Positions 1 through 64,000 of a DNA stretch of 64,000 bases are shown here, piece after piece. Origin of the DNA: Acidimicrobiia bacterium (GTDB taxonomy: Bacteria; Actinomycetota; Acidimicrobiia; Spongiisociales; UBA11373); contig CP129495.1 of the NCBI GenBank assembly GCA_030584185.1, positions 1,267,628 through 1,331,627 on the forward strand. The letters are read 5' to 3'. The notes under the pieces are model-generated. The model did not search any database. It was given only the letters and a program-made list of their open reading frames with translations, and was not told the DNA's origin. Made by a program: the position numbers and the translations under genes. The stretch's first letter is position 1, and the number at the start of each line of letters is the position of its first letter.

Positions 1-848
1 AGGGCGCGCCGGCACATGATGTCGAAGGCCCGCTCGGCCATCCCGATGAGGCGCATGCAGTGGTGGATCCGGCCGGGCCCGAGGCGCGCCTGGGCGATGG
101 CGAACCCGCCACCCTCCTCACCCAGCAGGTTCTCCTTGGGGACCCGGACGTCGTCGTAGTGGATCTCGGGGTGCCCGCCCCGCTCGTGGTACCCGAACAC
201 CGACATGTCCCGGAGCACCTTCACGCCGGGGGCGTCCATGGGCACCAGCACCATGCTCTGGCGGTGGTAGGGGTCGGCGTCGGGGTTGGTCACCCCCATC
301 ACGATCGCCACCTTGCAGCGCGGGGACATGGCCCCGCTCGACCACCACTTGGTCCCCTGGATCACGTAGTAATCGCCATCGGACTCGATCCGACAGGCGA
401 TGTTGGTGGCATCCGACGAGGCCACCGCCGGCTCGGTCATCGAGAAACAGGAGCGGATCTCGCCTTCGAGCAGGGGCTCCAGCCATCGTTCCTGCTGGTC
501 CCGGGTCCCGAACATGGCGAGGATCTCCATGTTCCCGGTGTCGGGGGCGGAGCAGTTGGTCGCCTCGGGAGCCAGGTAGGGGCTCCAGCCGGAGATCTCC
601 GCAAGCGGGGCGTACTCGAGCACCGAGAGCCCGGCGCCACGGGGATCGTGGGGAAGGAACATGTTCCACAGCCGGCGGCGGCGGGCCTCCTGCTTCAGTT
701 CGACCAGGACCGGGGGGATGTCATGCGGATCGGCGGCCGCAGCCACCTCCGTCTGGTATCTGGTCTCGGCGGGAAGGATCGCCTCGTCCAGGAACGCCTT
801 CATGCGGTCCTGCCACTCCTGCGCCCTGGCATCGAATCCGAACTCCAC
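1..848 (-). CDS. acyl-CoA dehydrogenase family protein (3' part off the window)
   Basis: About 282 N-terminal residues are visible; the gene runs off the left edge. The helical N-terminal domain is followed by the flavin/substrate region, with FSMTEPAVASSD near residue 130 matching the family FAD-contact motif, then KWWSSGA and the middle beta domain. These enzymes oxidise acyl-CoA thioesters in the cytoplasm and pass electrons to ETF. The N-terminal layout resembles the ACAD10/11-like branch used for unusual acyl groups, but the substrate cannot be read. The GTG start at 848 is chosen because GGGAGG lies just upstream and the acyl-CoA dehydrogenase N-terminus begins there. No other strand carries a better candidate. 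Confidence 0.9.
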   Translation of the reverse strand, partial: MEFGFDARAQEWQDRMKAFLDEAILPAETRYQTEVAAAADPHDIPPVLVELKQEARRRRLWNMFLPHDPRGAGLSVLEYAPLAEISGWSPYLAPEATNCSAPDTGNMEILAMFGTRDQQERWLEPLLEGEIRSCFSMTEPAVASSDATNIACRIESDGDYYVIQGTKWWSSGAMSPRCKVAIVMGVTNPDADPYHRQSMVLVPMDAPGVKVLRDMSVFGYHERGGHPEIHYDDVRVPKENLLGEEGGGFAIAQARLGPGRIHHCMRLIGMAERAFDIMCRRA

Positions 849-938
849 TGATTCCCTCCCGGGGGGTCGGGGTGAGTGTAAGGGCAGCCCCGCCGGGGAA
901 GGTCGTGTCGCCGCGCGCTGCCCGTTAGGGTTCCGCCG

Positions 939-1760
939 GTGACCGCCACCCCGCCCGCCACCTGCTACCGCCACCCAGATCGCGCCACCAGGCTCTCCTG
1001 CTCGTCCTGTGGAAGACCGATCTGCGTCGAATGCTCGCGCGACTCGGCGGTGGGACAGAAGTGCCCAGAGTGTGCCGCCCCCGAGGGGAGGCATCGCGTC
1101 GTGACCGCCGCCCAGATGCGGGGCCGGCGGGCGGCGCCGGTCGCCTTTGGCCTGATCGCAGTCAACGCCGCCATCTACCTGCTGGGACAGATCGACCCCG
1201 AACTGGGCCGCCGGATGTTCGCCGAGGGCGCCCAGCACCCGGCCCTCATCGACTCCGGGGAGTGGTGGCGCGCTCTCACCGCCGTGTTCCTGCACGGCAG
1301 TCTCACCCACGTGTTGTTCAACATGTGGGCGCTCTACCTGTTCGGTCCTGCCCTCGAGATCCGCTTCGGCTCGGCGGCGTTCGGGGCGATGTACCTCGCC
1401 TCCGGGCTGGGCGGCAGCGCCGTCTACCACCTGGTGGGTAGGGAGGCGTTCGCCGTCGGCGCTTCGGGGGCCATCTTCGGGCTGATGGGGGCCCTGCTCG
1501 CATCCACCTACCGGCAGCGGCACACTCCGGCCGGACGGGCCGTCTTCTCCCAGCTGACGATGCTGCTCGCCATCAACCTGCTGATTCCGGCGATCGTCCC
1601 CAACGTCGCCTGGGAGGCCCACCTGGGCGGGTTGCTGGCCGGCGCCCTCATCGCCTCGGGGTGGGACCGCCTCCCCATCTCCGGTCCGGGCGCCACGACG
1701 CGCCGGGTCGCCGTGGCGGTGGCGGTGGCGGTGGTGGCGATCGCCGTCATCCTGCTCTGA
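939..1760 (+). CDS. rhomboid family intramembrane serine protease with N-terminal zinc finger
   Basis: 273 residues. Residues 9-45 form a B-box-like zinc finger (Cys9, His12, Cys21, Cys24, Cys29, Cys32, Cys42, Cys45). The rest is a six-helix rhomboid core with the nucleophile in GASGAIFG (Ser about 175) and the catalytic His in EAHLGGLLAG (about 228). It should cleave transmembrane segments of other membrane proteins; targets are unknown. The cytosolic zinc finger plus rhomboid arrangement is common in actinobacteria. The GTG start has no Shine-Dalgarno sequence but follows TAGGGT (926-931) by 7 bases, so the mRNA is probably leaderless. The last residues are a run of Ala/Val. Confidence 0.93.
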   Translation: MTATPPATCYRHPDRATRLSCSSCGRPICVECSRDSAVGQKCPECAAPEGRHRVVTAAQMRGRRAAPVAFGLIAVNAAIYLLGQIDPELGRRMFAEGAQHPALIDSGEWWRALTAVFLHGSLTHVLFNMWALYLFGPALEIRFGSAAFGAMYLASGLGGSAVYHLVGREAFAVGASGAIFGLMGALLASTYRQRHTPAGRAVFSQLTMLLAINLLIPAIVPNVAWEAHLGGLLAGALIASGWDRLPISGPGATTRRVAVAVAVAVVAIAVILL

Positions 1761-1801
1761 GCGGACGGGCGTTCACCACCGCAGAGGCGTACCCTCGCGT
1801 C

Positions 1802-3490
1802 GTGCCCGACCTGCTCGACCTCATCCGGCAATCGGTGATCGGCCGCGACGACGTCGTGGCGGGGCCGTTCGGCCCGCGCCGGGTCACCTACGCCGACTAC
1901 ACGGCTTCGGGCCGGTCCCTGGAGTTCATCGAGGACTTCATCCGGGATCAGGTGCTCCCCCTCTACGCCAACACCCACACCGAGTCGTCGGGCACCGGGC
2001 TGCAGACGACCCGGCTGCGGGAGGACGCTCGCCGGATCGTTCGGCGCTGCCTGGGCGCCGGGCCGGAGCACGCCGTGGTGTTCACCGGCAACGGCTCCAC
2101 CGGGGCGATCGACCTGATGGTCCGCATCCTCGGCATCCGGCTCCCCGCCGAGCTCGACGAGCGGCACGGCCTCGCCGGTCACATCCCCACCAAAGACCGC
2201 CCTGTCGTGTTCATCGGCCCCTTCGAGCACCACTCCAATGAGCTCCCGTGGCGCGAATCGCTGGCCGACGTGGTGGTGATACCGGAGGACGCCGACGGGC
2301 ACGTCGATCTCGCCGGCCTCGAGGAGGCGCTGGTCGCCCACTCCGACCGGCTGCTGCGGATCGGCTCCTTCTCGGCGGCGTCCAACGTCACCGGGATCAC
2401 AACCGACACCGCGGCGGTGTCCTCGCTGCTCCATCGCCACGGGGCGCTCTCGTTCTGGGACTGCGCCGCAGCCGCACCGTATGTGGACGTCTCGATGGGT
2501 CCGGTCGACCCCGACGACCCACTCTCCTACAAGGACGCCGTGTTCATCAGCCCGCACAAGATGATCGGCGGGCCGGGCACCCCGGGCCTCCTGGTGGCCC
2601 GCAAGGAGCTGTTCGCCAACCGCGTCCCGGCGGTCCCCGGTGGCGGCACCGTGGCCTTCGTCAACCCCGATCACCATCGGTACCTGGACGACATCGAACA
2701 TCGGGAGGAGGCGGGCACGCCCAACATCGTGGGTGCCATCAGGTGTGGGGTGGTGTTCGCCCTCAAGGAGGCGGTTGGCACCGAGGCCATCAGGGAGCGG
2801 GAGGAGTCGTTCATCAGAAGGGCGATCGCCTCCTGGTCGCAGAACCCGAACATCGGCATCCTCGGGAACCCGGATGCCGATCGCCTCTCGATCGTGTCCT
2901 TCGTGGTGACACATGGCGAGCGGCGCCTGCATCACAACTTCGTCGTCGCCGTGCTCAACGACCTCTTCGGTATCCAGGGTCGGGGCGGATGCTCGTGTGC
3001 CGGGCCGTACGGCCATCGTCTCCTCGGAATAGACCTCGAGACCAGCGAGGAGTTCGAGGGAGTGATCGCCCGCGGCTGCGAGGTGATCAAGCCGGGCTGG
3101 GTGCGGGTCAACTTCAACTACTTCATCGGGGAGGACACCTTCGAGTTCATCCTGGCGGCGGTGCACCTGGTGGCCGACCTCGGCTGGCGGCTCCTCCCCC
3201 AGTACGCGTTCGATCCGGCCACGGCGCTGTGGCGGCACCGGGCGGCGCCGGAACGGCCGCCACTGAGCCTCGACGATCTGCGCTTCACCCCTGAGGGGCT
3301 GGTCCACCCGGACACGAGGCGCACCGCCGGAACCGAGGCCATGGCGGAGTACCTGCAGGAGGCGCGGCGCATCATGGAGGATGCGGCCCCGATCGACGGC
3401 GTGACGCACTTCGATGGCGGTCCGGAGTTCGAAAAGCTGCGCTGGTTCCCGCTCCCCGAGGAGATCCAGGGCGAACTGGCCCGGGGCTGA
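1802..3490 (+). CDS. class V-fold PLP-dependent aminotransferase / cysteine desulfurase-like protein
   Basis: 562 residues, longer than IscS/SufS (about 400). The PLP fold is clear: GNGSTGAID cofactor loop near residue 100, a Schiff-base lysine in SPHKMIGG (about Lys253), and a Cys-bearing loop GRGGCSCAGPYGH near residues 395-406 where desulfurases carry the sulfur-accepting Cys. The C-terminal 120 residues are an extension. Probable role: removal of sulfur from Cys or another beta-elimination on an amino acid; the substrate is not deducible. An in-frame start further upstream would put a Gly-repeat inside the rhomboid gene; GTG 1802 is preferred because TACCCT (1790-1795) sits 6 bases before it. 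Confidence 0.88.
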   Translation: MPDLLDLIRQSVIGRDDVVAGPFGPRRVTYADYTASGRSLEFIEDFIRDQVLPLYANTHTESSGTGLQTTRLREDARRIVRRCLGAGPEHAVVFTGNGSTGAIDLMVRILGIRLPAELDERHGLAGHIPTKDRPVVFIGPFEHHSNELPWRESLADVVVIPEDADGHVDLAGLEEALVAHSDRLLRIGSFSAASNVTGITTDTAAVSSLLHRHGALSFWDCAAAAPYVDVSMGPVDPDDPLSYKDAVFISPHKMIGGPGTPGLLVARKELFANRVPAVPGGGTVAFVNPDHHRYLDDIEHREEAGTPNIVGAIRCGVVFALKEAVGTEAIREREESFIRRAIASWSQNPNIGILGNPDADRLSIVSFVVTHGERRLHHNFVVAVLNDLFGIQGRGGCSCAGPYGHRLLGIDLETSEEFEGVIARGCEVIKPGWVRVNFNYFIGEDTFEFILAAVHLVADLGWRLLPQYAFDPATALWRHRAAPERPPLSLDDLRFTPEGLVHPDTRRTAGTEAMAEYLQEARRIMEDAAPIDGVTHFDGGPEFEKLRWFPLPEEIQGELARG

Positions 3491-3504
3491 AGGGAGGCCT
3501 TCCC

Positions 3505-3987
3505 CTAGTCGACGACCCGGCCCCGCCAGGGTGGCGGCTTGGGAAGCCCGGCGTCCTCCAGCAGCATCGAGGCATGTGCCCGGTAGTGGAACACCAGCTC
3601 GCCCATGTCTCGACCGCCGAGGAGGGTGGGTCGCTCGGGATCGCCTTCGGGTGGCAGGGCGCCGATGGCGGCCAGCAGCTCGTCGTGGGCACCTTCGTAC
3701 TCCGACCGCACCCGTGACGGCGAGGCGTCCTTCCACTCGGCGTACACCGCGTCGTTGAAGGCCTGCCAACCCGACGGGTACGCGAGCCGAGGGGCACGCG
3801 ACACGACGCGGGCGTACCGCCTCTCCCAGGCGGCGATGTGAACCAGGTGGTCGGCCAGGGTCCACCCACCGCCGACGACCCTTCCCAGATCGCCGTCTTC
3901 GGCGATCGAGAGGCCAAGTTCGCCGAGGACCCGGTGCCAGCGTTCCCGCCGATCTCGCAGCTTGCGGAGCAGTGTGTCCCGAACCAT
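3505..3987 (-). CDS. DinB/MDMPI-like superfamily protein
   Basis: 160 residues. A four-helix DinB-type protein, with His residues in WTLADHLVHIAAWE (about 42-55) and LVFHYRAHASML (about 132-143) placed like the metal-binding His triad of the DinB/YfiT fold. Such proteins are often metal- and thiol-dependent transferases (bacillithiol or mycothiol in other phyla); no substrate can be named here. It is transcribed against the upstream aminotransferase and divergently from the ABC permease. The ATG at 3987 lies 7 bases after TACCCT read on the minus strand (3995-4000), which favours this start over longer alternatives. Confidence 0.82.
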   Translation of the reverse strand: MVRDTLLRKLRDRRERWHRVLGELGLSIAEDGDLGRVVGGGWTLADHLVHIAAWERRYARVVSRAPRLAYPSGWQAFNDAVYAEWKDASPSRVRSEYEGAHDELLAAIGALPPEGDPERPTLLGGRDMGELVFHYRAHASMLLEDAGLPKPPPWRGRVVD

Positions 3988-4098
3988 CACCGTCAGGGTA
4001 TCCGGGAGTGTCCCGGCGGGTGCAGGAGGCCGCCGGTGTGCGACCGCCGGGAGCGTGCCGTAGTCTGCCCCGGACACGGCGACCGGGAAGGACCGAAG

Positions 4099-5412
4099 GT
4101 GGCGGCCACGGTGGAGAGATTGGCGCCCCCCGACAGGGGTTGGCGTTACCACCTGCGCCACCAGACCCCGTGGTCGCGTCTCGTGCTCGCCGCCTCGATC
4201 GCGGTGCTCGCCTTCTTCCTCATCGGCTCCATTGCCGTGCTGACCGCCCATGGCTGGACGCAGACCTGCCCGCCGGATGCCACCCGCCTCGAGTGCTCGC
4301 CGTCCGACCCCCTGGCCGAGGGCCTCAAGTCGGCGGGACTGGGCATGGTCTCGCGGATCACGGTCGTCGCCGGTCTGCTCGTCGCCGTCATCGGCTTCGC
4401 CGCCCACCGGCGCATGCCGACGAGGTCGGCGCGCGAGGCGATGATCGCCGCCGGGGTGCTGTCGATCCAGGCGGTGTTCCTCGCCGGCGGCCTCCTCTGG
4501 TTTCGGGGGACCGACGTCGACCGCTTCGCCCGCAACTTCCTCAACTTCGCCCTGATCGGACAGAAGGCGGGTCTGGCGTGGGACACGGTCATCGCCGAAT
4601 GGGGCTCGATCATCGGGCTGTCGGCGCTGTGGGCGGCGATCCTCGGGGGCCTGACCGCCGCCTACTCAGCATGGAAGAGGCTCGGGCGACGACCGGTGGT
4701 GATCGCTGCCGTCACCGGAGCGACCGGAGGGGCACTCTGGGGCCTGATGCGCCTCGCCCATGTGCCCTCCTTCATCAAGGGCGCCCAGAACACCCTGGTG
4801 CTCTCGGCGGCGGGCGCCGCCCTCGGCTTCGGGCTCGGCCTCGTCCTCGCCCTGTTCACCATGTCCAAACGATCGGTGGTGCGCGCCCCGGCGAGGATCT
4901 ACATCAACTTCTTCCGGGGCACCCCTCTGATCTGGCAGATCTCCTTCGCCGGGATCGGCCTGGTGCCTGCCCTCCGGCTCGACCTCTCCATGTACTCGAT
5001 CGCCATCCTGGTCCTCGGGCTCAACCTTGCGGCGTACTCGGCGGAGGTGTACCGGGCCGGCATCCAGTCGCTGGAGCGAGGCCAGATCGAGGCGGCCCGT
5101 ACCCTCGGGCTCACCTACGCCCAGTCGATGCGGTACGTCGTGGTCCCCCAGGCGATTCGCCGGGTCATCCCCCCGCTGCTCAACGAGTTCGTGATCCTCA
5201 TCAAGGACACCTCCCTGGTGTCGGTACTGGGGCTCACCGTCGCCCAGAAGGAGCTCCTCGGCATCGGCCGCGACATCTACTCGTCGACCTTCGACGCCAC
5301 CGCCTGGCTGGGTGCCGCCGCCGGGTACCTGATCATCACCCTGCCCATGATCCGGATCGTCACCACCGTCGAACGACGCCTGCGTTCCGGCCTGACCAGC
5401 GTGATCGGATGA
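4099..5412 (+). CDS. amino acid ABC transporter permease (HisM/GlnP family)
   Basis: 437 residues, long for this family because about 200 N-terminal residues add four extra hydrophobic segments before the transport core. The core carries the EAA loop ([14 protein letters not shown], about 332-345) followed by [16 protein letters not shown] and [10 protein letters not shown], typical of polar amino acid permeases (His/Glu/Gln/Arg type). It forms the membrane channel with the ATPase immediately downstream (4-base gap). GTG 4099 is chosen: GGGAAGGA lies 6 bases upstream and a TAGTCT box is at 4061-4066. No substrate-binding protein gene is nearby, so the binding protein must be encoded elsewhere. 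Confidence 0.92.
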
Positions 5413-5416
5413 GCGG

Positions 5417-6157
5417 ATGAGCACCAACGACAACCTGATCCGGCTGGACGGCATCCACAAGTGGTTCGGAGACAACCACGTTCTGCGCGGCATCGACCTC
5501 GAGATCACCCCGGGGGAGGTGGTGGCGGTCATCGGTCCCTCCGGGTCGGGCAAGTCCACGCTGCTTCGCACCATCAACATGCTCGAAGAGCCCACCGAGG
5601 GCCGGGTCTACTTCGAGGAGGTGGAGCTCACCGACATCCGCACCGACCTGAACGACATCCGCACCCACATGGGGATGGTGTTCCAGCAGTTCAACCTCTT
5701 CCCCCACCTCACCGCGTTGAGCAACGTGATGCTGGCCCCCCTCAAGGTCCTGCGGCTCTCCAAGGATGCGGCCGAGGCCCGCGCCCGGGAACAGCTCGAA
5801 CATGTGGGCTTGGCGGAGAAGGCCGACTCCTACCCCTCGCAGCTCTCGGGAGGCCAGCAGCAGCGGGTTGCCATCGCCAGGTCCCTGGCCATGCTCCCCC
5901 GGGCAATGCTCTTCGACGAGGTCACCTCGGCACTCGACCCGGAGCTGGTGGGCGAGGTGCTGGGCGTCATGAAGGGACTCGCCTCCGAGGGGATGACGAT
6001 GGTCGTGGTCACCCACGAGATGGGGTTCGCCCGGGAGGTGGGAACCCGTCTCATCTTCATGGACGACGGGGTGATCGTCGAGGACGGTGACCCGAGGGAG
6101 ATCTTTGCCAACCCGACCAGCGACCGCACCCGGGCGTTCCTCAGCGAGATCCTCTGA
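5417..6157 (+). CDS. amino acid ABC transporter ATP-binding protein
   Basis: 246 residues. Walker [10 protein letters not shown] (40-48), Q-loop in [10 protein letters not shown], signature LSGGQQQR (about 141), Walker [13 protein letters not shown] and the switch His in VVTHEMGFA are all intact. This is the GlnQ/HisP/ArtP type that powers uptake of polar amino acids with the preceding permease. The ATG starts 4 bases after the permease stop, so the pair is one operon. The last codons, the stop and 12 bases beyond lie inside an exact 32-bp sequence that is repeated 1.6 kb downstream, suggesting the 3' end of this gene is an integration target. Confidence 0.95.
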
Positions 6158-6169
6158 GGGCGGGAAGCC
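6138..6169 (+). repeat. left copy of a 32-bp exact direct repeat (3' end of ABC ATPase gene)
   Basis: These 32 bases are identical to 7771-7802. They cover the last six codons and stop of the ATPase gene plus 12 bases. Duplication of a gene's 3' end around a short accessory segment is what site-specific integration leaves behind; the att interpretation is inference. Confidence 0.85.
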
Positions 6170-6199
6170 CCAAGCGTGCGGAGAGGTGCGGGGTGCTTC
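6164..6199 (+). terminator. possible terminator of the ABC transporter operon
   Basis: GAAGCCCC (6164-6171) can pair with GGGG-T-GCTTC (6190-6199) around an 18-base loop, 7 bases after the ATPase stop. There is no T-run. The left arm falls in the 32-bp repeat, but the right arm does not, so only this copy can fold. Confidence 0.35.
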
Positions 6200-6451
6200 G
6201 GGAGTTCTGGCGGGAGTTCGCGGCGGTCAGTCACATCACACCTGCCTCATGGCACCCCCTCCCAACAACCCTTGCCGCAGACACGACACTGGTCTGCAAT
6301 AATCTGCTAGACAGGGCGATTGCTCGGTGATACGATTCGGCCGGTTGGTGAGTCCGGTGGAACTTCAGGTGCGCATCCGGGCGACGCCAGGTACGGGGAA
6401 GAGTCCGACGCTTGGGATGCGCCCCTCACTCGCCGATCGAGGAGGCGCCAC

Positions 6452-6970
6452 ATGTCAGGCGACATCAACGGGTACGGGTGTCGCAATCCCCGTTACTCGC
6501 ATTGGCGCCTCGCCAGCCGAAAGATGTCGCGCCCCGCGGCGGCGATGCTCTTCGGCCTTCTACTGGCCCCGTTCTTGTCCATCGGCATCGCACTCGGCCA
6601 CACACTCACTGGACCGACCGTCCAATGGAATCAACCCGGTGGCTGGTGCTCCCTCAACAGGCCGGAGATTGCTGACACCAGAGATGCGAGGTCGTGGCAG
6701 AGAGCGTACGGAACTCCATGTCTCAGCGCGTACACAAACCCCACCGGGAGCCTCCAAGTCCGCGCCAACATGTACAAGAACGGCGCGTGGTGCGGCACCA
6801 CTGGCTGGGCCGCGAACCCGTCACCGGTTTCCTCCAGCACGTATTTCGGAGTGGGTTCGGTTCTCTGCTCCGGGAGCGGCAGCTTCTACGTTGGATCGGA
6901 CAACGCACGGAACGTCGGGGGCACCTGGTACTACTCATCGAGGGTTTACGGCTACGCACACAACTTCTAG
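6452..6970 (+). CDS. secreted four-cysteine protein of unknown function
   Basis: 172 residues. A positively charged N-terminus and a hydrophobic stretch (about residues 28-48, ending near ALG-HTLTG) form a Sec-type signal peptide. The mature part is small, rich in Gly, Ser, Tyr and Trp, and has four Cys (in GGWCSLN, TPCLSA, AWCGTT and VLCSGS), enough for two disulfides; the C-terminus ends in aromatic-rich GTWYYSSRVYGYAHNF. The start has GAGGAGG six bases upstream. It is co-transcribed with the next gene and lies inside the segment bounded by the 32-bp repeats. The composition recalls small secreted bacteriocin-like proteins, but no family match can be asserted. Confidence 0.75.
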   Translation: MSGDINGYGCRNPRYSHWRLASRKMSRPAAAMLFGLLLAPFLSIGIALGHTLTGPTVQWNQPGGWCSLNRPEIADTRDARSWQRAYGTPCLSAYTNPTGSLQVRANMYKNGAWCGTTGWAANPSPVSSSTYFGVGSVLCSGSGSFYVGSDNARNVGGTWYYSSRVYGYAHNF

Positions 6971-6979
6971 GAGGCGCAG

Positions 6980-7447
6980 ATGCGATCTATCTCAAGGGGC
7001 GCTCGGCGCTCGGCGATCCATGCGATCGTGCTCGGAGTCACCCTGACAGGGCTGGTCGTAGGGGTGCTCACTTCCCAGGCGGCCACCCCAGCCGTGCCGC
7101 CCGGGACCGGGGCTGACTCATACCCCGATTGGATCGACCCCGACACCGGCCTCGTGATCTACGACCGGTTGCCCGAGTTTCTCCCGGTGTGGAACCGGAC
7201 ATCGACCGCGATCGCCGGCGTCGTCCACCGCGACTACATGTTCCCGCCGCTCACCGAGGTCGGCGAGGGTGCCTTCACCGGCCCGCCGCCAGCCGATGAG
7301 ACATGGCCGGTGCTCGACCGCGAGGGCGGTGTTCTAATCGGTCACATCCTTCCCGGGATCGGCTTTGTCTCGATTGGTGAACAGGAGGCGGGTTTCCTCC
7401 CCGAGCGAATCACGCCCACCACCGTGGTTGGTAGCCCTCAGCCTTGA
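6980..7447 (+). CDS. exported protein of unknown function, partner of the four-cysteine protein
   Basis: 155 residues. A basic N-terminus and one hydrophobic segment (about 14-34, ending SQAATPAV) give a signal peptide or membrane anchor; the rest is acidic, Pro-rich, and has no cysteine. AGGAGG lies 6 bases before the ATG, immediately after the upstream stop, so the two genes form one operon. No known domain is recognised. Its residence with a secreted protein in a repeat-bounded segment suggests a paired function (for example processing, anchoring or immunity), but that is only a guess. Confidence 0.7.
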   Translation: MRSISRGARRSAIHAIVLGVTLTGLVVGVLTSQAATPAVPPGTGADSYPDWIDPDTGLVIYDRLPEFLPVWNRTSTAIAGVVHRDYMFPPLTEVGEGAFTGPPPADETWPVLDREGGVLIGHILPGIGFVSIGEQEAGFLPERITPTTVVGSPQP

Positions 7448-7615
7448 CTCAACCTGGTCGAGAGTGCGCTGGTCGAACCGTGGGCGTGACGTCCGCGGTT
7501 TCGATCATGCCGCTGGATCACTTGAGAGGGTGGCGCGGTACTCGGCATCGTCCCGAGTCCGCCACCCGGCACGACCGGCCGACGAGGTTCCCGTGTGATG
7601 AACTTGTCGTCGAGA

Positions 7616-7638
7616 GGCCCCCGCCTTAGGCGGGGGCC
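7616..7638 (+). terminator. perfect 10-bp stem, 3-base loop hairpin
   Basis: GGCCCCCGCC (7616-7625), loop TTA, GGCGGGGGCC (7629-7638). It lies about 170 bases beyond the two-gene exported-protein operon and is a strong GC hairpin without a T-run; termination of that operon is the simplest role. Confidence 0.55.
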
Positions 7639-7770
7639 GTCTCACGCGGCTCGTGACCTGGGACGCCAGGACGGGTCCTGCTCGGGCCGGAGCCCTAGCC
7701 TCTGCCCCCTGGAAGGGTGCTTGGGCGGTCTGGAGCGCCCGAGAGCACTCTCAGACCTCTCCCCCTCGAC

Positions 7771-7802
7771 TCCTCAGCGAGATCCTCTGAGGGCGGGAAG
7801 CC
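7771..7802 (+). repeat. right copy of the 32-bp exact direct repeat
   Basis: Identical to 6138-6169. The repeated bases would restore the last codons of the ATPase if the 1633 bases from one copy to the next were removed. No recombinase is encoded between the copies. Confidence 0.85.
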
Positions 7803-8069
7803 ACCTCGCGGAAAGGCAAGGATCCCCCCGGCACCCAGACCTCGCCGGGTCCTGTGCCGGAGACCCACCATGGCCGAGTGACATGACGCCGGACGCCGAG
7901 CCCCAGCAAGACTGCCCCAGGATCGACCGGCAATGTTCCCCGGCCGAAGCACATCGGGATGCGATGCCGAAACACCGCCCACCGAATGCGATCACTTCGG
8001 TCCCGACTGATCGGCCTGGGTGCCATCGAGATCGAAGACGAAGAGGCGGGTGACCCAGACCGTGTCCCC

Positions 8070-8477
8070 TCAGTGGTCCGGGTGGGGGACGGCCACAACC
8101 GTGAGATCCTCGATCCCGCTGAAGTCTCGGGGGTTGCAGGTGTGAATGGGCAGGTTCATGGAGATGGCGATGGCGGCGATCATGGCGTCGTAGGCACGTG
8201 CCGTAGGTGTGCGCCCGGCGTGGTGCAGCCCGGCGGCCACACGGCCGAAGCTGCGCGCTGCAGCAGCGTCGAAGGGGAGTGGATCGAAGTCGGCTTCGGC
8301 TTGTTGGAGGTGGGCCTGACGGGCAGACCGCTCCTCGTCGTTCGAGGCCACGAGTGGCCCCACCGAGAGTTCGGCAAGGGTGATCGTCGTTATTAGAGGT
8401 TCTCCGGGGAGCGTACCGGTATCCGGGATCCGACCAAGCAGGATGAGCGTGCTGGTATCGAGGATCCCGCGGGTCAT
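8070..8477 (-). CDS. type II toxin, PIN-domain ribonuclease (VapC family)
   Basis: 135 residues. Metal-binding acidic residues are in place: Asp in ILDTSTLI (about 7), Glu in TLAELSVG, Asp in ARAYDAMIAA, and a C-terminal NPRDF. PIN toxins cleave RNA (tRNA or rRNA) and are silenced by the cognate antitoxin. It starts 3 bases after the antitoxin stop, antitoxin first, as usual for vapBC. The gene is the first of four toxin-antitoxin modules packed between 8070 and 11192. Confidence 0.88.
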   Translation of the reverse strand: MTRGILDTSTLILLGRIPDTGTLPGEPLITTITLAELSVGPLVASNDEERSARQAHLQQAEADFDPLPFDAAAARSFGRVAAGLHHAGRTPTARAYDAMIAAIAISMNLPIHTCNPRDFSGIEDLTVVAVPHPDH

Positions 8478-8480
8478 CGA

Positions 8481-8717
8481 TCAGAGAGCAAGATCGAGGA
8501 CCCGGTCGAGGTCGTGACGCAACTGGTCGGGGTCGACGGGTGGAAGTCGCCGGCGGCGGGCGACGAGCACATCGAGCGGGATCGGCTCCCGACCCAGCGG
8601 CCGCAGCTCGGCGACGGCCTTCCCGGCGCGGGTGATGGTGAGCCGCTCGCCCTTGGCCGCGCGGTCGACCACGTCGCCCCCGTGGTTGCGTAGCTCCCGG
8701 ATCGAGACTTCCGACAT
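8481..8717 (-). CDS. antitoxin of the Phd/YefM type (VapB)
   Basis: 78 residues. The N-terminal 55 residues have the Phd/YefM fold signature (SIRELRNHGGDVVDRA, then GERLTITRAGKAVAEL), which dimerises and binds DNA; the C-terminal tail (about 55-78) should wrap the PIN toxin. A 22-bp perfect palindrome starts 6 bases upstream of the ATG and is the likely autoregulatory operator. Operon with the toxin at 8070-8477. Confidence 0.88.
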   Translation of the reverse strand: MSEVSIRELRNHGGDVVDRAAKGERLTITRAGKAVAELRPLGREPIPLDVLVARRRRLPPVDPDQLRHDLDRVLDLAL

Positions 8718-8723
8718 GCCGGT

Positions 8724-8745
8724 ACCGTATCACGCGTGATACGGT
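8724..8745. promoter_or_regulatory. 22-bp perfect palindrome, probable antitoxin operator
   Basis: Every base pairs with its partner around the central CGCG; each half carries CCGTATCAC. The site sits directly before the Phd/YefM antitoxin start (8717) and probably overlaps its promoter, the usual arrangement for conditional autorepression. Confidence 0.75.
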
Positions 8746-8789
8746 TGAGCTGGATCCCCCGGGGTCACGGCACTCCGAGGTTGTGTAGA

Positions 8790-8840
8790 GCTCAGGGACT
8801 CCGCCGGGCCCATGCAGAAACCTCCCGACCTCCAGTTGGG
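8790..8840 (+). repeat. intergenic degenerate repeat, copy E
   Basis: Aligns best with copy A: CAGAAACCTCC then CTCCAGTTGGG here (8816 onward), TAGAAACCTTCC then TTCCAGTTGGG in copy A. Weakest member of the set; lies between the first and second toxin-antitoxin modules in the same orientation as the others. Confidence 0.45.
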
Positions 8841-8854
8841 TCGGAGACGGAAGA

Positions 8855-9247
8855 TCAGGGCTCGATACGCTTGATCGACGGCACCCGGTCGAGTGCACGA
8901 TCGAACGAGGCGACTTGTGCGACTCCGGTCACCTCCGCAGACGCAGCGAGGTAGGCCTCAGCGAAATCGACACCGTGCACCTCGTAGATCTCGATCGATC
9001 GAAGCAGCAGGGCCGGATCGAGCGTGCGCATTGCCGGAAAGGCGATGACGGCGCGGATCAGCTGTGCCAGATCGGCCCGTTGCACCTCGTAGAACGACTC
9101 GAGCACATTGACGGTCTCGGCCACGATCACATCCGCGAGCAGTAGTTCGCCCGAAGATGCCAGGAACGCCTTGGCCCGGGCGGCCAGGTCGGGAGGATCG
9201 CCGGTCAGGTGTCGGACGATGACGTTGGTGTCGACGAAGGCCGTCAC
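8855..9247 (-). CDS. type II toxin, PIN-domain ribonuclease (VapC family)
   Basis: 130 residues. FVDTNVIVRHLTGD at the N-terminus carries the first catalytic Asp; VIVAETVNVLESFY supplies Glu; DFAEAYLAASAE supplies the third acidic residue; ASFDRALDRV the last. This is the PIN branch related to tRNA-cleaving VapCs. Its ATG overlaps the antitoxin stop by 4 bases (ATGA), so translation is coupled. Second module of the tandem array; sequence differs clearly from the other two PIN toxins in the window, so they are not recent duplicates. Confidence 0.88.
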   Translation of the reverse strand: MTAFVDTNVIVRHLTGDPPDLAARAKAFLASSGELLLADVIVAETVNVLESFYEVQRADLAQLIRAVIAFPAMRTLDPALLLRSIEIYEVHGVDFAEAYLAASAEVTGVAQVASFDRALDRVPSIKRIEP

Positions 9248-9486
9248 CGGTCCGCCCGAGCGCGCCGGGTATGAGCGCGGACCTCGTCCCAGGCAGCACC
9301 GCGACGACTTGCAGGCACGTCGACGGCGCCGGCGAGATCGAGCAGGTTCGGAGTCCGAGCAAGTACGGCGCGGTGCTGCTCGACCCGGAACACGACCTCG
9401 TCACCTTCGGCGATGCCAAGGGCTTCCCGAACGGCCTTCGGGATCGTGATCTGACCCTTCGAAGTCACTCTTGCGGCTGCATCCAT
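9244..9486 (-). CDS. AbrB/MazE-type antitoxin
   Basis: 80 residues. The swapped-hairpin AbrB fold is shown by RVTSKGQITIPKAVREALGI (residues 6-25) followed by EGDEVVFRVE; the basic C-terminal tail should bind the PIN toxin encoded next. GGAG lies 9 bases before the ATG. CTTACT and AGTAAG (9499-9520) form an inverted repeat over the leader and may be an operator, with low certainty. A start further upstream would add residues not seen in this family. Confidence 0.86.
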   Translation of the reverse strand: MDAAARVTSKGQITIPKAVREALGIAEGDEVVFRVEQHRAVLARTPNLLDLAGAVDVPASRRGAAWDEVRAHTRRARADR

Positions 9487-9573
9487 CGGGCGTGTCTCCT
9501 TACTCCTTCTCACAAGTAAGGTACCTCGCACTGGGACCCGGAACAACCACACAGTCGCCGCAACGGGATGCCG

Positions 9574-9602
9574 GATGGGGTCGGATCCCGCGGGACCCCA
9601 TC
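9574..9602 (-). terminator. hairpin downstream of the third toxin gene
   Basis: GATGGGGTC (9574-9582) and GACCCCATC (9594-9602) are perfect inverted arms around an 11-base centre that can itself pair (CCCGCGGG). It lies 116 bases beyond the 3' end of the PIN toxin at 9718; no T-run. Confidence 0.45.
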
Positions 9603-9717
9603 TCAAGGCTGGGCCCGGCCGGGTTTCACCCTTGTGATCGAATCCTGAGCTCGAGATCCTCCCGCCCGGCTATCCCGCGCCGAACCGCGTCTCATCCCAC
9701 CGTCAGTGGCACCTTGG

Positions 9718-10116
9718 TCATCGATGGCTGCTCATGACGACTCCGGGAAGATCGGTGAATGCCTCCGGGTCCGCTGTGATCACTGTCCGATTGGTGGCTC
9801 GAGCAGTGGCGGCGATGAGAAGATCGTGGGCGCCTCGAGGACGGCCCGATTGGCGCACGAAGACGAGCAGCTCGGCGTGCTCGACGGCGACGCGACGATC
9901 GTAGGCGATGATCGGGATCGACTCGATGATCTCGTCGACGAAGGCAGATCGCGCCGCCCGCCGCTTACCCGACGCGAGCCGGACGCCCACGAGCAGTTCA
10001 GCGACGGTGACCGCCGCGATAGCCAAGTCGTCATCGTCGCCGATGATTCCGTCGAGGTCGACGTCGCCGCGCTCGACGTCGACGAGAAAGGTCGTGTCGG
10101 TCAGGAGCAGGCTCAT
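9718..10116 (-). CDS. type II toxin, PIN-domain ribonuclease (VapC family)
   Basis: 132 residues. TDTTFLVDVERGD has the first Asp, VTVAELLVGV the Glu, GAHDLLIAATA the third Asp, and TADPEAFTDL the last. The spacing is that of VapC toxins paired with Phd/YefM antitoxins. ATG overlaps the antitoxin stop by 4 bases. Third module in the array, on the same strand as the first two. Confidence 0.88.
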   Translation of the reverse strand: MSLLLTDTTFLVDVERGDVDLDGIIGDDDDLAIAAVTVAELLVGVRLASGKRRAARSAFVDEIIESIPIIAYDRRVAVEHAELLVFVRQSGRPRGAHDLLIAATARATNRTVITADPEAFTDLPGVVMSSHR

Positions 10117-10355
10117 CCCCGCTCTTCGATCTCCAGCAGTCCTCTGACCCGTGCAAGATCGTTCGGCCAGGCCGCGTCCGGAGAGTGCCGACGCAGGATC
10201 GACTTCACCTTCGCACCCCGACCGCTGGAGATGGCTTCCAGGTGTGCCACCGCCTTGCCGCGACGGACAATCGTGTAGTGCTCGCCGCGGTGCTCAACCC
10301 CATCCAGCAGGTCGGAGAATCGACGTGCCGCATCGGTTGCGGTGATATCTGGCAT
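10113..10355 (-). CDS. antitoxin of the Phd/YefM type
   Basis: 80 residues. ITATDAARRFSDLLDGVEHRG and YTIVRRGKAVAHLEAI are the DNA-binding/dimer part; the C-terminal 30 residues form the toxin-wrapping tail. The ATG lies 6 bases after TAATCT on the minus strand (10362-10367), so the message is probably leaderless; TCTGAT occurs twice in tandem at the promoter and could be the operator half-site. Confidence 0.87.
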   Translation of the reverse strand: MPDITATDAARRFSDLLDGVEHRGEHYTIVRRGKAVAHLEAISSGRGAKVKSILRRHSPDAAWPNDLARVRGLLEIEERG

Positions 10356-10503
10356 GCAATCAGATTATCAGATAAGGACCTGGTTGTGCACCAGCTCTCG
10401 GCGCTGCCGGCCGGATCCCCGAGCCGTATCCTCGACCGCGCACTCTTACGGGGCTCGACCCATCACGTCGACGCGCCACCCGGGGGACGAGGACCGTCAG
10501 GAT

Positions 10504-10535
10504 CGCTTCGGGACCCCTGTAGAAACCTTCCTAGC
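10504..10535 (+). repeat. intergenic degenerate repeat, copy A
   Basis: Contains CTTCGGGACCCCTGT (10506-10520), matching the core CTCGGGACCCCTG of copies B and D, then GAAACCTTCCTAG. Lies between the third and fourth toxin-antitoxin modules. Confidence 0.6.
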
Positions 10536-10669
10536 ATCGCCTTCCAGTTGGGCATCGCTGCCGGGACGAAGGGGTCGAGTTGGCCGTCGCATCACGTGGG
10601 GCAGCGCTCAGGCTCGACGGTGGCGTCGACCCCTTGATGTAGCGCATGCACGCCCGTATGCTGTGTTGC

Positions 10670-10864
10670 ATGCAGAGCACGAGCGTCCGGATCGATACCG
10701 CCACTCACGAGGAGCTCAAACGCCTTGCGTCCGAGCTGGGAACCACTGTCGGCGACACCGTCGCCCTGGCGGTACGTCGCCTCCGTCAGGAACAGATCGG
10801 CAAGGAGTTGAGGGCATCCCTCACGCCGCAAGAGACCCGGTGGCTCGATGCCGACCTCGGGTGA
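10670..10864 (+). CDS. ribbon-helix-helix-type antitoxin of a MazEF-like module
   Basis: 64 residues. TSVRIDTATHEELKRLASEL (3-22) is a beta strand plus helix of the RHH type, followed by GTTVGDTVALAVRRLRQ; the rest is a tail for toxin binding. The ATG at 10670 follows TATGCT (10657-10662) by 7 bases, giving a leaderless start; an upstream in-frame ATG would lie before this box. The reading frame overlaps the toxin gene by 17 bases. Confidence 0.82.
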   Translation: MQSTSVRIDTATHEELKRLASELGTTVGDTVALAVRRLRQEQIGKELRASLTPQETRWLDADLG

Positions 10865-11192
10865 CGTCGTCGGGCTCGATCTCGGAAGCCCGAGTGGTCG
10901 CGAAGCAGGCTTCCGGCATCCTGCCGTCGTCGTGACGGCACAGCGGATACTCGATGCCTCGCCCAGCGTGGTTCACATCGTGCCCCTCACGTCGGTATCG
11001 CGGGGATTCGGTTCTGAGGTCTCTATCGAACCCGATGATCAGAACGGGTTGGACCGGGTCTCGGCCGCTCAATGCCAACACATCCGGGCGGTCTCACCAG
11101 ATCGCGTCGAACAGGTCACCGGGAACGTCGGACCTATCGTTCTCTCTCAGATCCGGGAGATGATCGGACTCATCCTCGACCTCCCGGCCTAG
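10848..11192 (+). CDS. MazF/PemK-family mRNA interferase toxin
   Basis: 114 residues. The barrel strands GDVVGLDLGSP, RHPAVVVTAQ, VHIVPLTSV and GLDRVSAAQCQHIRAVSPDR follow the MazF pattern (nucleic-acid-binding loop, conserved Thr/Ser in PLTSV, Gln-x-Arg-like QHIR). Such toxins cut single-stranded mRNA at short motifs. It begins inside the antitoxin gene, so translation is coupled. Fourth module of the tandem array and the only one on the plus strand. The usual Arg-Pro of MazF is His-Pro here. Confidence 0.84.
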   Translation: MPTSGDVVGLDLGSPSGREAGFRHPAVVVTAQRILDASPSVVHIVPLTSVSRGFGSEVSIEPDDQNGLDRVSAAQCQHIRAVSPDRVEQVTGNVGPIVLSQIREMIGLILDLPA

Positions 11193-11200
11193 CAGGGTGA

Positions 11201-11241
11201 GATCGAGCCCCTCGGGACCCCTGTCAGGACTTCGCCGCGAT
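11201..11241 (+). repeat. intergenic degenerate repeat, copy B (fullest copy)
   Basis: Starts 8 bases after the MazF stop. Core CTCGGGACCCCTGTCAGGAC (11211-11230) followed by TTCGCCGCGAT. About 37 bases further on, TTCCTAGGGTGACCGCC (11278-11294) recurs in shortened form in copy D. GTCAGGACT (11223-11231) is inverted at 11298-11306. Confidence 0.65.
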
Positions 11242-11416
11242 CCATTTCGAGCTTCGGGCGCCGTCGCGCACCCAGTCTTCCTAGGGTGACCGCCGAGAGT
11301 CCTGACCCAAACACTTGGTGTCGTCGAGTGGTTCTCGGCGAGATCGCCCACCCTTCAGAGTGCCGGATCTGTTTCGTATGGGTGCATTCGGGATGTCGCG
11401 GTGCCATTCTGTGTGC

Positions 11417-11983
11417 ATGGACGCCGCGGACGACACTCCCCACCGAAACGAGTTCGAGCCGGTCGGTGGTGAGTGGTCCGGAGTCCTGTTCGCGAACCGA
11501 ACCGTCGGATACAGCCCACGGCTCACTTGGACCTTTACGGTTCAGTACAAGCCGATTCGTCGTGACTACGGCACGACAGAGCCGAGTCTGACAGTCGATT
11601 GGGTGCCCTTCGACAAATGCTCTTGGCGGAGCTTGGCGGGCAACCACGCCAGTAGTAGCCGATTTGACGAGCCAATCGAGGCCAGCGTCTACTTCTTCGA
11701 CCACCATCGGTACGACAGCAGTGAGATCTGGATTCTGGAGCAGAGGGGCACCGAGGTGCGTGTGCGTGCAGAGGTTCGCGGCGACCTTGACGGGCTCGGG
11801 TTGGATGCCTTTGAAGTCGACCACCGTCTCCGCTTCCGAGGGATCTACGTGCAACCAAGCACCCTCCCGAACAGCACCGAGGAGGCAGAGTCTCTGCTTT
11901 CGAAGTTCACCGACACCAGCGGCTTGGCCGGAGTTCGGCGTCAACACAACTACCTGTTTAGACCCACTGATTCCGAACCGTAA
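11417..11983 (+). CDS. unknown protein of the accessory region
   Basis: 188 residues from ATG 11417. No known domain, signal peptide or membrane segment is seen. The sequence is mixed alpha/beta, rich in Trp, Tyr and Arg (for example WTFTVQYKPIRRDYG and YFFDHHRYDSSEIW), acidic at the N-terminus. Its base composition is lower in G+C than flanking core genes, and it occupies alone the interval between repeat copies B and C, like a single-gene cassette. The start is preferred because it follows CATTCT by 6 bases, close to the leaderless pattern; an earlier in-frame ATG exists at 11315. Confidence 0.6.
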   Translation: MDAADDTPHRNEFEPVGGEWSGVLFANRTVGYSPRLTWTFTVQYKPIRRDYGTTEPSLTVDWVPFDKCSWRSLAGNHASSSRFDEPIEASVYFFDHHRYDSSEIWILEQRGTEVRVRAEVRGDLDGLGLDAFEVDHRLRFRGIYVQPSTLPNSTEEAESLLSKFTDTSGLAGVRRQHNYLFRPTDSEP

Positions 11984-12037
11984 GGGGCGCCGCTTTCGTG
12001 CCCTCCGGGGTACACGCACCCGAGCAGAAGAGCACGC

Positions 12038-12067
12038 GGCCCCTCGGGACTCCTGTCAAGACTTCAC
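12038..12067 (+). repeat. intergenic degenerate repeat, copy C
   Basis: CCCTCGGGACTCCTGTCAAG (12041-12060) then ACTTCAC: two substitutions from copy B over the 20-base core. It lies between the two unknown genes of the array. Confidence 0.62.
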
Positions 12068-12247
12068 TGTCATTCGATTTCACCTCGTGCCTATCCGGTC
12101 AGACAACGATGGCTGACGGGCGGTCGGGTCGGGACCACTAACGCCGCCTTGGGAGGGCAGTGATCCGTGCTGTTCGACGAGGCGCGCCACGTCAGTTTCA
12201 AGGTCCGGTCAAGAGTGCGTCCAAATGCCCGCGTGAGAGCGGTGTAA

Positions 12248-13087
12248 TCAGCGTCGCAACTGGATGCCGCTGTGCAATTTGACGCCGTGTTCCTGCTCTA
12301 GGAGGTCGCTTTCATTAGAAGTTCTGCCGCAGATGGTGCAGGGCGTTCCGAAGCAGGGATACTCATTCCACTGGAAGTCTCCGGCGCCGATGCGCGGTAT
12401 TCCGCACTCACTACACCCCCACATGGTCGAGCCATCTATTCCCGAAACATATGACGCAGGCGTATGTCCATTGTTGGTGAAAGGATGTTGATCGGCATTG
12501 GGGCGCGTGGTCGCAGGTTGGGACCCGTCCTTCTCTTTCGCGGGCTTCTGGTTGAACCAACTCCTCAGAGAGTCAAGCGCCCATGACGGCAACAACTTCT
12601 CAGCGATCGCCCATCCAACCGCTGCGGCGTACTGCGGCTGCCCGCCGCTGACGTTCATTTGGAGCGCATGATCGGCGATCGACGACGACCACCAAGCGGC
12701 CCACCCCGCCCCACTGTTCGTCAACAGATCGTCGAGCGCCTCGTGGACAGCGCCGATGTCGGGCTCACCGCCCGCCACGGCGACTGCAATCTCGCGGGAA
12801 AGCACCTCGTACGTTTCGTACATAGGAAGGAAACGACCAACGAGCTTGGAGCCAGTTTCTGCCGTCTTCGGACTGAAGCCAACGATGCCATCGCCGTGGG
12901 GACCCCCAACCATGATCCAGTCGACTGTCGAGAAGACCTTGGCTTGCTCGAAGGGATCCTGAGCCGGCGGACCGTCAGGGTATTCCGCGGTCTCGCGTAC
13001 GACCTCCAAGAGCAACATACAGCGGAAACAAATGAACTCTCCACCCGTCCTTGATCCGCAAACAGAACAGCGACCTTCTGACGTCAT
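12248..13087 (-). CDS. unknown protein with two terminal zinc ribbons
   Basis: 279 residues. The N-terminus has CSVCGSRTGGEFICFRC (residues 8-24, two CxxC pairs), and the C-terminus has CSECGIPRIG with CFGTPCTICGR (about 225-260), again two pairs; between them lies a mostly helical region with no recognised domain. Two zinc ribbons at opposite ends suggest nucleic acid or protein binding. It fills the interval between repeat copies C and D. The ATG follows TAGCGT (minus strand, 13094-13099) by 6 bases, so the mRNA is probably leaderless. Confidence 0.72.
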   Translation of the reverse strand: MTSEGRCSVCGSRTGGEFICFRCMLLLEVVRETAEYPDGPPAQDPFEQAKVFSTVDWIMVGGPHGDGIVGFSPKTAETGSKLVGRFLPMYETYEVLSREIAVAVAGGEPDIGAVHEALDDLLTNSGAGWAAWWSSSIADHALQMNVSGGQPQYAAAVGWAIAEKLLPSWALDSLRSWFNQKPAKEKDGSQPATTRPNADQHPFTNNGHTPASYVSGIDGSTMWGCSECGIPRIGAGDFQWNEYPCFGTPCTICGRTSNESDLLEQEHGVKLHSGIQLRR

Positions 13088-13139
13088 GGGCGGACGCTAC
13101 ACCCGACCGTCGGACGTGGGCACCCCGGAAAGCGTCAAA

Positions 13140-13167
13140 GATCGAGTGCCTCGGGACCCCTGACCTC
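13140..13167 (+). repeat. intergenic degenerate repeat, copy D
   Basis: GATCGAGTGCCTCGGGACC then CCTGACCTC: matches copy B at 21 of the first 23 bases, then jumps to a TAGGGGTGACCGCT block (13173-13186) equivalent to the distal part of copy B. It marks the right edge of the accessory region. Confidence 0.65.
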
Positions 13168-13214
13168 CCCGATAGGGGTGACCGCTAACAGCACCACCCC
13201 ACCCGGTGTCGACT

Positions 13215-13922
13215 TCAGCGTGCGACAGTGATCCAGGTCTGCCGTGCGTAGGCGAGGACGTTGCCTTCCTCGTCGGCGATGGCGGTCCCGGCGTACGACT
13301 TGCGGCCATCCTCACCGAGCCGCCATGCGTAGGACAGGTATGGGCGATCCGGCGCCAGGGGAACCATCACTCGCGCCGCCATCCTTCCCAGGACCACAGG
13401 TGTGGTCACCAGGTCGCGCGCCGTGACCCAGGCTCCGGGACAGTCGAGTGCCGCCCACACGATCCCGGGGGCCAGCGAGCCATCCACCAAGGGGGCGTCT
13501 TCAGGGGCGATCCACGGTGAGGCCACCATCTGGCGGCCCTCCACCCATCCCGTCCACAGGTGCAGACCGTCGTCCCGGTCGGTGCCGCAGGCGAAGCACG
13601 TGGCGAACTCGTGGTGGTCGAACCCGGCGTAGCGCGACGAGGCGTCTGCGGCCTCGTCCATGGTCGGGGGTGGCGGCACCTCGAGGTCCCAATCCACCAC
13701 CCTCGCCTCGGCCACCAGTCGATCGCCGTCGTACACCCCGGTGACCCCTTCGACCGTCTCCACCCGAATTGGTGTGTCGAGGGGCGGTGGGAGGCGGAGT
13801 GTGACCTCGGCGCCGTCACCGACGAGCGCAGCGATCTCGCCGCAAGCGTACCCACCGTTGGCCGACCCGGGAGGGCCGTTGAACCGTGCTGGGAGCACCA
13901 GGGTCGTGGCCTCGATCAACAC
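13215..13922 (-). CDS. thioesterase-like (hotdog-fold) protein
   Basis: 235 residues, the size of two fused hotdog halves. RFNGPPGSANGGYACGEIAAL near residues 13-33 is a signature of actinobacterial acyl-CoA thioesterase-like proteins; the second half has FACGTDRDDGLHL and PGIVWAALDCPGAW. A role in hydrolysing acyl-CoA is likely; substrate unknown. The GTG at 13922 is used; a TTG codon follows directly and could equally serve. Confidence 0.75.
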   Translation of the reverse strand: MLIEATTLVLPARFNGPPGSANGGYACGEIAALVGDGAEVTLRLPPPLDTPIRVETVEGVTGVYDGDRLVAEARVVDWDLEVPPPPTMDEAADASSRYAGFDHHEFATCFACGTDRDDGLHLWTGWVEGRQMVASPWIAPEDAPLVDGSLAPGIVWAALDCPGAWVTARDLVTTPVVLGRMAARVMVPLAPDRPYLSYAWRLGEDGRKSYAGTAIADEEGNVLAYARQTWITVAR

Positions 13923-13961
13923 GACCGACCCGGCTGCAAAGGATACGAAACCGTCACCCGG

Positions 13962-14447
13962 TCAGTCCCGGAAGTTGACGAACTGCAGAGGCAGCCGAAA
14001 GTCGAGTTCCCGCAACTGGGCGATCACCTCCTGGAGGTCGTCCCTCTTCTTCCCGGACACCCGAACCAGGTCGCCGTTGATCTGTGCCTGAATCTTCGAG
14101 TTCACCTCGCGGATCCGCTTCACCAGCTCACGCGCCGCCTCCATGTCGAGGCCCTTGTTGAGGGTGTGGACCGCCCGGTAGCGGCCTCCGCCGATCGGAC
14201 TCGGGTCACCCCAGGCGACGGCCTTGAGCGACACCTTGCGACGGATCAGCTTCTCCTTGAGGACCTCGTCGGCCGCTCGCAACCGATCCTCGGTGGCCGA
14301 TTCGACGGTCACGGCGTCGTCGCCGAGCGTGAACCGGGTGCCGGTGTCCTTGAAGTCGTAACGGGTGGCGGTCTCGCGACCCGCCTGGTCTACGGCGTTA
14401 CGCACCTCTTGAAGGTCGACGAGTGAGACGACGTCAAACGTGGGCAT
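13962..14447 (-). CDS. yajQ: YajQ family nucleotide-binding protein
   Basis: 161 residues, full length. The start MPTFDVVSLVDLQEVRNAVDQ, the central RYDFKDTGTRF and the ending LRELDFRLPLQFVNFRD are diagnostic. Family members bind nucleotides and, in some proteobacteria, cyclic di-GMP; the function in actinobacteria is unclear. GGAGAG lies 7 bases before the ATG. An alternative start five codons upstream lacks this spacing. Confidence 0.93.
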   Translation of the reverse strand: MPTFDVVSLVDLQEVRNAVDQAGRETATRYDFKDTGTRFTLGDDAVTVESATEDRLRAADEVLKEKLIRRKVSLKAVAWGDPSPIGGGRYRAVHTLNKGLDMEAARELVKRIREVNSKIQAQINGDLVRVSGKKRDDLQEVIAQLRELDFRLPLQFVNFRD

Positions 14448-14638
14448 ACAGGCTCTCCCCATGGCGGATGTCGCGGTGGCCCCAGGCCGTTTCCGGCCCG
14501 AAGCGCCGCCGCGCGTGCCATTATTCCAGGATGCAGGGAGTCACCCCCCGCGACAGCAGACGGCATCTGTTCGCTGCACCCTGACGGTCGCTCACCGTCC
14601 CGTCCTCTTCGACCATTCTTCGTAAGGAGCGACCGTCC

Positions 14639-15916
14639 ATGAGCAGCAGCCTCGTCCAGCGACATGAAGCCGTATACGCCCCGGTGATCACCTGGGACTC
14701 AGACATCGAGATCGTCTCGGCGTCGGGATCCTGGGTGACCGATGTCGAGGGGGAGCGATACCTCGACTTCGCCTGCGGCATCTCGGTGGTCAACTCCGGC
14801 CACAACCATCCCGCGGTGGTGGCCGCCGCCCGCGACCAGCTCGATCGGCTGTGGCACGCCGGAGGCGCCTTCCGCTACGACTCCCTGGTGACCGCCGCCG
14901 AAAAGGTGGTGGCCATCACCCCACCGTCGATCGAGCGGATCTTCTTCATGAACTCCGGCGCCGAGGCGGTGGAGGCGGCGATGAAGATGGCGCGCAAGGT
15001 GACCGGACGTCAGGGCATCGTCACCTTCCGCGGGGCGTTCCACGGGCGCACCATGGGCTCGGTCACCTACACCACCTCCAAGGCCAAGTACCGCCAGGGA
15101 TACCACCCGCTCCTCCCATCGGTGTTCGTGACCCCGTTCCCCCACCCGTTCCACTGGGGAATGTCCGAGGAGGAGGCCACCGACCACGCCATCCTCGAGC
15201 TCGAACTGAAACTGGCCCACGAGATCACCCCGGGTGAGGTCGCCGCCTTCCTGGTGGAGCCGGTGCAGGGGGAGGGCGGCTACTACCCGGCTCCGCAGCG
15301 CTTCATGCAGCGGCTCCGGGACCTCGCCGACGAGCACGGGATCCTCCTGGTGCTCGACGAGATCCAGACCGGGTTCGGCCGCACCGCCCGATGGTTCGCC
15401 TCCGAGCACTACGGGGTCGAACCCGACGTCCTGGTGATGGGGAAGGCGATCGCCAACGGGCTGCCGCTTTCGGCGGTGGGCGCCCGCGCCGAGCTGCTCG
15501 ACGCCTGGCCACCCGGGTCGCACGGCACGACGTTCGGTGGCAACCCGGTGGCCTGTGCCGCCGCCGCTGCCAACATGGACGTGCTCGCCGGGTTGATCCC
15601 GGGCACCCAGGCCCTCTCCGATCACGCCTTCTCCCGATTCGGCGAGCTGCAAGGGCGCCATCCCACGATCGGCGACGTCCGCGGGCTGGGCCTGATGATC
15701 GGGATCGAGCTGGTCAAGCAGGGGAACGAGCCCGACCCGGACGCCTTCGCCTTCCTGGCACAGCACGCGCGCGATCGCCGGCTGCTCATCCTCGACTGCG
15801 GCCCGTACGGCAACGTGATCCGGTTCATCCCGCCGCTCTCGGTGACGCTCGACGAACTGGACATGGCGATCGACGTCATCGACGAGGCGCTCACCGAGTA
15901 CGAGCGGCGGGCGTGA
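14639..15916 (+). CDS. class III PLP-dependent aminotransferase (GABA/acetylornithine type)
   Basis: 425 residues. Family landmarks: NSGAEAVEAAMKMARKVTGR, FRGAFHGRTMGS, VEPVQGEGGYYPAP, DEIQTGFGRTARWFA and the Schiff-base Lys in VMGKAIANGLPLSA. These enzymes move the omega-amino group of 4-aminobutyrate or related diamines/beta-amino acids to 2-oxoglutarate or pyruvate. AAGGAG precedes the ATG. The carbamate kinase gene overlaps its stop, so the two form an operon, pointing to catabolism of a nitrogen compound that yields carbamoyl phosphate. Confidence 0.92.
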   Translation: MSSSLVQRHEAVYAPVITWDSDIEIVSASGSWVTDVEGERYLDFACGISVVNSGHNHPAVVAAARDQLDRLWHAGGAFRYDSLVTAAEKVVAITPPSIERIFFMNSGAEAVEAAMKMARKVTGRQGIVTFRGAFHGRTMGSVTYTTSKAKYRQGYHPLLPSVFVTPFPHPFHWGMSEEEATDHAILELELKLAHEITPGEVAAFLVEPVQGEGGYYPAPQRFMQRLRDLADEHGILLVLDEIQTGFGRTARWFASEHYGVEPDVLVMGKAIANGLPLSAVGARAELLDAWPPGSHGTTFGGNPVACAAAAANMDVLAGLIPGTQALSDHAFSRFGELQGRHPTIGDVRGLGLMIGIELVKQGNEPDPDAFAFLAQHARDRRLLILDCGPYGNVIRFIPPLSVTLDELDMAIDVIDEALTEYERRA

Positions 15917-16866
15917 TCACCCTGTGGGATGGCGCCGGGGGGCCCCCGGTCGTCGCCTTCGGAGGCAACGCCCTGCTCCCCGGTGGCGAGGAGCCAGGTG
16001 CTGCGGCGCGCAACGCCGCCGCATTCGCCGAAGTGGTGCTGCAGCTGCTCTCCCCGGACGCCGGCCTGGTGCTCGTCCACGGGAACGGCCCGCAGGTCGG
16101 AGAGGCGTTGATCCGCAACGAGGCGGCAGCCACCGAGGCCCCCCCATCACCGCTCGACGTGCTGGTCGCCGAGACCCAGGGGGGAATCGGCTACCTGCTC
16201 GAGCGTGCCCTGCTCAACGCCCTGTCCAGGGTGGGTGCGCCCAGGCCGGTGGTGACGGTGGTCACCCAGGTGGTCGTGGACCCCGACCATCCGGCGATGG
16301 CCCAACCCACCAAGCCGGTGGGCCCGTTCTATCCGGCAGGCCATGGCGCATCGGTGGCTGCGGTGAGGGGCTGGACGATGGTGGACGTCCCCGGCCGGGG
16401 ACTTCGCCGGGTCGTGCCGTCCCCACCGCCCATCGAGGTGGTCGAGACGCCATCGATTCGGGCGCTGGCCGAGGCAGGCGCGGTCGTCATCGCCGGAGGG
16501 GGAGGAGGGATTCCCGTCGCCAGGCACTCGGGCGAGCTTCGAGGCGTCGAGGGGGTGATCGACAAGGATCGCACCGCAGCCCTCATCGCGCGGTCCATGG
16601 ATGCGTGCGGCCTGCTGATCCTGACCGAGGTGGACAACGTCTACACGGGTTTCGGCACCGAGCGTCAGGCCGTGCTGCGTCGGGCCGCGGCGGCGGAAGC
16701 GCGGCGACTGCTCGCCGAAGGCGAGTTCCCACCCGGGTCGATGGGGCCAAAGGTGGAGGCGGCGGCCGACTTCGCCGAGACCACGGGTCGAGACGCCGTG
16801 ATCACCAGTGTCGCCGCCTTCGGAGACACCCTCGCCGGCACAGCCGGCACCAGGATCACTCCCTGA
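15913..16866 (+). CDS. arcC: carbamate kinase
   Basis: 317 residues. VVAFGGNALLPGGEE (N-terminal ATP/carbamate loop), VHGNGPQVGE, AETQGGIGYLLE, the Thr/Lys-Pro region QPTKPVGPFY, IAGGGGGIPVA, GVIDKDRTAALIA and LTEVDNVYTGF all match carbamate kinases. It makes ATP and carbamate from carbamoyl phosphate and ADP. The GTG overlaps the aminotransferase stop (GTGA). No arginine deiminase or ornithine carbamoyltransferase is adjacent, so the source of carbamoyl phosphate is not shown here. Its end overlaps the convergent regulator gene by 11 bases. Confidence 0.94.
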   Translation: MITLWDGAGGPPVVAFGGNALLPGGEEPGAAARNAAAFAEVVLQLLSPDAGLVLVHGNGPQVGEALIRNEAAATEAPPSPLDVLVAETQGGIGYLLERALLNALSRVGAPRPVVTVVTQVVVDPDHPAMAQPTKPVGPFYPAGHGASVAAVRGWTMVDVPGRGLRRVVPSPPPIEVVETPSIRALAEAGAVVIAGGGGGIPVARHSGELRGVEGVIDKDRTAALIARSMDACGLLILTEVDNVYTGFGTERQAVLRRAAAAEARRLLAEGEFPPGSMGPKVEAAADFAETTGRDAVITSVAAFGDTLAGTAGTRITP

Positions 16867-17686
16867 GCAGTGCCTCCAGTGTGGCGATTCCCGATTCGGC
16901 GTCGCCGGCCCAGGCATCGCCACCGAGCTCGGCTGCAACTGCGGCATCGACCAGACCTCCGCCGACGACGATCGGACCGACCCCGGCGCGGCGCAGCTCG
17001 GACACCAGCGACCGTGCGTTGCCCAGTGAAGTCGACGCAGTGACGCTCACCGCCACCGCATCGATCGGAGCCGCCTGCTTTGCGGCCCTCACGAACTCGT
17101 CCACGGGGAGGTCGGCTCCGAGATCGACGACCTCCCATCCGGCGGCGCGCAACAAGTCGGCGGCCATGCCCACGGCCAGGGCGTGTTGCTCCCCTGGCGG
17201 AGTGCCGATGACGACCTTGCCCCGCTTGCGGCCTGGACGGTTGAACCTTGGTCCCAACCTTCCCATGAGGCTGCCGGCGACGACGCTGGCCCGATGCTCC
17301 TCGGCGACGGAGAAGTCACCTCTCGCCCATCCATCACCTATCCGGCGCAGGGCGGGGGCCAGGACGTCCACGTAGAAACGAACCGGGTCGAGGCCCGAGG
17401 CCAGGGCGCTCTCGACGACACCCCATGACCCCGGTCGGTCGCCCGCCAGCAGACGATCCTCGAGACGCTCTGACCATGGGGCGGCGTGTGTGCCGGTTGG
17501 CGACCCGGCGGGAGGGTGGAGCCGGGCCAGGTCGGAGTGCCGGACGATCCACCGGGAACCGACCTTGGTGGCCGGCAGCCGGCCGGTGCGCACGTACTTG
17601 TACACCGTCATGTAATGCACGCCCAACGTACCCGCACACTGCTGCAGGGTGAGGCCCCCCGGCGACACGGAAGAAGGTTCGGTCAT
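16856..17686 (-). CDS. CarH-like B12-binding transcriptional regulator
   Basis: 276 residues. An excisionase-type HTH (LTLQQCAGTLGVHYMTVYKYV, about 11-31, then GSRWIVRHSDL) is followed by a helical cap domain with WARGDFSVAEEH, which fits W-x9-EH, the mark of AdoCbl light-sensing caps, and then a cobalamin-binding Rossmann domain (GTPPGEQHALAVGM with the likely Co-ligating His, and VVDLGADLPVDEFV). Known CarH proteins repress in the dark and release DNA when light breaks the Co-C bond. Target genes are not in this window. It overlaps the small Cys/His gene upstream by 4 bases and the carbamate kinase gene convergently. Confidence 0.85.
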   Translation of the reverse strand: MTEPSSVSPGGLTLQQCAGTLGVHYMTVYKYVRTGRLPATKVGSRWIVRHSDLARLHPPAGSPTGTHAAPWSERLEDRLLAGDRPGSWGVVESALASGLDPVRFYVDVLAPALRRIGDGWARGDFSVAEEHRASVVAGSLMGRLGPRFNRPGRKRGKVVIGTPPGEQHALAVGMAADLLRAAGWEVVDLGADLPVDEFVRAAKQAAPIDAVAVSVTASTSLGNARSLVSELRRAGVGPIVVGGGLVDAAVAAELGGDAWAGDAESGIATLEALLRE

Positions 17687-17889
17687 GACTGTCGTGTCAG
17701 ATACTCCGAGGTGAACTCGCCACGCAGCCGACGGAACTTGGCGGGAGCGTGGGTGAAGCAGTGGGTGGCCGAGTTGTACCGGCTGAGCTTGGTGTCGCAA
17801 TCGGCATGTGCACACACCCGGTCCACCCCGAAGGTCCGGGGCCGGCGACGGGCGCGGCCCGCCGAGGTCGCTCGCATGGTCTCCTGCAC
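17683..17889 (-). CDS. small Cys/His-rich protein in operon with the B12 regulator
   Basis: 68 residues, very basic N-terminus. VCAHADCDTKLSRYNSATHC plus FTH gives three Cys and two or three His spaced like a small zinc-binding knuckle; the tail PAKFRRLRGEF is also basic. Small proteins or tails with a C-x4-C-x-T-x-LS-x-YN motif recur in actinobacterial DNA-associated proteins, from memory. GAGGAG lies 5 bases before the GTG. The ATGA overlap with the regulator gene means the two are translated together; an accessory DNA-binding role is inference. Confidence 0.72.
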   Translation of the reverse strand: MQETMRATSAGRARRRPRTFGVDRVCAHADCDTKLSRYNSATHCFTHAPAKFRRLRGEFTSEYLTRQS

Positions 17890-17911
17890 GCTAACTCCTC
17901 TCGCGGGAATT

Positions 17912-17925
17912 CGTTAGTACTAAAC
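17912..17925. promoter_or_regulatory. palindromic site at the B12-regulator operon promoter
   Basis: TTAGTACTAA (17914-17923) is a perfect palindrome, near-symmetric one or two bases further. It lies 25 bases upstream of the operon start and could be the -10 region and/or an operator for autoregulation. Confidence 0.4.
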
Positions 17926-17952
17926 CACTGAAGCAGTTGCACTATTCCCGCA

Positions 17953-19455
17953 TCAGCGGCGGCGACCCGCCCGGATGCGAAATTCCCGCGACACCCCCCC
18001 AACCGATGTGACCGCAACCCAGATGGCGGCGGCGATCACGCCCAGCTGCAGCCAGTCCCCGGCAGCGGCGTACACGGTGCGCCGCGAGGTCTGGAGATTG
18101 ACCACACCCTGGAGCAGATCCTCCGTGAACAGTTCCGTGGTGCGAGGGATCGACCCGTCGGCGCGCACGATTGCCGACTTTCCGGTCACGGCGACATGTA
18201 CCACGTCGACGCCGAGGGAGGCGGCCGACATCCTCACCATCCCCAGGAGCTGATCGGAGGCGGAGCCGGCTCCGAAAGATCCCTCGTTGGTCGCCACCAC
18301 CATCAGTTGGGCCCCGGCGTTGACCGTCGCCCGCATGTAACGGGCGAATGCGCCCTCGAAGGAGATCACCGACCCGAAGAGCCCCGACCCACCGTCCACG
18401 GTGAGCGGGAAGGCGGTCGCCTCACTGCCCCGGTTCATGTCGTTGGGCACCTGGTCCAGCTGCGGGATGAACTCGAAGATGCGCCGGAACGGAACGAACT
18501 CACCGAACGGAACCGGGTGACGCTTCAGGTACTCGTCGACGATGACGCCGTCGGGGCCGAACACGACGTTGTAGTTGTCGAAGGTCCCCGGATTGCTGGG
18601 GCGGGTCCCACCCGCCAGGAGGGCGGCTCCGATTCGCTGAGCCTGGCCGGCCATCGAGCTGCGCACGGCGGCGTTGAAGGTCGGGTTGGAGTCGCCTCCG
18701 AAGGAGTCCTCCCCCCACACGACCAGATCGGCGCCGCTGGTCTCGATGATCGAGGTGAGTGCCATGTGGCTGGAGAAGATGCGGACCTTCTCGTCGGCGC
18801 AATGAACCCGGGGACACGGCGAGTTCCCCTGAACCAGGGCCACCCGCACCGCCGGGCCGGAGGCATCGGGGGCGAAGAAGGCGCCGAGCACGGTGAGCAG
18901 CACGATGGCGCCCGCAGCCAGCTCGAGAGGCCGTCGATCGTGCTCGTCGTCGAAGGTGAGGACCAACCCGGCGGCGGCTGCGATCACGAGGACCGACCAC
19001 CCGGAGGCCCCGATCCACTGGGCCGCACCGCGCGGCCACGCCAGGGTTCCCACCGGGTACCCGAGGGAGCCCCAGGGGAACCCACCGAGCGGCCAGCGGT
19101 CACGGAGCAGTTCCCACAACGCCCAGCCGCCCACCGCCGCCGCCCACCATCGCCACACCGACCATCCGCGTGCCAGGTACATGAGCAGGCCGTAACCGGT
19201 GGCCCACAGGCTCATGACGATCGTCAGGGGGAGCCATGCGACCGCACCGAGCACGAAGATCCAGGAGAGCAGCGACCCGTAGAAGACGAACCCGAACAGG
19301 AACCCCAGCCAGCCCGCTTCCCGGGCGGTCTCGACGCGGCGAAGCGCCCACAGGAACGGGGCGGGTGCCACGAACACCAGAAACCCCCAGTCGAGGGGGG
19401 GAAAAGACATCCACATGAGCAGTGCCGAGATCAGCACCGCGACTACCTGACGCAT
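17953..19455 (-). CDS. lnt: apolipoprotein N-acyltransferase homologue with Ser in place of the catalytic Cys
   Basis: 500 residues. Six to seven hydrophobic segments in the first 200 residues, then a nitrilase-type domain. The Glu (VVWGEDSFGG) and Lys (YLKRHPVPFGEFVPFR) of the triad are conserved, but the position of the nucleophile reads SVISFEGAF, with Ser (codon TCC) where Lnt enzymes have Cys in an ICYE/ICWE motif. Lnt adds the third acyl chain to lipoproteins in the membrane. The substitution suggests altered or lost activity, or a different transfer reaction. A final transmembrane helix follows. ATG at 19455 lies 10 bases after TACCCT. Confidence 0.88.
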   Translation of the reverse strand: MRQVVAVLISALLMWMSFPPLDWGFLVFVAPAPFLWALRRVETAREAGWLGFLFGFVFYGSLLSWIFVLGAVAWLPLTIVMSLWATGYGLLMYLARGWSVWRWWAAAVGGWALWELLRDRWPLGGFPWGSLGYPVGTLAWPRGAAQWIGASGWSVLVIAAAAGLVLTFDDEHDRRPLELAAGAIVLLTVLGAFFAPDASGPAVRVALVQGNSPCPRVHCADEKVRIFSSHMALTSIIETSGADLVVWGEDSFGGDSNPTFNAAVRSSMAGQAQRIGAALLAGGTRPSNPGTFDNYNVVFGPDGVIVDEYLKRHPVPFGEFVPFRRIFEFIPQLDQVPNDMNRGSEATAFPLTVDGGSGLFGSVISFEGAFARYMRATVNAGAQLMVVATNEGSFGAGSASDQLLGMVRMSAASLGVDVVHVAVTGKSAIVRADGSIPRTTELFTEDLLQGVVNLQTSRRTVYAAAGDWLQLGVIAAAIWVAVTSVGGVSREFRIRAGRRR

Positions 19456-19536
19456 GCCGGGAGCGAGGGTAGTTGTGGAGTGGCTCAAGCCGATGACGGC
19501 CCAGAGCCGGCTCCCGGGCCTGCCTACCCTGGCCCG

Positions 19537-20298
19537 ATGGACGACCTGGCGCTGGCAAGAGGGGCTTCCGCGGTCGCGGCAGGCATCATCCGGGATTGGG
19601 GCACCAGGGCGAAGGCGACCCGCTTCAAGGGAGAGGTCGACCCGGTGACCGCCGCCGACCGTGCGGCCGAGGAGGCGATCGTGGCGATGATCTCGCGCCA
19701 TCGTCCCGACGACTCGATCCTGGCCGAGGAGGGCGGGGGAAACGGCGGGGGTGGACGGCGCTGGGTGGTCGACCCGCTCGACGGAACCGTCAACTTCCTC
19801 CACGGCATACCTCACGTGGCGGTGTCGATCGCTCTCGAGGACGAGAGCGGCACCCTGCTGGGCGTGGTGCGGGACGTCTTCCGAGACGAGGAGTTCCTCG
19901 CCGAACGCGGCGGCGGAGCCACCCGAGACGGTGAGCCGATCCGGGTGTCCGGGTGCACCGAGCTCGACCGGGCACTGGTTTCGACCGGGTTCCCCTACGA
20001 CCGCCACGAGCGGCCCGGCGAGTACGCCCGCCACGTGGAGTCGGTCCTGCGACGCACCCAGGGTCTGCGCAGGGCAGGGGCCGCCGCCCTCGACCTGGCC
20101 TGGGTGGCCGCCGGCCTGCTCGACGCCCACTGGGAGTTCCGGCTATCGCCGTGGGATGTCGCCGCCGGATTCCTGTTGGTGACCGAGGCCGGGGGCTCGG
20201 TGATCGGGTTCGGGTCGGAGCCGAGCCATCTCGCCTTCGTGGCCGGATCGCCGGCGATCGCACCCCTCCTGCGCGACCTGATCTCGGAGAGTCGATGA
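19537..20298 (+). CDS. inositol monophosphatase family protein
   Basis: 253 residues. The metal sites are intact: EE in ILAEEGGGNG (about 66-75), DPLDGTVNFLHGIP (about 83-96) and WDVAAGFLLVTEAGG (about 207-221). It hydrolyses inositol 1-phosphate or a similar sugar phosphate (histidinol phosphate is possible in actinobacteria). ATG follows TACCCT (19525-19530) by 6 bases; no Shine-Dalgarno. It overlaps the amidohydrolase gene by 4 bases (ATGA). Confidence 0.92.
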   Translation: MDDLALARGASAVAAGIIRDWGTRAKATRFKGEVDPVTAADRAAEEAIVAMISRHRPDDSILAEEGGGNGGGGRRWVVDPLDGTVNFLHGIPHVAVSIALEDESGTLLGVVRDVFRDEEFLAERGGGATRDGEPIRVSGCTELDRALVSTGFPYDRHERPGEYARHVESVLRRTQGLRRAGAAALDLAWVAAGLLDAHWEFRLSPWDVAAGFLLVTEAGGSVIGFGSEPSHLAFVAGSPAIAPLLRDLISESR

Positions 20299-21881
20299 CC
20301 GCCCGCCTGGTGACCGCTGACACCGTCCTCGGCTTCGAGCCGGGAACGGATGCCGTCCTCGTCGAGGCGGGACGAATCGTCGCCATCGGCAGCGCTGCCG
20401 CGCTCCGTCGACCCGGCCTGATCGAGGTCCGCCACCCCGGCGGCACCATCGCTCCCGGGTTGCGAGACGCCCACCTGCACCCGGTGGGACACGCCGGTGC
20501 GCTGCGCCGCATCTCGCTCAAGTCGGCCTCCGACTTCGGAGACCTCTCTGCCAGGCTCCGCGCCGCTGCAAAGGTCCTCCCCGCAGGCACCGCCCTCATC
20601 GCCCTGCGCCTCGACGACGAGTCACTGGCCGAGGGCAGGCTGCCCGACCGGACCATGCTCGACGCCACCGTCCCCGACCGGCCGGTGCTCCTCATCCGCT
20701 ACTGCGGCCACATCGCAGTGGCGAACACCGCCACGCTGGAGATCGCCGGGATCGGCATGGACACGTCCGAGCCGGTTGGCGGTTCGATCGACCGAGGCGA
20801 GAACAGGGCGCCCACCGGTATCCTGAGGGAGACCGCCGTCGACCTGGCGATCGCCGCCGTGGAGCCGCTTGCCCCTCCGATCGAGCCCGACGACCTGATC
20901 GCCGGCGCCGCCGGCCTCGCCTCGACCGGCCTCACCGGGGTCGGGGCGATCGTGTCCACCGAGGCCGGATGCTGGGGCGCCGCCGAATCGGAGCTCGACC
21001 TGTTGTTGGAGGCGGCATCGCGCATACCGATCACGATGACCGTGTTCGTCTCCGCCGCCACCGCCGAGCAGCTGGAGTCGGCCGCCACACGCCTCCACGC
21101 CGCAGGCGGTCGCCTTCGCTTCGGAGGCCTGAAGGTGTTCGCCGACGGAAGCCTCGGCGGGCACACGGCGGCGATGCATCACGGGTTCGCCGACCGGCCC
21201 AAGGAGAGGGGCACCGACCGGCTGGATCCGGCCTGGTGCCTCACAATGTCCCGGCTCGCCCTGCGGCTCGGCGGCGGTGTCGCCATCCATGCCATCGGCG
21301 ACCGCGCCAACTCGGGTGTGCTCGACGTGATGGAGACGCTGATCGCCGAGGGAGCCGACCCCGGGCTGCTGCGTGTCGAACACGCTTCGGTCCTGACCGA
21401 GGCCGACGTGGCCCGGTTCGGCCGCCTCCAGGTGACGGCGTCCGTCCAGCCGGCCTTCCTTGCGTCGGAGACGACCTGGTTGGAGAAGCGGGTGGGCAGC
21501 GACCGGCTGGCCCTCACCTATCCGTTCCGCTCGCTGCTCGAGTCCGGCGCCCCACTGGCCGGCGGATCGGACTGCCCGGTGGAGCCGCCGCACCCGCTGT
21601 ACGGGGTGGCTGCGGCGCGGGACCGCTGCGGGATCGTCCCCGAGCAGGGCCTCGACGCCGCTTCGGCCTGGGCGATGTTCACCGGGGGGTCGGCTGCGGC
21701 GATCGGCGAGTCGGCCGCCCTGGAGCCGGGCGCCCCGGCGACCTTCACCGTGCTCCCCCTCGACCCGCTGCTGGCCACCCCCGACGATCTCAGGCAGGCA
21801 GAGGTCCAGGCGACGTACGTGGGGGGATCGTTCGCCGGCCCGACGCCGGAGGCAGTCGCCTGGAACGAACCGACTCAGTGA
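20295..21881 (+). CDS. amidohydrolase (YtcJ-like, amidohydrolase 3 family)
   Basis: 528 residues. The metal-binding motif APGLRDAHLHPVGHA (about 53-67), GGLKVFADGSLGGHT (about 277-291), HAIGDRANSGVLD and a late Asp in AGGSDCPVEPPHP define the amidohydrolase superfamily, group 3. The physiological substrate is an amide or imide that cannot be identified. Translationally coupled to the inositol phosphatase gene. Converges on the MaoC/selenoprotein operon 15 bases downstream. Confidence 0.9.
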   Translation: MTARLVTADTVLGFEPGTDAVLVEAGRIVAIGSAAALRRPGLIEVRHPGGTIAPGLRDAHLHPVGHAGALRRISLKSASDFGDLSARLRAAAKVLPAGTALIALRLDDESLAEGRLPDRTMLDATVPDRPVLLIRYCGHIAVANTATLEIAGIGMDTSEPVGGSIDRGENRAPTGILRETAVDLAIAAVEPLAPPIEPDDLIAGAAGLASTGLTGVGAIVSTEAGCWGAAESELDLLLEAASRIPITMTVFVSAATAEQLESAATRLHAAGGRLRFGGLKVFADGSLGGHTAAMHHGFADRPKERGTDRLDPAWCLTMSRLALRLGGGVAIHAIGDRANSGVLDVMETLIAEGADPGLLRVEHASVLTEADVARFGRLQVTASVQPAFLASETTWLEKRVGSDRLALTYPFRSLLESGAPLAGGSDCPVEPPHPLYGVAAARDRCGIVPEQGLDAASAWAMFTGGSAAAIGESAALEPGAPATFTVLPLDPLLATPDDLRQAEVQATYVGGSFAGPTPEAVAWNEPTQ

Positions 21882-21896
21882 GCTCGTCGCCGAGGC

Positions 21897-22337
21897 TCAG
21901 TGGTAGAGCCTGACCAGGCTCTCCACAACGGCCGCGGGACGCTCCGCACCTTCGATCTCGATCGTGACCTGGTTTTTGAGCTGCACGCCCCCCTCGATGG
22001 GGGTCGCCTCGAGAAGCACGACCCTGCCCCTGATGCGCGAACCCACCCGCACCGGGGTGATGAACCGCACCTTGTCCAGCCCGTAGTTGACTGCCATCCG
22101 CGCTCCCTCCCCGAGGGAGCGCGTCACGTCGCGGGTGAGCGGGGTGAGCAGCGAGAGCGTCAGGAATCCATGGGCGATCGGCCCACCGAACGGCCCGGAT
22201 TCGGCCGCCTCGCCGGCCTGGTGGATCCACTGGTGATCATCCGTGACGTCGGCGAAGGCGTCGACGCGCTCCTGGGTCACCTCCAGCCAGTCGCCGACGC
22301 CGATCTCCTCACCGACACGCGATTCGAGGTCGTTCAT
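21897..22337 (-). CDS. MaoC family dehydratase
   Basis: 146 residues. A single hotdog domain with the hydratase motif DVTDDHQWIHQ (about 30-40) supplying Asp and His, then GPIAHGFLTLSLL. Such proteins hydrate enoyl-CoA esters. It is the second gene of a two-gene operon; its ATG overlaps the stop of the selenoprotein gene by 4 bases. The partnership with a SelW-like redox protein has no obvious metabolic reason and may only reflect shared expression. Confidence 0.9.
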   Translation of the reverse strand: MNDLESRVGEEIGVGDWLEVTQERVDAFADVTDDHQWIHQAGEAAESGPFGGPIAHGFLTLSLLTPLTRDVTRSLGEGARMAVNYGLDKVRFITPVRVGSRIRGRVVLLEATPIEGGVQLKNQVTIEIEGAERPAAVVESLVRLYH

Positions 22338-22567
22338 CCTCGCTCCCTCAACATCTCGAGGATGGCCTCGGGGGTGGTGTGCTCCCCGGTCTCCTTCTTC
22401 GAGTAGATCAGCTCACCGTCGACGGTCACCTCGAACACGCCTCCCCTGGAGGGAACCATGATCAGGTCGGTGATCTGTTGCTCGAACTCGCTGAGAAGGG
22501 CATCGACCATGCGCACGGCACGGTCCCGATAGCTTCAAGCGACGCAGTACTCAAGGGTGATTTGCAT
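22334..22567 (-). CDS. SelW-like (Rdx family) selenoprotein, TGA read as selenocysteine
   Basis: 77 residues including selenocysteine at position 11, encoded by the in-frame TGA at 22535-22537. The N-terminus reads EYCVA-Sec-SYRDRAV, a CxxU redox motif after the first beta strand exactly where SelW/Rdx proteins have CxxU or CxxC, and the rest (MVPSRGGVFEVTVDGELIYS, then KKETGEHTTPEAILEML) is the conserved thioredoxin-like body. A hairpin of bacterial SECIS type follows the TGA. ATG 22567 lies 6 bases after TACCAT (minus strand, 22574-22579). A standard gene finder would give only a headless 60-residue protein from GTG 22516. Requires SelA/B/C/D elsewhere in the genome. Confidence 0.9.
22505..22525 (-). 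promoter_or_regulatory. bacterial SECIS hairpin for the SelW-like gene
   Basis: On the minus strand GACCGTGC (22525-22518), loop CGTGC, GCATGGTC (22512-22505): eight pairs including one G-U. The loop begins 17 bases after the TGA, within the usual bacterial distance, and has G as second base followed by U. ATC and GAT just outside can extend the stem across a GG bulge. Read from the sequence by eye. Confidence 0.75.
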
Positions 22568-22649
22568 GAGGGAATGGTAACGGGGGGCTGCTCGCAACCG
22601 GGGCGCGACACCATGCTTCCTACAATCGCCCGGTCGATCCGGAGAAGGC

Positions 22650-23690
22650 ATGGAGTATCGGGAGTTCGGCGGGACCGGGATGCGGGTGAGCCGCTACGGG
22701 CTGGGCACGATGATGCTCGGGGCGTGGGGCAACCCCGATCACTCCGAATGCCACCGCATCGTGGCACGCGCCATCGACGCCGGGATCAACCTTGTCGACA
22801 CCGCCGACGTGTACGCCGGCGGCGAGAGTGAGGAGATCGTCGGCGAGGCGTTGCGGGGCCGTCGAGACCAGGTGATCCTCGCCACCAAGTTCCACAACCC
22901 GATGGGCCCCGGCCCCAACGAGCGGGGAAACTCCCGCCGCTGGATCGTGCAGGCTCTCGAGGCGAGCCTGCGTCGCCTGGGCACCGACTGGATCGACATC
23001 TACCAGGTGCACCGCTTCGATCCGTCGACCGCCATCGAGGAGACGGTCGAGGCCCTCTCCGACCAGGTGCGGGCCGGAAAGATCCGCTACTGGGGCACCT
23101 CGATGTTCCCTGCGGGGCAGATCGTCGAGGCGGCGTGGGCGGCCCAGCGCAACTCCGCCCTTCCACCCCGATCCGAGCAACCCCTCTACAACGTGTTCGC
23201 CAGAGGCATCGAAAGCGACGTCCTCCCCACCTGCCGCCGCCACGGCATCGGTGTCACCACCTGGAGCCCTCTCTCGGGAGGCTGGCTCACCGGGAAGTAC
23301 ACCCGCACCGATCCCGCACCCAAGGGCAGCCGGGCGGAGCGGTTCCCGCAGTACTTCGACGCCGCCAACGAGGTCAAGCTGGGAATGGTCGAACGGCTGT
23401 CGGCGGTCGCAGCCGACGCCGGCATCAGCCTCACCCACATGGCACTCGCCTGGTGCGGGGAGCACCCGGGGGTGAGTGCATCACTGCTCGGGCCGCGTAC
23501 CGAAACCCAGCTCGAAGATCTGCTCGGAGCCGCCGAGGTGACCCTGGATGCCGCCACCCTCGATCGGATCGACGAGATCAACCCGCCCGGGGTGCTGATC
23601 AACCCGCACGACCAGGACTGGTCGCCACCCGACCTGGAGCCCATCGCCCGCCGCCGGATCCCGGTTGCGGACACCGGCGTGGTTTCATGA
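22650..23690 (+). CDS. aldo/keto reductase
   Basis: 346 residues. Catalytic Asp and Tyr are in NLVDTADVYAGGESEE (about 49-64), Lys in VILATKFHNP, His in IYQVHRFDP; the NADPH-binding end has SASLLGPRTETQLEDLL. Resembles the YajO/IolS-like branch. Reduces an aldehyde or ketone with NADPH; substrate unknown. The ATG has GGAGAAGG nearby (22640-22647). Divergent from the selenoprotein operon. Confidence 0.92.
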   Translation: MEYREFGGTGMRVSRYGLGTMMLGAWGNPDHSECHRIVARAIDAGINLVDTADVYAGGESEEIVGEALRGRRDQVILATKFHNPMGPGPNERGNSRRWIVQALEASLRRLGTDWIDIYQVHRFDPSTAIEETVEALSDQVRAGKIRYWGTSMFPAGQIVEAAWAAQRNSALPPRSEQPLYNVFARGIESDVLPTCRRHGIGVTTWSPLSGGWLTGKYTRTDPAPKGSRAERFPQYFDAANEVKLGMVERLSAVAADAGISLTHMALAWCGEHPGVSASLLGPRTETQLEDLLGAAEVTLDAATLDRIDEINPPGVLINPHDQDWSPPDLEPIARRRIPVADTGVVS

Positions 23691-23694
23691 GGCC

Positions 23695-24108
23695 ATGAAG
23701 ACCGCCCCCACACTGCTGCCCGATGCCCTGAAGGAGATCCTCGACTCCACCCGGGCCTTCGCCCATCTCACCACGCTGGACCCCGACGGGTCGCCCCAGG
23801 CCACCGCCATGTGGGTGATGCGCCAGGACGAGATGATCCTGATGAACACCGCCGAGGGACGGCGCAAGCACCGCAACCTGCAGCGCGACCCGCGGGTGGC
23901 CATCTCGATCTCCAAGCACGACGACCCATACTCCAACTTCTCTATCCAGGGCCGGGTGGTGGAGATGCGTACCTCCGACGGTGTGGAGGTGATCGATGCC
24001 CTCGCCCGCAAGTACCTGGACGGCGTCGATCGCTACCCGTGGCTGCAGCCGGGCATGGTGCGCGTCACCCTGGTGATCGAGCCCACCCGGATCGCCGCCA
24101 ACGGCTGA
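23695..24108 (+). CDS. PPOX-class F420-dependent oxidoreductase
   Basis: 137 residues, a single split-barrel flavin-reductase fold. FAHLTTLDPDGSPQATAMWV (about 22-41), NTAEGRRKHRNLQRDPRVAI and the C-terminal RVTLVIEPTRIAANG match the actinobacterial F420-type subgroup. It should use F420H2 or FMN to reduce small molecules. ATG lies 4 bases after the aldo/keto reductase stop, so the two are probably co-transcribed. It is the last core gene before the second accessory block. Confidence 0.88.
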   Translation: MKTAPTLLPDALKEILDSTRAFAHLTTLDPDGSPQATAMWVMRQDEMILMNTAEGRRKHRNLQRDPRVAISISKHDDPYSNFSIQGRVVEMRTSDGVEVIDALARKYLDGVDRYPWLQPGMVRVTLVIEPTRIAANG

Positions 24109-24177
24109 CGACCTGGCATCCCCCAGGGTGTGAAAACGGCATCTGAGTCGGGCTGGTGCTCGCAATAGCTTGTGAGC

Positions 24178-24534
24178 GTGCGAGCGACGAGACGCTGGCG
24201 TGACTACCGGACCCCCAGCGGACGAAGACCGGTCAAGCGGTTCATCGATGGGCTGTCAGATGCGGATGCCGCTGCGGTGGTTGCTGCCATGAAGGACGTG
24301 CAGGTATACGGCAACGAAGTCGCCCATCACCTCGACGGTGACATCTACGAGGTGCGCGCTGCTGGTCACAAGCAGTCATTCCGCGTCCTCTATGCAACGG
24401 AGGGCAAGGAGGACCAAGTGCTTCTAGCCCTCGAAGCAATCTCCAAGAAGACCAAGAGGACTCCCCTGCAGACCATCCAGCTCGCGAATCGAAGGCTTGC
24501 CGACTGGCGGTCGCGAGGCCGGAAGCAGCAGTGA
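24178..24534 (+). CDS. HigB-like toxin (Gp49/RelE superfamily)
   Basis: 118 residues. The RelE-type core is visible: DIYEVRAAGHKQSFRVLYA (about 58-76), then LLALEAISKKTKRTPLQTI and ANRRLADW, typical of the phage-derived Gp49/HigB toxins that cut mRNA at the ribosome. Toxin precedes antitoxin, the HigBA order. TAGCTT (24166-24171) lies 6 bases before the GTG at 24178, so this start is chosen over the GTG at 24172, which would abut the promoter box. First gene of the second accessory block. Confidence 0.85.
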   Translation: MRATRRWRDYRTPSGRRPVKRFIDGLSDADAAAVVAAMKDVQVYGNEVAHHLDGDIYEVRAAGHKQSFRVLYATEGKEDQVLLALEAISKKTKRTPLQTIQLANRRLADWRSRGRKQQ

Positions 24535-24540
24535 GGTGCC

Positions 24541-24556
24541 ATATCATATTTGATAT
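24541..24556. promoter_or_regulatory. inverted repeat between HigB and HigA genes, probable operator
   Basis: ATATCA (24541-24546) and TGATAT (24551-24556) are perfect arms around TATT. A further ATAT-containing half-site (GACGATATGTC) follows at 24563. Location before the XRE antitoxin suits autoregulation; an internal promoter for the antitoxin may lie here. Confidence 0.55.
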
Positions 24557-24606
24557 CTCGCTGACGATATGTCAGGGTGTTGTCTGAGGAGCAAGGGAGA
24601 AGCGCG

Positions 24607-24948
24607 ATGACCGACTTCCTGACCGAACTCATCGCAGAGCGAAGCGAAGCGAACGAACACTTCGCCGAGTTGGTGGACGCCGCCTTCAAGCGTCGCGAGC
24701 TCGTTCGGCAACTTGCCGCGATTCGCACCGAGCTCTCGATCTCCCAGACAAGGCTTGCTTCACTGATGGGAACGTCACAGTCGGCGGTCGCGCGACTCGA
24801 GTCAGGCGACACCGACGCCCGTGCCTCCACGCTCGCACGATATGCGGCCGCCCTGGGGCGGCGAATCGAGTTCGAGATCGTTGAGGAGACGACCCCCAGG
24901 ACCGACGGCGGGCCCCGAAGGCACCGCCAGAAACTCGCCCCCGCCTGA
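24607..24948 (+). CDS. HigA-like XRE family antitoxin
   Basis: 113 residues from ATG 24607, which has AAGGGAG 8-9 bases upstream. The HTH_3 domain (LVRQLAAIRTELSISQTRLA, about 35-54, then MGTSQSAVARLESGDTDARA) fills the centre; the C-terminus is basic and disordered. It should neutralise and autoregulate with the HigB-like toxin upstream (72-base gap). An earlier in-frame start would lack the ribosome site. Confidence 0.86.
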   Translation: MTDFLTELIAERSEANEHFAELVDAAFKRRELVRQLAAIRTELSISQTRLASLMGTSQSAVARLESGDTDARASTLARYAAALGRRIEFEIVEETTPRTDGGPRRHRQKLAPA

Positions 24949-24997
24949 GACTGCTCCAGCCCAGGGCTGGCCTGTCGGCACGCAGAACGGCACCTTG

Positions 24998-25025
24998 CCC
25001 TCTGTCAGCGTGCGGAAATGACACC
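24998..25025 (+). repeat. 28-bp direct repeat, left copy
   Basis: Matches 26086-26113 at 24 of 28 bases, with an exact central GTCAGCGTGCGG. The pair brackets the XRE/nucleotidyltransferase module. Confidence 0.65.
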
Positions 25026-25035
25026 AGGTAACGCG

Positions 25036-25074
25036 TTGACCCAATCGACCCGACGACTTATGCTGTGGCATAAG
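25036..25074 (+). promoter_or_regulatory. promoter and operator of the XRE/nucleotidyltransferase module
   Basis: TTGACC (25036-25041), 17 bases, TATGCT (25059-25064) is a near-ideal sigma70-type promoter. CTTATGC-TGTG-GCATAAG (25057-25074) is a perfect inverted repeat over the -10, so the encoded XRE protein probably represses its own operon here. Confidence 0.75.
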
Positions 25075-25086
25075 AAGGAGGAGCAG

Positions 25087-25443
25087 ATGAGTCTTCCTGC
25101 GCGACTGCGTGCGACAAGAGAGGCCATCGGACTGACGCAGGAAGCTGTGTCCCGGATCTCAGGCATCGCCGCGCCCAACCTGTCGAAGATAGAGAACGGC
25201 GGGTCTGACATTCAGATCAGCACCCTGATGCGAATCCTGGATGCGATGAACCTGGATATCGAGTTCGTCCCCCGAGATGCCCCCATCTCCCTTCAAGACG
25301 TAATCGCCCAGTCCGAACGGGGTCGGAAACGTCTCAACTCAAAAGGGATCGCCCCGTCTGATCCTCAGGCGCGACTGAGTGCGAAGCGAGCTCGTGGCCT
25401 CGATGTCTCGGTTGAGCAGTCCTTACTGACGCGAAGTGCCTGA
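25087..25443 (+). CDS. XRE family regulator / antitoxin
   Basis: 118 residues. HTH_3 domain at residues 5-58 (LRATREAIGLTQEAVSRISG, then AAPNLSKIENGGSDIQISTL). The C-terminal half is polar with DVIAQSERGRKRL. AAGGAGG precedes the ATG. The gene overlaps the nucleotidyltransferase-like gene by 8 bases, and a palindrome covers its -10 box, so it probably represses the pair and may neutralise the partner. Confidence 0.85.
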   Translation: MSLPARLRATREAIGLTQEAVSRISGIAAPNLSKIENGGSDIQISTLMRILDAMNLDIEFVPRDAPISLQDVIAQSERGRKRLNSKGIAPSDPQARLSAKRARGLDVSVEQSLLTRSA

Positions 25444-26044
25444 CGACACGGCCTCGCCGGTTGACCTTCTCCGTCGTGCCGCCGAGGCGAGCATCGGTTC
25501 GACAGAACGAAAGCTGCTGACCGCCGCCGGGTTTGGTGAGGCTGCGCTTGATGCCCCCGTCCTCGTTGGCGGGACGGCGGTTGAACTACATACGGGCGCA
25601 TATCGGCCCACGGACATCGACCTCGTCGGCTACCCCAAGCCGGGCTCGGACGCGATCCTTGCTGAACTCGGATTCGAGCGAGAAGGGCGACACTGGCTCT
25701 TTGCCTTCGCCGACCGGGAGACTCTCGCGATCGAGGTCCCAGGTGACCGCCTTGCCGACTTCGCGCGGGAGCCGCCGCTCGTGATCGACCTATCGCCGGG
25801 GCAAATCGCCGTCATCGGCCTCAACGACCTGCTGATGGACCGCCTGCTGCAGGCCACCGGAGGCGAACCGGTCACCATGGACGAGGCCGTCAGATTGGCG
25901 ACGGCAGCGTATGAGCGAATCGACTGGGAAGACCTCTCGGCCCGATCAGATGCAGCTGCCCAGGACGAGACGCTCGCCGGAGCAAGCCTTCCAGCAGTCC
26001 TGGCTGCGGTCAGACGCACTGCCCGAAAGCAGCTACGGAGGTGA
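25436..26044 (+). CDS. nucleotidyltransferase-like toxin candidate (DUF6036/AbiEii type)
   Basis: 202 residues. APVLVGGTAVELHTG (about 40-54) followed by YRPTDIDLVGYP (about 55-66) is the GG...DxD core of the minimal nucleotidyltransferase fold. In paired systems with an upstream HTH protein (AbiE, MenAT-like) such enzymes modify tRNA or proteins and act as toxins; that role is inference here. GTG start inside the XRE gene gives coupling. Flanked by the 28-bp direct repeats. Confidence 0.75.
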   Translation: MPDDTASPVDLLRRAAEASIGSTERKLLTAAGFGEAALDAPVLVGGTAVELHTGAYRPTDIDLVGYPKPGSDAILAELGFEREGRHWLFAFADRETLAIEVPGDRLADFAREPPLVIDLSPGQIAVIGLNDLLMDRLLQATGGEPVTMDEAVRLATAAYERIDWEDLSARSDAAAQDETLAGASLPAVLAAVRRTARKQLRR

Positions 26045-26085
26045 ATGAGCCGTGCTGGTTGGAAGCTGTCGAAGGTGAATCCCCA

Positions 26086-26113
26086 CCCTCGGTCAGCGTG
26101 CGGGAATGTCACT
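26086..26113 (+). repeat. 28-bp direct repeat, right copy
   Basis: 24 of 28 bases identical to 24998-25025, same orientation, 42 bases beyond the nucleotidyltransferase-like gene. Confidence 0.65.
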
Positions 26114-26322
26114 TGAGCAAGTCAGGTTCCTGTTGGTCAGGGGGATCGGTCCTCTTCCAGGCGCGCCACGAGCCCAAACGCGACGTGTCCGCAAACACGG
26201 GGGTAGTCCACCAACTCCAGCCACCGAGCCCTTCTCCTCACCCCACGGATGGCATCCTGATCCGCCGAGCCAAGGCACCCACCGCGTCACCGGGCAGATC
26301 CACCTTTCGACCCGCCGTGCCG

Positions 26323-27504
26323 CTACGCGCCAAGGCCCTCGATGATCCGTTCGGCGTCTGCGGTACTCAACGCACCGTCGATGGTGACCAGGGTGCCGCC
26401 GATGACGCCCCAGGCGTGCGTGGGAAGGAGAGTGCCGGAAGGTGGTGCGATCGTAAACTCGCCCCCGGCTGTCTCGAAGGCGTAGGTACCCTCGATGACG
26501 GCGTCTCCCCTCTGGTTCCACGGGTCGGCCGACGCCTGGACGCCAAGGGCGGGTCGGAAAGTGATCGTGATGCACGCGGTCTGGTTTCGGTATGCCAAGA
26601 CGGCGACCTCTGACGTTCCTTCGAGCAGGCTGAGCGGCTGAGCCGCGAACGCCCGGAGGCTGAGTACGAAACCTTCCGGTATCCAACTTGGGTCGTAGAC
26701 CTCGACGCCGAGACCGCTGAAGCTTGGAACCAGAGAGAAGCCGCCTTCGAATCGGGTCGGCCCTTGTCCCCCGGCGACAGCAGCTGCGGGGTGAAGGGCG
26801 TCGCGCGAGATCGTCTTGATCATGACCCCTGAGTCGAGGTCGTCGGCGATCGTCTCGCCGTTTGACATGGTGGTGGTGACTTCGACCACGGCCCAGGTCT
26901 CCATGTCGAGCGTCACCGTCCGACTGGTCTGATAGGGCAGGCCCAGCTCGACGAGAACAGGGTCGGGTCCAATCGGCAGCTCGATGACGAACACGGGCCG
27001 ACCATCACGGGAGGCGTAGACGCCGGCGCCGGTGGCCATGGCCTGTGCACCATGGGCCTGATAGGTATTGAGCTCCCTGCGGTAAGGGTCGGGGAGATCG
27101 GGACCGCCGTCGACGACCCCAGTGGTGATCGTGATCGAGTTGTCTTCCGCCGTGAGCTTCACCAGTTCGCGGGTCAGATCCATCGCATCCCACGCATACA
27201 CCGAGTGCCCGGGTCGCTGGAACAGGATGTCGCCCGACGCCGCGATCGCCATCCCGCGCGCCTCGGTCACCGTGAGGGGGATGGCAGAGACACCGCCCGT
27301 GGTCCCAGGCACGTCCGGTGCCGATGTGTCGGAGGCGCCGGTCGTCGACGTCGAAGGGTCGACGATGACTGTCGTCGACCCACCAATCGATCCTTTAAGT
27401 GTCGGGTCCCCGAGAAAAGCCGCCCAGCCCAGGGCGACGAGGACCGCCAGACCTACGGCTGCCAATCCTCCTATACGCAGGGCCGACCGGATCTTGACAC
27501 GCAT
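26323..27504 (-). CDS. membrane-anchored exported protein of unknown function
   Basis: 393 residues. One N-terminal transmembrane segment (about 10-31), a Ser/Thr/Pro linker (residues 40-75), then a beta-rich extracytoplasmic region. PSFSGLGVEVYDPSWIPEGF (about 285-304) and TACITITFRP resemble DUF4367-like domains of cell-surface or sporulation-related proteins, but the match is not firm. AAGGGAG lies 8 bases before the ATG. Follows the murein-endopeptidase gene by 18 bases, so the two form an operon and may act together at the cell envelope. Confidence 0.65.
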   Translation of the reverse strand: MRVKIRSALRIGGLAAVGLAVLVALGWAAFLGDPTLKGSIGGSTTVIVDPSTSTTGASDTSAPDVPGTTGGVSAIPLTVTEARGMAIAASGDILFQRPGHSVYAWDAMDLTRELVKLTAEDNSITITTGVVDGGPDLPDPYRRELNTYQAHGAQAMATGAGVYASRDGRPVFVIELPIGPDPVLVELGLPYQTSRTVTLDMETWAVVEVTTTMSNGETIADDLDSGVMIKTISRDALHPAAAVAGGQGPTRFEGGFSLVPSFSGLGVEVYDPSWIPEGFVLSLRAFAAQPLSLLEGTSEVAVLAYRNQTACITITFRPALGVQASADPWNQRGDAVIEGTYAFETAGGEFTIAPPSGTLLPTHAWGVIGGTLVTIDGALSTADAERIIEGLGA

Positions 27505-27522
27505 GGTCTGTCTCCCTTCGGG

Positions 27523-28572
27523 CTAGCTGCTGCATCCGCTGTAGTCGCCGTCCCAATGGGATGCCGTGCAGTACCGGACGTGAAGATGGTGGTCGTGGCC
27601 TGTCAAGGGCTCGACGATCGTGGGGAACCAGGTCTCGAAGTCAGGGTCGTTGTAATAGACCAGGTCGATCATCTGATATGAACCGAAGGCGGCTCCTTGC
27701 CGGATGTCCCAGAGGAGCGCCTTGGTCTTGGCTTGCCTATACCGAGTTGTGTTGGTGTACAAGATGCCGCGGCCCGTGGTGCATTGGTCGTAGCTTCCGC
27801 TCAGTATCGTGATGATCCCGATGTCCACGTCCATCCCTCGATCGTGCGAGTCGTGCGGAGAGAATGGCATTTCACCGTGTTGATGAGAGAGGTCCCAGAA
27901 GGGCAGATCTCCGGCGGCCTGGTCGTTGAAGTAATAGCCAGCGCGTTCAACAGCAGCCACGGTGGCGGCCGTACCCCACGACTCGTTCTCGGGCTGTGCG
28001 CCCAACCCCCCGGCTGCGCAGGCGTACGCGGTGACGGGCATGAGCCTGTAGTGCCACGTGAGGTGTTCCCACACCTCGTCGTCGACCACGCCGTCGTTTG
28101 TCATCCCGTGGAGCGATTGATAGGCCTTGACGGCGTTGAGGGTGCCCGTACCGAAAGCGCCATCGACGAGGAGGTAGGACCAGCCCGGATTGGTGGGATC
28201 GCGCTTGCTGTTGAGCAACCACTGGAGAGCCTGCACCGCGTAGTTGTTGGCTCCCTGGGTCAGCGTTGGTGTGAGGACTGGCCACGTTCCCGGCCCAACA
28301 ATCCCATCGGCTGACAGCGGAGGATGCGCCTGCTGAAACGAGATCACGTTTGACTTGGTTCCCGAGCCGAAGACCCCGTCAAGTGCTGGCGCGTAACCGT
28401 GATACCGCAGCAGCATCTGAACCGCCATGACATTGGCGCCGCGATGATTGAATTGAGTTGTCGGCCAATCCGGAACGTCAGTCGATCCCGCCATGCCGGT
28501 CCCGGCTATCCCGAAAACCAGGACTAAGGAAGCAACGACGGTGAGCGCGCCTCCGGTTCGCGGCTTCGACAT
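27523..28572 (-). CDS. exported peptidoglycan-binding, murein endopeptidase-like protein
   Basis: 349 residues. Signal peptide (1-28, ending GMAGS). Two peptidoglycan-binding repeats follow: NVMAVQMLLRYHGYAPALDG (about 47-66) and YAVQALQWLLNSK with VDGAFGTGTLNAVKAYQ. The C-terminal domain has HDSHDRGMDVDIG and GHDHHLHVRYC, the His/Asp set of MepA/M74-type zinc endopeptidases. It should bind and cut peptidoglycan cross-links outside the cell. Gene lies in the serine-recombinase block; a lytic role for transfer or competition is possible. Confidence 0.85.
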   Translation of the reverse strand: MSKPRTGGALTVVASLVLVFGIAGTGMAGSTDVPDWPTTQFNHRGANVMAVQMLLRYHGYAPALDGVFGSGTKSNVISFQQAHPPLSADGIVGPGTWPVLTPTLTQGANNYAVQALQWLLNSKRDPTNPGWSYLLVDGAFGTGTLNAVKAYQSLHGMTNDGVVDDEVWEHLTWHYRLMPVTAYACAAGGLGAQPENESWGTAATVAAVERAGYYFNDQAAGDLPFWDLSHQHGEMPFSPHDSHDRGMDVDIGIITILSGSYDQCTTGRGILYTNTTRYRQAKTKALLWDIRQGAAFGSYQMIDLVYYNDPDFETWFPTIVEPLTGHDHHLHVRYCTASHWDGDYSGCSS

Positions 28573-29551
28573 CCCTTGCCCCCTCCATCCGGTAACGGAG
28601 CTGAGCGTGAATCTCTACACACGATGGCAACACCGGGGCTCACGCACAGAGCCATATGGCACTTACTGATCCGGCAGGGTTCGGATCGGGCAACAACCCG
28701 AACACTGCGGGGCAGCGTGGGGAGCGCTCGCCCGATCGGGCTGCGCGAAATGCTCGATCGGTTGATGCCATGACGGTTCACCTGCACCTGCGACGGCTGC
28801 GGGTGGTGGAGGTGGCGTCAATGTGCCGGAGCGGCCTGATGTCGTAGTGGAGGACGCTCGTGCCGTGGTCGTTGTGCGTCTTGCGTGTTGAGGACCCGAG
28901 CAGCGCAAGACCGGCGTCGGCTGCGGGTGGGCGCTCGGAGTGTCGTGGCATGGCCGTCGCAGACGGTGCCAGATGCACCGGAACGCGCTTTTCGATTCCG
29001 TCGGATGAGCCCATCGCCATCGACCAGTTCGTCTTGAATCGGCACCTTCACTGTTTGGGTGACTGGCCATGATCCAGACCGCCATGATTGCCGGGTCGAT
29101 CCTCACACGCCAGGGGCTGGGGCGACCCCTCACCGGTATACGGGTATGCCGGCGCAACTGTGTTGCACGTGCGTGTGGGTTGAAAGGGGGTCGGTGCGCC
29201 GGCGGCCTGCGCGTCTCGGTGGCGTCGTCGCGGCTGGCGTGGTGGTGTGACGATCTTGGGGCATCGGTCTGCTCCTCTGCGATCAGCAGTCGGGTGATCG
29301 TGCCGGTGAGCCCTTTCACCCGGTTATCAGTGCTGTTCCGGAAGTGGGAGGTTGCGGCAGCCGAGTGCGCCGCTCAGGCGGTGTCAGACATGTCTCCGGA
29401 ACGTCCGACATGTCTCCGGAACGATCCGTCCGACATCTCCCCGGTCAATACACCGGTTGCTGACGGCGGGCTTGAAGGGTTTGTGAAAGGCCTTCTGCGA
29501 CTCGGTTGAAAGGGCTCTCGCCGATGATGCGGGGATGGAGCAGGTGGAACC
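28573..29551. other. 979-base interval without a supported gene
   Basis: Several frames are open but none has a start signal, third-position bias or recognisable product. It contains a short tandem repeat at 29387-29444. It may hold decayed mobile-element sequence, as expected beside a recombinase. Confidence 0.5.
29387..29444. repeat. three tandem GACATGTCTCCGGAAC-type repeats
   Basis: GACATGTCTCCGGAACG occurs at 29387 and 29407, and a third degenerate copy (GACATCTCCCCGG) at 29432. Similar short repeats can mark the ends of insertion sequences, but no transposase is seen. Confidence 0.55.
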
Positions 29552-29785
29552 GTGTCGCCAGCGGAGCCCTGGGGCGATGCGCGGGCGTTGGCTCACGATG
29601 CGGTGGTGGTGGCCTGGGTCGTGGAGAGCACGGCCCGTCAGGGGGTCTCGGTCAAGGTGGTGGAGCCGGGGGTGGTGGGGCGGGTGGCGGTGCTGTTCCG
29701 CGAGGGCGGGAGGCGGGTCAGAGCCGCCAGGTGGGGTGGAGGCGGGAGGGGTCGAAGCGGTTGCGACCCTGAACCGCCGGGTTGA
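29552..29785 (+). CDS. possible small protein opposite the recombinase 3' end
   Basis: 77 residues from GTG 29552. DARALAHDAVVVAWVVESTA and SVKVVEPGVVGRVAVLFREG read as plausible helix-strand protein with high G/C third positions. The last 68 bases overlap the recombinase gene on the other strand, and there is no clear ribosome site. Listed because no better candidate covers 29552-29717. Confidence 0.35.
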   Translation: MSPAEPWGDARALAHDAVVVAWVVESTARQGVSVKVVEPGVVGRVAVLFREGGRRVRAARWGGGGRGRSGCDPEPPG

Positions 29786-31124
29786 CGACAAGGTGATCGA
29801 GAACGGTGGCCACTATCGCCTGTTGACGGGAGAGGGGGAGGTCGGTCCAGGCGTCGGCGAGGGCCTTCGAGTTGCCGGCGTAGTCGTCGATGCGATTAGT
29901 ACGGGAGACCCGCGACAGGCGGCGCTTGGCTGCGTCGATGCGGGCCTGGATGGGTTGACGGGCCGCCGCCCATTCGGTGTGGCTGATGGCCCGGTCGGCG
30001 TAGTCCCGGGCGAGTTGCTCGAGCATGGCGGTGTCCTCGGCGACGGCGATGGCGAGCCGGTCGTGCTCTTGGTTGGCCTGGCGGGCCTCGGTGAGGGCTC
30101 GGGCCAACTCGGGGGTGTCGAGGCGGTAGAGGACGGCCTGGGTGAGGAAGCTCTCCACCGGCTCGGCGTTGATCGCCATCCGCCCACAGCCGGAGAATCC
30201 GGGGCCGGAGGCGCAGACGTAGCGGCGGACCCCATCGGCCCGGGGCCGCGACACCATCTCCGAGCCGCAGCGGCCACAGCGCAGCAAACCGCCGGTGAGC
30301 AAATAGCGGCGGGGGGCCCGGCGGGCAGGGCCTGCAGCCCGTGGCCGGCGGCGGGCCCGGAGCCGATCCGACTCTGCGGGGGTGATGATGGCGGGCCACT
30401 CGGCGTCTCCGGTGATCTCCCCGTGATGCTCCCGCCTCCCCGAGATCCGAGCCGAGGCCAGCATCCGAGCCAATGTCGTGGGGGTCCACTCCCCACCGAC
30501 GCTGGTGGTGACGCCCCGGTCGTTGAGGTCGACACAGATCGAGCGGGCCGACTCCCCCGCCAGAGCACGTTTGGCGGCCTCACGGATCACCTTCGCCTCC
30601 CCGGGCACCACGTGAGGGCGATCCGGGGTGTATCCGTAGGGGCGGGTGCCGCCACCGGAGACCTTGCCTTTGGAGGCCAGTTCGGCGTGTTTGCGGCGCA
30701 GCCGGTCGGCCGCCTTGTCAGACTCTCCGCGGGCGATCACCCCACCCAGTCTGGCCACCATCCGACCCTGCGGCGTCGTCAGATCGACATCCCCGGCCCG
30801 CACCGTCCGAATATCCACGAGCGAGGCGGCGTCGCACAGGTCGATGAAGTCCTCCAACTCCCGGGGACTGCGATGCAACCGATCGGGATGCCACACCACC
30901 AGGGCGTCCACCATCCCCGCCTTGATGTCCCCACAGAGCCGCTCATACTCGGGACGCCGCCTCCCCGAATAGGCCGACACGTCGTTGTCGACGTAGACCT
31001 CGGCCACCGGCCAGCCCAGGGAGCCGGCGAGGGCCTGGCAGTCCTCGATCTGCCGCTCCACCCCCAAACGAGTCCCATCAGGGTCTGAGGAGATCCGGGC
31101 GTAGATCGCAGCAGCGTGAGCCAC
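29718..31124 (-). CDS. large serine recombinase
   Basis: 468 residues. Catalytic domain: YARISSD with the nucleophilic Ser (about 12), GVERQIEDC, LVVWHPDRLHRS (about 75-86) and the long helix GRMVARLGGVIARGESDKAADRLRRKH. A recombinase domain (GGTRPYGYTPD onward) and zinc ribbon (CGRCGS, then CASGPGFSGCGRM) follow, then a coiled-coil region. Such enzymes integrate or excise elements between attP and attB. GTG lies 6 bases after TAATAT (31131-31136). Its 5' end points at the transsulfuration operon, so one attachment site should lie between 31125 and 31162. Confidence 0.93.
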   Translation of the reverse strand: MAHAAAIYARISSDPDGTRLGVERQIEDCQALAGSLGWPVAEVYVDNDVSAYSGRRRPEYERLCGDIKAGMVDALVVWHPDRLHRSPRELEDFIDLCDAASLVDIRTVRAGDVDLTTPQGRMVARLGGVIARGESDKAADRLRRKHAELASKGKVSGGGTRPYGYTPDRPHVVPGEAKVIREAAKRALAGESARSICVDLNDRGVTTSVGGEWTPTTLARMLASARISGRREHHGEITGDAEWPAIITPAESDRLRARRRPRAAGPARRAPRRYLLTGGLLRCGRCGSEMVSRPRADGVRRYVCASGPGFSGCGRMAINAEPVESFLTQAVLYRLDTPELARALTEARQANQEHDRLAIAVAEDTAMLEQLARDYADRAISHTEWAAARQPIQARIDAAKRRLSRVSRTNRIDDYAGNSKALADAWTDLPLSRQQAIVATVLDHLVVNPAVQGRNRFDPSRLHPTWRL

Positions 31125-31162
31125 CAGATGATATTAACACACTCTGGCCTCAATCACTGCAA

Positions 31163-32296
31163 TCACCCCAGAGCAGCGTCGAGGTCCTCGATAAGGTCGT
31201 CGGCGTGTTCGATCCCCACCGAGAGCCGGACCAGATCCTCGGGAACCTCCAGCGGGGTTCCCGCCACCGAGGCGTGGGTCATCGCCGCCGGCACCTCCAG
31301 CAGCGACTCGACACCGCCGAGGCTCTCGGCGAGGAAGAACAGCCGGGTCCTCTCGGCCAGCGCCCTGGCGGCATCGGACCCACCGCGTGGCCGGAACGAG
31401 ACCATCCCCCCGAAGCCGGACATCTGCTTCTTGGCCAGGTCGTGTCCGGGGTCCGATTCGAGACCCGGGTAGTACACCTGGGCCACCCGCTCGTCGGTCG
31501 CCAGGAACCGGGCGATGGCCATGGCGTTGGCACAGTGACGCTCCATCCGCACCGCCAGCGTCTTCATGCCCCGCAGCACCAGGAAGGCGTCGAAGGGCCC
31601 CGGGACCGGCCCGGCTGCGTTCTGCAGGAACCGCAGCCTCTCGTGGAGTGCGGCGTCCCCTGTGACCAGGGCGCCCCCCACCACGTCCGAGTGGCCGCCC
31701 AGGTACTTGGTGGTCGAGTGGAGCACGACGTCGGCCCCCATCTCCAACGGCCGCTGAAGGAATGGGGTGGCGAAGGTGTTGTCGACCACCAGCAGGGCGC
31801 CGGCATCGTGAGCGGCGGCGGCGACTGCGGTCACGTCGTACACCCGAAGCAGCGGATTGCTCGGTGTCTCCAACCAGACCAGACCGGTCTCCGGCCGGCA
31901 GGCGGCGGCCACCGACTCGGGATCGGACGGATCGGCCACACTCCAGGAGAAGCCCTGGCCGGCCAGGACGCGGGCGAAGAACCTGAAGGTCCCGCCGTAG
32001 GCATCGTCGGGAAGCACCACGTGCCCGCCCGCCTCGAGCAGATAGCCGAGAAGAGCCGTCGCCGCCATACCCGAGGCGGTGGCCACGGCGCCTCCCTCTT
32101 CGGCGCCCTCGAGGGCGGCCAGCGCCTCCTGGAGGGCGCTGCGGGTCGGGTTGTCGGTGCGGGAGTACTCAAAACCCGAGTGCTTCCCCGGCGAGTCCTG
32201 GGCGTAGGTGCTGGTGGCGTAGATGGGGACCACGACGGCCCCGGTCGTCGGATCCGGGTCCTGGCCGGCGTGGATCGCCCTGGTCTCGAACCTCAC
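31163..32296 (-). CDS. cystathionine gamma-lyase/synthase
   Basis: 377 residues. PLP fold type I of Cys/Met metabolism: YSRTDNPTRSALQEALAALE, ATASGMAATALL, VVDNTFATPFLQRPLEMGAD and the Schiff-base Lys in LHSTTKYLGGHSDVVGG. Paired with a cystathionine beta-synthase-like gene, the likely reaction is cleavage of cystathionine to cysteine (reverse transsulfuration), though synthase activity is possible. GTG overlaps the upstream stop by 4 bases. Gene symbol left open because metB and mccB cannot be told apart here. Confidence 0.9.
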   Translation of the reverse strand: MRFETRAIHAGQDPDPTTGAVVVPIYATSTYAQDSPGKHSGFEYSRTDNPTRSALQEALAALEGAEEGGAVATASGMAATALLGYLLEAGGHVVLPDDAYGGTFRFFARVLAGQGFSWSVADPSDPESVAAACRPETGLVWLETPSNPLLRVYDVTAVAAAAHDAGALLVVDNTFATPFLQRPLEMGADVVLHSTTKYLGGHSDVVGGALVTGDAALHERLRFLQNAAGPVPGPFDAFLVLRGMKTLAVRMERHCANAMAIARFLATDERVAQVYYPGLESDPGHDLAKKQMSGFGGMVSFRPRGGSDAARALAERTRLFFLAESLGGVESLLEVPAAMTHASVAGTPLEVPEDLVRLSVGIEHADDLIEDLDAALG

Positions 32297-33249
32297 AGTG
32301 CCTCCTCGAAGCCGTGCTCCCTCATCCACTCGTCGGAGAAGATCTTGGACAGGTAGTTGCGACCCCCATCCGGCACGACCACCACCACCAGGCGGTCCTC
32401 GTACCGGCGGGCCGCCCGCAGGGCGCCCTCCACGGCCATGCCCCCCGAACCGCCTGCCAGGATCCCCTCGACCCGCACCAGCCGCCGGGTCATGGCGAAG
32501 GCCTCGGCGTCGGAGACCACCTCCCACTCGTCGACCACGGTACGGTCGAAGGTCTCCGGCCAGAAGTCCTCACCGACACCCTCGGTGAAATAGGAGTGCA
32601 CCCCTTCCGGCCCGGCGGCGGTGAAGATCGAACCGACCGGGTCGACCCCGACCACCACCACCCCGGTCCCCTTGTCCTTGAGGTGCCGGCCCACGCCGGA
32701 GATGGTTCCACCGGTACCGACCCCGGCGACCAGCACCCCCACCTGCCCGTCGGTCTGATGCCAGATCTCGACGCCCATGGTCTCGGCCTGGGCCTGCGGG
32801 TTGGCCGGGTTGGAGTACTGGTCGGGACGGAAGTGGCCCGGGCGCGACGCCAGGTCCTCGGCCACCGAGTAGTAGGAGCGGGGGTCCTCGGGGGTGACCT
32901 CCGTGGGGCACACCACGACCTCGGCCCCGTACGCACGCAGCAGGTCCCGCTTCTCCGGGGACTGCTTGTCGGCCATCACCGCCACCAGGCGGTACCCCTT
33001 CAGGGTGGCCGCCATCGCCAGGCCGACCCCGGTGTTGCCCGAGGTGGGCTCGACGATGGTGTCACCGGGTCGGAGCCGGCCCTCCTGCTCGGCGGCCTCG
33101 ATCATGGCCAGCCCGATTCGGTCCTTGGATGAGCCACCCGGGTTGAGGGCCTCCAGTTTGGCCACGAGGTTTCCCGGGGGATGGAGACGGGCGAGGCGCA
33201 CCAGGGGCGTGCCCCCAATGGCGTCAAGGACGTCGGAGCGAATGTCCAT
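32293..33249 (-). CDS. cystathionine beta-synthase / cysteine synthase family protein
   Basis: 318 residues. LNPGGSSKDRIGLAMIEAAE holds the PLP Lys, EPTSGNTGVGLAMAATLKG the phosphate/substrate loop, and GVGTGGTISGVGRHLKDK the glycine-rich loop. There is no CBS regulatory domain. The DEWE and SYFTEGVGEDFWPE features fit actinobacterial CBS-type enzymes joining serine and homocysteine. ATG 33249 follows TAACCT (minus strand) by 8 bases; a GTG lies one codon earlier. Confidence 0.88.
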   Translation of the reverse strand: MDIRSDVLDAIGGTPLVRLARLHPPGNLVAKLEALNPGGSSKDRIGLAMIEAAEQEGRLRPGDTIVEPTSGNTGVGLAMAATLKGYRLVAVMADKQSPEKRDLLRAYGAEVVVCPTEVTPEDPRSYYSVAEDLASRPGHFRPDQYSNPANPQAQAETMGVEIWHQTDGQVGVLVAGVGTGGTISGVGRHLKDKGTGVVVVGVDPVGSIFTAAGPEGVHSYFTEGVGEDFWPETFDRTVVDEWEVVSDAEAFAMTRRLVRVEGILAGGSGGMAVEGALRAARRYEDRLVVVVVPDGGRNYLSKIFSDEWMREHGFEEAL

Positions 33250-33304
33250 CACCGGCCAGGTTAGGTGCCCGCTCGGGAACAGGACCGGGGTCTACCCTCG
33301 CCCC

Positions 33305-34864
33305 GTGGACCGCAGCCCCGACGCCGCCGCGATCGCCGCCGCCACACCCGACGACCGGGACCGCTGGATCGACTTCATCAGGGCCTTCAGCATCGGAGTG
33401 GTCGTTCTCGGGCACTGGCTGGTGGCAGTGGTGGTGTGGCGCGACGGCTCGATCTCCGGGTTCAACGTCATGGAGGCGATCCCCGGACTGTGGCCGCTCA
33501 CCTGGTTGTTGCAGGTGATGCCGCTGTTCTTCTTCGTGGGCGGGTTCTCCAACCTGGTGAGCCTGCGTTCGGCCCGGCGGCGGGGCGAAGGCTACGCCGG
33601 GTTCCTGCGGGGCCGGTTCGATCGCCTGATGCGTCCCACGCTGGCCTTCCTGATCCCTGCCGTGGCGATCGTGGCGACACTCGACGCCCTCAACGTCGCC
33701 GACGACGCCGTGTTCCCGGTGGCGACCCTGATAACGGGACCGCTCTGGTTCCTGGGGGTGTACATGATCGTGATCGCCCTGGCGGTGCCGATGGCGGCGC
33801 TGCACGACCGCTTCGGCGCCTGGGTGCCGTCGACGCTGGGGCTGATCGCCGTGGCGGTCGACATCGCCCGTTTCGCCGGCGACTTCTCCGGCATCGGCTT
33901 CGTCAACTACCCGGTGGTCTGGCTGCTGGCGCATCAACTCGGCTTCCTGTACGCCGATGGGCGGCTCCGGCCCGACTTCGGAAGATGGCTGGCTCCGCTC
34001 GGCCTTGCCGCTCTTGTCGCACTGGTCGCCGCCGGCCCCTACCCGGCCTCGATGGTGGGGTTGGCGACCGACGAGTTCTCCAACATGGATCCGCCGACAC
34101 TCGCCATCGTGGCCCTGCTCGCATGGCAGATCGGCCTCGCCCTATGGCTGCGCGCCCCCGTCACCCGGTGGCTGGAGAGTCCTCGGGTGTGGACGGCGGT
34201 GGTTGGGGTGAACTCGGTGATCATGACCGCCTTCCTCTGGCACCTCACCGTGCTGGTGATCGCCATCGGTGTGCTCTATCCGCTCGGGTTTCCGCAGCCG
34301 GAGGTGGGGACCACCTTCTGGTGGCTGCTGCGACCGGCATGGATCGGCGTGCTGATCGTGCTCCTCGGGGCGCTGGTCGCCGTCCTCGGTCCGATCGAGC
34401 GCGTCGCTTTGACCCGACGCCGGCCGGCGTCGGAACGCTCCCCGGGAAGCGCATCGCTGGCGGTGGTGGCGGCAGTGGCCACGCTGTGGGGGGTGCTCGG
34501 GTTCGCCATCGGCGGCCTGCATCAGGTCTTTTCGCCAACAGGCGACACCCTGCTGGTGTTTCGGCTCAACCCCTTCCAGAACCTCATCCACCTGGCCTGG
34601 GGGGCCATGGCGATGGCGGCGGCGGTTGGGGCGTGGCGAACCGTTGCCCGCGCCGCGGCACTCTCGGCGGCATTGGCCAGCGCCCTGGCGGCCGCCGGGC
34701 CCCTGCTGCGCGCCGGGTACACCGAGAACGTTCTGGCTTCGAACGCCGCCGCCGACCTGCTCCACGGCGGATTGGCGGTGCTCTCGCTGGCCGCCTGGTG
34801 GCTTGCCCGGCGCCGGCCGAGCCGGGTGGATACCGGAGCCCACCGCCCCACACGTCAGGTCTGA
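33305..34864 (+). CDS. membrane acyltransferase 3 family protein with C-terminal extra domain
   Basis: 519 residues. Typical acyltransferase 3 start RDRWIDFIRAFSIGVVVLGHW (R/H motif, about 18-38), FFFVGGFSNL and some ten hydrophobic helices to about residue 380. After a charged linker (LTRRRPASERSPGS) come four more helices beginning FRLNPFQNLIHLAWGAMAM, which resemble DUF4383-like membrane domains. Acyltransferase 3 enzymes O-acylate cell-surface glycans or lipids. GTG lies 6 bases after TACCCT (33293-33298). Confidence 0.85.
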   Translation: MDRSPDAAAIAAATPDDRDRWIDFIRAFSIGVVVLGHWLVAVVVWRDGSISGFNVMEAIPGLWPLTWLLQVMPLFFFVGGFSNLVSLRSARRRGEGYAGFLRGRFDRLMRPTLAFLIPAVAIVATLDALNVADDAVFPVATLITGPLWFLGVYMIVIALAVPMAALHDRFGAWVPSTLGLIAVAVDIARFAGDFSGIGFVNYPVVWLLAHQLGFLYADGRLRPDFGRWLAPLGLAALVALVAAGPYPASMVGLATDEFSNMDPPTLAIVALLAWQIGLALWLRAPVTRWLESPRVWTAVVGVNSVIMTAFLWHLTVLVIAIGVLYPLGFPQPEVGTTFWWLLRPAWIGVLIVLLGALVAVLGPIERVALTRRRPASERSPGSASLAVVAAVATLWGVLGFAIGGLHQVFSPTGDTLLVFRLNPFQNLIHLAWGAMAMAAAVGAWRTVARAAALSAALASALAAAGPLLRAGYTENVLASNAAADLLHGGLAVLSLAAWWLARRRPSRVDTGAHRPTRQV

Positions 34865-34898
34865 CCCCTCCCCCGGTGGGGTAGGGTCGTGGTATCAT
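34864..34898 (+). promoter_or_regulatory. promoter and candidate CsoR operator of the copper operon
   Basis: 34864-34886 is an imperfect palindrome of C-rich then G-rich arms (ACCCCTCCCC and GGGGTAGGGT), the composition seen at CsoR sites. TATCAT (34893-34898) fits the -10, so a bound repressor would cover the -35 zone. Confidence 0.55.
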
Positions 34899-34922
34899 GA
34901 GAGGGTGGAGAGGACCCACCCC

Positions 34923-35213
34923 ATGCAGGCAGACAAGAAGCAGTCGGCGCTCAACCGCCTGAAGACGGTTCGCGGTCACCTCGACGCCGTGGTGGCCATG
35001 GTGGAGGACGAGCGCTACTGCCCCGAGATCATGAAGCAGGTCTCGGCGCTCCAGGGGTCCCTGGAGAAGGTCAACCGGGTGCTGCTCGAGAACCACGTCG
35101 AGACCTGCGTGATGCACGCCGTCGCCGAGGGCCGCACCGGAGAGATCGTGGATGAGCTGATGGAGACCCTGCGTTACACGCCCGCCATGACCGGGCCGAA
35201 GGAGGAGACATGA
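34923..35213 (+). CDS. csoR: copper-sensing repressor, CsoR family
   Basis: 96 residues, all helical. The Cu(I) ligands Cys (RYCPEIMKQVSALQGSLEKV, about residue 38), His (LLENHVETC) and Cys (ETCVMHAV) are conserved. RGHLDAVVAMVEDERYC is the family signature. Copper binding releases it from DNA, turning on export. First gene of csoR-copZ-copA; its stop overlaps the chaperone start by 4 bases, and a candidate operator lies upstream. Confidence 0.93.
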   Translation: MQADKKQSALNRLKTVRGHLDAVVAMVEDERYCPEIMKQVSALQGSLEKVNRVLLENHVETCVMHAVAEGRTGEIVDELMETLRYTPAMTGPKEET

Positions 35214-35422
35214 CCGAAACCAAGATCTCGGTTCCCGAGATCCACTGTGACCACTGCAAGATGTCGCTCGAGGGCGCCCTTGGGGCACTCACCGGCGTCA
35301 CCCGGGCCGCCGTCGACGTGCCCAGCGCCACCATCGACGTCGCCTTCGAGGACCCGGTGACCGTGGACGACCTCATCGCCGCCATCGAGGGCCAGGGCTA
35401 CGAGGTGGCCTCGGCCTCCTGA
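35210..35422 (+). CDS. copZ: copper chaperone with heavy-metal-associated domain
   Basis: 70 residues, a single HMA ferredoxin-like domain. The metal motif is [13 protein letters not shown] (CxxC), near residue 13. It shuttles Cu(I) to the ATPase encoded next, one base after its stop. Full length for the family. Confidence 0.9.
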
Positions 35423-35423
35423 C

Positions 35424-37586
35424 ATGGCCGAACGCGACGCCCTGGTCTTCGACGTCGAGGGCATGACCTGTGCCTCGTGCGCTCTCAGGATCGAGCGCGT
35501 CCTGGGCAAGCTCCCCGGGGTCGATCAGGCCGTGGTCAGCCTGGCGGGCAAGGAGGCGCGGGTCACCTCCGACGAGACGGTCGATCCGGAGGCCCTGGTC
35601 GCCGCCGCCGAGCGGATCGGATACCGCCTGACCCCCGTGGTCGCCGGCGCGGAGCGGGAGAGCCTCGCCGATCGCTACGACGCCGAGACCCGGTTCCAGG
35701 CCCGAATGGCCTTGGGGGCGGCGATCTTCACCCTCCCGGCATTCCTGCTCACCATGTTCGGGCCGGAGGCGAGGTGGGTCGAGGCGGCGGTGTGGGCCCT
35801 GGTCACCCCGGTCGAGTTCGTGTTCGGCTGGCAGTTCCACCGCAACGCCGTCATCCGCCTGCGATCGGGCGGGGCAAACATGGACACCCTGGTCAGTATG
35901 GGAACGCTGGCCGCCTACTCCTGGTCGGTGTGGGCCTTCTTTGCCGGCGAGCACGTCTTCTTCGAGGTGGCGGCGGTCATCGTCGCCTTCCTCCTCCTGG
36001 GGCGCTTCTTCGAGGCGCGCAGCAAGGGAAGCGCATCGCAGGCGATCACCCGACTCTTGGAGCTCGGCGCCCGCCACGCCCGGGTGCTGCGCGACGGCAT
36101 CGAGGTCATGGTCCCGGTGGATGAGTTGGTCCCGGGGGACCGCATGGTGATCCGCCCCGGTGAGAAGGTCCCCACCGACGGGGTCATCGTCGACGGCGGA
36201 TCCTCCCTCGACGAGAGCATGCTCACCGGCGAGTCGATGCCGGTGGGCAAGGGCGTGGGCGACACCGTCTTCGGGGCCACCATCAACCAGTTCGGCGTGA
36301 TCATCGTCGAGGCGACACGCGTCGGCGCCGAGACCGCTCTCGCCCAGATCGTTCGCCTGGTGGAGGACGCCCAAGCCACCAAGGCCCCGATCCAGCACCT
36401 CGCCGACCGGGTCGCCGGGGTGTTCGTGCCCGCCGTGCTCCTCATCGCCACGATCACCTTCACCGCCTGGCTGGTCCTCGACGGAGAGCTGGAGGCGGCG
36501 GTCCGCGCCTCGGTGGCGGTGCTGATCATCGCCTGCCCCTGCGCCTTGGGCTTGGCCACCCCGACGGCGATCATGGTGGGCAGCGGCCGCGGTGCCCAGC
36601 TCGGGGTGCTGTTCCGCAACTCCGAGGTGTTCGAGCGGACCCGCACCATCGACACCGTCGTCTTCGACAAGACCGGAACCCTCACCCGCGGGGCGATGAC
36701 CCTCTCCGGCCTGGTGACCGACCTTCCCGAGCAGGATGTGCTGCGCCTGGTGGGCTCGGTCGAATCTGCATCCGAGCACCCGGTCGCCCGAGCGGTGGCG
36801 CTCGGCGCCGAGGAGGCCGATGTCGTCCTCACCCACCCTTCCGAGTTCTCCGCCCTCCCCGGCCTCGGTGTGCGAGGAACGGTCGACGGAACCGAGGTGA
36901 TCGTGGGGAGGCGCAAGCTGATGGCAGAGGTGGAGCTGCTAGTACCCGACCGCTACGAGGCGGCGATGGCCGCCATGGAGGCCGAAGGCCACACCGCCTT
37001 CCTCGCCGGATGGGACGGCGAGGTCCGGGCGGCCCTGGCGGTGGCCGACACCCTGCGCGACTCGTCGGCAGGAGTGGTGAAGCGCCTACGCGCCTCGGGT
37101 CGCCAGGTGGTGATGATCACCGGGGACAACCGCACCACGGCCGAGGCGATCGCTTCTCAGGTCGGTATCGACGAGGTCATCGCCGAGGTGCTCCCCGGCG
37201 ACAAGGCGGTCGAGGTGGAACGGCTGCAGAGGACTGGCCGCCGCGTCGCCTTCGTCGGCGACGGCGTCAACGACGCCCCGGCACTCACCGCCGCCGACCT
37301 GGGCATGGCGATCGGCACCGGCTCCGACGTGGCGGTGGAGGCCGGACAGGTGGTGCTCATGTCGGGAGACCCGGCCCTGGCCGAGGTGGCGCTCGACCTG
37401 GCTGCCGCCACCTTCCGGGTCATCAAGCAGAATCTGTTCTGGGCGTTCGCCTACAACACCGCCGCCATCCCCCTGGCGGCGCTCGGAATGCTCGACCCGA
37501 TGATCGCCGCCGCCGCCATGGCCGCTTCGAGCGTCAGCGTCGTGGGCAACTCGCTGCGACTGCGTCGATTCAGAATCGAGCGGTGA
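35424..37586 (+). CDS. copA: copper-translocating P-type ATPase
   Basis: 720 residues. N-terminal HMA domain with [15 protein letters not shown] (about 13-27); then eight membrane helices with the [14 protein letters not shown] metal-site motif. Actuator TGES ([15 protein letters not shown]), phosphorylation [11 protein letters not shown], hinge [15 protein letters not shown] and [13 protein letters not shown] are intact. It exports Cu(I) from the cytoplasm using ATP. Translationally linked to CopZ. The C-terminus overlaps the cytochrome c frame (GTGA). Confidence 0.95.
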
Positions 37587-37588
37587 GC

Positions 37589-38056
37589 ATGTCGCGACCT
37601 TCGCCCAAGCGAAACCCCGCCCGCCCGGCTCCGAGAAGGAGTGGGCGCCCGAAATGGCCATGGATCGCCCTCGCAGCGGTGGCCGTCGCCGGCATCGTCG
37701 CCATCGCCCTGACCGCCGCCGGCGAAGGCGGTGACGCCTCGGCCACGACGGTCGATCCCGCCGAGATCGCCCTCGGGGCGGACCTGTACGCCGCCAACTG
37801 CGCCGAGTGCCACGGCGCCGACCTCGATGGCACCGAGTCGGGGCCTCCGTTCCTGGACCTGATCTACGCCCCGAACCACCATGCCGACGAGGCCTTCCAG
37901 AGGGCCGCCGCCTTCGGCGTCGCCCCGCATCACTGGGGCTTCGGGCCGATGCCCCCGGTCGAGGCCCTCACCCGTGACCAGGTCGCCCTGATCGTCGCCT
38001 TCGTACGCCAGGCCCAGGCGGACGCCGGGATCGTGCGCGACCCCAGCCACCCCTGA
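37589..38056 (+). CDS. membrane-anchored c-type cytochrome
   Basis: 155 residues from ATG 37589. One N-terminal transmembrane segment (WPWIALAAVAVAGIVAIAL) anchors a periplasmic haem domain with YAANCAECHGADLDG (CxxCH) and the likely Met ligand in FGPMPPVEAL. GTG 37583 in the same frame overlaps the copA stop and is an alternative start. Placement at the end of the copper operon, opposite Sco1 and PCu(A)C, suggests a link to copper-dependent cytochrome oxidase electron transfer. Confidence 0.85.
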   Translation: MSRPSPKRNPARPAPRRSGRPKWPWIALAAVAVAGIVAIALTAAGEGGDASATTVDPAEIALGADLYAANCAECHGADLDGTESGPPFLDLIYAPNHHADEAFQRAAAFGVAPHHWGFGPMPPVEALTRDQVALIVAFVRQAQADAGIVRDPSHP

Positions 38057-38422
38057 TCATCCCTCGGTGACGATGATCGTCACCTCCCCGTCGGAGCGGA
38101 TGCTGCACGCCCCGCCGAACCTCCCGGGCGTGGAGAACCGCTGGGTCAAGGTCTCCCCCGGTCCGACGAAGAAAGGGCCGAGCAGGTGGCCGCGGTCGTC
38201 CTGGTTGACGATCCGCAGCATGTCGCCCACCTTCACGTCGAGACGGGCGGGGATCAGGTCGATTCGCTCGCCGGCCTCGATTCGCTCGCCGGTCCCCTCC
38301 GGGATCAGGTAGTCGTGGTCGTACCGGATCTCCCCACCGGCGTCGCCCCCCGACCCGTCACAGCCCGACCCGAGCGCGAGCAGCACCAGGGTGACGAGCG
38401 CCACCGGACGGAGCCGCCTCAC
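38057..38422 (-). CDS. cupredoxin-like lipoprotein
   Basis: 121 residues. Lipobox LGSGC at the end of a short signal peptide (residues 11-15), then one beta barrel: KVGDMLRIVNQDDRGHLLGP, then FSTPGRFGGACSIRSDGEV. His and Cys in these loops could bind copper, but the complete cupredoxin ligand set is not evident. The GTG overlaps the stop of the PCu(A)C gene by 4 bases. Third gene of the copper-delivery operon on this strand. Confidence 0.75.
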   Translation of the reverse strand: MRRLRPVALVTLVLLALGSGCDGSGGDAGGEIRYDHDYLIPEGTGERIEAGERIDLIPARLDVKVGDMLRIVNQDDRGHLLGPFFVGPGETLTQRFSTPGRFGGACSIRSDGEVTIIVTEG

Positions 38423-38949
38423 GGATCGATGACCTCGGCGACCACCACGACCTCGCCGGCCTTCTCGAAGACCAGCGTCAGGTCGAAGGTGGAACCGACC
38501 TCCAGCGGTTGGGCCAACTGGAGCAGCATCACGTGGTACCCACCGGGGACGAACCGGACGGTCACCCCGGCCGGGATCTCCACCGAGTCCACCTCCTGCA
38601 TCCGCATCGGGCCGGCACCCATGCCGTGACCCATGGTGGAGCCGGCTCCCATTCCCATGGTGGTTCCGGGCATCTCCGCCTCCACCGTCTCGTGGATCTC
38701 CACCATCGCGGCGACGTCGGCGGAGACGGAGGCGCCGATCAGCCGGTCGTCCTCGGCGCCGCCGGTGACGTCGAAGTACACCGCCCCGGCGTCCTGCATC
38801 ATGGCGCTGGCCCGGGCCCACACGTCGTCGACGACCACAGCCTGAGGCCCGGTCGTGGGGGCGGCATCATCGTCGTCGCCACAGGCGGCGACCGTCAGCA
38901 GGAGCACTGCCACCGGCACCACCCGGAGCCACTTCCTAGTTGCGTTCAT
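38419..38949 (-). CDS. periplasmic copper chaperone PCu(A)C family lipoprotein
   Basis: 176 residues. Lipobox VAAC near residue 23. The family beta fold includes DVWARASAMMQDAGAVYFDV, VEIHETVEAEMPG (His, Met), a Met/Gly/His-rich insert TTMGMGAGSTMGHGMGAGPM and GGYHVMLLQL (H-x-M). It binds Cu(I) outside the membrane and delivers it to the CuA site of cytochrome oxidase, with Sco1 encoded next to it (3-base gap). The Met-rich insert is an unusual extra copper-binding stretch. Confidence 0.92.
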   Translation of the reverse strand: MNATRKWLRVVPVAVLLLTVAACGDDDDAAPTTGPQAVVVDDVWARASAMMQDAGAVYFDVTGGAEDDRLIGASVSADVAAMVEIHETVEAEMPGTTMGMGAGSTMGHGMGAGPMRMQEVDSVEIPAGVTVRFVPGGYHVMLLQLAQPLEVGSTFDLTLVFEKAGEVVVVAEVIDP

Positions 38950-38952
38950 CCC

Positions 38953-39561
38953 CTATTGCTCCTTGATCAGGTGTTCGATGTCGGCGGCGATGTCGACCCG
39001 GTCGGTGCCGAAAGGCCACGCCAGGAGCAGTCGCCCCGTCTCGTCCACGACGTACAACCATGCGGAATGGACCACGTCCACTCCACCCTCGTCGTCCTCC
39101 TCCACCGAGTAGTAGGCGCCGAAGGCACCCGCCACCTCTGCGAGCAGATCCGAATCGTCGATGCGCAGCCCCCTCCCTCGAGGAAAGAAGGTCTCGACGT
39201 AGGCGGCGATCACCTCGTCGGAGTCCCGTTCCGGGTCCACCGTGACCATCGCCACGCCGATCCGGTCCGCCAGATCGCCGACTGCGGCCAGGGCGCCCCT
39301 CAGGTCGGACATCGAGGTGGGGCAGATGTCGGGACACGAGGTGTACCCGAAGTAGACGATCAGCAGGCCGCCTGGATCGGCGAGGAACTCGAAGTCCCCG
39401 TCGTCATCGGGGACCTGCGCCACCGCCACCACCGGTGCCGGCTCCCGAACCGCACCCGCCGGGACGTAGGGATCGCCTCCACATGCCGCCAGTACGACGG
39501 CAAGCAGGGCGGCGACACGAAGTCGCGCCAACGATCGTCGGGGCGGGACCAAGCCGAGCAC
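38953..39561 (-). CDS. SCO1/SenC family copper-delivery lipoprotein
   Basis: 202 residues from GTG 39561. Signal peptide with lipobox VLAAC, then a thioredoxin fold with GYTSCPDICPTSMSDL (CxxxC copper motif, about 87-102) and the third ligand His in DVVHSAWLY. Needed for CuA assembly in cytochrome c oxidase. The start is not certain; an ATG at 39654 would add an unlikely Arg-rich extension overlapping the divergent promoter. First gene of a three-gene operon. Confidence 0.88.
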   Translation of the reverse strand: MLGLVPPRRSLARLRVAALLAVVLAACGGDPYVPAGAVREPAPVVAVAQVPDDDGDFEFLADPGGLLIVYFGYTSCPDICPTSMSDLRGALAAVGDLADRIGVAMVTVDPERDSDEVIAAYVETFFPRGRGLRIDDSDLLAEVAGAFGAYYSVEEDDEGGVDVVHSAWLYVVDETGRLLLAWPFGTDRVDIAADIEHLIKEQ

Positions 39562-39677
39562 AGCGACAAGGATGCGACCGATCCTCGGGCCGATGATCAG
39601 GCGAAGGTCCCGACCGCGGCGCCGATGGTCCCACGACCAGATCCCCCGCCACACGGCCCGGTTACGCTTCGCCGCCG

Positions 39678-40658
39678 ATGTCCCATCCCCAGCCGCCTCC
39701 CGAGCCGGGCGACCTCGCCTGGCGGCCGTGGACCGCCGAAGACGCCGACACCCTGGCCCGCCACCTGCTCAGGGTCCACGAGGCCGAGCGCCTCGACCAC
39801 GTGGCCGGGCCCGACGTGCTGCGCTGGCTGGCGACCCAGCCCGGGTTCGATCCCGCCACCGATTCCATCGCCGCCTTCGACCCCGCCGGGGAGGTGCGGG
39901 CGGATGCTGGCGCCTGGGCCCACTTCGCGGACCAGGGCGCACGCGCCTTTCTATGGGTCGACGTCGATCCCGGGTTCGAAGACCTGCGCCCCTTCCTCCT
40001 CTCCTGGGTCGAGGCGCGGGGCAGGGAACGCCTGGCAGAGGCCACTGGCGACGGGGATCGGGTACTGCGGGTGGCCGTGGAGGAGCATCGCCTGGCACTT
40101 CGCCAGGCGGTGGAAGCGGCCGGGTTCGATTCGCAGCGCTCGTTCGTGATCATGCGCCGGCCGCTCACCGGCCTGCCACCGTCACCACCGCTTCCGGATG
40201 GGATCGAAGTGGTGCCTTGGTCGGAGACGATCGACGAGAGGATCCGCCAGGCCAACAACGAGGCGTTTCAGGATCATTGGGGAAGCCTCCCGATGAGCAC
40301 CGAGGCGTGGCACGGGGGTTTCGCCGGGTCCGACACGTTCCGCCCGGACCTCAGCTTTGCCGCCCTCGACGGCGAGGTCGTCGTCTCCTACTGCATGGTG
40401 GAGGTGGATACCGAAGACAACGAGCAGCGAGGGGTCGAAGAGGTGTACGTCTCGCGGGTCGGCACCCGAAGATCGCACCGGGGCCGACGTCTCGCATCTC
40501 TACTCATCTGTCGCGTGATGGAAACCGCCGCCTCCGGAGGGGCCGACACGGTTGCCCTCGACGTCGATGAGACCTCACACACCGGGGCGACCGCGGTCTA
40601 TGCCCGACTCGGTTTCGCCGTGGAGTCGCGCAGCATCCACTACCTGAAGTCGGTCTGA
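39678..40658 (+). CDS. tandem GNAT acetyltransferase, mycothiol-synthase-like
   Basis: 326 residues, two GNAT domains in series. The C-terminal one is the better conserved: VEEVYVSRVGTRRSHRGRRLAS (acetyl-CoA pyrophosphate loop RSHRGRRLA) and ALDVDETSHTGATAVYARLGFAVE. The layout is that of mycothiol synthase (MshD) and its paralogues, but this one may acetylate another amine. TACGCT (39663-39668) lies 9 bases before the ATG. Two further paralogues are at 60083 and 61399. Confidence 0.85.
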   Translation: MSHPQPPPEPGDLAWRPWTAEDADTLARHLLRVHEAERLDHVAGPDVLRWLATQPGFDPATDSIAAFDPAGEVRADAGAWAHFADQGARAFLWVDVDPGFEDLRPFLLSWVEARGRERLAEATGDGDRVLRVAVEEHRLALRQAVEAAGFDSQRSFVIMRRPLTGLPPSPPLPDGIEVVPWSETIDERIRQANNEAFQDHWGSLPMSTEAWHGGFAGSDTFRPDLSFAALDGEVVVSYCMVEVDTEDNEQRGVEEVYVSRVGTRRSHRGRRLASLLICRVMETAASGGADTVALDVDETSHTGATAVYARLGFAVESRSIHYLKSV

Positions 40659-40722
40659 AGGCAGCCAGCGCGGATCCCGACGCCTCCCTACCCCTGAGCG
40701 ACGTTCGGGTATGGTCGTGGCG

Positions 40723-41559
40723 ATGGACAGCCTCGAGCGGCATCATCGTCCACGACTCCGGTCGCCCGCCGCCCTTCTGGCCTGGCGCGGGTGGAACGAC
40801 GCAGCCGAGGGTGCGTCCGAAGCGATCCGCTACCTGCTCTCCCAGAACGACGACCTCATCCCGATGGCGACCATCCACCCGGAGGAGTTCTTCGACTTCC
40901 AGGTGTCCCGGCCGGTGGTCGGTCGCACCATCGGGGGAGCACGGTTCGTCGCCTGGCCCGAGACGAAGATTCACGTCCTCAAGGGTCCCCGCCGCGATCT
41001 GCTCGTCCTCGACGGCAACGAACCGAACGTGCGGTGGAAGACCTACTGCGAGACCCTGATCGGGTTGCTACGCGAGTCGAAGGTCGGCCTGGTGGTCACC
41101 CTGGGTGCCTTCGTCGCCGAGGTGCCCCACACGCGGCCGGTACCCCTGGTCGGGGTGTCCCCCGACCGCCTCATCCTCGAAGAGCACGGCCTTCCCGAAT
41201 CGCAGTACGTCGGGCCGACAGGAATCCCCGGCGTGATGCAGCAGGCGTGCCTACTGGCGGACCTGAAGGCGGTTTCGATCTGGGCGGGTGCACCCCACTA
41301 CCTGGCCGCCAACCACAACCCCATGGTGACGCTGGCCCTGTTGCGCAAGGCGGACGAGATACTCGGCTTCGGGTTCGACCTCACCGAGCTGGAACGATCG
41401 GCTTCCGAGTACCTGGCTCGTGTCGACGAGGCCATGGCCGACAACGATGAATTCGTCGCCTACCTCCGCAGCCTGGAGGCCGAGACGGAGCCGCCTCCCG
41501 ACCTCGAAGGTGGCGCCGGGCTGATCGGCGAGATCGAGGACTTCCTCAAGGGGCGGTAG
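40723..41559 (+). CDS. PAC2 family protein (proteasome-assembly-chaperone-like)
   Basis: 278 residues. AALLAWRGWNDAAEGASEAI (about 15-34), VTLGAFVAEVPHTRPVPLVG and PTGIPGVMQQACLLADLKAVSIW are typical of actinobacterial PAC2 proteins, which are linked to proteasome-bearing organisms. ATG 40723 follows TATGGT (40710-40715) by 7 bases; an earlier in-frame ATG (40711) would lie inside this box. The 3' end overlaps the convergent enoyl-CoA hydratase gene by 14 bases. Confidence 0.88.
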   Translation: MDSLERHHRPRLRSPAALLAWRGWNDAAEGASEAIRYLLSQNDDLIPMATIHPEEFFDFQVSRPVVGRTIGGARFVAWPETKIHVLKGPRRDLLVLDGNEPNVRWKTYCETLIGLLRESKVGLVVTLGAFVAEVPHTRPVPLVGVSPDRLILEEHGLPESQYVGPTGIPGVMQQACLLADLKAVSIWAGAPHYLAANHNPMVTLALLRKADEILGFGFDLTELERSASEYLARVDEAMADNDEFVAYLRSLEAETEPPPDLEGGAGLIGEIEDFLKGR

Positions 41560-42304
41560 TCCCGTCTGCCACAGACCAGCGGCGACCCTCCCCCGCTGCG
41601 AACCGGGCGGCCCCCTCGGCGGCGACACCGATCGATTCCAGGCCGAGCCGGCGCTCTTCCTCAAGGGCGGGTCCCATCGGCACGCCCAGGGTGGCGTACA
41701 CCGATGCCCGGTCTGATCGCAGCGTCGCCTGCGGGTGGGAGGCGATCTCCTCGGCGAGGTCGAGGGCGGCGGCGAGCTCGGTGTCCGGCGCCACCAGCCG
41801 ATCGACGAGTCCGATCCGAAAGGCCTCCTCGGCAGGAACCCGGCGACCGGTGAGGATCAGATCGAGAGCGCGGCCCAGCCCGACCACCTGGGGCAGCCGC
41901 ACCGTCCCGCCGTCCACCAGCGGCACCCCGAACCGCCGCTCGAGGCAGCCGAGCACCGCATCCTCGCCGGCCACCCGCAGGTCGCACCACAGGGCGAGCT
42001 CGAGGCCGCCTCCGACGGCGTACCCGGCGATGGCGGCGATCGTCGGCTTGGACACCATCGTCCGGGTCATCCCCAGGAAGCCGGCATCGTCGTCCACGAG
42101 GTCGAACGACTTGAGGTCGGCTCCGGAACAGAAGTGACCACCGGCCCCGGTGAGCACCCCCACGGCTGCGTCATCATCCTCCTCGAACCGCTGCCAGGCC
42201 CCAGCGAGGGCCAGTGCGGTCGCCCTATCGACGGCGTTTCGCCTCGCCGGGTTGGCGATGGTCACCACCGCGGCGTTGCCGACGTTCTCGTAGTGGACGG
42301 TCAT
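41546..42304 (-). CDS. enoyl-CoA hydratase/isomerase family protein
   Basis: 252 residues. Crotonase fold: oxyanion-hole loops GGHFCSGADLKSFD (about 55-68) and AIAGYAVGGGLELALWCDLRVAGE (the second Gly-rich loop), then GCLERRFGVPLVDGG. The Glu positions used for hydration are partly altered, so hydratase, isomerase or hydrolase activity is possible. No ribosome site is obvious; the ATG begins close to the divergent membrane-protein promoter. Confidence 0.9.
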   Translation of the reverse strand: MTVHYENVGNAAVVTIANPARRNAVDRATALALAGAWQRFEEDDDAAVGVLTGAGGHFCSGADLKSFDLVDDDAGFLGMTRTMVSKPTIAAIAGYAVGGGLELALWCDLRVAGEDAVLGCLERRFGVPLVDGGTVRLPQVVGLGRALDLILTGRRVPAEEAFRIGLVDRLVAPDTELAAALDLAEEIASHPQATLRSDRASVYATLGVPMGPALEEERRLGLESIGVAAEGAARFAAGEGRRWSVADGTTAP

Positions 42305-42349
42305 GGCCCCTCCAGTCGATGGATACGGACCCGTTTCTACACTCGGTGT

Positions 42350-42745
42350 GTGTTCGTCGACGACCTGATCCGCTGGTTCCACCTGCTGGCCGCAGCAGTG
42401 TGGATCGGCGGGATGATCGTCGTCGCCAGCATCGTGCCCGCCCTGCGCAAGTCCGGCGCCGAACGCCGGCACCTTCAGGCCGCAGCGCGTCGCTTCGGCG
42501 CCGTGGCCTGGGTGGCCCTGACCCTGTCGGCGGTCACGGGCGTGCTCCAGCTGTACCGCTTGCAGATCGAGGTCCGCGGCAACACCACGCTGATGGTGAA
42601 GCTCTTGCTGGTCGGGCTCGCCGTCGGAGTCGCCTTCACCCACCAGGAGCTGGCGCGCGACGCCACCCCGGCGGTGCGTGGAGCCATGGAGGGGATCCTG
42701 CTCCTCATCGGGCTGGGGATCCTCACTGCGGCGGTAGCGCTGTGA
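42350..42745 (+). CDS. CopD-like four-helix membrane protein
   Basis: 131 residues, four hydrophobic helices. WFHLLAAAVWIGGMIVVASI (about 9-28) with a His and Trp at the membrane edge is the hallmark of CopD/DUF2269-like proteins, which may bind haem or copper. GTG 42350 follows TACACT (42338-42343) by 6 bases; no Shine-Dalgarno. Function unproven, though a copper link would fit this genome. Confidence 0.7.
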   Translation: MFVDDLIRWFHLLAAAVWIGGMIVVASIVPALRKSGAERRHLQAAARRFGAVAWVALTLSAVTGVLQLYRLQIEVRGNTTLMVKLLLVGLAVGVAFTHQELARDATPAVRGAMEGILLLIGLGILTAAVAL

Positions 42746-42787
42746 GAAAAGGGCGAACCGGATGGCCGGCGGCGACGGCCGCCTGAC

Positions 42788-42877
42788 TACTTCTTCTTGT
42801 GACGGTTGGCGCGCAAGCGCTTGCGATACTTGTGCTTGCTCATCTTCTTGCGCCGCTTCTTGATCAGGGAACCCATG
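42788..42877 (-). CDS. 29-residue bS22/COX24-like ribosomal protein
   Basis: MGSLIKKRRKKMSKHKYRKR then LRANRHKKK: more than half Lys/Arg, with the start and KKRRKKMSKHKYRK motif of the AURKAIP1/COX24 family, represented in mycobacteria by ribosomal protein bS22 (about 33 residues). It is too short for routine gene calling. AAGG lies about 7 bases before the ATG. Alone in a short gap between the CopD-like gene and the glutamine amidotransferase gene. Confidence 0.88.
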
Positions 42878-42959
42878 AAAGCCTTCGTTCGAACGGGATT
42901 GGCCGCCGTAGGTTGCTAGGTCGCGTGTCCAACCGCAAACCCGCCTAGCCTTTCCGCCC

Positions 42960-43685
42960 GTGCCACCCATCATCGGTATCACCACGGGAAGGCGCCTCGT
43001 GGGTCCTTCCCCCGGGCAGGAGTCCGCCCACGCGACCCTCGCCACATACACCACCATGGTGCGGGCGGCCGGGGGCATCCCGATCCTGCTGGTGCCCGGG
43101 TCCGACGACGAAGCGAAGCGAGTGCTCGGGCTCATCGACGGCCTCTTGCTCTCCGGAGGCGGCGACGTCGACCCGGCTCGGTACGAAGGAGCCCGGCCCG
43201 CCTCCGTGTACGCCGTCGACGGGGCCCGCGACGGGTTCGAGATCACCCTGTCCCGCCTCGCCGCCGAGCGGCGCCTCCCCACTCTGTGCATCTGTCGCGG
43301 GCTTCAGGTGATGAACGTGGCCATGGGGGGCACCCTCATCGAGGACATCGCCGACGAGAATCCGGCTCATCTCATCCATCGGATGGACGGCGACGAAGCC
43401 CACCAGGCGCGACACGCCGTGACCATCGAGCCCGGCTCGAGCACCGCCAAGGCCCTGGGCAGGGAGCAGCTGGAGGTGAACACGCTGCACCATCAGGCGG
43501 TTCGTGCCATCGGATCGGGTCTGGTGGCAACCGGGTTCGCCCCGGACGGCATCGTGGAGAGCCTCGCCCCCGAGGACCCGGAGTGGCCGATGTGGGCCGT
43601 GCAGTGGCATCCGGAGTACCTGGGTCCTTCCGACGAGCCCTCCCTGGCCCTGTTCGAGGCCTTCATCCGGGCGGCGGGTGGATAG
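42960..43685 (+). CDS. class I glutamine amidotransferase-like (PuuD-type hydrolase)
   Basis: 241 residues. LLLSGGGDVDPARY (about 62-75), nucleophile Cys in LCICRGLQVMNVAMGGTL (about 109-126), and VQWHPEYLG (catalytic His-x-Glu) match gamma-glutamyl-GABA hydrolase and related peptidase C26 enzymes. Likely cleaves a gamma-glutamyl amide in polyamine or amine catabolism. GTG lies 8 bases after TAGCCT (42946-42951). The next gene's promoter box overlaps the stop. Confidence 0.9.
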   Translation: MPPIIGITTGRRLVGPSPGQESAHATLATYTTMVRAAGGIPILLVPGSDDEAKRVLGLIDGLLLSGGGDVDPARYEGARPASVYAVDGARDGFEITLSRLAAERRLPTLCICRGLQVMNVAMGGTLIEDIADENPAHLIHRMDGDEAHQARHAVTIEPGSSTAKALGREQLEVNTLHHQAVRAIGSGLVATGFAPDGIVESLAPEDPEWPMWAVQWHPEYLGPSDEPSLALFEAFIRAAGG

Positions 43686-43694
43686 GCTCGACCC

Positions 43695-44453
43695 ATGCCT
43701 GCGAACTTCGATCTCAGTGACCGGGTGGTGGTGGTAACCGGCTCGAGCCGGGGCATCGGAGAAGCCATCGCTCGCGCCGCCGCGGCTGCGGGAGCCGCCG
43801 TCGTCCTCGCCTCACGAAAGCAGGATCTGCTCGATGCCGTCGCCTCGGACATCAAGGAGGCGGGAGGGACCGCACTCCCGGTCGCGGCGCACACCGGTCG
43901 GCCGGACGAGGTGGACGCCCTCTTCGACCGGGTGATCGCCGAGTTCGGCCGGGTCGATGGCCTGGTCAACAACGCGGCGACCAACGTCTACTTCGGTCCG
44001 ATGCTCGGAATCGACGAGGCGGCGTGGGACAAGATCTTCGAGGTGAACGTGAAGGGCTACTTCAACTGTGCCCGAGCGTTCGCCTCCCGCAATCAGGGAG
44101 GCGGCAGCATCGTCAACCTGGCTTCGGTGGTCGGCTTGCGAGCAGCGCCACTTCAGGGGGTGTACGGGATGACCAAGGCCGCCGTCGTCTCCATGACGCA
44201 GAGTCTGGCGATGGAGCTGGGGTCCGCTGCGATCCGGGTCAACGCCATCGCACCCGGACTGGTGGAGACGCAGTTCTCGCGAGTTCTCGTCGAGACCCCA
44301 GAGATCCGCGACCACTTCGTGGAGCGCACCGCACTGGGACGCATCGCCCAGCCCGACGAGATCGCCGGCACCGCCATCTACCTGCTCTCTGAGGCCTCGT
44401 CATACACCACCGGTCAGGTCGTCGTCGTCGACGGAGGGATGACCTCCACCTGA
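43695..44453 (+). CDS. short-chain dehydrogenase/reductase
   Basis: 252 residues, classical SDR. TGSSRGIGEAIARAAA (NAD(P) loop, about 15-30), NNAATN, catalytic Ser in VNLASVVG, YGMTKAAV (Tyr-x3-Lys), and VVVDGGMTST at the end. Residue Arg after the Gly motif favours NADP. Substrate unknown; a 3-oxoacyl reductase-like role is common for this branch. TAGGCT (43683-43688) overlaps the preceding stop and lies 6 bases before the ATG, so it has its own promoter. Confidence 0.93.
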   Translation: MPANFDLSDRVVVVTGSSRGIGEAIARAAAAAGAAVVLASRKQDLLDAVASDIKEAGGTALPVAAHTGRPDEVDALFDRVIAEFGRVDGLVNNAATNVYFGPMLGIDEAAWDKIFEVNVKGYFNCARAFASRNQGGGSIVNLASVVGLRAAPLQGVYGMTKAAVVSMTQSLAMELGSAAIRVNAIAPGLVETQFSRVLVETPEIRDHFVERTALGRIAQPDEIAGTAIYLLSEASSYTTGQVVVVDGGMTST

Positions 44454-44471
44454 CGACGACGGGAAGGCGGA

Positions 44472-45311
44472 TCAGCCGACCCGCACACCCTCCCGGTCGA
44501 CCGGCGGTTCCAACACCGAGCCGTGGACGCCGAGCACATCCTCGAAGGCCCTTCTGACGGCGTCGGCCGAGTCCTCGGTGGCCAGCGCCAGGACCGAAGG
44601 GCCGGCGCCGCTCCAGCAGGCGTGCAGCGCCCCACCACGGCGCGCCGCCACCATGAGCTCACTCGACACCGGTGACAGTGGTGAGCGCGGCTCCTCATGG
44701 ACCTCGTCGCCGGCGGCAGCCGCCAGCGCTTCCGGGTCCCCGGTGCGCAGGCCCTCCACCAGAAACGCCAACCGTGCCGCGGTCCTCACCGCCACCTGTC
44801 GGGAGACCTGCTCCGGAAGTGCGGCGCGCGCCTCGGGGGTCGCCAACTCGTGATCGGGCACGGCCACCACCGCCACCAGCGCCGGGTGCAGGGCGATCTT
44901 GCGCACCTGACCCGCCGGTCCCACCAACACCAGGCCGCCGTGTACGGCGGCGGCGACGTTGTCGGCGTGCCCCTCGGCGGCGGCAGCCGTCCGCAGCACG
45001 CGCTCGAGGCGCGTCTCGCCACTCGATGCCTCTAGGGCGGCGGCGGCGGCCACCCTCAGGGCGGCGCTCGATCCGAGCCCGCGGGCGATCGGGATCTCCG
45101 ACGACACCGTCACCCGATGCGGTGGGGCGGCGCCGGCCACGCCCCAGACCAAGGCCTGCAGGTCCTCATCGGCCAACCCGTCGACACCCACGACCTCCCA
45201 TCCCTCGGCCATCTCGACGGTCACCTCGGCGCGCACACCCAGCGCCAGGGCGATGACGTCGAAGCCCGGGCCCAGGTTGGCCGACGATGCGGGAGCCGAA
45301 GCGGTGATCAC
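44472..45311 (-). CDS. thrB: homoserine kinase
   Basis: 279 residues. GHMP kinase: ASAPASSANLGPGFDVIALA (N-terminal substrate motif, 4-23), IARGLGSSAALRVAAAAAL (ATP loop, about 75-93) and a C-terminal WSGAGPSVLALA. Phosphorylates homoserine in threonine synthesis. GTG overlaps the stop of the cation transporter gene by 4 bases, so it is the second gene of that operon. No thrC or hom is next to it. Confidence 0.92.
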   Translation of the reverse strand: MITASAPASSANLGPGFDVIALALGVRAEVTVEMAEGWEVVGVDGLADEDLQALVWGVAGAAPPHRVTVSSEIPIARGLGSSAALRVAAAAALEASSGETRLERVLRTAAAAEGHADNVAAAVHGGLVLVGPAGQVRKIALHPALVAVVAVPDHELATPEARAALPEQVSRQVAVRTAARLAFLVEGLRTGDPEALAAAAGDEVHEEPRSPLSPVSSELMVAARRGGALHACWSGAGPSVLALATEDSADAVRRAFEDVLGVHGSVLEPPVDREGVRVG

Positions 45312-46222
45312 GCTTCCTCGCCGAACTCGATGAAGATTCGGGTCGCCTCGGGAGCGACTCGGAAGATCTCCTCCTCGATTCGGGCGGTGATCTCCTCGAC
45401 CTTCTCGCCGGTGAGCCCTCTCTCGACGGTGACATCCATGTTGACCAGGATCTCGTCCGGCCCGAGGTGCATGGTGAGCAGCCGTTCGACGGTCTCGACC
45501 TCGGGGATGGACAGCGCTGCAGACCTGATTGCGGATCGGGTCTGGCGAGAAGCCGACTCGCCCACCAGCATCCCCTTGGTCTCGATCGCCAGCAGCCAGG
45601 CGGTGAGTGCCAGCAGGACTCCGATGGTCATCGAGGCGACACCATCCCAGGCCGGGTTGCCGGTGGCGTCGGCGAGGAGCAGCCCGGTGGCGGCGATGGA
45701 GATGCCGAGCACCGCCACCGAATCTTCGAAGAGGACCACGAGCAGGGTCGGATCCTTGGCGTCGCGAATCGTGCGCCACACCGCCCGGCTTCCCCGCCGA
45801 CGGTTGAACTCCTTGAGGGCGGGGCGGAAGGCCACCACGATCTCGAAGAACGCAGCGACGCCGAGCACGACCATGTTGAACGCCAGGCCGCCGGCGGCCT
45901 CGTGCGGATGCCGCAGCCGATCGAGACCCTCCATGAAGGCGACCACTCCGCCGCCGACGAACAGGAACACCGCGACCATGAACGCCCAGAAGTATGTCTC
46001 CTTGCCCTGGCCGAACTGGTGACGCACCGACGGTCGCAGCCGGCTGTTGCGGCTTCCGCGCAAGAGGAAGAGCTGGTTGCCGCTGTCGGCTACCGAGTGG
46101 AACCCCTCGGCGAGCATGGCGGTCGAGCCGCTGATGGCGGCAGCCACGAACTTGAGGATGGCGATGCCGACGTTGGCGCCCAGCGCCAGCAGCACGAGAA
46201 CCCGCGACTCGGAGGACGACAC
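45308..46222 (-). CDS. cation diffusion facilitator family transporter
   Basis: 304 residues. Six membrane helices, with AEGFHSVADSGNQLFLL (His and Asp in helix 2) and VVLFEDSVAVLGISIAA (helix 5 acidic pair) forming the metal site; the cytoplasmic C-terminal domain follows from about residue 225. Exports divalent metal (Zn, Fe or Mn) against protons. GTG follows TAGCCT (minus strand, 46229-46234) by 6 bases, indicating a leaderless message. Confidence 0.9.
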   Translation of the reverse strand: MSSSESRVLVLLALGANVGIAILKFVAAAISGSTAMLAEGFHSVADSGNQLFLLRGSRNSRLRPSVRHQFGQGKETYFWAFMVAVFLFVGGGVVAFMEGLDRLRHPHEAAGGLAFNMVVLGVAAFFEIVVAFRPALKEFNRRRGSRAVWRTIRDAKDPTLLVVLFEDSVAVLGISIAATGLLLADATGNPAWDGVASMTIGVLLALTAWLLAIETKGMLVGESASRQTRSAIRSAALSIPEVETVERLLTMHLGPDEILVNMDVTVERGLTGEKVEEITARIEEEIFRVAPEATRIFIEFGEEA

Positions 46223-46268
46223 GGGATCAGGCTACCGGGCAGCCCGGATGCTCCGGGAACAGGCGCCA

Positions 46269-47066
46269 TCAGATGTCGAGGATTCGTACCTCGTCGCGGC
46301 TCACCGTGCCCCCCAGCGAGGCGGTGCCGCCATCCCAGGAAAGGAGGATGGTGGATGGCGATCCGATCTCCTCGCCTTGCCACACCTCGCACCGCCCTTG
46401 TCTCTCCCCCTCGAAGTGCCGCACGGCGGCCAAAGCCACGGCGGCGCTCCCGGTGGCGGCGTCTTCGGGAACCCCCACCGCGGGGGCGAAGAAGCGGGCC
46501 CGGTAGCCGTCGCGATCGGGAGCGGCGAGGTAGCACAACCCCGCTCCCGAGGCCTCGAGGGCATCGAAGTCGGGATCGGCACCCTCGATCAGGCTGGGAA
46601 ACCCGGGGTCGATCACGAGGTACTCGAGGGGCAGCTCGACCCACCAGGCCGCCATGGGATCGGGCAGGCGGGACATGAGGGCGATCGACTCGGCCTCGGG
46701 CGCGCGCCGCACGGCGTCGGGAAGGGGAACGTCCACCCAGACGGCCTCGCCGTCGACCCGGAAGGGCACCTCCCCGATACCGCAGGTCACCTTGTCGACG
46801 GTGCCCGGGCCCATCATGGAGAGCACCCACGCCGCACCCACCAGGGGGTGGCCGGCGAAGGGGATCTCGACGCGTGGTGTGAAGATCCGAACCGATGGCG
46901 TGCCCTCTTCCTGCCAGTCGATGAACACCGTCTCGGAGAAGGCGAGTTCGGAGGCGATTCGCTGCATTCCGGCGGCGTCGAGTCCGGTGAGGTCGGTGAC
47001 GACCCCGAGCGGGTTGCCTCCTTCCTCTCCCCTGGTGAACACCCGGAGTACGTAGCAGTGGCGCAT
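46269..47066 (-). CDS. PhzF family isomerase-like protein
   Basis: 265 residues. VFTRGEEGGNPLGVV near the start, then LAFSETVFID (the catalytic Glu, about 45-54), RIFTPRVEIPFAGHPLVGAA and GVPEDAATGSAAVALAA. Diaminopimelate-epimerase-like double domain, full length. Many PhzF homologues are not involved in phenazine synthesis, and no phenazine genes are here; function is unknown. ATG follows TACCTT (minus strand, 47075-47080) by 8 bases. Confidence 0.9.
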   Translation of the reverse strand: MRHCYVLRVFTRGEEGGNPLGVVTDLTGLDAAGMQRIASELAFSETVFIDWQEEGTPSVRIFTPRVEIPFAGHPLVGAAWVLSMMGPGTVDKVTCGIGEVPFRVDGEAVWVDVPLPDAVRRAPEAESIALMSRLPDPMAAWWVELPLEYLVIDPGFPSLIEGADPDFDALEASGAGLCYLAAPDRDGYRARFFAPAVGVPEDAATGSAAVALAAVRHFEGERQGRCEVWQGEEIGSPSTILLSWDGGTASLGGTVSRDEVRILDI

Positions 47067-47136
47067 GGCGAGCAAAGGTAGCGCAGCGGCGGACACCCGA
47101 CTTGTGAACCAGCCCCCTACGGGGAACACTTCGCCG

Positions 47137-47352
47137 ATGGACCTCTTCGATCTCGACACCCTCCTCGCACAACTCATCCTGGCTCTGGGGGCAGCGCTGT
47201 TGGCAGGCAATGCTCTTGCCCTGATCATGGAGAGGCGCGGTAAGAGACCCGGGGGTGCCTCCGGAGAGCTGCGCAAGGGTCGCGCCTGGTTCCTGCTCGC
47301 CGTCGGCCTGGTGATCGGAGTCTGGGGTCTGGCCAGCCTTCTCACGCGCTGA
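47137..47352 (+). CDS. small two-helix membrane protein
   Basis: 71 residues from ATG 47137. Two hydrophobic segments (about 9-29 and 50-68) flank a charged loop (MERRGKRPGGASGELRKGR). Conserved-looking and high in third-position G/C; no function can be named. A frame continuing upstream to 47065 exists but is less likely because the leader-proximal bases resemble the promoter of the divergent PhzF gene. It ends 22 bases before the tRNA-Gly gene. Confidence 0.65.
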   Translation: MDLFDLDTLLAQLILALGAALLAGNALALIMERRGKRPGGASGELRKGRAWFLLAVGLVIGVWGLASLLTR

Positions 47353-47374
47353 CCCGGTAGAATCCCGGTCCTTC

Positions 47375-47445
47375 GCGGGTGTAGTTCAATGGCAGAACAC
47401 GAGCTTCCCAAGCTCGGGGCGAGGGTTCGATTCCCTTCACCCGCT
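47375..47445 (+). tRNA. tRNA-Gly (anticodon CCC)
   Basis: 71 bases. Acceptor GCGGGTG pairs with CACCCGC, discriminator T, no encoded CCA. Anticodon stem CGAGC/GCTCG closes a TTCCCAA loop, giving anticodon CCC (reads GGG). T-loop TTCGATT is intact. Confidence 0.95.
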
Positions 47446-47734
47446 CCGATCGTGCAGCACTCCTCCCCTCGCAGGCGGGAGGGTGGCGAAGCCGGGAGGG
47501 GGCAGACCCTGCGTGCGCGCATGTCGCGCCTGTGCCCCCTCCGGCCCTCCGGGCCACCTCTCACTACGGGGGATGGCACACGCCACGCGCTCTGTCGTGT
47601 GGTCCCCCTGCCGGCGCTCCGGGCCACCTCCCAGGGGAGGGAACGATGCCGTCGGCCCTTCGGGCCTCCGCGATTCCTTGGGGGGAACACCTGCATGGGC
47701 GGGTCCCGTCCCCCCGTCGGTGACACCACAAACG
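47446..47734. other. 289-base interval with a 23-bp direct repeat
   Basis: No gene is supported. CCGGC-C-TCCGGGCCACCTC at 47541 and CCGGC-G-TCCGGGCCACCTC at 47611 are near-identical (two mismatches in 23) and 70 bases apart, resembling an intergenic repeat family. Confidence 0.55.
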
Positions 47735-47763
47735 AAACCGGGGGCCCGAAGGCCCCCGGGTTT
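47735..47763 (-). terminator. rho-independent-type hairpin
   Basis: AAACCGGGGGCC (47735-47746), loop CGAA, GGCCCCCGGGTTT (47751-47763) with one bulged G. Placed 20 bases after the stop of the minus-strand exported-protein gene; on that strand a T-containing tail follows. Confidence 0.75.
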
Positions 47764-47783
47764 CGTAGGGAGGAACTGTGGCT

Positions 47784-48341
47784 TCAGGCGTCGCCGCCCA
47801 TGCCGCCCCGCTTCCAGCGCCGGTAGTGCCCCTCACCCGGCTCGGGGAGTGGGTTGTTCACCATCTCGGTGAGCCGCTCCTCGGCGTTGGCCAGCTTCTC
47901 GTCGGCCTCCTCCTGGGTGAGCTTCCCGTCGGCGACGGCCTCATCCAGGCGCTCTCCGATGAGTCCCAGAAGGTGCTCGACGACCTCTTCGCCGCTGGAG
48001 CCGTTGGCGACGGCGATCTCGGCGATCGTGTCGTACTCCTCGAGCGCCTCCTTCCACTCCTCGCGATCGAGGCCGAGGAACTCGCCGATCTCGGCGATCA
48101 TCTTCAGCCCGACACGCCTCTCTCGTGCCTCTGCAGCCAGCGTCGACGCAACCGCCTCCGCCTGCTCCTGGGTGATGGTCCCGTCCTCCACCAGGGAGGC
48201 CAGGTTCGCCAGGATGACCGAGTAGCCTCTGGCCTCGCCGGCGGGGGCCTCTTCGTCGCTGGTGGCCGCCCAGGCGATCCCCGACAGGGTCATCGAGGCG
48301 ACGACCGCCAGGCTGACCACGATCTTTACTGTGCGCTTCAT
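47784..48341 (-). CDS. secreted acidic helical protein of unknown function
   Basis: 185 residues. Signal peptide of 26 residues (MKRTVKIVVSLAVVASMTLS, then GIAWA). The mature part has two repeated units of ITQEQAEAVASTL / LTQEEADEKLANAEERL type, as in DUF2680-like exported proteins, and ends in HYRRWKRGGMGG. Function unknown. AAGGAGG lies 6 bases before the ATG; terminator hairpin downstream. Confidence 0.8.
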   Translation of the reverse strand: MKRTVKIVVSLAVVASMTLSGIAWAATSDEEAPAGEARGYSVILANLASLVEDGTITQEQAEAVASTLAAEARERRVGLKMIAEIGEFLGLDREEWKEALEEYDTIAEIAVANGSSGEEVVEHLLGLIGERLDEAVADGKLTQEEADEKLANAEERLTEMVNNPLPEPGEGHYRRWKRGGMGGDA

Positions 48342-48504
48342 CGGCAACCTCCTTGTCCGTGTGCCTTTCGCACAACCACCACTCTCGGGGACCGCCTTTC
48401 GAGCGGCCTGAACCACCCATTACGCCTCGGTGGGAGTTCGATGAGAGAACGATGAGCGCCCCGGCGGGCCCACGGCGCCCGTTGCTGCGCCCTAACCTCC
48501 CGGC

Positions 48505-49071
48505 ATGATCCTCTCGGACGTCTCCATCCGGGCGGCGGTCGAGCTGGGCAGGATCGCCATCGACCCGTTCGACCCGGCGATGGTGCAGCCGTCCAGCATC
48601 GACGTGCGCATCGACCGCTACTACCGGGTCTTCCAGAACCACCGATACGCCTTCATCGATCCCAAACAGCCGCAGCCCGACCTCACAGCGAAAGTGGAGA
48701 CCGAGGTCGACCACCCCTTCGTGCTCCACCCGGGCGAGTTCGTGCTCGGCTCGACCCTGGAGGTGGTCGCCCTCGGCGACGACATCGTCGCCCGGCTCGA
48801 AGGGAAGTCGTCGCTGGGACGCCTTGGCCTGCTGATCCACTCCACGGCGGGGTTCGTCGACCCCGGCTTCGAGGGACACCTGACGCTGGAGCTCTCCAAC
48901 GTGGCCACGCTGCCCATCGCCATCTACCCCGGGATGAAGATCGGGCAGCTCTCCTTCTACGAGCTCACCACCCCCGCCGAGCACCCGTACGGCAGTCGAC
49001 AGGCAGGATCCAAGTACCAGCAGCAGCGCGGTCCCACACCGAGCCGGGCGCATCAGGACTTCGACGCGTGA
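48505..49071 (+). CDS. dcd: dCTP deaminase (possibly bifunctional, dUMP-forming)
   Basis: 188 residues. [20 protein letters not shown] at the start, [30 protein letters not shown] (about 96-115) with the Arg and catalytic Glu region [14 protein letters not shown]. Makes dUTP, or directly dUMP as in mycobacterial enzymes, for thymidylate synthesis. ATG follows TAACCT (48493-48498) by 6 bases. Overlaps the hydrolase gene by 4 bases. Confidence 0.95.
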
Positions 49072-49889
49072 CGGCCACCTCGCCGGCGGGTCGACGGCCG
49101 GGAGCCGTGGACCTCGAAGTGATCTCGGCTGCACCCGCGGGGCCAACCCGGCCACATCCCCTGTTGTTCGTCCACGGGGCCTGGCACGCAGCCTGGTGTT
49201 GGCAGGACCACTTCATGCCCTGGTTCGCCGCCAGGGGATGGGAATGCCACGCCGTGAGTCTTCGCGGCCACGGAGGATCGCCGAATCCCAGCTCCCTGCG
49301 CCGCACCCGCATCCGCCACTACGCAGGAGATCTCACCGAGGTGATCGATTCGCTGCCGGTACCCCCGATCGTTGTCGCACATTCGATGGGCGCCCTGGTG
49401 GCACAGCGGGCACTGGAGGGTCGGCGACTCCCCGGGCTCGTGCTGGTGGCGCCGGTCCCGCTCGGCGGTGTGTGGAGGACCACCCTGCGGGTGATCCGGC
49501 GCCATCCCTGGAAGTTCCTCAAGGCGAACCTCACCCTGAACCTGTGGCCGATCGTGGAGGACCGTACAGTCGCCGCCAGGCTCCTCCTCGAACCGGACAC
49601 ACCGGTCGAAGTCGTCGATGCCGTCTGGCGGCGGTTGCAGCCCGAGTCGTACCTGGCCTACTTGGACATGTTGCTGTTCGTGAGGGCTCGCCCGGCGCTG
49701 GTGCCGACGCCGGTGCGCCTGGTCGCCGCCGGGGAAGACCGCCTGTTCGCAGTGGGTGACGCCCGCAGGACGGCTCAGGCCTACGGGGTCGAGCCCGTGG
49801 TCGTCGAGGGTGCCGCCCACGACATGATGCTCGGCTCGTCGTGGGAGGCGGCGGCCGCCGCCGTGGAAGGTGCCCTGGAGAGCCTCTGA
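49068..49889 (+). CDS. alpha/beta hydrolase
   Basis: 273 residues. [15 protein letters not shown] (oxyanion HG), nucleophile Ser in [10 protein letters not shown], Asp in [11 protein letters not shown] and His in [10 protein letters not shown] make a full triad. Lipase or esterase-like; substrate unknown. GTG starts in the dcd stop (GTGA), so the pair is one operon. The 3' end faces the LLM-class oxidoreductase gene. Confidence 0.88.
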
Positions 49890-49906
49890 CCGCGCGGTGG
49901 CGGTCC

Positions 49907-50908
49907 TCAGCCCAACGCCGGGATCACCACCGAACCGTAGGCGTCGATGGTCTCCTCCATCTGGTCGTGCATCAGGTAGACGGCGAACTGGTCGACCCCC
50001 AGGTCGCGCAGTTCCTCCATCCGCCTCACGTGCTCCTCGACGGGCCCCAGTACGCAGAAGCGGTCCACCACCTCGTCGGGCACGAAGGCGGTGGAAGGGT
50101 TCCCGGTCTTGCCGTGGTGCGAGTAGTCGTATCCCTCACGGGTGGCGATGTAGTCGGAGAGGGCCTTGGGCACCATCGTCCCGTCCGAGCCGTATCGGGC
50201 CACCAGGTCGGCGACATGGTTGCCCACCATCCCACCGAACCACCGCACCTGGTCACGCTGGTGGGCGAGGTCGTCCCCCACATAGGCCGGTGCAGCCACG
50301 CAGACCTTGACGTCGTCGGGATCGCGGCCGGCCGCCCGGGCGGCGTCCTTCACGAACTTGGATGTCCACTCCACCAGGTAGGGATCGGCCAGCTGAAGGA
50401 TGAACCCGTCGCACGCCTCCCCGATCAGGGTCAGTGCCTTCGGGCCGTAGCCGGCACCCCACATGGGCAGCCTCCAGCCTTCCTCGATCCACGGAATGCG
50501 CACCACCTTGCCGTTGTACTCGACCTCCTCGCCGGCGACCAGTCGCTGGACGACGTCCATGCAGTCGCCCATCGTGGCCAGCGTGGTCGGCTTCTCGTTG
50601 ATGTAGCGCAAGGCCGAGTCGCCGCGCCCCATCCCGCAGATGGTCCGGCCGTCGTACATCTCGTCGAGCGTGGCGAACAGTGAGGCGATCACCGTCCAGT
50701 CTCGGGTCCCGGGATTTGTCACCATCGGCCCGACGATCATCCGCTCGGTCTCGGCGAGCATCCGGGAGAAGATCACGAACGGCTCCTGCCACAGAACGTG
50801 AGAGTCGAAGGCCCAGCCGTACCCGAATCCGTTGGCCTCGGCGCGCCGGGTCAGCTCGAGAACCCGAGATGCCGGCGGGTTGGTCTGGAGCACTACCCCG
50901 AAGTCCAT
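49907..50908 (-). CDS. LLM-class F420-dependent oxidoreductase
   Basis: 333 residues, TIM-barrel luciferase-like fold. MDFGVVLQTNPPASRVLELT, GWAFDSHVLWQEPFVIFSRM, GPMVTNPGTRDWTVIASLFA and GMGRGDSALRYINEKPTTLA fit the F420-binding subgroup (TIGR03842-like). A methylmalonate-semialdehyde dehydrogenase gene is close by, and this subgroup often sits in pyrimidine or amide catabolism loci. GGAGGAGG lies 8 bases before the ATG; an earlier ATG at 50938 is less well supported. Confidence 0.9.
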   Translation of the reverse strand: MDFGVVLQTNPPASRVLELTRRAEANGFGYGWAFDSHVLWQEPFVIFSRMLAETERMIVGPMVTNPGTRDWTVIASLFATLDEMYDGRTICGMGRGDSALRYINEKPTTLATMGDCMDVVQRLVAGEEVEYNGKVVRIPWIEEGWRLPMWGAGYGPKALTLIGEACDGFILQLADPYLVEWTSKFVKDAARAAGRDPDDVKVCVAAPAYVGDDLAHQRDQVRWFGGMVGNHVADLVARYGSDGTMVPKALSDYIATREGYDYSHHGKTGNPSTAFVPDEVVDRFCVLGPVEEHVRRMEELRDLGVDQFAVYLMHDQMEETIDAYGSVVIPALG

Positions 50909-51001
50909 GCGATTCGCCTCCTCCATGGCCCGACACAAACCCTAGGTCTAGCAAGAAGTAGTACCTCTCGTCTAGGGTCCGGCGGGATCAGGAGGGCTCC
51001 C

Positions 51002-51295
51002 ATGCTGTTCCACATCACCCACACCCACGAGCCGGCGCAGTGCCTGTACCGCGATCCGGAGAGGTTGGCGGCCACCTTCGGGGCCGTCCCGGCCGCAATG
51101 GAGGCCGCCGGAGCCAGGATGGTGGGATCCTGGGTGAACGGCGCCGCCCACGCCTTCTACTACGTGGTGGACGTCGACTCCCACGAGCAGCTGCTCGCCG
51201 GGCTCGACCCGATAGTGGACCGCGGACACGCCGACATCCGGCCTCTCACCGACCTGATGGCGACGGTGCGCTCCCTGCAGGATCGCCGAGGCTGA
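51002..51295 (+). CDS. DUF3303-like small protein
   Basis: 97 residues. MLFHITHTHEPAQCLYRDPE, AGARMVGSWVNGAAHAFYYV and DSHEQLLAGLDPIVDRGHAD describe a ferredoxin-like alpha/beta barrel of the DUF3303/antibiotic-monooxygenase type. No catalytic role is known. AGGAGG lies about 7 bases before the ATG. Shares a divergent promoter region with the F420-dependent oxidoreductase gene and ends against the dehydrogenase gene. Confidence 0.75.
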   Translation: MLFHITHTHEPAQCLYRDPERLAATFGAVPAAMEAAGARMVGSWVNGAAHAFYYVVDVDSHEQLLAGLDPIVDRGHADIRPLTDLMATVRSLQDRRG

Positions 51296-51304
51296 CCGGC
51301 CTCG

Positions 51305-52792
51305 CTACTTCATCTGGGGGAACCCGAGGTTCACCCCACGGTGCGCCGGGTCGGGCCAGCGCGAGGTGATCACCTTCAGCCGGGTGTAGAAGTCGACCCC
51401 CTCCTTCCCGTACATCCGGGCCTCCCCGAACAGCGAGTTCTTCCAGCCGCCGAACGAGTAGTACGAGACCGGCACCGGGATGGGCACGTTCACCCCGACC
51501 ATCCCCACCTGCACCTCGTTCTGGAACTTGCGGGCGGCCCCGCCGTCGTTGGTGAAGATGGCGACCCCGTTGGCGTAGGGGTTGTCGTCGAGGAGCTTCA
51601 TGGCCTCGTCGTAGGAGCCGACCCTGACCGTGGAGAGCACCGGGCCGAAGATCTCGTCGCGGTAGATGGTCATCTCCGGGGTCACCTCGTCGAAGAGGGT
51701 TGGGCCGAGGAAGAACCCCTCCTGTTCGCCGATCAGTCCCCTGCCGTCGGCCACGAGCTTGGCACCCTCGGCGACTCCCTTCTCGATGTAGGAGGCGACG
51801 CGGTCTCGATGCTGCTCGGTGACCAGCGGGCCCATGTCCGCCCCCTCCTCCAGACCGGGGGCCACCCTGATCGACTCCATGCGCTGCATCACCCTGGGGA
51901 GGAGGTCTTCGGCGGCGTCGCCGACGGTCACCAGCACCGAGATCGCCATGCAGCGCTCCCCGGCCGAGCCGTAGGCGGCCGACACCACGGCGTCGGCGGC
52001 GAGGTCCATGTCGGCGTCGGGGAGCACGATCATGTGGTTCTTCGCCCCGCCCAGGGCGGCCACCCGCTTGCCGGCGCGGGTCCCGGTCTCGTAGACGTAC
52101 CGAGCGATCGGCGTGGAACCGACGAAGGACACCGCCCCGATCCCGGGATGCTCCAGGATGCGATCCACCGCCACCTTGTCGCCGTGTACCACGTTGAGCA
52201 CGCCGGGCGGTAGCCCGGCCTCCATGAACAGCTCGGCGGAGAAGTTGGCGGCCGACGGGTCCTTCTCCGACGGCTTGAGGATGAAGGTGTTGCCGCAGGC
52301 GATGGCGATGGGATACATCCACATGGGGACCATCGCCGGGAAGTTGAACGGTGTGATCCCGGCAACGACCCCGACCGGCTGCCGGATGGAGTAGGTGTCG
52401 ACAGCGGTCGACACGTTCTCGCTGAACTCGCCCTTGATCAGCTGGGGGATGCCGCAGGCGAACTCGATCACCTCCAGGCCTCGCTGCACCTCCCCCTGGG
52501 CATCGGAGAACACCTTGCCGTGCTCGGACACCAGCAGCCGGGCGATGTCGTCGCGGTGCTTCTCCACGAGGTTGCGGAAGGCAAACAAGATGTTGGCCCG
52601 CTTGGACAGCGACACATCCCGCCACGACTCCCAGGCTCGGCGCGCCGAGTCGACTGCGGCGTCCACCTGGGCGACGGATGCCATGGCGACCCGCGTCTGA
52701 ACGGCTCCAGTTGCCGGGTCGTAGACGTCGCCCCAACGCTCGACGGTGCCGGTGTAGGGACCGTTGTCGATCCAGTGCGTGATCTGCTTCAT
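51305..52792 (-). CDS. mmsA: CoA-acylating methylmalonate-semialdehyde dehydrogenase
   Basis: 495 residues. ALDH fold: GITPFNFPAMVPMWMYPIAI (about 141-160, NAD loop with the TPFNFP motif typical of this family), FVGSTPIARYVYETG, catalytic Cys in GSAGERCMAISV (about 287), and EIFGPVLSTVRV. The PFNFP motif and lack of the general base Glu used by other ALDHs mark the CoA-dependent type. Converts (methyl)malonate semialdehyde to acyl-CoA in valine, pyrimidine or inositol degradation. GGGAGG precedes the ATG. Confidence 0.94.
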   Translation of the reverse strand: MKQITHWIDNGPYTGTVERWGDVYDPATGAVQTRVAMASVAQVDAAVDSARRAWESWRDVSLSKRANILFAFRNLVEKHRDDIARLLVSEHGKVFSDAQGEVQRGLEVIEFACGIPQLIKGEFSENVSTAVDTYSIRQPVGVVAGITPFNFPAMVPMWMYPIAIACGNTFILKPSEKDPSAANFSAELFMEAGLPPGVLNVVHGDKVAVDRILEHPGIGAVSFVGSTPIARYVYETGTRAGKRVAALGGAKNHMIVLPDADMDLAADAVVSAAYGSAGERCMAISVLVTVGDAAEDLLPRVMQRMESIRVAPGLEEGADMGPLVTEQHRDRVASYIEKGVAEGAKLVADGRGLIGEQEGFFLGPTLFDEVTPEMTIYRDEIFGPVLSTVRVGSYDEAMKLLDDNPYANGVAIFTNDGGAARKFQNEVQVGMVGVNVPIPVPVSYYSFGGWKNSLFGEARMYGKEGVDFYTRLKVITSRWPDPAHRGVNLGFPQMK

Positions 52793-52837
52793 GTGACCTC
52801 CCGAATCACCCAGGCTACCGGAGGGCAAACCACACCA

Positions 52838-54511
52838 TCACGGCAGGCGCAACGCTCCCGGGGCTGAGTCGGGAACCAGCGGGTTTCCCGGTGGCACCAT
52901 CACCGGCCGGTACGGGTCCCCGGACGCCGGCCTGGGGTCGGGATCACCGAGGTTGGGCCAGGCCGCCATGGCCCGTTCCGCCATGGCGGTGATGGTGAGC
53001 GAGGGGTTGGCCCCCAGGTTGGCCGGGACGGCGGCACCGTCGACCACGTGCAACCCGGGATGCCCGAAGACCCTGTGATACGGATCCACCACGCCGACGT
53101 CCGGAGTCGAGCCGATGATGGCGCCCCCGATCAGGTGGGCGGTGACCGGCTTTCCCATCAGCGACTCGGTGATCGAAGCGGCGGGGTCGCCCCCCATGGC
53201 GGCAGCGGCCGCTCGGGCCGCCTCGTGGGCGACCGGAAGCCACCTGGGGTTGGGGGTGCCGTGACCTGGTCGGGACGTGACCCGGGTCCCGAACAAACCC
53301 CGCCGTGTCTCCAGCCGGATGCTGTTGTCGGCCGACTGCATCACAAGGATCACGATGCTGCGGCGCGCCCATCTGCGCACCGACAGCGACCGCATCCAGC
53401 GCAACGGGGCGCGCACGATGTGCCACAGATAGCGAAGCGGTTGCGGGCCCCGACCACCGGGGACCAGGATCGTGGCCAGCAGGCCCATCGAGCTGCTGCC
53501 CTCCGGGTAGCGCACCGGTTCGATGCGAGTTCCCGGCTCAGGGGAGAACGCCGAGGTGATGGCAACCCCCCGGGAGTGGTCCACGTCCGAAGACCGGGCA
53601 GTGGCCCCCACGATCGCCTCCGAGTTGGTTCGCACCAGGGCGCCGAGACGATCCGAGATCCGAGGCAGACGGCCCCGATCCCGGAGGCGCAGCAGGAGCC
53701 GCGTCGTGCCCAACCCGCCGGCGGCCACCACCACCTGAGAGGCGGTGAAGGTGCGGTGCCGGCGACGCAGCCAGGCGCCGGGACGGCGGGTGACCACCCG
53801 CCAGCCGCCATCCGCTTCTATCAGGTCCACCACCTGATGCTCGGCGAGCACCGTGGCGCCACCCTTCTCGGCGAGGTGCAGGTAGTTGAGGTCGAGGGTG
53901 TTCTTGGCCCGGAACCGGCAGCCCACCATGCAACCCCCGCACTGCCGGCAGCCGACTCGCTCGGGACCTGCACCGCCGAAGTAGGGGTCGGACACGGCGA
54001 CGTCAGGCTCGCCGCGATGGACCCCGACACTCACGGCGTGATGGGTCTCCTCCGTACCGAAGTGCCGGGCGACGGCTGCCAAGACCCGGTCCGCCGGCGT
54101 GGTGGCGTCGGCCTCCACCGCTCCGAGCATCCGGCGCGCCTGGTCGTACCAGGGTGTCAGCTCCGCACTCCAGTCGGTGATCCCCGCCCACTGCGGGTCC
54201 TCGAAGAAGCGCTCGTCGGGCTCGATCAGCGTGTTGGCGTAGACCAGGGAGCCGCCCCCCACTCCCGATCCCGACAGCACCAGCGCCTGGCGCAGCAGGC
54301 TCATGCGCAGGATCCCCCTCAGACCGAGGCGGGGGAACCACAGGAACCGGCGCAGGTTCCAAGTGGTTCGGGCGAAGTCGTCGGGACCGAAGCGGCGGCC
54401 GGCCTCGAGCACCAGCACCCGATGGCCCTTCTCGGTGAGGCGGAGTGCGGTGACGCTCCCGCCGAACCCGGAGCCGATGACGATGACGTCGGCGTCGTGG
54501 CGGGAGGGCAT
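52838..54511 (-). CDS. GMC oxidoreductase (cholesterol-oxidase-like) with Cys cluster
   Basis: 557 residues. FAD-binding GSGFGGSVTALRLTEKGHRV (about 13-32), SGSGVGGGSLVYANTL, then CRQCGGCMVGCRFRAKNTLD, four Cys in a C-x2-C-x2-C-x3-C pattern, and the C-terminal HVVDGAAVPANLGANPSLTI. Oxidises alcohols, probably sterols or similar lipids, with FAD. The Cys quartet may bind an iron-sulfur cluster or zinc. ATG lies 6 bases after TACCCT (minus strand, 54518-54523). Confidence 0.9.
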   Translation of the reverse strand: MPSRHDADVIVIGSGFGGSVTALRLTEKGHRVLVLEAGRRFGPDDFARTTWNLRRFLWFPRLGLRGILRMSLLRQALVLSGSGVGGGSLVYANTLIEPDERFFEDPQWAGITDWSAELTPWYDQARRMLGAVEADATTPADRVLAAVARHFGTEETHHAVSVGVHRGEPDVAVSDPYFGGAGPERVGCRQCGGCMVGCRFRAKNTLDLNYLHLAEKGGATVLAEHQVVDLIEADGGWRVVTRRPGAWLRRRHRTFTASQVVVAAGGLGTTRLLLRLRDRGRLPRISDRLGALVRTNSEAIVGATARSSDVDHSRGVAITSAFSPEPGTRIEPVRYPEGSSSMGLLATILVPGGRGPQPLRYLWHIVRAPLRWMRSLSVRRWARRSIVILVMQSADNSIRLETRRGLFGTRVTSRPGHGTPNPRWLPVAHEAARAAAAAMGGDPAASITESLMGKPVTAHLIGGAIIGSTPDVGVVDPYHRVFGHPGLHVVDGAAVPANLGANPSLTITAMAERAMAAWPNLGDPDPRPASGDPYRPVMVPPGNPLVPDSAPGALRLP

Positions 54512-54550
54512 CCCCGGAGGGTACCGGGGTGCGGGTTGCGGGGTCAGCCC

Positions 54551-55795
54551 CTAACGGCGGCCGCGGCGGGTGCGGAACCGGCGGGAGATCTCCACGTCCG
54601 ACTTCTGGGTGAGCGTCACCCGGCCCGGCTCGTGCCCGGTGAGGTCGTCGAGGCGGGGATCGTTGCTGAACACCTTCACGATCTCGTAGTTGAGCCCCGA
54701 GGCCCTCTGCAGTCGCTGCACGTCCTCCACCTGGTCCCACTCCACGAGCGAAACGACCAGGCCGGTGTCACCTGCGCGAGCCGTCCGTCCCGACCGGTGC
54801 ACGAACGACTTGTAGTCCTGGGGCGGGTCGTAGTGCATCACCACGTCCACGTCGTCGATGTGAAGGCCGCGGGCGGCGACGTTGGTGGCGACCACGGCGG
54901 GTAGCCGCCCCTCGGAGAAGTCGGCCAGTGTCTTCTCCCGGTCCTGCTGGCGCATGTCCCCGTGGAGGGCGCGGGCGTTCACCCCCTCCTTGCGGAGGTT
55001 CTCGGCGACCCGGTCGGCATTGTGCTTGGTGCCCACGAACACCAGGGTGCGCCCGGCACTGCCGATGATCCGCGCCGCCACCTTCGGCTTGTCCATGTGG
55101 TGCACCGCGAGGAAGCGGTGGGTCTGCTCTTCGACGATCTCTGAGCTGGCCTCTACCTCGTGGCGCACCGGGTCCTTGATGAAGGCGTTGATGAGAGAGC
55201 GCACCTCGCCGCCGAGGGTGGCGGAGAACAGCATCACCTGTCGGGGTCCCTCGATACGGCGCATGATCGCCCGCACCTGGGGAAGGAACCCCATGTCGGC
55301 CATCTGGTCGGCCTCGTCGATCACGGCGCACTCGACCTCGGCGAGCGAGACCGCCTTGCGCTCCAGGAGGTCGATCAGGCGGCCGGGCGTGGCCACCACA
55401 ACGTCCGCCCCCTTGCGAATCCGGTCGATCTGCTGCCCCATGGGGGCGCCTCCGTAGACGGCGACGATGCCGAGCCCGGCGGCGGCCGCCAGAGGCTCCA
55501 GCTCCTCGGTCACCTGGGAGCACAGCTCGCGTGTGGGCACCAGAACCAGCCCGTGCGGCGATCCGGGCATCCCCCGGGAGATGCGGGTGAGCATCGGCAG
55601 TCCGAAGGCGAGGGTCTTCCCCGAGCCGGTCTGTGCCTGACCGCACACGTCGCGGCCGGCCAGGGCGTCGGGGATGGTGAGGGCCTGCACCGGGAAGGGG
55701 GATGTGATCCCCCGGGAGCGCAACACCTCCACCATGGCGGCGGGGACGCCCAGCTCGTCGAAGGTGACGGTGGGCGGTTTCGAGATCGTGGTCAA
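54551..55795 (-). CDS. DEAD-box ATP-dependent RNA helicase
   Basis: 414 residues. Q motif FDELGVPAAMVEVLRSRGIT, Walker A AQTGSGKT (about 54-61), PTRELCSQV, VIDEADQMADMGF (DEAD), SATLGGE, and the second domain with HGDMRQQDREKTL, ATNVAARGLHIDDVD and HRSGRTARAG. RhlE-like. Unwinds RNA during decay or ribosome assembly, useful in cold. Starts at TTG 55795 with AAGGAA upstream. The short basic tail ends RRFRTRRGRR. Confidence 0.95.
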   Translation of the reverse strand: MTTISKPPTVTFDELGVPAAMVEVLRSRGITSPFPVQALTIPDALAGRDVCGQAQTGSGKTLAFGLPMLTRISRGMPGSPHGLVLVPTRELCSQVTEELEPLAAAAGLGIVAVYGGAPMGQQIDRIRKGADVVVATPGRLIDLLERKAVSLAEVECAVIDEADQMADMGFLPQVRAIMRRIEGPRQVMLFSATLGGEVRSLINAFIKDPVRHEVEASSEIVEEQTHRFLAVHHMDKPKVAARIIGSAGRTLVFVGTKHNADRVAENLRKEGVNARALHGDMRQQDREKTLADFSEGRLPAVVATNVAARGLHIDDVDVVMHYDPPQDYKSFVHRSGRTARAGDTGLVVSLVEWDQVEDVQRLQRASGLNYEIVKVFSNDPRLDDLTGHEPGRVTLTQKSDVEISRRFRTRRGRR

Positions 55796-55983
55796 GTGAT
55801 TCCTTCCAGGCAGCGGGCGCCCTCAGCGGACGCGTGCGACCCGTTGACAACGGCGGAGGTGAGGCCGCCGCAGCGGATCGCGGTCGGAAGCCAAGGGTAG
55901 CCAGACGACGGCGACAAACCAGGATCGTGCCATGATCCCGGGATCGAGGCGCCGCCGGCGCCGGGGAGAGAGGGACGGTCGGG

Positions 55984-56544
55984 TTGCGGCGATTCTGGAG
56001 ACTGGTGATGCGGATCGGCCGCTGGGACATCGAGGGCGAGGTACCCGACATCCCGAAGATGGTCGTCATCGGCGCCCCGCACACCTCCGCCTGGGACTTC
56101 CCCATCGGGATGCTGGCGGTGCGAGCACTCGGCCTGAGGGCGCGCTATCTGGGAAAGCACACCCTGTTCCGCCGCCCCTTCGGGTGGTTCTTCAGGATGC
56201 TGGGCGGCATACCGGTAGATCGGTCGGCACCGGGCGGGCTCATCGCCCAGTCGGTGGCCGCCTTCGAAAACGCCGACGAACTGCGACTGCTGATCGCCCC
56301 CGAAGGCACCCGGAACGCTCTGCCCCATTGGAGGTCGGGTTTCTACGAGATCGCTCGCGGCTCCGGTGTGCCGGTTCTCCCCGGCGCCGTCGACGGCAAG
56401 CGAAGGCGGATCGTGATAGGCGAGCCGATCACGGTCACCGGGGACGTCGCCGCCGACATGGAGAAGATCCGCTCCTTCTACGAAGGCTTCGAGGGGATCA
56501 AGCCGGGCAGGGGTGGTTCGATCCGGCTGGCATCGGAAGCCTGA
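55984..56544 (+). CDS. 1-acyl-glycerol-3-phosphate acyltransferase-like protein
   Basis: 186 residues. APHTSAWDFPIGML (HX4D catalytic motif, about 31-44), GKHTLFRRPFGWFFRMLGGIPVDR, and LIAPEGTRNALPHWRSGFYEIA (EGTR) are the conserved acyltransferase blocks. No strong membrane helix. Puts the second acyl chain on lysophosphatidate or a related lipid. The TTG at 55984 is used; GTG 56005 or ATG 56008 in the same frame are alternatives. Confidence 0.88.
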   Translation: MRRFWRLVMRIGRWDIEGEVPDIPKMVVIGAPHTSAWDFPIGMLAVRALGLRARYLGKHTLFRRPFGWFFRMLGGIPVDRSAPGGLIAQSVAAFENADELRLLIAPEGTRNALPHWRSGFYEIARGSGVPVLPGAVDGKRRRIVIGEPITVTGDVAADMEKIRSFYEGFEGIKPGRGGSIRLASEA

Positions 56545-56592
56545 CGCCAGCCCGTTTTCGGGTCTCGCCAGCGGCGTCGTAGATTCGCTGGA

Positions 56593-57873
56593 ATGAGTCG
56601 CCGAAGAGAAGGAGCCGCTGCCGCCCGGGCCACCTTCGGGCGGACCTTCTCCTCGCTGCGCATCCCCAACTACCGCCTGTTCTTCATCGGGCAGACGGTT
56701 TCCCTCTCCGGGACCTGGATGCAGGGCATCGCCCAGTCGTGGCTGGTGCTCGAGCTGACCGGCAGCGGGACCGCACTGGGGCTGGTCTCGTCGCTGCAGT
56801 TCCTCCCCGTGCTCCTCTTCGGACCGCTTGGAGGCGTGATCGCCGACCGCTTCGACAAGCGCCGCGTGCTCTACTTCACGCAGGCGGTGGCAGCCACCCT
56901 GGCCGCCACCCTGGGGTTCCTGGTGGTCACCGACACCGTGCAGTTGTGGATGGTGTACGCCCTGGCGGCGGGACTCGGGTTCGTCTTCGTCATCGACAAC
57001 CCCACCCGTCAGACATTCGTCCACGACATGGTCGGCCCGGAGAACCTGACCAACGCCGTCAGCCTCAACTCGGTGCTGGTCAACGTGGCCCGGGTGATCG
57101 GGCCGGCCGCCGCCGGGGCGCTGATCCTCACCGTCGGCCTGGCGCCGTGCTTCTTCATCAACTCGGCCTCGTACGCGGCGGCGGTCATCGCCCTGGCCCT
57201 CATGAACCCGGAACGCTTTCATCACAGCGCACGGTCGGTGAGGAGGCGCGGCCAACTGCGCGAAGGCCTCCGCTACGTCCGCGCCACCCCGGAGGTGTTG
57301 GTGCCTCTGGTGATGATGGCGGTGGTGGGGACCCTCGCCTACGAGTTCCAGGTGGTGTTGCCGCTCCTGGCCAGGTTCACCTTCGGCGGGGACGCCGGCA
57401 CCTACAGCACCCTCTCCATGCTCATGGGCGTCGGAGCCGTGGTGGGAGGCCTGGCCACGGCCGCCTCCCGGCAGCGGCCGGGGACCGCCCTCGCCGGAAC
57501 CGCCATCGTCTTCGGGGCGCTGCACCTGGCGGCGGCCACGATGCCGACCCTGGGCGCCACCTACGTGGCGATCGTCCTGGTGGGGGCGGCATCCATCAGG
57601 TTCCTCGCCCTGGGAAACGCCACGCTGCAGCTGGCCGCATCCCCCGAGATGCGGGGACGGGTGATGGCGTTGTGGGCGGTCGCCTTCCTCGGATCGACCC
57701 CGATCGGCGGACCTCTGATCGGCTGGATCGGGGAACAGATGGGGCCACGGTGGGCGATGGGGCTGGGCGGTGTCGCCACCCTCACCGCCGGGATCCTCGC
57801 CTACCCGGCACTGAAGCGGATCATGGGCCGGGCCGAGGAGATCGCCATCCCGCCGCCCAAGCCGCCGGGGTAG
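56593..57873 (+). CDS. MFS transporter
   Basis: 426 residues, about twelve helices. LRIPNYRLFFIGQTVSLSGTWM (about 22-43), VIADRFDKRRVLYFTQAVAA (the MFS loop 2-3 signature) and DNPTRQTFVHDMVGPENLTN place it in the enterobactin-exporter-like (EntS/DUF894) branch. Exports a small molecule by proton exchange; substrate not known. ATG follows TAGATT (56580-56585) by 7 bases. Confidence 0.93.
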   Translation: MSRRREGAAAARATFGRTFSSLRIPNYRLFFIGQTVSLSGTWMQGIAQSWLVLELTGSGTALGLVSSLQFLPVLLFGPLGGVIADRFDKRRVLYFTQAVAATLAATLGFLVVTDTVQLWMVYALAAGLGFVFVIDNPTRQTFVHDMVGPENLTNAVSLNSVLVNVARVIGPAAAGALILTVGLAPCFFINSASYAAAVIALALMNPERFHHSARSVRRRGQLREGLRYVRATPEVLVPLVMMAVVGTLAYEFQVVLPLLARFTFGGDAGTYSTLSMLMGVGAVVGGLATAASRQRPGTALAGTAIVFGALHLAAATMPTLGATYVAIVLVGAASIRFLALGNATLQLAASPEMRGRVMALWAVAFLGSTPIGGPLIGWIGEQMGPRWAMGLGGVATLTAGILAYPALKRIMGRAEEIAIPPPKPPG

Positions 57874-57879
57874 GTCCGA

Positions 57880-58011
57880 TCAGGACCCGCGGGGGCGGGC
57901 GATGGTCACGCCGGCGTCCCAGCCGGGAGCACGCCCGCCGGCCGGAGGACGGATGTCGTCCATGGGGAACCCGGCGCGGGTGAGCAGCCACGAGATCACC
58001 GAGTTCCACAT
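57880..58011 (-). CDS. possible 43-residue protein
   Basis: MWNSVISWLLTRAGFPMDDI then RPPAGGRAPGWDAGVTIARP and RGS. Nearly every codon ends in G or C and the peptide has a regular amphipathic start, which suggests real coding. The frame stays open upstream past 58062, overlapping the 3' end of the methyltransferase in another frame, so it may instead be the shifted tail of that gene. No ribosome site is visible. Confidence 0.45.
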   Translation of the reverse strand: MWNSVISWLLTRAGFPMDDIRPPAGGRAPGWDAGVTIARPRGS

Positions 58012-58061
58012 CTCGCCGGTTCGCGCCTGGTCCCGTCCCGATACGGAGGCGCAATACAGAA

Positions 58062-58703
58062 TCAGCGCCGCTCCATCACCAGCGACTGCATGTGAAGGTG
58101 GTCGTCGCCCTCCTCCGGGAAGAACGTGTCGAAGGAGATGATGTCGAATTCCTCCCCCACCACCCGCAACAGGGTGTCGTCACTGCGAAAGCAGAAGTAG
58201 CGGGGCGGCTGGTAGAAGTCGTCCTCCGGCATCCCCTCCTCGTCGACCCCGCCCCACACCCCCAGGTACACCAGGCCGCCTGGCTGCACGACGGCGGCGA
58301 CGCCGGCGAGCACCCCGGCCAGGTCGCCAGGGGGAACATGGTGGATGCAGTTCATCATCCACACCGCCCCGAAGGACTCATCGGGGAAATCGAGCCGGTA
58401 CATGTCGCGCACGTGGGCCTCGAGGCCCTTTCCCCGGCACAGAGCCACCTGCCCGGGCGACAGGTCGGTGGCGACGACGTCGATACCCCGGTCGGCGAAC
58501 CAGCGGCTGGTGAACCCGACCCCGGCCCCGATCTCGAGCATCCTGCTCAGGCCACGCTCACGGAGCATCCCCAGGAACTGCTCGGCGATCGGCCAGCGCC
58601 AGGACGCCTCCCCCATCTCCTCGCGCTGCGCCGCCACGGCGTCGTAAGTGGCGGCGATCGACTCCCGAAACCCGGGGGGTGGTGGGGACGGAACCAGCTT
58701 CAT
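58062..58703 (-). CDS. class I SAM-dependent methyltransferase
   Basis: 213 residues. LEIGAGVGFTSRWFADRGID (SAM loop, about 55-74), TDLSPGQVALCRGKGL, FGAVWMMNCIHHVPPGDL and QPGGLVYLGVWGG are the standard motifs. Target unknown. ATG 58703 is chosen because the family starts with about 45 residues before the SAM loop; a frame open to 58937 would add an Arg-rich unlikely stretch. Confidence 0.88.
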   Translation of the reverse strand: MKLVPSPPPPGFRESIAATYDAVAAQREEMGEASWRWPIAEQFLGMLRERGLSRMLEIGAGVGFTSRWFADRGIDVVATDLSPGQVALCRGKGLEAHVRDMYRLDFPDESFGAVWMMNCIHHVPPGDLAGVLAGVAAVVQPGGLVYLGVWGGVDEEGMPEDDFYQPPRYFCFRSDDTLLRVVGEEFDIISFDTFFPEEGDDHLHMQSLVMERR

Positions 58704-58864
58704 GGCAGGCCGAGTATGCCAGGCGGCGCCAGGTGCCCGACTCGTCGGTTCGGCCGCCGGGATGACCCGCCACCACGCCTGGAGGTCTTGTCGGGCACGC
58801 GGTGGGCAACATCGGTCGGCTGTGGATAACCTGGCGGCGAGCGGCGTACCCGATGGGAGACCAC

Positions 58865-60076
58865 ATGCGACGTTTCCTGGCACCGATCCTGGCGCTGACC
58901 CTGATCGCCGGCGCCTGTGGCGACGACGACGCCGCAACGACCACGACCACCACCGAGACCACCGTGGCCGAGACCACGACCACGGTTTCCGATACGACCA
59001 CCACCACGGTGGGCGAGACCACCACCACTTCGAGCACCCTGCCCGCCTCGCCGATTCTGGCGAGCCAGGGCGACGAGAACGACACGGTGGCCACCATCCA
59101 GTTCCTCCTCGACTGTCTCGGGTACGGTGACCTCACCATCGACGGCGAGTTCGGAGCGGCGACCACCGCCGCCGTGAAGAAGGCCCAGGAGGCCCTGGGC
59201 CTGGAGGCCACTGGGAACCCCACCGAGGACCTGTTCGCCGTCCTGTGGCGAACCTGCACCCAGGCCCGCATCATCGACCCGGGCGACGATCCGGTCACCG
59301 TGATCGGGTACGCCGACCCCGGGGCCCCCGAGGTGTTCCCGATCCCGCTCATCTTCGGGAGCACCCTCACCGTGCAGGTGATCTCGGGTGAGGGCTTGCT
59401 GCTCCTGGTCAAGACCGACGACGGCACCCCGCTGGCGACGGTCGACGGCACCTCGTTCCCGGTCCCGGCCAGCGGCGACTACACCATCGAGGTCGGCACC
59501 GAGGGCGAGCCGGGGATGTTCACCCTCGAGGTGGGAGTGACCTCCGGGGAGGGCGCCGGTGACTGGATCATCACCACCGACGGCGTGTCTTACAAGGGGA
59601 CCAAGTTCCCACTGGGCACCGCCGCCGGACCGATGATCACCAAGATCTTCGAGGTACTCGGCCACGGGGTGCGCAGTGACTTCGGCGAGTTCGACACCGG
59701 ATGGGACGATCCGGCCCAGCCCGGGTTCCGCGGGATCCTCATCGAGGGGATGGCATTCCTGTTCTTCGGGCCCACGCCCGCCGACCCGGGCATCCCGGAG
59801 ACTTTCGGCAGGTTCCGCTACGTGGGGCCGTCGTTCGACAAGGACGGGAACCCGCGGCCTGCGGGGTGGGTGCAGACCCTCTCCGGGATCACCGTGGGCA
59901 ACACCCTGGCCGACCTGAAGGAGACCTACGGCAGCAGCGTCAAGCCGGGGAGCGACACGGTCGGGCACTACTACCGCTACGCCTCCTCGGGCAAGGAGGT
60001 CTGCTTCTACTTCGGCAAGACCGCCCCCACCGACGCCACCCAGATCGTCGAGATCTCCACTCAGTGCCGGGGGTAG
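58865..60076 (+). CDS. lipoprotein with Thr-rich linker and peptidoglycan-binding domain
   Basis: 403 residues. Lipobox LIAGAC (about 13-18), a Thr/Glu-rich linker (24-60) that would span the cell wall, then a peptidoglycan-binding unit (TVATIQFLLDCLGYGDLTID, about 73-92, then EFGAATTAAVKKAQEALG). The C-terminal 240 residues are beta-rich with no recognised enzyme motif; a Cys pair appears near the end. Envelope-associated; function unknown. GGGAGA lies 4-9 bases before the ATG. Confidence 0.82.
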   Translation: MRRFLAPILALTLIAGACGDDDAATTTTTTETTVAETTTTVSDTTTTTVGETTTTSSTLPASPILASQGDENDTVATIQFLLDCLGYGDLTIDGEFGAATTAAVKKAQEALGLEATGNPTEDLFAVLWRTCTQARIIDPGDDPVTVIGYADPGAPEVFPIPLIFGSTLTVQVISGEGLLLLVKTDDGTPLATVDGTSFPVPASGDYTIEVGTEGEPGMFTLEVGVTSGEGAGDWIITTDGVSYKGTKFPLGTAAGPMITKIFEVLGHGVRSDFGEFDTGWDDPAQPGFRGILIEGMAFLFFGPTPADPGIPETFGRFRYVGPSFDKDGNPRPAGWVQTLSGITVGNTLADLKETYGSSVKPGSDTVGHYYRYASSGKEVCFYFGKTAPTDATQIVEISTQCRG

Positions 60077-60082
60077 GCCGAC

Positions 60083-61102
60083 CTACCCGGCCTGTTCCTG
60101 CAGGGATCGCGTGGCCAGGTCGACTCCGGGCCGGAGTTCCTTCTCGCACGCCGCCGCCCGAAAGGTCTCGACCATCCCCACCGACTCGTACAGCCGGGTG
60201 GCGCCGGTGAGGCTCTGGGCGTCCACGTCGAGCGCCACTGCGGTCTTTCCCCGCCGGGCGAGCTCGGCGAAACAGGTCTCCAACAACACCCGGCCCAGGC
60301 GGCGACCCCGCCACGGGCGGGTGACGCCCAGGCTGGACACATAGCCCACCGACGGGTCGCCCTCGTGTTCGCCGTACGCCCAGCAGTGGGCCACGATCTC
60401 GCCTCCCGAGTAGGCGTTCCACCACAGTGCCGGATCGAACCCGGGCCGTCCCATGGTCATGCGGAATCTCTCCATGCCCACCTCCAGAGGCATCTCGACG
60501 AACCCGTAGTGATCCCGGAAGCACTCCCGCTTGGCCAGGTAGGCGGCTTCGTCGTCCACGCCCGGGGTGAAGGTCCGCAACTCCACTCCCTCGGGAGGCT
60601 GCGGTGCCACCATGCCCGCCCCGAGCGGTCGCTCCATCTTGAGGCCGTAACGCACCGTCTCGAACCCGGCGGCGGTGAGCAGCGACACCGAGGGGGCGTG
60701 TCCGGCGTCGCAGAACGCACCGAGCACCACCCGGGCGTCCTCCGGGGCCTCGCCCAGGCGCTCGCCCGCACGGCCCTCCACCCACTCGACCAGGACGGAC
60801 CCGATGCCCTGTCCGGTGTGCTCCGGCATCACCGCCCCGAAGGCCTCGGGGGCGACGTGGGGAGGCGTGCTGGAGAGGAACTCCATCCCCGCCAGGTCTC
60901 CCGACCCGGACCGGACCAGCATGACGTCGCGCTCCAGGTCGATATGGCCGGCACGAAGGAACCCGGCGAGGTCTTCGGCGCTCACCAGCGCCCGACCCGA
61001 CTGCGCCACCTGGGTGCGCACGAACTGCTCCGCCATCTCGCCCACCACGTCGGGCTGGGCCGGGGCCACCAGGTACCCGGCGGGAAGTGTGGAACTGGAC
61101 AC
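60083..61102 (-). CDS. tandem GNAT acetyltransferase, paralogue of the next gene
   Basis: 339 residues. Two GNAT halves; the C-terminal one has SSLGVTRPWRGRRLGRVLLE (acetyl-CoA loop) and ALDVDAQSLTGATRLYESVG. Mycothiol-synthase-like; likely acetylates a small amine. AAGGAG lies 6 bases before GTG 61102. The 3' third of the gene is nearly identical in DNA to that of the gene at 61399 while the 5' halves differ clearly. Confidence 0.87.
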   Translation of the reverse strand: MSSSTLPAGYLVAPAQPDVVGEMAEQFVRTQVAQSGRALVSAEDLAGFLRAGHIDLERDVMLVRSGSGDLAGMEFLSSTPPHVAPEAFGAVMPEHTGQGIGSVLVEWVEGRAGERLGEAPEDARVVLGAFCDAGHAPSVSLLTAAGFETVRYGLKMERPLGAGMVAPQPPEGVELRTFTPGVDDEAAYLAKRECFRDHYGFVEMPLEVGMERFRMTMGRPGFDPALWWNAYSGGEIVAHCWAYGEHEGDPSVGYVSSLGVTRPWRGRRLGRVLLETCFAELARRGKTAVALDVDAQSLTGATRLYESVGMVETFRAAACEKELRPGVDLATRSLQEQAG

Positions 61103-61398
61103 AGAGATCTCCTTGTTGGATATGTCTATCAGTATTGAGATTAATAGAGATCGAGCAGAGTGTCCAGATCGAGGCGGCCCCGGCGTTCGGATGAAGGCGA
61201 GACTCACCGGTGCGTGATGGCCCGGGGTAGTGCCAGTGCGGCGCCGACTACGACCTCGAGTCGGGTGCCGCCGGCGAATTGCGCTCATGCGGACGGGCCT
61301 GCGGCGTGTCCGGGAGCGGGGCGACGGCTGCTTGCGCGGATGGAGCCATCCCGCGGCCGGTTCTCTGCAAGGCCATGGCCTTGGTTCGACCAGGCCCG

Positions 61399-62406
61399 CT
61401 ACTCGAGCGTTCGCGTCGCCAGGTCGACTCCGGCCCGGAGTTCCTTCTCGTTGACGGCGGCCCGGAAGGTCTCGACCATCCCCACCGACTCGTACAGCCG
61501 GGTGGCGCCGGTGAGGCTCTGGGCATCGACGTCGAGCGCCACTGCGGTCTTGCCACGCCGGGCGAGCTCGGCGAAACAGGTCTCCAAGAGCGCCCGGCCC
61601 AGGCCGCGGCCCCGCCAGGGACGGGCGACCCCCAGGCTGAACACGTAACCCGACGCGACGTCACCACCGTGTTCGCCGTACGCCCAGCAGTGGGCCACGA
61701 TCTCGCCTCCCGAGTAGGCGTTCCACCACAGTGCCGGGTCGAACCCGGGCCATCCCATGTTCTCTCGAAAACTCTCGAGGCCGATCTCGACCGGGACATC
61801 GACGAAGCCGTAACTGTCTCGGAACGCCTCGCTCCTGGCCAGGTAGGCGGCCTCGTCGTCCTCCCCCGGGGTGAAGGTCCGCAGTTCGACCCCATCGGGA
61901 AGCGCAGGGGGCTCCAGGCCCGCCTGAAGAGGCCTTTCCATGCTCATCCCGTAGCGGACCGTCTCGAACCCGGCGTCGGCAAGGAGTCGTGCAGACGGAG
62001 CGTGCTTGTCGTCGGAGAAGATCGTCAGCACCACACGGGTGCCGGCCGGGGCCTCCCCGAGACGCTCGACGGCCCGGCTCTCCACCCACTCCATCAGGAA
62101 GGACCCGACTCCTCGGGAGGTGTGGTCCGGCAGAACGGCCCCGAAGGCGTGGGGGGCGACGTGGGGTGGCCGGTTGGAGAGGAACTCGCATCCGGCGACG
62201 TCCCCGAACTCCGACACCAGGAGGGCGACGTCCCTGGCGACATCGATGTGCCCCTCCCTGAGGAACGCCGCCGCCTCCGCAGGACTCAGGAACGCCCGCC
62301 CGGATTGGGAGTGCTGGGCGAAGGCATACCGCTCGGCGATGTCATCGACGATCTCGTCGGTCGCGGTGACCGCTCGATAGCCGGCCGGTGGTTTGAGGCT
62401 GAACAT
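61399..62406 (-). CDS. tandem GNAT acetyltransferase
   Basis: 335 residues. Same architecture as the preceding gene: FGAVLPDHTSRGVGSFLMEW in the first half and FSLGVARPWRGRGLGRALLE, ALDVDAQSLTGATRLYESVG in the second. Starts at ATG 62406; the upstream AGGTAGAGGTGG could serve as ribosome site. Divergent from an HTH regulator whose start is 63 bases away, which may control it. Confidence 0.87.
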   Translation of the reverse strand: MFSLKPPAGYRAVTATDEIVDDIAERYAFAQHSQSGRAFLSPAEAAAFLREGHIDVARDVALLVSEFGDVAGCEFLSNRPPHVAPHAFGAVLPDHTSRGVGSFLMEWVESRAVERLGEAPAGTRVVLTIFSDDKHAPSARLLADAGFETVRYGMSMERPLQAGLEPPALPDGVELRTFTPGEDDEAAYLARSEAFRDSYGFVDVPVEIGLESFRENMGWPGFDPALWWNAYSGGEIVAHCWAYGEHGGDVASGYVFSLGVARPWRGRGLGRALLETCFAELARRGKTAVALDVDAQSLTGATRLYESVGMVETFRAAVNEKELRAGVDLATRTLE

Positions 62407-62468
62407 GGGTTTGACGCCACCTCTACCTATCGTTCTCAGGAATGATACAGATCGTGTAGGGTTCCCGC

Positions 62469-63005
62469 GTGGAGCTGGCACCGGAGATCGAGGCGCTACT
62501 CCATCCGGCGCGCCTCCGCCTGGCGCGGGTGCTCTCCGAGCGGTCGCTCACCGTCGATGAGTTGGCCGGGGCCGTGCCCGACATCCCCCGATCTTCGATC
62601 TACCGGCACCTGGCGCGTCTCGTCGCCTCCGGCGTCGTGGAGGTCGTGGAACATCGCCACGGCCAGGGAGGGCCGCAGCGGGTGTACCGCCTGGTCGAGG
62701 GATCCGGGCAGATCACAACCTCGCAGGCTGCGGAGCTCGGCGTGGCCGACCTCACCCGGCTGTTCACCGGGTTCGTGGGCTCGCTGCTCGCCGACTGGGA
62801 GCGCTACGTCGCCACCGATCCCGACCCCGCCGTGGCCACCCCGACCTTCTCCCAGGTGTGGATCGGTGCCGACCGAGCGGAGATGTCGGAGCTCATGGGG
62901 CGGCTGCGCGAGTTGATCGAGCCCTACCGAGAACGCCCCGGCGTGCGCCGCACGCTGAGCATCGTCGTCCTGCCCACCGGCGAGGGGGCGGATCGGATCG
63001 GGTAG
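62469..63005 (+). CDS. ArsR-like winged-helix transcriptional regulator
   Basis: 178 residues. HTH at residues 8-70 (IEALLHPARLRLARVLSERS, LTVDELAGAVPDIPRSSIYR, HLARLVASGVVEVVEHRHG), then a helical effector-like domain with LFTGFVGSLLADWERY. Related regulators (helix-turn-helix 20 type) respond to small molecules. GTG follows TAGGGT (62457-62462) by 6 bases. Likely regulates the divergent GNAT gene. Confidence 0.88.
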   Translation: MELAPEIEALLHPARLRLARVLSERSLTVDELAGAVPDIPRSSIYRHLARLVASGVVEVVEHRHGQGGPQRVYRLVEGSGQITTSQAAELGVADLTRLFTGFVGSLLADWERYVATDPDPAVATPTFSQVWIGADRAEMSELMGRLRELIEPYRERPGVRRTLSIVVLPTGEGADRIG

Positions 63006-63113
63006 GTGCCTTCCGCCGGTGACCTCCAGGCGGGCGGTGCAAGACCGACGGCGAGGACGCCCTGGCGAACACCCGTTCGTGGTGCTACGGTGCCTGCCCC
63101 GTCGAAGAGCAGC

Positions 63114-64000
63114 ATGGAAGAGCGTCCGGGCGATTGGGATCGGTTGGCGCATCACGCCCGGATCCTGCGCGACCTCCACGCCGGAGTGGCCGTGAGCCCG
63201 GAGTTCGACTCGCCGGCGATGCGGCGTCGAATCGCAGGCCTCCGGATCACCGAACGCCTCTGCCAGGACCGGCAGGCGGAGGCTTCTCGAAGGCGAGCCG
63301 AACTGGAGACCACCCTTGCGGACATCGTGGCCCGGGCACCGCGGGTGGTGCCGGCTCCGAAGCCGCCCCGGTCGACGGTTTTCGTACCGGGCACGACCCC
63401 CGGCGCCTCGCCGCCTCCGAGCTTCTGGATGCCTCGGCGCACGGCGCACGACCTCGAGCAGTTCTGGTCTCCGACGGTCGTGCTCGGGTTCCGGGCGTGG
63501 GACGTGCGCCGGCAGGTGTGGGGCGCCAAGCGGCCCTGGCTCACCCCCACCTATTGGGCCGGCTGTGTCGCCCACGGCGCGGAGGCATTCGACGACGAGG
63601 TACCCCACACCGACGGGCGCTGTGGCCGACCTCCCTGCGGGATCTACGCCACCAAGGCGCCCGAGATGCTGCTCGAGGAACTGGAGAGCGAGGCCAACCG
63701 GACCGCATTCGGGCTGGTGGCGCTGTCCGGCAAGGTGGTCGAACACACCGCCGGGTATCGGGCCGCCGAGGCGCGGGTCCTCGCCGTCTGCGTGCGCCAG
63801 GGGAACACGGTGATCGAGGTCGCTCCCGAGGACCTGCCCGGATTCTTCGCCGACCCCTGCGAGTTGCTGGACCCGTTGCTCGAGGCCTCGCCCGCCCGGC
63901 AGGCGGGAGGGCCGGAGACCGGCCAGGTGTCCGCCACTGTTACCCGCCACCGGGACGGCGGGGAGGCACGCCGGGCAATAGCCCGTCTCCTGGTGTCGGC
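63114..64000 (+). CDS. unknown protein with a Cys-containing CGIYA-type domain (3' end off the window)
   Basis: 295 residues visible, no stop before the window ends. An Arg-rich coiled N-terminus (about 1-70, ERLCQDRQAEASRRRAELET) leads into VVLGFRAWDVRRQVWGAKRP, LTPTYWAGCVAHGAEAFDDE, VPHTDGRCGRPPCGIYATKA: a Trp/Arg fold start followed by Cys-x(n)-His-x(n)-Cys-x4-CGIYA, a layout seen in actinobacterial proteins of unknown role. ATG 63114 is taken; an in-frame GTG about 8 codons upstream is possible. Confidence 0.72.
   Translation, partial: MEERPGDWDRLAHHARILRDLHAGVAVSPEFDSPAMRRRIAGLRITERLCQDRQAEASRRRAELETTLADIVARAPRVVPAPKPPRSTVFVPGTTPGASPPPSFWMPRRTAHDLEQFWSPTVVLGFRAWDVRRQVWGAKRPWLTPTYWAGCVAHGAEAFDDEVPHTDGRCGRPPCGIYATKAPEMLLEELESEANRTAFGLVALSGKVVEHTAGYRAAEARVLAVCVRQGNTVIEVAPEDLPGFFADPCELLDPLLEASPARQAGGPETGQVSATVTRHRDGGEARRAIARLLVS

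Follow-up and report, generated by a model that had tools for sequence, protein, structure and literature searches.

A short minus-strand gene in the window, the whole 64,000-nucleotide stretch of Acidimicrobiia DNA analysed here, almost certainly (probability about 0.97) encodes a SelW-like selenoprotein in which UGA at codon 11 is decoded as selenocysteine, probably from a leaderless mRNA. The reading frame continues through the UGA into a conserved Rdx-family body, the UGA is retained in relatives, and a conserved hairpin follows it. The genome also encodes the machinery for selenocysteine (Sec) decoding. The features are collected in Table 1.

Table 1 Coordinates of selW, its signals, its neighbours and related genes of the same genome (positions in the window unless a locus or the genome is named).
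Feature	Position	Strand	Basis or remark
selW, predicted 77-aa Rdx-family selenoprotein (TGA stop included)	22334..22567	-	reading frame, Pfam Rdx, TIGR02174
In-frame TGA, codon 11, CxxU, predicted to be read as selenocysteine	22535..22537	-	TGA kept in the order and in other phyla
Bacterial SECIS hairpin, 8-bp stem, 5-base loop CGTGC, invariant G at loop position 2	22505..22525	-	folding, alignment of relatives
-10 element TACCAT (TANNNT), 6 bases before the ATG	22574..22579	-	same 6-8 base spacing in relatives
MaoC-like dehydratase gene, start overlaps selW stop (ATGA)	21897..22337	-	sequence, ORF list; overlap in L022, L026
Aldo/keto reductase gene	22650-23690	divergent	upstream of selW
selB	L010:7439-9247	-	336.6 bits, cut-off 242
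selA	L010:9238-10563	-	396 bits, cut-off 268
Thioredoxin-like lipoprotein-type gene, TGA in WUTTC (UxxC)	L103:601-1215, genome ~400500-401114	-	

An Rdx-family reading frame with a conserved in-frame TGA

The selW gene begins with an ATG at 22567-22565, and its first ten codons (MQITLEYCVA) lead directly to the in-frame TGA. Beyond this codon the frame continues as an Rdx-type body (SYRDRAVRMV...RERG) and ends at a second TGA at 22336-22334. The product matched the Pfam Rdx family (PF10262) far beyond chance (E 2.3e-21, 76.2 bits against a cut-off of 22.6, with Cys put in for Sec) and also TIGR02174 (67.5 bits, cut-off 34.2). Residues 7-11, YCVAU, supply the CxxU motif that follows the first strand. 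Homology in sequence to solved SelW/Rdx proteins, including SelW 2npb at E 6e-4, implies a thioredoxin-like fold for SelW. The original prediction had raised the possibility of Cys in place of Sec in Rdx proteins, and a Cys is indeed aligned with the Sec position of SelW in the distant CxxC homologues 3dex and 2fa8. Its coordinates for the gene and its placing of the TGA within a CxxU also held.

As had been predicted for conventional gene calling, the mechanical ORF list contained only a 60-aa stub at this locus (22516-22334, GTG start at 22516). If the TGA were a true stop, either this stub would be functional or the gene would be a decaying pseudogene. A GTG start is available for such a product, but the stub would be missing two elements of the Rdx fold, its first strand and its redox Cys. 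Conservation also argues against a true stop. Within the family, an Rdx match was found in 10 of 14 genomes, each with one TGA. Across the order, selW was detected in 76 of 138 genomes, and every match spanning the site held exactly one TGA; the one row without it came from a match cut short by the end of a contig. None of the order-level matches covering the site in these 138 genomes had TAA, TAG or Cys at codon 11, and the normal stop in close relatives that would have spoken against the prediction was not encountered. Conservation of the residues 5' of the TGA (IEYCxx) and of the TGA codon itself extends across the order and into other phyla, with TGA present in nearly all loci from Chloroflexota, Bacillota, Gemmatimonadota and Latescibacterota. 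Locus L042 reads TGA at the site, and the exception is L066, an Alphaproteobacterium with CxxC.

The frame 3' of the TGA is likewise under coding constraint. Over the 180 bases following the UGA, 60, 30 and 213 changes were counted at the three codon positions in turn among 12 close pairs, a third-position bias showing that this stretch evolves as coding sequence. With distant relatives, uncorrected pN/pS was uninformative, probably because of saturation, and these codon-position counts in close pairs were used instead.

Selenocysteine machinery and its co-occurrence with selW

The genome surveyed (2.21 Mb, one contig, 96% complete) contains selA, selB, selD and tRNA-Sec together with selW. 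Such a system had been implied by the original prediction, and its absence, named there as grounds for refutation, was not borne out. The selA and selB genes overlap by 10 bases (L010:7439-10563, minus strand). A tRNA-Sec with anticodon TCA was called by both ARAGORN and Infernal (Rfam). The selD gene (385 bits) has one TGA inside its own frame, located in the motif HGAGUACKLAP (GAGUACK; translation by eye). The tRNA-Sec and selD lie away from selA/selB, elsewhere in the genome (L011, L019).

The presence of selW follows that of the machinery. Of the 14 family genomes, 10 had both selW and selA and four had neither (Fisher p 0.001), and selB exceeded the cut-off in nine of the 10 genomes with selW and in none of the four without it; the selW-bearing exception, G010, is a genome of 76% completeness. 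At the order level, a selA match was missing from 5 of 76 genomes with selW vs 16 of 62 without selW (p 0.003). Those five genomes (G014, G073, G092, G098 and G100), four of them 69-84% complete and one 90%, count in favour of a true stop or a pseudogene. The loss of the gene together with the machinery counts against it, as do the conservation of IEYCxx with the exact TGA and the constraint on the downstream frame, and this explanation is considered very improbable. It is scarcely credible that the UGA is instead read by a near-cognate tRNA or through a general code change (Trp or Cys): the frame is open whatever residue TGA encodes, but TGA is the normal stop of selW itself and of its relatives, the UGA occupies the redox position at which distant homologues have Cys, and the genome carries tRNA-Sec (TCA anticodon) with SelA, SelB and SelD.

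Decoding of the UGA as selenocysteine is further supported by the thioredoxin-like gene listed in Table 1, a putative third selenoprotein gene of this genome beside those of SelD and SelW. Its TGA is retained in seven family relatives, and G001 and G012, both of which are without selA and selB, have TGC (Cys) in their best orthologues. This TGA/TGC swap is the classical Sec/Cys exchange and provides independent support for Sec decoding in the lineage. Searches for formate dehydrogenase and CMD/AhpD yielded no further in-frame TGA. Many genomes of the order have selA without selW, so the Sec trait would be kept for other selenoproteins as well. A little-studied actinobacterial order is predicted to gain a complete Sec-decoding trait with at least three selenoproteins (SelD, SelW and the thioredoxin-like protein). 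Within the family, SelW comes and goes with the machinery and never has Cys, whereas relatives devoid of the machinery have Cys in their thioredoxin-like protein. The contrast offers a natural test of which selenoproteins can dispense with selenium.

The SECIS hairpin, the start of the mRNA and the gene context

The hairpin downstream of the UGA, GACCGTGC-CGTGC-GCATGGTC at 22525-22505, was the top fold of the region. The original prediction was right about its position, its 8-bp stem and its 5-base loop, and the compensatory changes described below agree with it; however, the 17 bases given as its distance from the TGA lead to the start of the loop, and the stem itself begins 9 bases past the TGA. 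The single-sequence fold was no stronger than expected (z -0.75) and 17% of synonymous recodings gave an equal stem; single-sequence folding was therefore rejected as proof of a SECIS element. The hairpin is convincing only through conservation and covariation in relatives, not on its own.

The hairpin alignment comprised 36 sequences (35 distinct), nearly all from the order, which are related, and the counts from it do not represent independent events. In this alignment 91.1% of the stem cells were paired, vs 18.6-41.4% when the stem was slid by 1-3 bases. Changes on both sides occurred at three stem pairs, with double changes from U-A to C-G and from C-G to U-A, and the covariation score was reached by 0 of 500 shuffles. 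The U-A pair at columns 18-28 was C-G in exactly four sequences, those that use the alternative Arg codon (a 32 to 4 split with zero exceptions). The inner 6 bp, never broken among the aligned sequences, form the conserved core; of the two outer pairs, one is disrupted in 11 and the other in 14 of 35 sequences. Loop base 2 was G in all aligned sequences, in keeping with the G looked for at one of the first two loop positions of a bacterial SECIS.

In loci of other phyla (L035-L037, L050-L061), the SelW SECIS stem seems to be shifted downstream by a few bases relative to this order (CCGTC-5 nt-GACGG). Read from these loci, the stem positions suggest that the SECIS register drifted within the protein family while the protein was conserved. 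The alignment shows that this order has kept a hairpin different from the inner one of the other phyla, CCGTC-AGTAT-GACGG.

The TACCAT box that had been proposed 6 bases before the ATG is present. A TANNNT box 6-8 bases 5' of the selW ATG was found in 29 of 36 loci (L022-L031 and L071-L095 being among the loci compared), against a mean of 0.56 and a maximum of 5 in shuffles. The seven exceptions (L030, L031, L071, L074, L075, L084 and L093) carry a Shine-Dalgarno-like site, and in four of them the TANNNT has moved to 17-18 bases. AGGA was flagged in some of the 29 TANNNT loci, but solely within a TAGGAT box. For comparison within the window, a TANNNT 6-8 bases before a start candidate occurred in 8 of 35 gene models. 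A TANNNT box just 5' of the start codon is described as a signature of leaderless genes in Actinobacteria in two earlier reports (PMC3160421, PMC3898074). At the window's selW the box stands 6 bases before the start codon and there is no Shine-Dalgarno site. Given the -10 box just upstream of the ATG, the selW mRNA is probably leaderless.

In the proposed mechanism, RNA polymerase would start at the ATG or 1-2 bases off it, just downstream of the TACCAT box. The UGA would be decoded by tRNA-Sec(UCA) brought by SelB, SelB would be tethered by the hairpin beginning 9 bases 3' of the UGA, and SelA and SelD would provide the selenocysteine. The outcome would be a small redox protein of the thioredoxin fold, with Cys-x-x-Sec as its active site. 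For the order as a whole, we consider it quite likely that the mRNA for the selenoprotein has no leader, with UGA at codon 11 and the SelB-binding hairpin starting ~42 bases from the 5' end, and that in some genera it has been replaced by a leadered mRNA carrying a Shine-Dalgarno-like site. If this is true, recoding must work together with initiation on a leader-free mRNA, and the probable leaderless transcripts make SelB recoding so near the 5' end of an mRNA a testable question. Full-text literature searches, judged by titles and abstract openings, turned up no study that evidently dealt with leaderless selenoprotein genes in bacteria.

The overlapping MaoC-like dehydratase gene is probably co-translated with selW. 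The overlap is retained in L022 (as GTGA) and L026 (as ATGA), hence in a subset of the family's genera only, and in L027 a MaoC homologue, matching in two separate pieces, lies directly after selW. No coupling of MaoC to selW was seen in the remaining loci compared. The arrangement is thus a recent family-level coupling and no guide to function.

Comparison with known SelW systems

Knowledge of bacterial SelW-like selenoproteins dates from 2005, and they form an established family (PMC1088965, PMC1794560). SelW-like protein, with its CxxU and bacterial SECIS, ranked first in abundance among the selenoprotein families of the Sargasso Sea data (PMC1088965), and among Sec-using organisms Cys homologues of bacterial SelW are few or absent (PMC1794560). 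Epsilonproteobacterial SelW genes were wholly missed in annotation owing to the UGA (PMC4607533). A full-text search for selenocysteine together with Acidimicrobi* gave no paper.

Mammalian SelW and the Cys-type Rdx proteins (2npb, 3dex, 2fa8) are homologous to the window protein by sequence, and the solved bacterial ones carry CxxC. In eukaryotic SelW the SECIS is located in the 3' UTR. The SelW homologues of Chloroflexota and Latescibacterota differ from the window gene in stem register, as read from their loci. The Epsilonproteobacterial genes share with it the annotation failure and a 5-6 bp apical hairpin with an invariant G, but belong to another phylum (PMC4607533). Compared with bacterial SelW-like selenoproteins in general (PF10262 / TIGR02174), the window gene has the same size, family, N-terminal CxxU, hairpin directly after the UGA and G in the loop; it differs in its lineage (Acidimicrobiia) and in its probable leaderless mRNA. 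The lineage agrees with two loci from Acidimicrobiia and Actinomycetota MAGs, L032 and L033, whose sequences are identical over the compared stretch to the genes of family members G011 (L026) and G007 (L023), respectively, making class Acidimicrobiia the most likely origin of the window. Since both such selenoproteins and their omission from annotation were already known, the finding is true and ordinary in kind, and what is new about the window selW is the lineage and the probable leaderless arrangement.
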